Shown here: positions 1 to 7,727 of the stretch, piece by piece
Layout of the letters: each line of letters starts with the position of its first letter
Numbering within the stretch: the first letter of the stretch is position 1
NCBI GenBank assembly: GCA_016281295.1
Contig: JAEEII010000229.1
Coordinates: 1-7,727, forward strand
Direction of reading: 5' to 3'
DNA: 7,727 nt
Source of the DNA: Bacteroidales bacterium
GTDB taxonomy: Bacteria > Bacteroidota > Bacteroidia > Bacteroidales > F082
Program-made: the position numbers and the translations under genes
The notes under the pieces: model-generated
Seen by the model: only the letters and a program-made list of their open reading frames with translations
The model's database searches: none
Told to the model about the DNA's origin: nothing

Positions 1-22
1 AACAGAAACCGGTCAAAGAAAG

Positions 23-110
23 GTTCCTCTACTTTGCATAATCTGACTTGTGTTCAAACCGCTCGCGGTTTTAACACTAGGCCGCTATCATTTTGTAATA
101 GTAGAGGAAC
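23..110. repeat. 11-bp inverted repeat enclosing a hairpin
   Basis: GTTCCTCTACT at 23-33 is the exact reverse complement of AGTAGAGGAAC at 100-110. Between them, 51-76 forms a second hairpin: TGTT/AACA outside and AAACCG/CGGTTT inside, with a 4-base CTCG loop and one mismatch. The nested arrangement looks like a folded RNA or a recombination/transposition end. The inner hairpin ends in TTTT, so it could also act as a weak terminator. The GTT...AAC polarity is opposite to that of integron attC sites. Confidence 0.55.
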
Positions 111-186
111 TTAGGATGGCGGTCGCTCAACGAGATGTGATAAGCCGGGTGTTGGCCTCCCCTGTGGGGCTGGGGGCAGATAGATT

Positions 187-212
187 GCGGCAGTGCGCGT
201 GCGCTCTGCCGC
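187..212. repeat. Long GC-rich hairpin
   Basis: GCGGCAG (187-193) pairs with CTGCCGC (206-212), and GCGC (195-198) pairs with GCGC (201-204). A single T-T mismatch lies between the two stem parts, and the tip has only two unpaired bases. This gives an 11-bp stem, too regular for chance. It is not followed by a clear T-run, so a terminator role is not supported. Confidence 0.6.
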
Positions 213-231
213 TCCTTCTTACCCTTTATGT

Positions 232-257
232 GGGAACGCTTCTTTAGAAGGGTTCCC
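232..257. repeat. Second long hairpin of the same design
   Basis: GGGAAC (232-237) pairs with GTTCCC (252-257) and CTTCT (239-243) with AGAAG (246-250), with one G-G mismatch and a two-base tip. The design matches the hairpin at 187-212, with 11 paired bases and one central mismatch, and it starts 19 bases after that one ends. Confidence 0.6.
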
Positions 258-364
258 TGGCCGACAGTGACCGAATGGTTGTGGAGGCTATCGCCCAAGC
301 CGGAACAATCATTCGGGCACACCGTATTCATGCCCGCGCCACCCAAGCCAATGGGCCGAAGTGA
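248..364 (+). pseudogene. Possible gene remnant, 38-codon open stretch
   Basis: After an in-frame TAG at 245-247, one frame stays open for 38 codons to a TGA at 362-364. It reads like ordinary protein sequence, with ADSDRMVVEAIAQAG followed by TIIRAHRIHARA and a C-terminal end in NGPK. In the second copy of the nearby direct repeat the corresponding frame ends in KPNGPE before a TGA at the same aligned position. This suggests that the direct repeat begins within the 3' end of a formerly conserved gene. There is no start codon with a plausible leader, and I do not recognise the family. Confidence 0.25.
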
Positions 365-419
365 GTGCCCACAACGCAGGCCCCGGCAGACAAGTGGCAA
401 GGCACCGGACGGTTTCATC
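345..419 (+). repeat. Direct repeat, left copy
   Basis: This copy aligns with 2408-2484 at high identity. The core GTGAGTGCCC is followed one base apart by ACAACGCAGGCCCCGGCAGA, and both copies end in ACGGTTTCATC. A one-base indel after GTGAGTGCCC and scattered substitutions put the copies in different reading frames, so the repeat is not preserved as protein. The two copies lie in the same orientation and bracket the metallopeptidase/PIN pair. It resembles a conserved 3'-flanking segment of a mobile gene, but I cannot name the element. Confidence 0.8.
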
Positions 420-566
420 CCCAAACACAATATGTAGTCACCCCACGCTCATGAATACAATCTTTGAAAGACAACTCATTCCTCCAGAACAAACAAAATA
501 AGTAAGAAGAAGTGATTTTTAAAGATTCTCCTCCAATTGTTCGAAGAGATTATGTATTTTTGTGAA

Positions 567-1727
567 ATGAATGTTGAGATTAACATAGACAGACTTCGTT
601 ACCTTCTGTCCCTCTATGGAATGGAAGAGGTTGAATTATTGTCGTACCTCAACAAAGACCGGAAGCGGAAGTTCACATCTCTTCAAGTCTTTTCCTCTCC
701 CATTGATTTCAATATCTTGAAGAAGATAGACGCACTTTTCGGGAAAGGGTATCCTTTCTATATTGACCCTTCCCCCATTGCTGCTACCAAAAACATGAGC
801 GTTTTCTTCCGAAAAAAGAATCTGGGAGATGATCTGAATTTTACGGCTAAAAAAGTCGTAAGTGATTACGAGTCGTTAAAGAACTACCTCGCCTCGCTCG
901 ACACCCTGTCAAACATCACCACTAAAATCACCATTCCGCGTTGCACACAGCGCACATCTCCCAGAGCGGCGGCTGATATGGTTCGCGCCATGATCTACCC
1001 AAAGCAAAAAAGCAAGACAGACCGGGACTTCCTCAAGGCACTTATTGGCAACCTTGCCGATGTCGGGGTCCTCGTATTTGAGTATCTGGAGTCGGCAAAC
1101 AAGTCGGAAAAAGCCAATATCGATGGCTTCTTTCTTAGGCCAAACTTTATTGTCCTCAAACGATATAGTTATTACCGAAGAGAGATTTTCACCCTTCTTC
1201 ATGAAGTGGGTCATTGCATTCTGAATGTCGAAGAGGTTGAGTCTCACAATGTTTTGTCCTTGGACTACTCAAAAATGTCCTCCATTGAACGCTGGTGTAA
1301 TGACTTTGCCTACTACTTCCTTGTTGGACAGTATGCAGACACAATTTCAGGCATCATCCGAGCAGACGGCACAAATGATTATCATTTCCCGCTCATAGAA
1401 GACCTTTCCCGGAAGTGCTTCATCAGCAAAAGAGCTCTTTTCACGCGTTTGTTTTACTGTGGAAAAATGACGCAAACGGACTATCAAAACGTAGTCTACG
1501 ACTTAAATCAGCGTGCTGAACAGTTCAAAGAGCATCAGAAAGAGACATTGAAAGCGAACGAAGAAGATGGACGCAAACAGACGATTTCTGCTCCTCAACC
1601 TATCTATTCGCCCAATTTCTTGCGTACACTGTCTATTGCCCTTAACGACGGTATGGTACGTCCGGCAGATTTATATCGGATGAAGATTCCGGCAAAGGTT
1701 GTGGAGGGCCTTCCTAGATGGTTGTAG
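567..1727 (+). CDS. ImmA/IrrE-family zinc metallopeptidase
   Basis: The protein is a 386-residue cytoplasmic protein of the ImmA/IrrE (DUF955/COG2856) class. The zinc-binding HEVGH motif is at residues 212-216, in the context FTLLHEVGHCILN. A probable third ligand, E241, sits in IERWCNDFAYYFL, which matches the usual E-x(4/5)-FA helix. About 110 mainly helical residues precede the peptidase domain; they occupy the place of the DNA-binding region in related proteins, but I see no clear HTH. The C-terminal 100 residues are helical and charged. Family members cleave repressors or antitoxins. The downstream PIN-like gene overlaps by 10 bp, indicating coupled translation and a toxin-antitoxin-like pair. 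I chose ATG 567; ATG 552, with GAAGAG 3 bases upstream, and TTG 537 are in-frame alternatives. No close promoter match was found. Confidence 0.85.
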   Translation: MNVEINIDRLRYLLSLYGMEEVELLSYLNKDRKRKFTSLQVFSSPIDFNILKKIDALFGKGYPFYIDPSPIAATKNMSVFFRKKNLGDDLNFTAKKVVSDYESLKNYLASLDTLSNITTKITIPRCTQRTSPRAAADMVRAMIYPKQKSKTDRDFLKALIGNLADVGVLVFEYLESANKSEKANIDGFFLRPNFIVLKRYSYYRREIFTLLHEVGHCILNVEEVESHNVLSLDYSKMSSIERWCNDFAYYFLVGQYADTISGIIRADGTNDYHFPLIEDLSRKCFISKRALFTRLFYCGKMTQTDYQNVVYDLNQRAEQFKEHQKETLKANEEDGRKQTISAPQPIYSPNFLRTLSIALNDGMVRPADLYRMKIPAKVVEGLPRWL

Positions 1728-2302
1728 TTGTTGACACATGCTCCCTCCACCGTCTGGTGGAATACTATCTCCCATTAGACAAGAAGGGTGTTTTGGTCCC
1801 CCTGTTCAAGAGTCTATTTGAGGGCCGCCAGATATTGATGACCGAGTTCGTTTATGAAGAATGTCAGCGGATGGCAAAAGGTGTCATCATAAAGAAACTT
1901 CCTTTTATGTCTTCTGCTGGATTCAAAAAGAATCTCATCAAGGCTGAGGCCATCCTGCCAAATCAGAAACTTCTTCGTATCGTTCTAGATCATTTTACCA
2001 TCAAGGCAAAATACAACTCTCTCAAACCAGAACAGCAAGAAACCCAGAAGTCAGCGTACCTGCAAAGTGGCGATTTTTCATTGATGTATTGTGCATATCA
2101 AAAGAAGAAGCGCCTGAATACGGGTTTATTTCCGGAAGATTTGAAGATATTAACTGACGAAAGCGGCACTGAGAACGGCAATAGTTGCTTCAAGAAAATC
2201 CCTACTTGTTGTGCGTTTCTTGGTGTGGATACCCTTAATATCAAGGACTATCTGGAGATTATTACCGATGGAAAGATTGAACTGATTATAGCTCAAGAAT
2301 AA
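1718..2302 (+). CDS. PIN-like nuclease, DUF4411 type
   Basis: The product is a 194-residue soluble protein resembling the PIN-like DUF4411 family, putative metal-dependent ribonucleases. The N-terminal strand carries the first acidic residue (MVVVVDTCSL, D6). An acidic helix follows (TEFVYEECQRM, E43/E47/E48). D119 lies in LQSGDFSLMY, and the fourth acidic position is in KILTDES (D147/E148). The C-terminal section, with KIP at 160-162 and FLGVDTLNIKDYL after it, resembles the DUF4411 ending in which a conserved IP precedes a final strand. The start codon lies 10 bp inside the metallopeptidase gene, so the two are probably translationally coupled. In such pairs the PIN-like protein is the likely toxin and the ImmA-like protein the regulator. 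This role is inferred from the family. All expected acidic residues are present, so the gene looks intact. Confidence 0.75.
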   Translation: MVVVVDTCSLHRLVEYYLPLDKKGVLVPLFKSLFEGRQILMTEFVYEECQRMAKGVIIKKLPFMSSAGFKKNLIKAEAILPNQKLLRIVLDHFTIKAKYNSLKPEQQETQKSAYLQSGDFSLMYCAYQKKKRLNTGLFPEDLKILTDESGTENGNSCFKKIPTCCAFLGVDTLNIKDYLEIITDGKIELIIAQE

Positions 2303-2407
2303 ACCATTATCTACTGTCCATTTCCTGTAGCACTGTTTCCGGGGCAACCTCTTGCGAAAAAGACTGCCCATCTTTCGGCACTACGATTATAGTGGTACCC
2401 TACCATC

Positions 2408-2484
2408 AAACCAAATGGGCCGGAGTGAGTGCCCGACAACGCAGGCCCCGGCAGACAAGACGCAAGGCAACAGACGGTTTCATC
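2408..2484 (+). repeat. Direct repeat, right copy
   Basis: This is the partner of 345-419 in the same orientation, beginning about 105 bases after the PIN-like gene stop. The shared segment includes GTGAGTGCCC, then ACAACGCAGGCCCCGGCAGA, then ACGGTTTCATC. The bases between the PIN stop and this copy (2303-2407) do not resemble the corresponding bases left of the other copy, so homology is confined to the repeat itself. Confidence 0.8.
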
Positions 2485-2781
2485 TCCCATAATATTCATA
2501 CTGATAAAAGGAACTCTCCCCTATAGGAGATACAATAGCCCGTAGAGAGAGAGCCAAGAGGGATAAGACCCTGATATAGGATAGCGCTACCATAGCGCTG
2601 CAGCAGGAAAAAGACTGCCGCCCGCAAACTGCCGCGATCACTATCCGCATCACGAACAGCCAGACGACCGCCGTGCGGTCGTGCGCGAAGCGCTCGACCC
2701 GATGACAGGCGGAGCGCTGGCGCAGCCGGCGCGGAGCTCCGGCCGTAGGCCGGTATAGAACAAAGTGCCTTGCTGCCGGAG

Positions 2782-2829
2782 GGCGGTTTCTGTTTGGAGA
2801 GGGCTTTGCCCCGACAATCAGAAACCGCC
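2782..2829. repeat. 11-bp perfect hairpin with nested stem
   Basis: GGCGGTTTCTG (2782-2792) is the exact reverse complement of CAGAAACCGCC (2819-2829). Inside the 26-base loop a smaller GGGC/GCCC stem forms at 2801-2811. It is the clearest of the hairpins in this GC-rich cluster. Confidence 0.65.
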
Positions 2830-2897
2830 TGGAGGCGGCCCTGCCGCAGGCTGCCCGTCAGGGCTGTGTCCCTCAGGGACTCACAGGGGATAAAAGA

Positions 2898-2946
2898 TGT
2901 GGAAGGGCTTCGGGTGGGCCATGGACCAGCCCGAAGCGCTTCCACA
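2898..2946 (-). terminator. Long hairpin, possible terminator of the minus-strand HAD pseudogene
   Basis: TGTGGAAG-G-GCTTCGGG (2898-2914) pairs with CCCGAAGC-G-CTTCCACA (2930-2946), broken only by one mismatch. Read on the minus strand, the stem lies 32 bases after the stop of the HAD pseudogene and is followed by ATCTTTTATC, a modest T-rich tail. It could therefore act as an intrinsic terminator for that gene. It may equally be part of the hairpin cluster with another role. Confidence 0.4.
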
Positions 2947-2978
2947 CCGATAGTAAGCCTGACTTACCGAGGGAGAGA

Positions 2979-3445
2979 TTAATTTGAGGTGTTCAGTACG
3001 GCGACCACCTTTTCAATCATAGTATCTTGTAGACCATGATATGAATCTACTTGGATTAGGTGGTCAAGTTGATGTCTGTTGAATTCTTGGACTGGAAGAT
3101 CATCGATGATAAGATACGATTCGAACGGGCCACATTCTTTGATCCAGGCATCGATATTATCACCTCGGCGTTTACTGATTACAGGAACGATGTCGGTGAC
3201 AAAGTCGGGCAGATGCCGAGAATCCTACATACGCCTAATATCCTGATAGGTCATCAGGTCTTGCCACGATGATGTGACAACAATGTCGGCGTTTGTCCGT
3301 GTAACTATCTGGGATAGACACTCAACGCACTGCGGGTCAAAGAGAGCTCCAAATTCATCTTTTCAGGAAGCGAATTCTTTCCCATGATCAAGCTATGGTA
3401 GTCCGTAGCCATCACGCCATCGAAGTCCAAGAAGATAATCTTCAT
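2979..3445 (-). pseudogene. Broken HAD-superfamily gene (one frameshift, one stop)
   Basis: From ATG at 3445 the minus strand reads MKIIFLDFDGVMATDYHS, a textbook HAD motif I (D7, D9). At an A4 run (3360-3363) the frame is lost. Adding one A restores EKDEFGALFDP and then IVVTSSW (motif II, T58-S60), K92 as a possible motif III lysine, and YLIIDDLP (motif IV, D115/D116), ending at TAA 2979-2981. One TAG remains at 3225-3227 (codon 74, after RRM), where relatives usually have tryptophan. The 467-bp length plus one base is exactly 156 codons, giving a 155-residue protein. The layout resembles the small HAD domain of the Swiss Army Knife RNA-repair type (HAD_SAK). Two independent lesions indicate a dead gene. 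Confidence 0.85.
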
Positions 3446-3532
3446 TAACTAATATTATGCTGTTTTATACAAACACACACAAATAGTTTGATTTTTCTGC
3501 CGTCACAATCGGAATAATGAGTACTTTTATAA

Positions 3533-3540
3533 CAAAGATA
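3533..3540 (-). promoter_or_regulatory. Possible Bacteroidales -7 box for the HAD pseudogene
   Basis: On the minus strand this reads TATCTTTG, an exact match to the Bacteroides -7 consensus TAnnTTTG, about 88 bases upstream of the HAD start. No good TTTG -33 element lies at the expected distance, so support is weak. The whole 3446-3545 gap separates two divergent genes and should carry promoters for both. For the plus strand only TACTTTTA (3522-3529), a one-base mismatch, is visible. Confidence 0.25.
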
Positions 3541-3545
3541 TAATT

Positions 3546-4370
3546 ATGGATGGAATAGGAAAAGAAGAAATGAGCTACCGTCAGGGTTGTATCAACACCC
3601 CTGACGGAAATATTAATATCAATAGTCTGGTTTCTTACTATGAGAGTGAAGATCAAGCCAGTGCTATTCTCTCTGTCTGCAATAGCCATGAGACACTCCT
3701 GCAATTGATGGATAAGTTGAAAAGGGAGAGCGAGTTTATGATAAGTCCGATTGGTGATTATGATGTGCTATCTTCGATTTGCCAGGGTCTCCTTTTTGAG
3801 AACGATACGAATTCTAAGAGGGTGATGGCGGTGGCGCCTCTCCCGGCTGATGCTGATGCCGATGCGTCGTATGTAGAGGCGGCTACGGACAGCCTCCAGG
3901 GTTTTATCAGGGAACTCCTGCGGGCTGTCTTATCCAACGTCATTCTTGATAAGATGCCCGTCGTGGAGCTGGTAGACAAAGAGCGGGCGTTGTTTTATCT
4001 GGAGTTGCCCACGTGGTATAATGGAAACAGCGAAAGAGTTATCAAGCCGATTGATTGGTTCGATATTAGAAAAGTGTGGGAGAAGAGCAGAAGTTTTAGG
4101 TTTTCCCCGGCCTTATCTTCCGAGAGCTTGAATGGATTGGTCGAACGTCTGACTATTAATGCGGAAGAGTATATAAGCCGTCCAGCGAGGCGAGGTGTAC
4201 TTTGGATTGATGTCCCTGAGGAGTGTGATGATAATATGTCCGATATTCATGAGATTATCTGGCGATTTCGGGAACGTGGTTATATGATCCTTTTGGGAGT
4301 AAGAAGTATTACTGGGCAAAGGGATTTCAAGGCGATATTGTGTTTAATGGAGGGGGAAATATGGAAATGA
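3546..4370 (+). CDS. Uncharacterised protein A, first gene of a four-gene operon
   Basis: I do not recognise this 274-residue protein. There is no signal peptide or membrane segment, so it is probably cytoplasmic. The N-terminal half is mixed helix and strand. An acidic/alanine repeat (PADADADAS, near residue 100, encoded by near-identical GAT GCN units) may be a linker between two domains. The C-terminal half ends in a compact alpha/beta pattern: GVLWIDVPEECDD, a helix IHEIIWRFRERG, a strand YMILLGVR, then a final strand. No nuclease, kinase or NTPase motif is evident. It opens the plus-strand operon and overlaps the next gene by 10 bp, which implies stoichiometric co-expression. ATG 3570 (Met9), preceded by an AAGAAG stretch, is a plausible alternative start. 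Confidence 0.8.
   Translation: MDGIGKEEMSYRQGCINTPDGNININSLVSYYESEDQASAILSVCNSHETLLQLMDKLKRESEFMISPIGDYDVLSSICQGLLFENDTNSKRVMAVAPLPADADADASYVEAATDSLQGFIRELLRAVLSNVILDKMPVVELVDKERALFYLELPTWYNGNSERVIKPIDWFDIRKVWEKSRSFRFSPALSSESLNGLVERLTINAEEYISRPARRGVLWIDVPEECDDNMSDIHEIIWRFRERGYMILLGVRSITGQRDFKAILCLMEGEIWK
4349..4356 (+). promoter_or_regulatory. Strong Shine-Dalgarno before gene B
   Basis: GGAGGGGG lies inside the 3' end of gene A, 4 bases before ATG 4361 and 10 before ATG 4367. Such a purine-rich site is stronger than those of the other genes here and supports an internal start rather than the upstream ATG at 4340. Confidence 0.5.
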
Positions 4371-5038
4371 GTGAGAAATGGGCCATCATCAAACAGTGTA
4401 TCCAGGACGCCAATGAGCGTCAGGTGGATCAGTCGAAAATGGCCGAGTTTCTTAAGAATCAGTTTGATTTGATATTGGCCACTTTGGAAGGACTGGTTCA
4501 GGAAGGGATTGATCTGTCTGATAGAACGGTGGTTTCCAATCTGAAGGAGTTGGAACTTGCCCTTCACCAGATTCCGCAGCATCGAGTTTTCGCCTTTGAT
4601 GCATTGACTGTGATTGAGGAATTCGAGGAATATGTTGAAAGGTTTTATCATATTCTCTCGCTCCCCAAGCAGGATGCCGAAACCAGTTTCACTTGTTCTT
4701 GGATTGTGAAAAGACTTGATTTCCTGGCTGATACTATCACCAACGAGGATGAAGACGAAGAGATAGAGAAGGAGCTCGATACAAAGCAGTTATATAAGTT
4801 AACCACTTATCTTGGTATTTGCAAAACGCTTTGTGAGAACGGTAGCGCCATGATTAAGGCATACGTTGTAGGGTCTGCAGAGCATCTCGCACACGCATTA
4901 ACTTTGGTGGATCTGCCGCGTGAAGCCGAGCATTATTGGCAGTTCGTCATTTATCTTTTGTCTCAGGATAACTTGAGAATCACGCAGCGTGAAGGTCGCC
5001 TGATGGTTGCAAAAGACATTATTAATCATCTTGATTGA
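4361..5038 (+). CDS. Uncharacterised helical protein B
   Basis: The protein has 225 residues from ATG 4361 and is almost entirely predicted helix by eye, with no membrane segments and no recognised motif. An acidic run (NEDEDEEIEKELD, residues 128-140) divides it into two helical halves, suggesting a surface loop or linker. The helices carry regular leucine/isoleucine spacing, for example FDLILATLEGLVQEG, consistent with a helical bundle or a protein-interaction scaffold. The start overlaps gene A by 10 bp; ATG 4367 would give a 4-bp ATGA overlap instead. The stop is 8 bp before the next gene. Its place between A and the FGE-like protein suggests a structural or adaptor subunit of one complex, but this is inference from position only. 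Confidence 0.8.
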   Translation: MEMSEKWAIIKQCIQDANERQVDQSKMAEFLKNQFDLILATLEGLVQEGIDLSDRTVVSNLKELELALHQIPQHRVFAFDALTVIEEFEEYVERFYHILSLPKQDAETSFTCSWIVKRLDFLADTITNEDEDEEIEKELDTKQLYKLTTYLGICKTLCENGSAMIKAYVVGSAEHLAHALTLVDLPREAEHYWQFVIYLLSQDNLRITQREGRLMVAKDIINHLD

Positions 5039-5046
5039 GTTCTGCG

Positions 5047-5643
5047 ATGATAGACGAAAACGCACTTTTTGTTCTTGAACATAGGATATCTGTTGCCCAG
5101 GTTGCCAAGCGCCTGCTGAATCAGTGGATTGAAGTGCCGGAAGGTGAGGTTTCTCTTGGTGAAAGAGTCTTCCATGTCGGGGCCTTCAAAATCTCCAAGT
5201 CCCTTGTAACCGTATCTCAATGGAGTAAGGTAATGGGGCCAGAAAACCAGTTGTTACGGAGGCCTGTTACGGGCGTTTCATTTGTTGAGACCATCAGCTT
5301 TGTGACGCGTCTCAATATGTGCTGGGAAGAAGCCGGCCGGATCTCTATACCAACAGAAGCCCAACTTATGCTCGCCCGCCAGAAGGGAGTCATAGGTATC
5401 CATCACAGATGCTCGGAGATATGCTATACTCAGTATAGAGAGTTCAACGACATGGGAGACCATCATTTCATTGACAACATTCCTACGAATGAGCATTGCG
5501 GAGTGGTCATCAGGGGTATCAATGAGCGGGATTCCCTTCCGTGCGAATCGGGTATCGATTCCGTCGGATTTCGGCTCGTGCTTGTAGATTACGACAAAGA
5601 ATGGGATGTCAACGCCATATTGGCACAGTTTAATAACGTTTAA
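5047..5643 (+). CDS. Divergent FGE-sulfatase (SUMF1/EgtB-like) domain protein
   Basis: The product is a 198-residue protein with a shortened formylglycine-generating-enzyme-type fold. The hallmarks appear in order: FKISKSLVTVSQWSKVMG (residues 47-64, like the usual GKYEVTNAQYxxFM), RPVTGVSFVETISFVTRLN (72-90, like PVxxVSWxxAxxFCxWL), ISIPTEAQLMLARQKG (99-114, like RLPTEAEWEYAARGG) and a terminal SVGFRLVL (172-179, like GFRLV). The first ~40 residues lie outside the domain. The section between the PTEAQ motif and GFR is only ~60 residues, against well over 100 in typical members. The paired active-site cysteines of true FGEs are not visible, so sulfatase activation is unlikely; a binding or scaffold role as in C-type-lectin-like relatives is more plausible. 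TTG 5035 is a possible start; ATG 5047 is preferred. Confidence 0.75.
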   Translation: MIDENALFVLEHRISVAQVAKRLLNQWIEVPEGEVSLGERVFHVGAFKISKSLVTVSQWSKVMGPENQLLRRPVTGVSFVETISFVTRLNMCWEEAGRISIPTEAQLMLARQKGVIGIHHRCSEICYTQYREFNDMGDHHFIDNIPTNEHCGVVIRGINERDSLPCESGIDSVGFRLVLVDYDKEWDVNAILAQFNNV

Positions 5644-5645
5644 GT

Positions 5646-6101
5646 ATGAATAAAAGACAGGTATCGGATGCTATCAGGAAAGCGCTTGACAGAAGTCCAT
5701 ATCGCGACTTTTTTGTGAGACATGGTGGCTGTTATCGGCTTTTCTTTGAATATGATGGCCATTCAGCTCAAGTTTACTCCCCCGCCCCAAATAAAGCGTG
5801 TCTAATGGTTTTCCCGGATCAAGTTAAAGAAGACACCATCGTTGTCTCAACCGATGCGATTCGTTTGCCTCAAGATATGGATGAAGACTCCATCGCGGAA
5901 AAACTTATCAAGATCAATTCTGTCAATAAGGGGATCCGTTATGAAATGCCTTTCCTCTATCATGCCGGCCCCGATATTAATAGAGCGGTGCTGGTTATCA
6001 AGGAAGTCCGTTCAATGAGCGAGGATTATGTTTCTAATCATCTTCCAGCAGGGATAGAGGAAGTTCTGAAAGCGACGGCGGCGTTTGTAGATCAGTCCTA
6101 A
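5646..6101 (+). CDS. Uncharacterised small alpha/beta protein D
   Basis: This 151-residue protein is separated from the FGE-like gene by 2 bp, so it is surely co-transcribed. The order of elements by eye is an N-terminal helix (MNKRQVSDAIRKALDRS), strands (YRLFFEYDGH, ACLMVFP, IVVSTD), a helix (EDSIAEKLIKINS), strands (IRYEMPFLYH, AVLVIKEV) and a long C-terminal helix. This helix-strand-helix order is reminiscent of YbjN-like or type III secretion chaperone-like folds, which act as small binding modules; the resemblance is topological only. Its last 68 bases overlap the end of the opposing minus-strand gene. No catalytic motif is seen. Confidence 0.75.
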   Translation: MNKRQVSDAIRKALDRSPYRDFFVRHGGCYRLFFEYDGHSAQVYSPAPNKACLMVFPDQVKEDTIVVSTDAIRLPQDMDEDSIAEKLIKINSVNKGIRYEMPFLYHAGPDINRAVLVIKEVRSMSEDYVSNHLPAGIEEVLKATAAFVDQS

Positions 6102-7092
6102 GGTCCTGCCAAGATTGAACGGTTCTTTTGTAATCATCCTCATTGAAGAGATCGTCATCTACCAGGGACCTAAGGAAGTAGACGGTTCGTGCCAACTGAA
6201 AATCGGTTGCGCCAGATGCCTTGACCAGGCTGATGGCGGTTTGTTCCATTTTCGCAAGCCGTATCAACCCTTCCGTATATCCCATACGCCTCATAGCCCA
6301 GATGATCCTGCCCATTTCCAGATATGGCAGGAAACTGTATTCAGAGATTTCTTCGTACATAATGAAATCTTTACAGTCCAGTTCGCGGATAAACTGATCG
6401 ACCTTCCCATCTATCTCCGGCACCTTATCTGTCCGCTGGAGTTTCCCATACACGTAGAACCAATCGATGATGCGCAGCCTGCTTTCATCAATGACGAAGT
6501 CAGGCTCACCGCCTAACCTGCCGCAAAGAATCGCGTATGCGCTTTGTGGGTCATGAGAGGCCCGGACCAACCCCTCTTGTTCTTGCATAACGAAGTCTTC
6601 GTGCATCATATAGAGAATAGTCATCGCCATAATCGGGCCCTTGTGTGCTCCCCACGCGGCCTTGATCTTGTTTTCCAAGCCGGGGATCCAGCGCTTGCGC
6701 AAACGCGTGGCCGCCCACTCCGAAGCGTATTTTCCACCCGAAAGGAAGGCCCGAAGGATTCTCTTCTGGTTGTTGAAACTTTGCGTTTCGTATCTCTTAG
6801 TCAGCTGCCTGAACGCGTAGCTGACTTTTTTGCTTTTCTTGTTGCCATACCAGCGAAGCAGCGTTTCGATGGGCTCGTTACCCTTAGCGTGCATCTTCAG
6901 CCATTTGATGAAGTCCATCAATTGCCAGGGGATGTCCTTTCTCCTGGAAAGACCGGCCTCAACTTCAATAAGCAAGTTGAAAGGGAGAGATTGCAGGATG
7001 GCGTGATAGAGCTTCTTGTCCGAATCCTGCAAGCTCTCATAAATGGGGGACACTTCTTCCACAAAGAAAGCGACTAGTTCATTTACATTCAT
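6034..7092 (-). CDS. Uncharacterised helical protein E
   Basis: The protein has 352 residues from ATG 7092 (a TTG lies two codons upstream at 7098). I do not recognise it. It appears all-helical, with no signal peptide or membrane span, and is rich in W, Y, R and K. A strongly basic middle section (ATRLRKRWIPGLENKIKAAW, about residues 128-150) could contact nucleic acid or an acidic partner such as protein B; this is speculation. The gene follows gene F by 23 bp from that gene's stop to ATG 7092, so the two form a minus-strand operon. It ends inside the 3' end of gene D, a 68-bp convergent overlap. Long open frames on the opposite strand here (6115-6516, 6544-7077) are shadows of this gene. 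Confidence 0.8.
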   Translation of the reverse strand: MNVNELVAFFVEEVSPIYESLQDSDKKLYHAILQSLPFNLLIEVEAGLSRRKDIPWQLMDFIKWLKMHAKGNEPIETLLRWYGNKKSKKVSYAFRQLTKRYETQSFNNQKRILRAFLSGGKYASEWAATRLRKRWIPGLENKIKAAWGAHKGPIMAMTILYMMHEDFVMQEQEGLVRASHDPQSAYAILCGRLGGEPDFVIDESRLRIIDWFYVYGKLQRTDKVPEIDGKVDQFIRELDCKDFIMYEEISEYSFLPYLEMGRIIWAMRRMGYTEGLIRLAKMEQTAISLVKASGATDFQLARTVYFLRSLVDDDLFNEDDYKRTVQSWQDLRTDLQTPPSLSELPLSLLEDD

Positions 7093-7115
7093 AAACAACT
7101 GAGCTCTTTAACCTT

Positions 7116-7727
7116 TCATTTTCTCGTTAATTCCTCATCCGACACCCCGAAGAGTTGAGCAAAGCTCTTCCTGCAAAGGTCGGCTTCCGGAGTATCATAA
7201 TCGGAGACAACGTCAAAACCTTCTTTGATCAGATCTGCTATTTCCTGCTCGTTGGGAGTTTCTTCTCTCTCCAGTTTGAGATAGAGAAGGTCGTGAATGG
7301 CGCCGGAAATATGCACGGCATACAATTCGGTATCACGAACAGGACTGTCGGGCTTTGCATTCAAATGGCACTGAATTCCCTCAGACAGCAGATATTCCTC
7401 TTCTTTTCCGGTCCTGCCGAAAGTCCTGTAACAGATCCGTCCGCAAAGGAGGTAAAGCAACGCAGCACACGTGTCAGCCCCGGCTTTCCCACTCTCGACC
7501 GTCTTCTTCGCGGTCTCAAAAATCCGATCGGCCTCCGGCAACTTACCGTCCAGGACAGAGATGGCATCCAACAATTTCAAGCACGTTTTGCAAAGATCAG
7601 CAGTGACTCTCTTTTTCTGGGGAGACAATCTCTCACAGAGCTGGCAGAAATGGTTTGCCATTGATGCAGAAACATCATTCCACATGCTGATGAACGGCTT
7701 CAGTGCTTTCTTTTCAAACTGAGGCTT
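7116..7727 (-). CDS. Uncharacterised helical protein F, 5' end beyond the window
   Basis: The frame stays open from the stop at 7116-7118 to the right edge of the window. The codons upstream of ATG 7685 (KPQFEKKALKPFIS) read as ordinary protein, so the true start probably lies outside. At least 203 residues are visible, nearly all helical and possibly of TPR-like repeat character. Counting from Met at 7685, cysteines at 14, 17, 32 and 35 form CxxC-x14-CxxC, compatible with a zinc site but also with chance in a cysteine-containing helix pair. The gene lies just upstream of gene E on the same strand, and the two are probably co-transcribed from a promoter beyond the window. No family is recognised. 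Confidence 0.75.
   Translation of the reverse strand, partial: KPQFEKKALKPFISMWNDVSASMANHFCQLCERLSPQKKRVTADLCKTCLKLLDAISVLDGKLPEADRIFETAKKTVESGKAGADTCAALLYLLCGRICYRTFGRTGKEEEYLLSEGIQCHLNAKPDSPVRDTELYAVHISGAIHDLLYLKLEREETPNEQEIADLIKEGFDVVSDYDTPEADLCRKSFAQLFGVSDEELTRK

What the first reader, a model, noticed from the sequence alone, without database searches (positions are those of the whole stretch)
3546..6101. Compact four-gene operon of mostly unknown proteins around an FGE-like domain
Genes A to D are packed with a 10-bp overlap and gaps of 8 and 2 bp. Three have no recognisable family, and the only recognised domain is a degenerate FGE. Such tight packing implies a single complex. FGE-like domains are known in NTPase-dependent conflict systems (MoxR/vWA and related), but no NTPase is in view. 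This is the best candidate for an undescribed system in the window.
Basis: partly seen in the sequence, partly recalled or inferred. Interest (0 to 1): 0.7.

Follow-up and report, generated by a model that had tools for sequence, protein, structure and literature searches.

The report
Orphan four-gene operon, possible FtsZ link
A rare four-gene operon, probably from uncultured gut Bacteroidales, made of an inactive enzyme-fold protein and three proteins of no known family, appears to act as one unit; in one other genome its core gene sits beside proteins that resemble parts of the bacterial cell-division ring, so it may sense something and act on cell division.

Summary
Genes A (3546-4370), B (4361-5038), C (5047-5643) and D (5646-6101) have the stated overlap and gaps; A, B and D match no known family. 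They are real and rare: 6, 31 and 11 family members of A, B and C (the window's own included) among about 5.8 billion proteins. A, B and C recur on a second contig and B and C on a third (inferred from equal contig lengths); C and D are fused in four relatives. C is homologous to the N-terminal half of FGE domains but has no conserved cysteine in its C-terminal part. B is a confidently predicted all-helical protein. The MoxR/vWA reading is not supported: no NTPase or vWA domain is in view. The new clue is the only other genomic locus of B: there B follows a protein whose profile matches the FtsZ C-terminal domain and a tandem ZapA-like protein. My best explanation is a sensor-scaffold unit acting on FtsZ or the division ring, at low confidence, because this rests on one neighbourhood and A itself could not be shown to be FtsZ-like. 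I found no description of it in the papers listed; its function is unproven.

The parts
3546..4370 (+). Gene A, 274 aa, no known family; C-terminal part with a strand-helix-strand-helix-strand-strand pattern in a low-confidence model
   Evidence: AF2 model pLDDT 40, unusable as a fold
4050..4088 (+). Segment of A (residues 169-181, IDWFDIRKVWEKS) that resembles the FtsZ T7-loop/H8 segment (VDFEDVKTVMKSS); not significant on its own
   Evidence: hhalign P 0.14; 9 of 100 shuffles as good; 5 of 60 in a repeat
4361..5038 (+). Gene B, 225 aa, the core family: all-helical protein, Cys154 invariant in 26 aligned sequences
   Evidence: 31 family members; alignment; AF2 pLDDT 90.4, pTM 0.86
5047..5643 (+). 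Gene C, 198 aa, degenerate FGE-sulfatase-like protein without conserved C-terminal cysteines
5122..5415 (+). Part of C homologous to the N-terminal half of FGE domains (residues 26-123)
   Evidence: hhalign score 72.5, P 1.3e-10, 80 shuffles at most 24.0
5646..6101 (+). Gene D, 151 aa, no known family (very weak CesT-like hint in one relative); fused to C in four relatives

Best explanation
A-D is one cytosolic functional unit, probably of uncultured Bacteroidales. Shown: B is the most often found member and is predicted all-helical; C is related to FGE (a C-type-lectin-like fold) but lacks conserved C-terminal cysteines, and C and D are one protein in some relatives; A recurs beside B and C. 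Shown in one other genome: B follows a protein that matches the FtsZ C-terminal domain (no GTPase domain) and a tandem ZapA-like protein. Inferred: C-D is a ligand-sensing module, B a helical scaffold, and A (or the FtsZ-domain-like protein at the other locus) the part that docks on FtsZ or the division ring, so that a signal through C-D holds back or releases FtsZ assembly. Whether this serves defence, stress or ordinary division control is open.
For: Linkage and C-D fusion. C is FGE-related. B is a confident helical model. At L001, genes 8904-9431 (X), 9458-9850 (Y) and 10001-10804 (B) lie in a row on one strand. Y matches Pfam ZapA at 27.1 bits, cut-off 23.8; both halves of Y match a ZapA profile from six Bacteroidales proteins (N half score 21.7, P 0.0013, 60 shuffles at most 20.3; C half 28.9, P 3.7e-5, at most 17.0). 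X plus its relative at L057 match the FtsZ C-terminal domain over 94 columns in register, score 24.8, P 0.0023, 0 of 150 and 0 of 60 column shuffles as good, while IF3_C, ZapA and FGE profiles give nothing. G001 also has its own FtsZ and ZapA elsewhere.
Against: The division link rests on one neighbourhood, with 150 bp between Y and B. The X relative at L057 has neither B nor a recognised ZapA-like gene beside it, though that contig ends just past one further gene. X alone is weak: L001X against an FtsZ profile ranked 4 of 108 targets, itself first and two unrelated decoys above; each X by itself gives P 0.022 and 0.044; the P values are not corrected for the number of pairs tried. Ordinary HMM searches find no FtsZ in A or X. 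A against FtsZ is not significant and its best alignments fall in two different registers; the poor A model looks more like Schlafen/Alba/IF3-C-type folds. The genome search scored Y's ZapA match at 22.1 bits, under the cut-off. No window protein resembles ZapA.
Confidence: 0.3

Rival explanations
1. A sensor-type antiphage or conflict system in which the lectin-fold C detects a ligand and A, B or D is the effector or adaptor; the FtsZ/ZapA-like neighbours of B at L001 are coincidental or are themselves borrowed inactive modules.
For: FGS/FGE domains are described as effector or sensor parts of conflict systems, and inactive cell-division domains (MinD/ParA, FtsK; FtsZ rarely) among effectors of such systems (PMC7159879 passages; PMC10907252 passages; PMC8195603 passages). 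The window also holds an ImmA/IrrE-like gene and a DUF4411-like one, the latter under its cut-off. The set is sporadic.
Against: No NTPase, protease, nuclease or TIR domain recognised in A-D. PADLOC finds nothing in A-D. Not found in the viral, phage and plasmid searches made.
Confidence: 0.25
2. A small regulatory or secretion-linked complex with no tie to division: D a CesT-like chaperone or adaptor, C a binding domain, B a scaffold.
For: One of five D members touches Pfam CesT at E 0.15. A-D show no transmembrane segment in a hydropathy scan and no signal peptide by eye.
Against: The CesT hint is far under any cut-off and no structure of D was made. L001 puts FtsZ/ZapA-like genes beside B.
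Confidence: 0.2
3. An array of independent immunity-type genes kept together by selection but not forming a complex.
For: Small orphan proteins, sporadic distribution, mosaic A genes.
Against: C-D fusions, overlapping frames and repeated A-B-C linkage argue for one unit.
Confidence: 0.1

Closest known systems
FGE-sulfatase / SUMF1 family (PF03781), C-type-lectin-like fold
   Same: C aligns to the N-terminal half of FGE with P 1.3e-10; the family keeps IPTEAQ (FGE: LPTEAEW) and, in most full-length members, a late GFR
   Different: Shorter, below the Pfam cut-off, no conserved cysteine in the C-terminal part, linked with A, B, D
MoxR-vWA (VMAP) ternary conflict systems
   Same: May contain an FGS/FGE domain; use borrowed, often inactive domains, cell-division ones included (PMC7159879, passages)
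   Different: No MoxR ATPase or vWA domain recognised in the window
FtsZl1 family of the FtsZ-tubulin superfamily (PMC2875224; abstract, section 6 and passages)
   Same: FtsZ-derived protein in multi-gene operons, present beside ordinary FtsZ
   Different: FtsZl1 keeps the GTPase domain and has no detected similarity to the FtsZ C-terminal domain; X of L001 is the reverse. A has no GTP signature and no significant FtsZ match
ZapA (PF05164)
   Same: Y at L001 carries two ZapA-like units beside the B relative
   Different: Tandem, extra to that genome's canonical ZapA; no ZapA-like gene in the window
FtsZ-directed inhibitors and sensors (CbtA, MciZ, SulA; CapRel-Gp0.4-FtsZ)
   Same: Small proteins acting on FtsZ (search listings), or sensing through it (PMC13423816 abstract)
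   Different: No sequence comparison with them was made here

Membership tests
FGE-sulfatase family (protein C) | Sequence homology to FGE domains | tested here: met
   hhalign of 8 C sequences (of the 11-row family; P0041, P0047, P0048 left out) against 8 of the 19 FGE matches: score 72.5, P 1.3e-10, 80 shuffles at most 24.0; N-terminal half only
FGE-sulfatase family (protein C) | Score above Pfam's curated cut-off | tested here: not met
   13.2-13.3 bits against 23.3 for window C; 7 of 11 members touch the family, best E 0.0069
FGE-sulfatase family (protein C) | Catalytic cysteine pair in the C-terminal RGGS...C...GFR region (motif recalled) | tested here: not met
   No conserved cysteine there in A3; the only one conserved in at least 80%, C125 counted from base 5050 (89%), lies before it
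MoxR-vWA (VMAP) ternary systems | MoxR AAA+ or other NTPase | tested here: not met
   No Walker A in any open frame of the window, no such Pfam domain in 8 window proteins; DNA beyond the window not available
MoxR-vWA (VMAP) ternary systems | vWA domain protein | tested here: not met
   No vWA Pfam match in 8 window proteins; one DxSxS string in F only; beyond the window not available
   No Pfam match in A-D; that Pfam holds bpX models is recalled, not checked; 'bpx' occurs 0 times in PMC7159879 as searched
FtsZ superfamily (protein A) | GTP-binding signature GG.[TS]G[TS]G | tested here: not met
   Absent from A
FtsZ superfamily (protein A) | FtsZ C-terminal domain homology | tested here: inconclusive
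   T7-like segment P 0.14; A vs X P 0.05, 3 of 100 shuffles; full A vs FtsZ+X profile best in another register (P 0.026, 0 of 60); HMMER nothing; fold model unusable
FtsZ C-terminal domain (protein X of L001, not in window) | Profile similarity over the domain | tested here: met
   Two-sequence profile: P 0.0023 uncorrected, 94 columns, 0 of 150 and 0 of 60 shuffles; weaker for each sequence alone
FtsZ C-terminal domain (protein X of L001, not in window) | Recognised by Pfam or HMMER models | tested here: not met
ZapA (protein Y of L001, not in window) | Pfam PF05164 above cut-off | tested here: met
   27.1 bits, cut-off 23.8; but 22.1 bits, under the cut-off, in the genome search
Diversity-generating retroelement target (protein C) | Reverse transcriptase nearby | tested here: not met
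   None among the 8 window proteins scanned; beyond the window not testable; template/variable repeats not specifically sought (one general repeat scan)

The most novel reading that the evidence does not exclude
The operon belongs to an undescribed class of systems built on cut-down copies of division-ring parts: a GTPase-less FtsZ-domain mimic, a helical B scaffold and, in some versions, a tandem ZapA, which cap or bundle FtsZ filaments, here gated by a lectin-fold sensor pair C-D, so that ligand recognition directly switches cell division.
Probability: 0.17. Interest if true: 0.8.

Novelty: new variant of a known kind. Interest (0 to 1): 0.45.

Why it matters
If the FtsZ link holds, this would be a way to control division with mimics of the division ring's own parts, tied to a lectin-fold sensor. 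A 2026 paper reports an immune protein that senses a phage protein in complex with FtsZ (PMC13423816, abstract), so FtsZ as a hub of bacterial immunity is a live question. Even if the link fails, B is a clean orphan family with a confident helical model, and the C-D fusion gives a defined pair to test.

Tried and rejected
A as an FtsZ relative: suspected by eye from IDWFDIRKVW; tested with HMMER (best of 6 A-family sequences at rank 24, E 11, behind shuffled decoys), hhalign against decoys (FtsZ rank 29 of 108) and trimmed profiles. Left as unproven. [quoted passage not shown] no support.

D as YbjN: suspected by eye; no Pfam YbjN match in D; the family was not found in the 3 genomes tried, so no profile comparison was made. 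Solved-structure searches with A, B, C, D, X and Y gave nothing with E below 0.01; with C the best rows were unrelated CENP-S chains (E 0.011), with a DGR variable protein (2y3c) at E 0.52.

Wider occurrence: B 1 of 398 family genomes and 1 confirmed locus from 42 pattern stretches in genome contigs; D 0 of 393, which without a positive control shows little; A one weak fragment with stops in 334 genomes; viral contigs none confirmed for A, B, C, D, E, X, Y; plasmids and phages none for the queries tried: A-D DNA in plasmids, window DNA in phages, a B relative in plasmids, a C-D fusion in both. Gene E: 6 of 393 genomes, one a fragment with stops; five of the six loci were taken and held E relatives but no match to A-D among called ORFs. 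X: 5 of 396 genomes at E <= 0.01, G001 itself included; only G287 was near full length; regions of G287 and G283 were read, those of G284 and G105 were not.

Literature: searches; in the rows listed (15 of 2,102; 12 of 18; 3 of 3; 0; 10 of 13; 12 of 44; 0) I saw no description of these genes or of such a set; subscription papers are mostly not held.
Full report
What is there. The window holds, on the + strand, an ImmA/IrrE-like gene (537-1727), a DUF4411-like gene (1718-2302; under the Pfam cut-off), a stretch without an intact gene, and then four tightly packed genes: A 3546-4370 (274 aa), B 4361-5038 (225 aa), C 5047-5643 (198 aa) and D 5646-6101 (151 aa). Overlap and gaps are 10, 8 and 2 bp as reported. 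Downstream on the - strand lie E (6034-7098), which overlaps the end of D by 68 bp, and F (7116-7727, open). A, B, D, E and F have no match above a curated cut-off in Pfam or NCBIfam and none with E below 0.01 in PADLOC or PHROGs; C touches FGE-sulfatase at E 0.07. No Rfam family or tRNA was found in the window, and sigma-70-like promoters in 3300-6300 were no more frequent than in shuffles.

The genes are real and travel together. The search of about 5.8 billion proteins gave 31 family members of B, 6 of A and 11 of C, the window's own included. Relatives of A, B and C at 63, 77 and 81% identity all report a longest contig of 22,015 bp (P0035, P0002, P0039), and relatives of B and C at 49 and 46% both report 4,107 bp (P0021, P0043). 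I take equal lengths as the same contig, which is an inference. Four of the 11 C proteins (P0044, P0045, P0046, P0048) continue into a D-like domain that is 48-52% identical to D. C and D are therefore one functional unit. The source is not named; relatives are from Bacteroidales (P0034's record name; L001).

What C is. Eight C sequences against eight Bacteroidales FGE segments give an hhalign score of 72.5, P 1.3e-10, against at most 24.0 in 80 column shuffles; the match covers residues 26-123, the N-terminal half. The C-terminal part has no conserved cysteine; the one cysteine conserved in at least 80% of rows (C125 counted from base 5050, 89%) lies before it. The position of FGE's catalytic cysteines is recalled. 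I read C as a catalytically dead FGE, that is C-type-lectin-fold, binding domain. In conflict systems FGS/FGE domains are described as lectin-fold and proposed sensors or effectors (PMC8195603, PMC7159879 and PMC10907252, passages).

What B is. AlphaFold2 with 26 sequences gives pLDDT 90.4 and pTM 0.86: ten helices, no strand of three or more residues. Fold comparison places it among helical-repeat proteins without a specific relative. Cys154 is invariant in the 26 sequences. Two relatives (P0006, P0008) carry an extra C-terminal domain of about 130 aa.

What A is. Unknown. The AlphaFold model (6 sequences, pLDDT 40) is unusable, though its C-terminal pattern is strand-helix-strand-helix-strand-strand. 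Residues 169-181 recall the FtsZ T7 segment, but neither HMMER nor profile comparison makes A a significant FtsZ relative: P 0.14 to FtsZ, P 0.05 to X (3 of 100 shuffles), and with full-length A against a merged FtsZ+X profile the best alignment (P 0.026, 0 of 60 shuffles) falls elsewhere in A. I treat it as open. A is also mosaic: P0033 is identical to P0034 over 107 of 107 N-terminal positions and to the window over 165 of 165 C-terminal ones, through recombination or a chimeric assembly.

The other locus of B. One scan of genome contigs gave a single locus, L001, in a Bacteroidales MAG from roe-deer omasum; 1 of 398 family genomes had B, the same genome. There the genes run X (8904-9431), Y (9458-9850), B (10001-10804), then a 103-aa ORF; no called ORF of the 20.8 kb matches A, C or D. 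Y matches Pfam ZapA above the cut-off, and both halves match a profile of six Bacteroidales ZapA proteins. X has one near-full-length relative among 396 family genomes besides G001, at L057. The two together match the FtsZ C-terminal domain (37 Bacteroidota FtsZ; T7 loop to S9, element names recalled): score 24.8, P 0.0023, 0 of 150 shuffles (mean 11.9, sd 2.3), with IF3_C, ZapA and FGE profiles as negative controls. Against this: each X alone is weaker (rank 4 of 108; P 0.022 and 0.044), P values are uncorrected, HMMER and Pfam do not see it, the genome search scored Y's ZapA match at 22.1 bits, under the cut-off, and at L057 X has neither B nor a recognised ZapA-like gene beside it, though the contig ends there.

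How it may work. Shown: one conserved unit, degenerate FGE fold, helical B, C-D coupling. Shown once: B beside division-ring-like proteins. Inferred: C-D senses a ligand, B transmits, and A or X meets FtsZ. A lone FtsZ C-terminal domain with a T7-like loop could cap a filament, but that is a mechanism by analogy and was not tested. I give this reading 0.3.

Comparison. The MoxR/vWA reading fails on its NTPase and vWA, as far as the window reaches. FtsZl1 (PMC2875224; abstract, section 6 and passages) keeps the GTPase domain and has no detected similarity to the FtsZ C-terminal domain, the reverse of X. Inactive division domains as parts of conflict systems have a precedent in PMC7159879 (passages). 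The rows listed by seven searches of the paper library held no description of this set.

Verdict. A genuine, rare operon with no description found, whose core gene has a suggestive tie to FtsZ in one other genome; not a MoxR/vWA system on present evidence. I file it as a new variant of a known kind (multi-gene units that reuse inactivated housekeeping domains), since the evidence does not carry a stronger claim. Interest 0.45.

Noticed in passing
window 368-422 and 2433-2487: A 55-bp direct repeat (89% identical) flanks the ImmA/IrrE-like and DUF4411-like gene pair, as if the pair were a cassette.
   Followed up: no
window about 2970-3447, - strand: Remnant of a HAD-like gene (starts MKIIFLDFDGVM; family by eye), interrupted by stops and frame changes.
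   Followed up: partly
window 3546-4370: A is mosaic among relatives: P0033 joins the N part of P0034 to the C part of the window's A, both at 100% identity; recombination or chimeric assembly.
   Followed up: partly
window 537-2302: ImmA/IrrE-like regulator (HEVGH motif; RmrA and capP hits in PADLOC) overlapping a DUF4411-like gene (PIN-like by recall): perhaps a toxin-antitoxin or regulator pair.
   Followed up: no
window 6034-7098, - strand: E belongs to a Bacteroidales family of unknown function (6 of 393 genomes, one a fragment with stops); five of the six loci taken show varied neighbours and no A-D match.
   Followed up: partly
window 7116-7727, - strand: F carries two CxxC pairs (C28/C31, C46/C49), perhaps a zinc-binding segment.
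   Followed up: no
P0006 and P0008 (relatives of B): B fused to a C-terminal domain of about 130 aa with a strand-helix pattern like A and X by eye; profile tests gave no support.
   Followed up: partly
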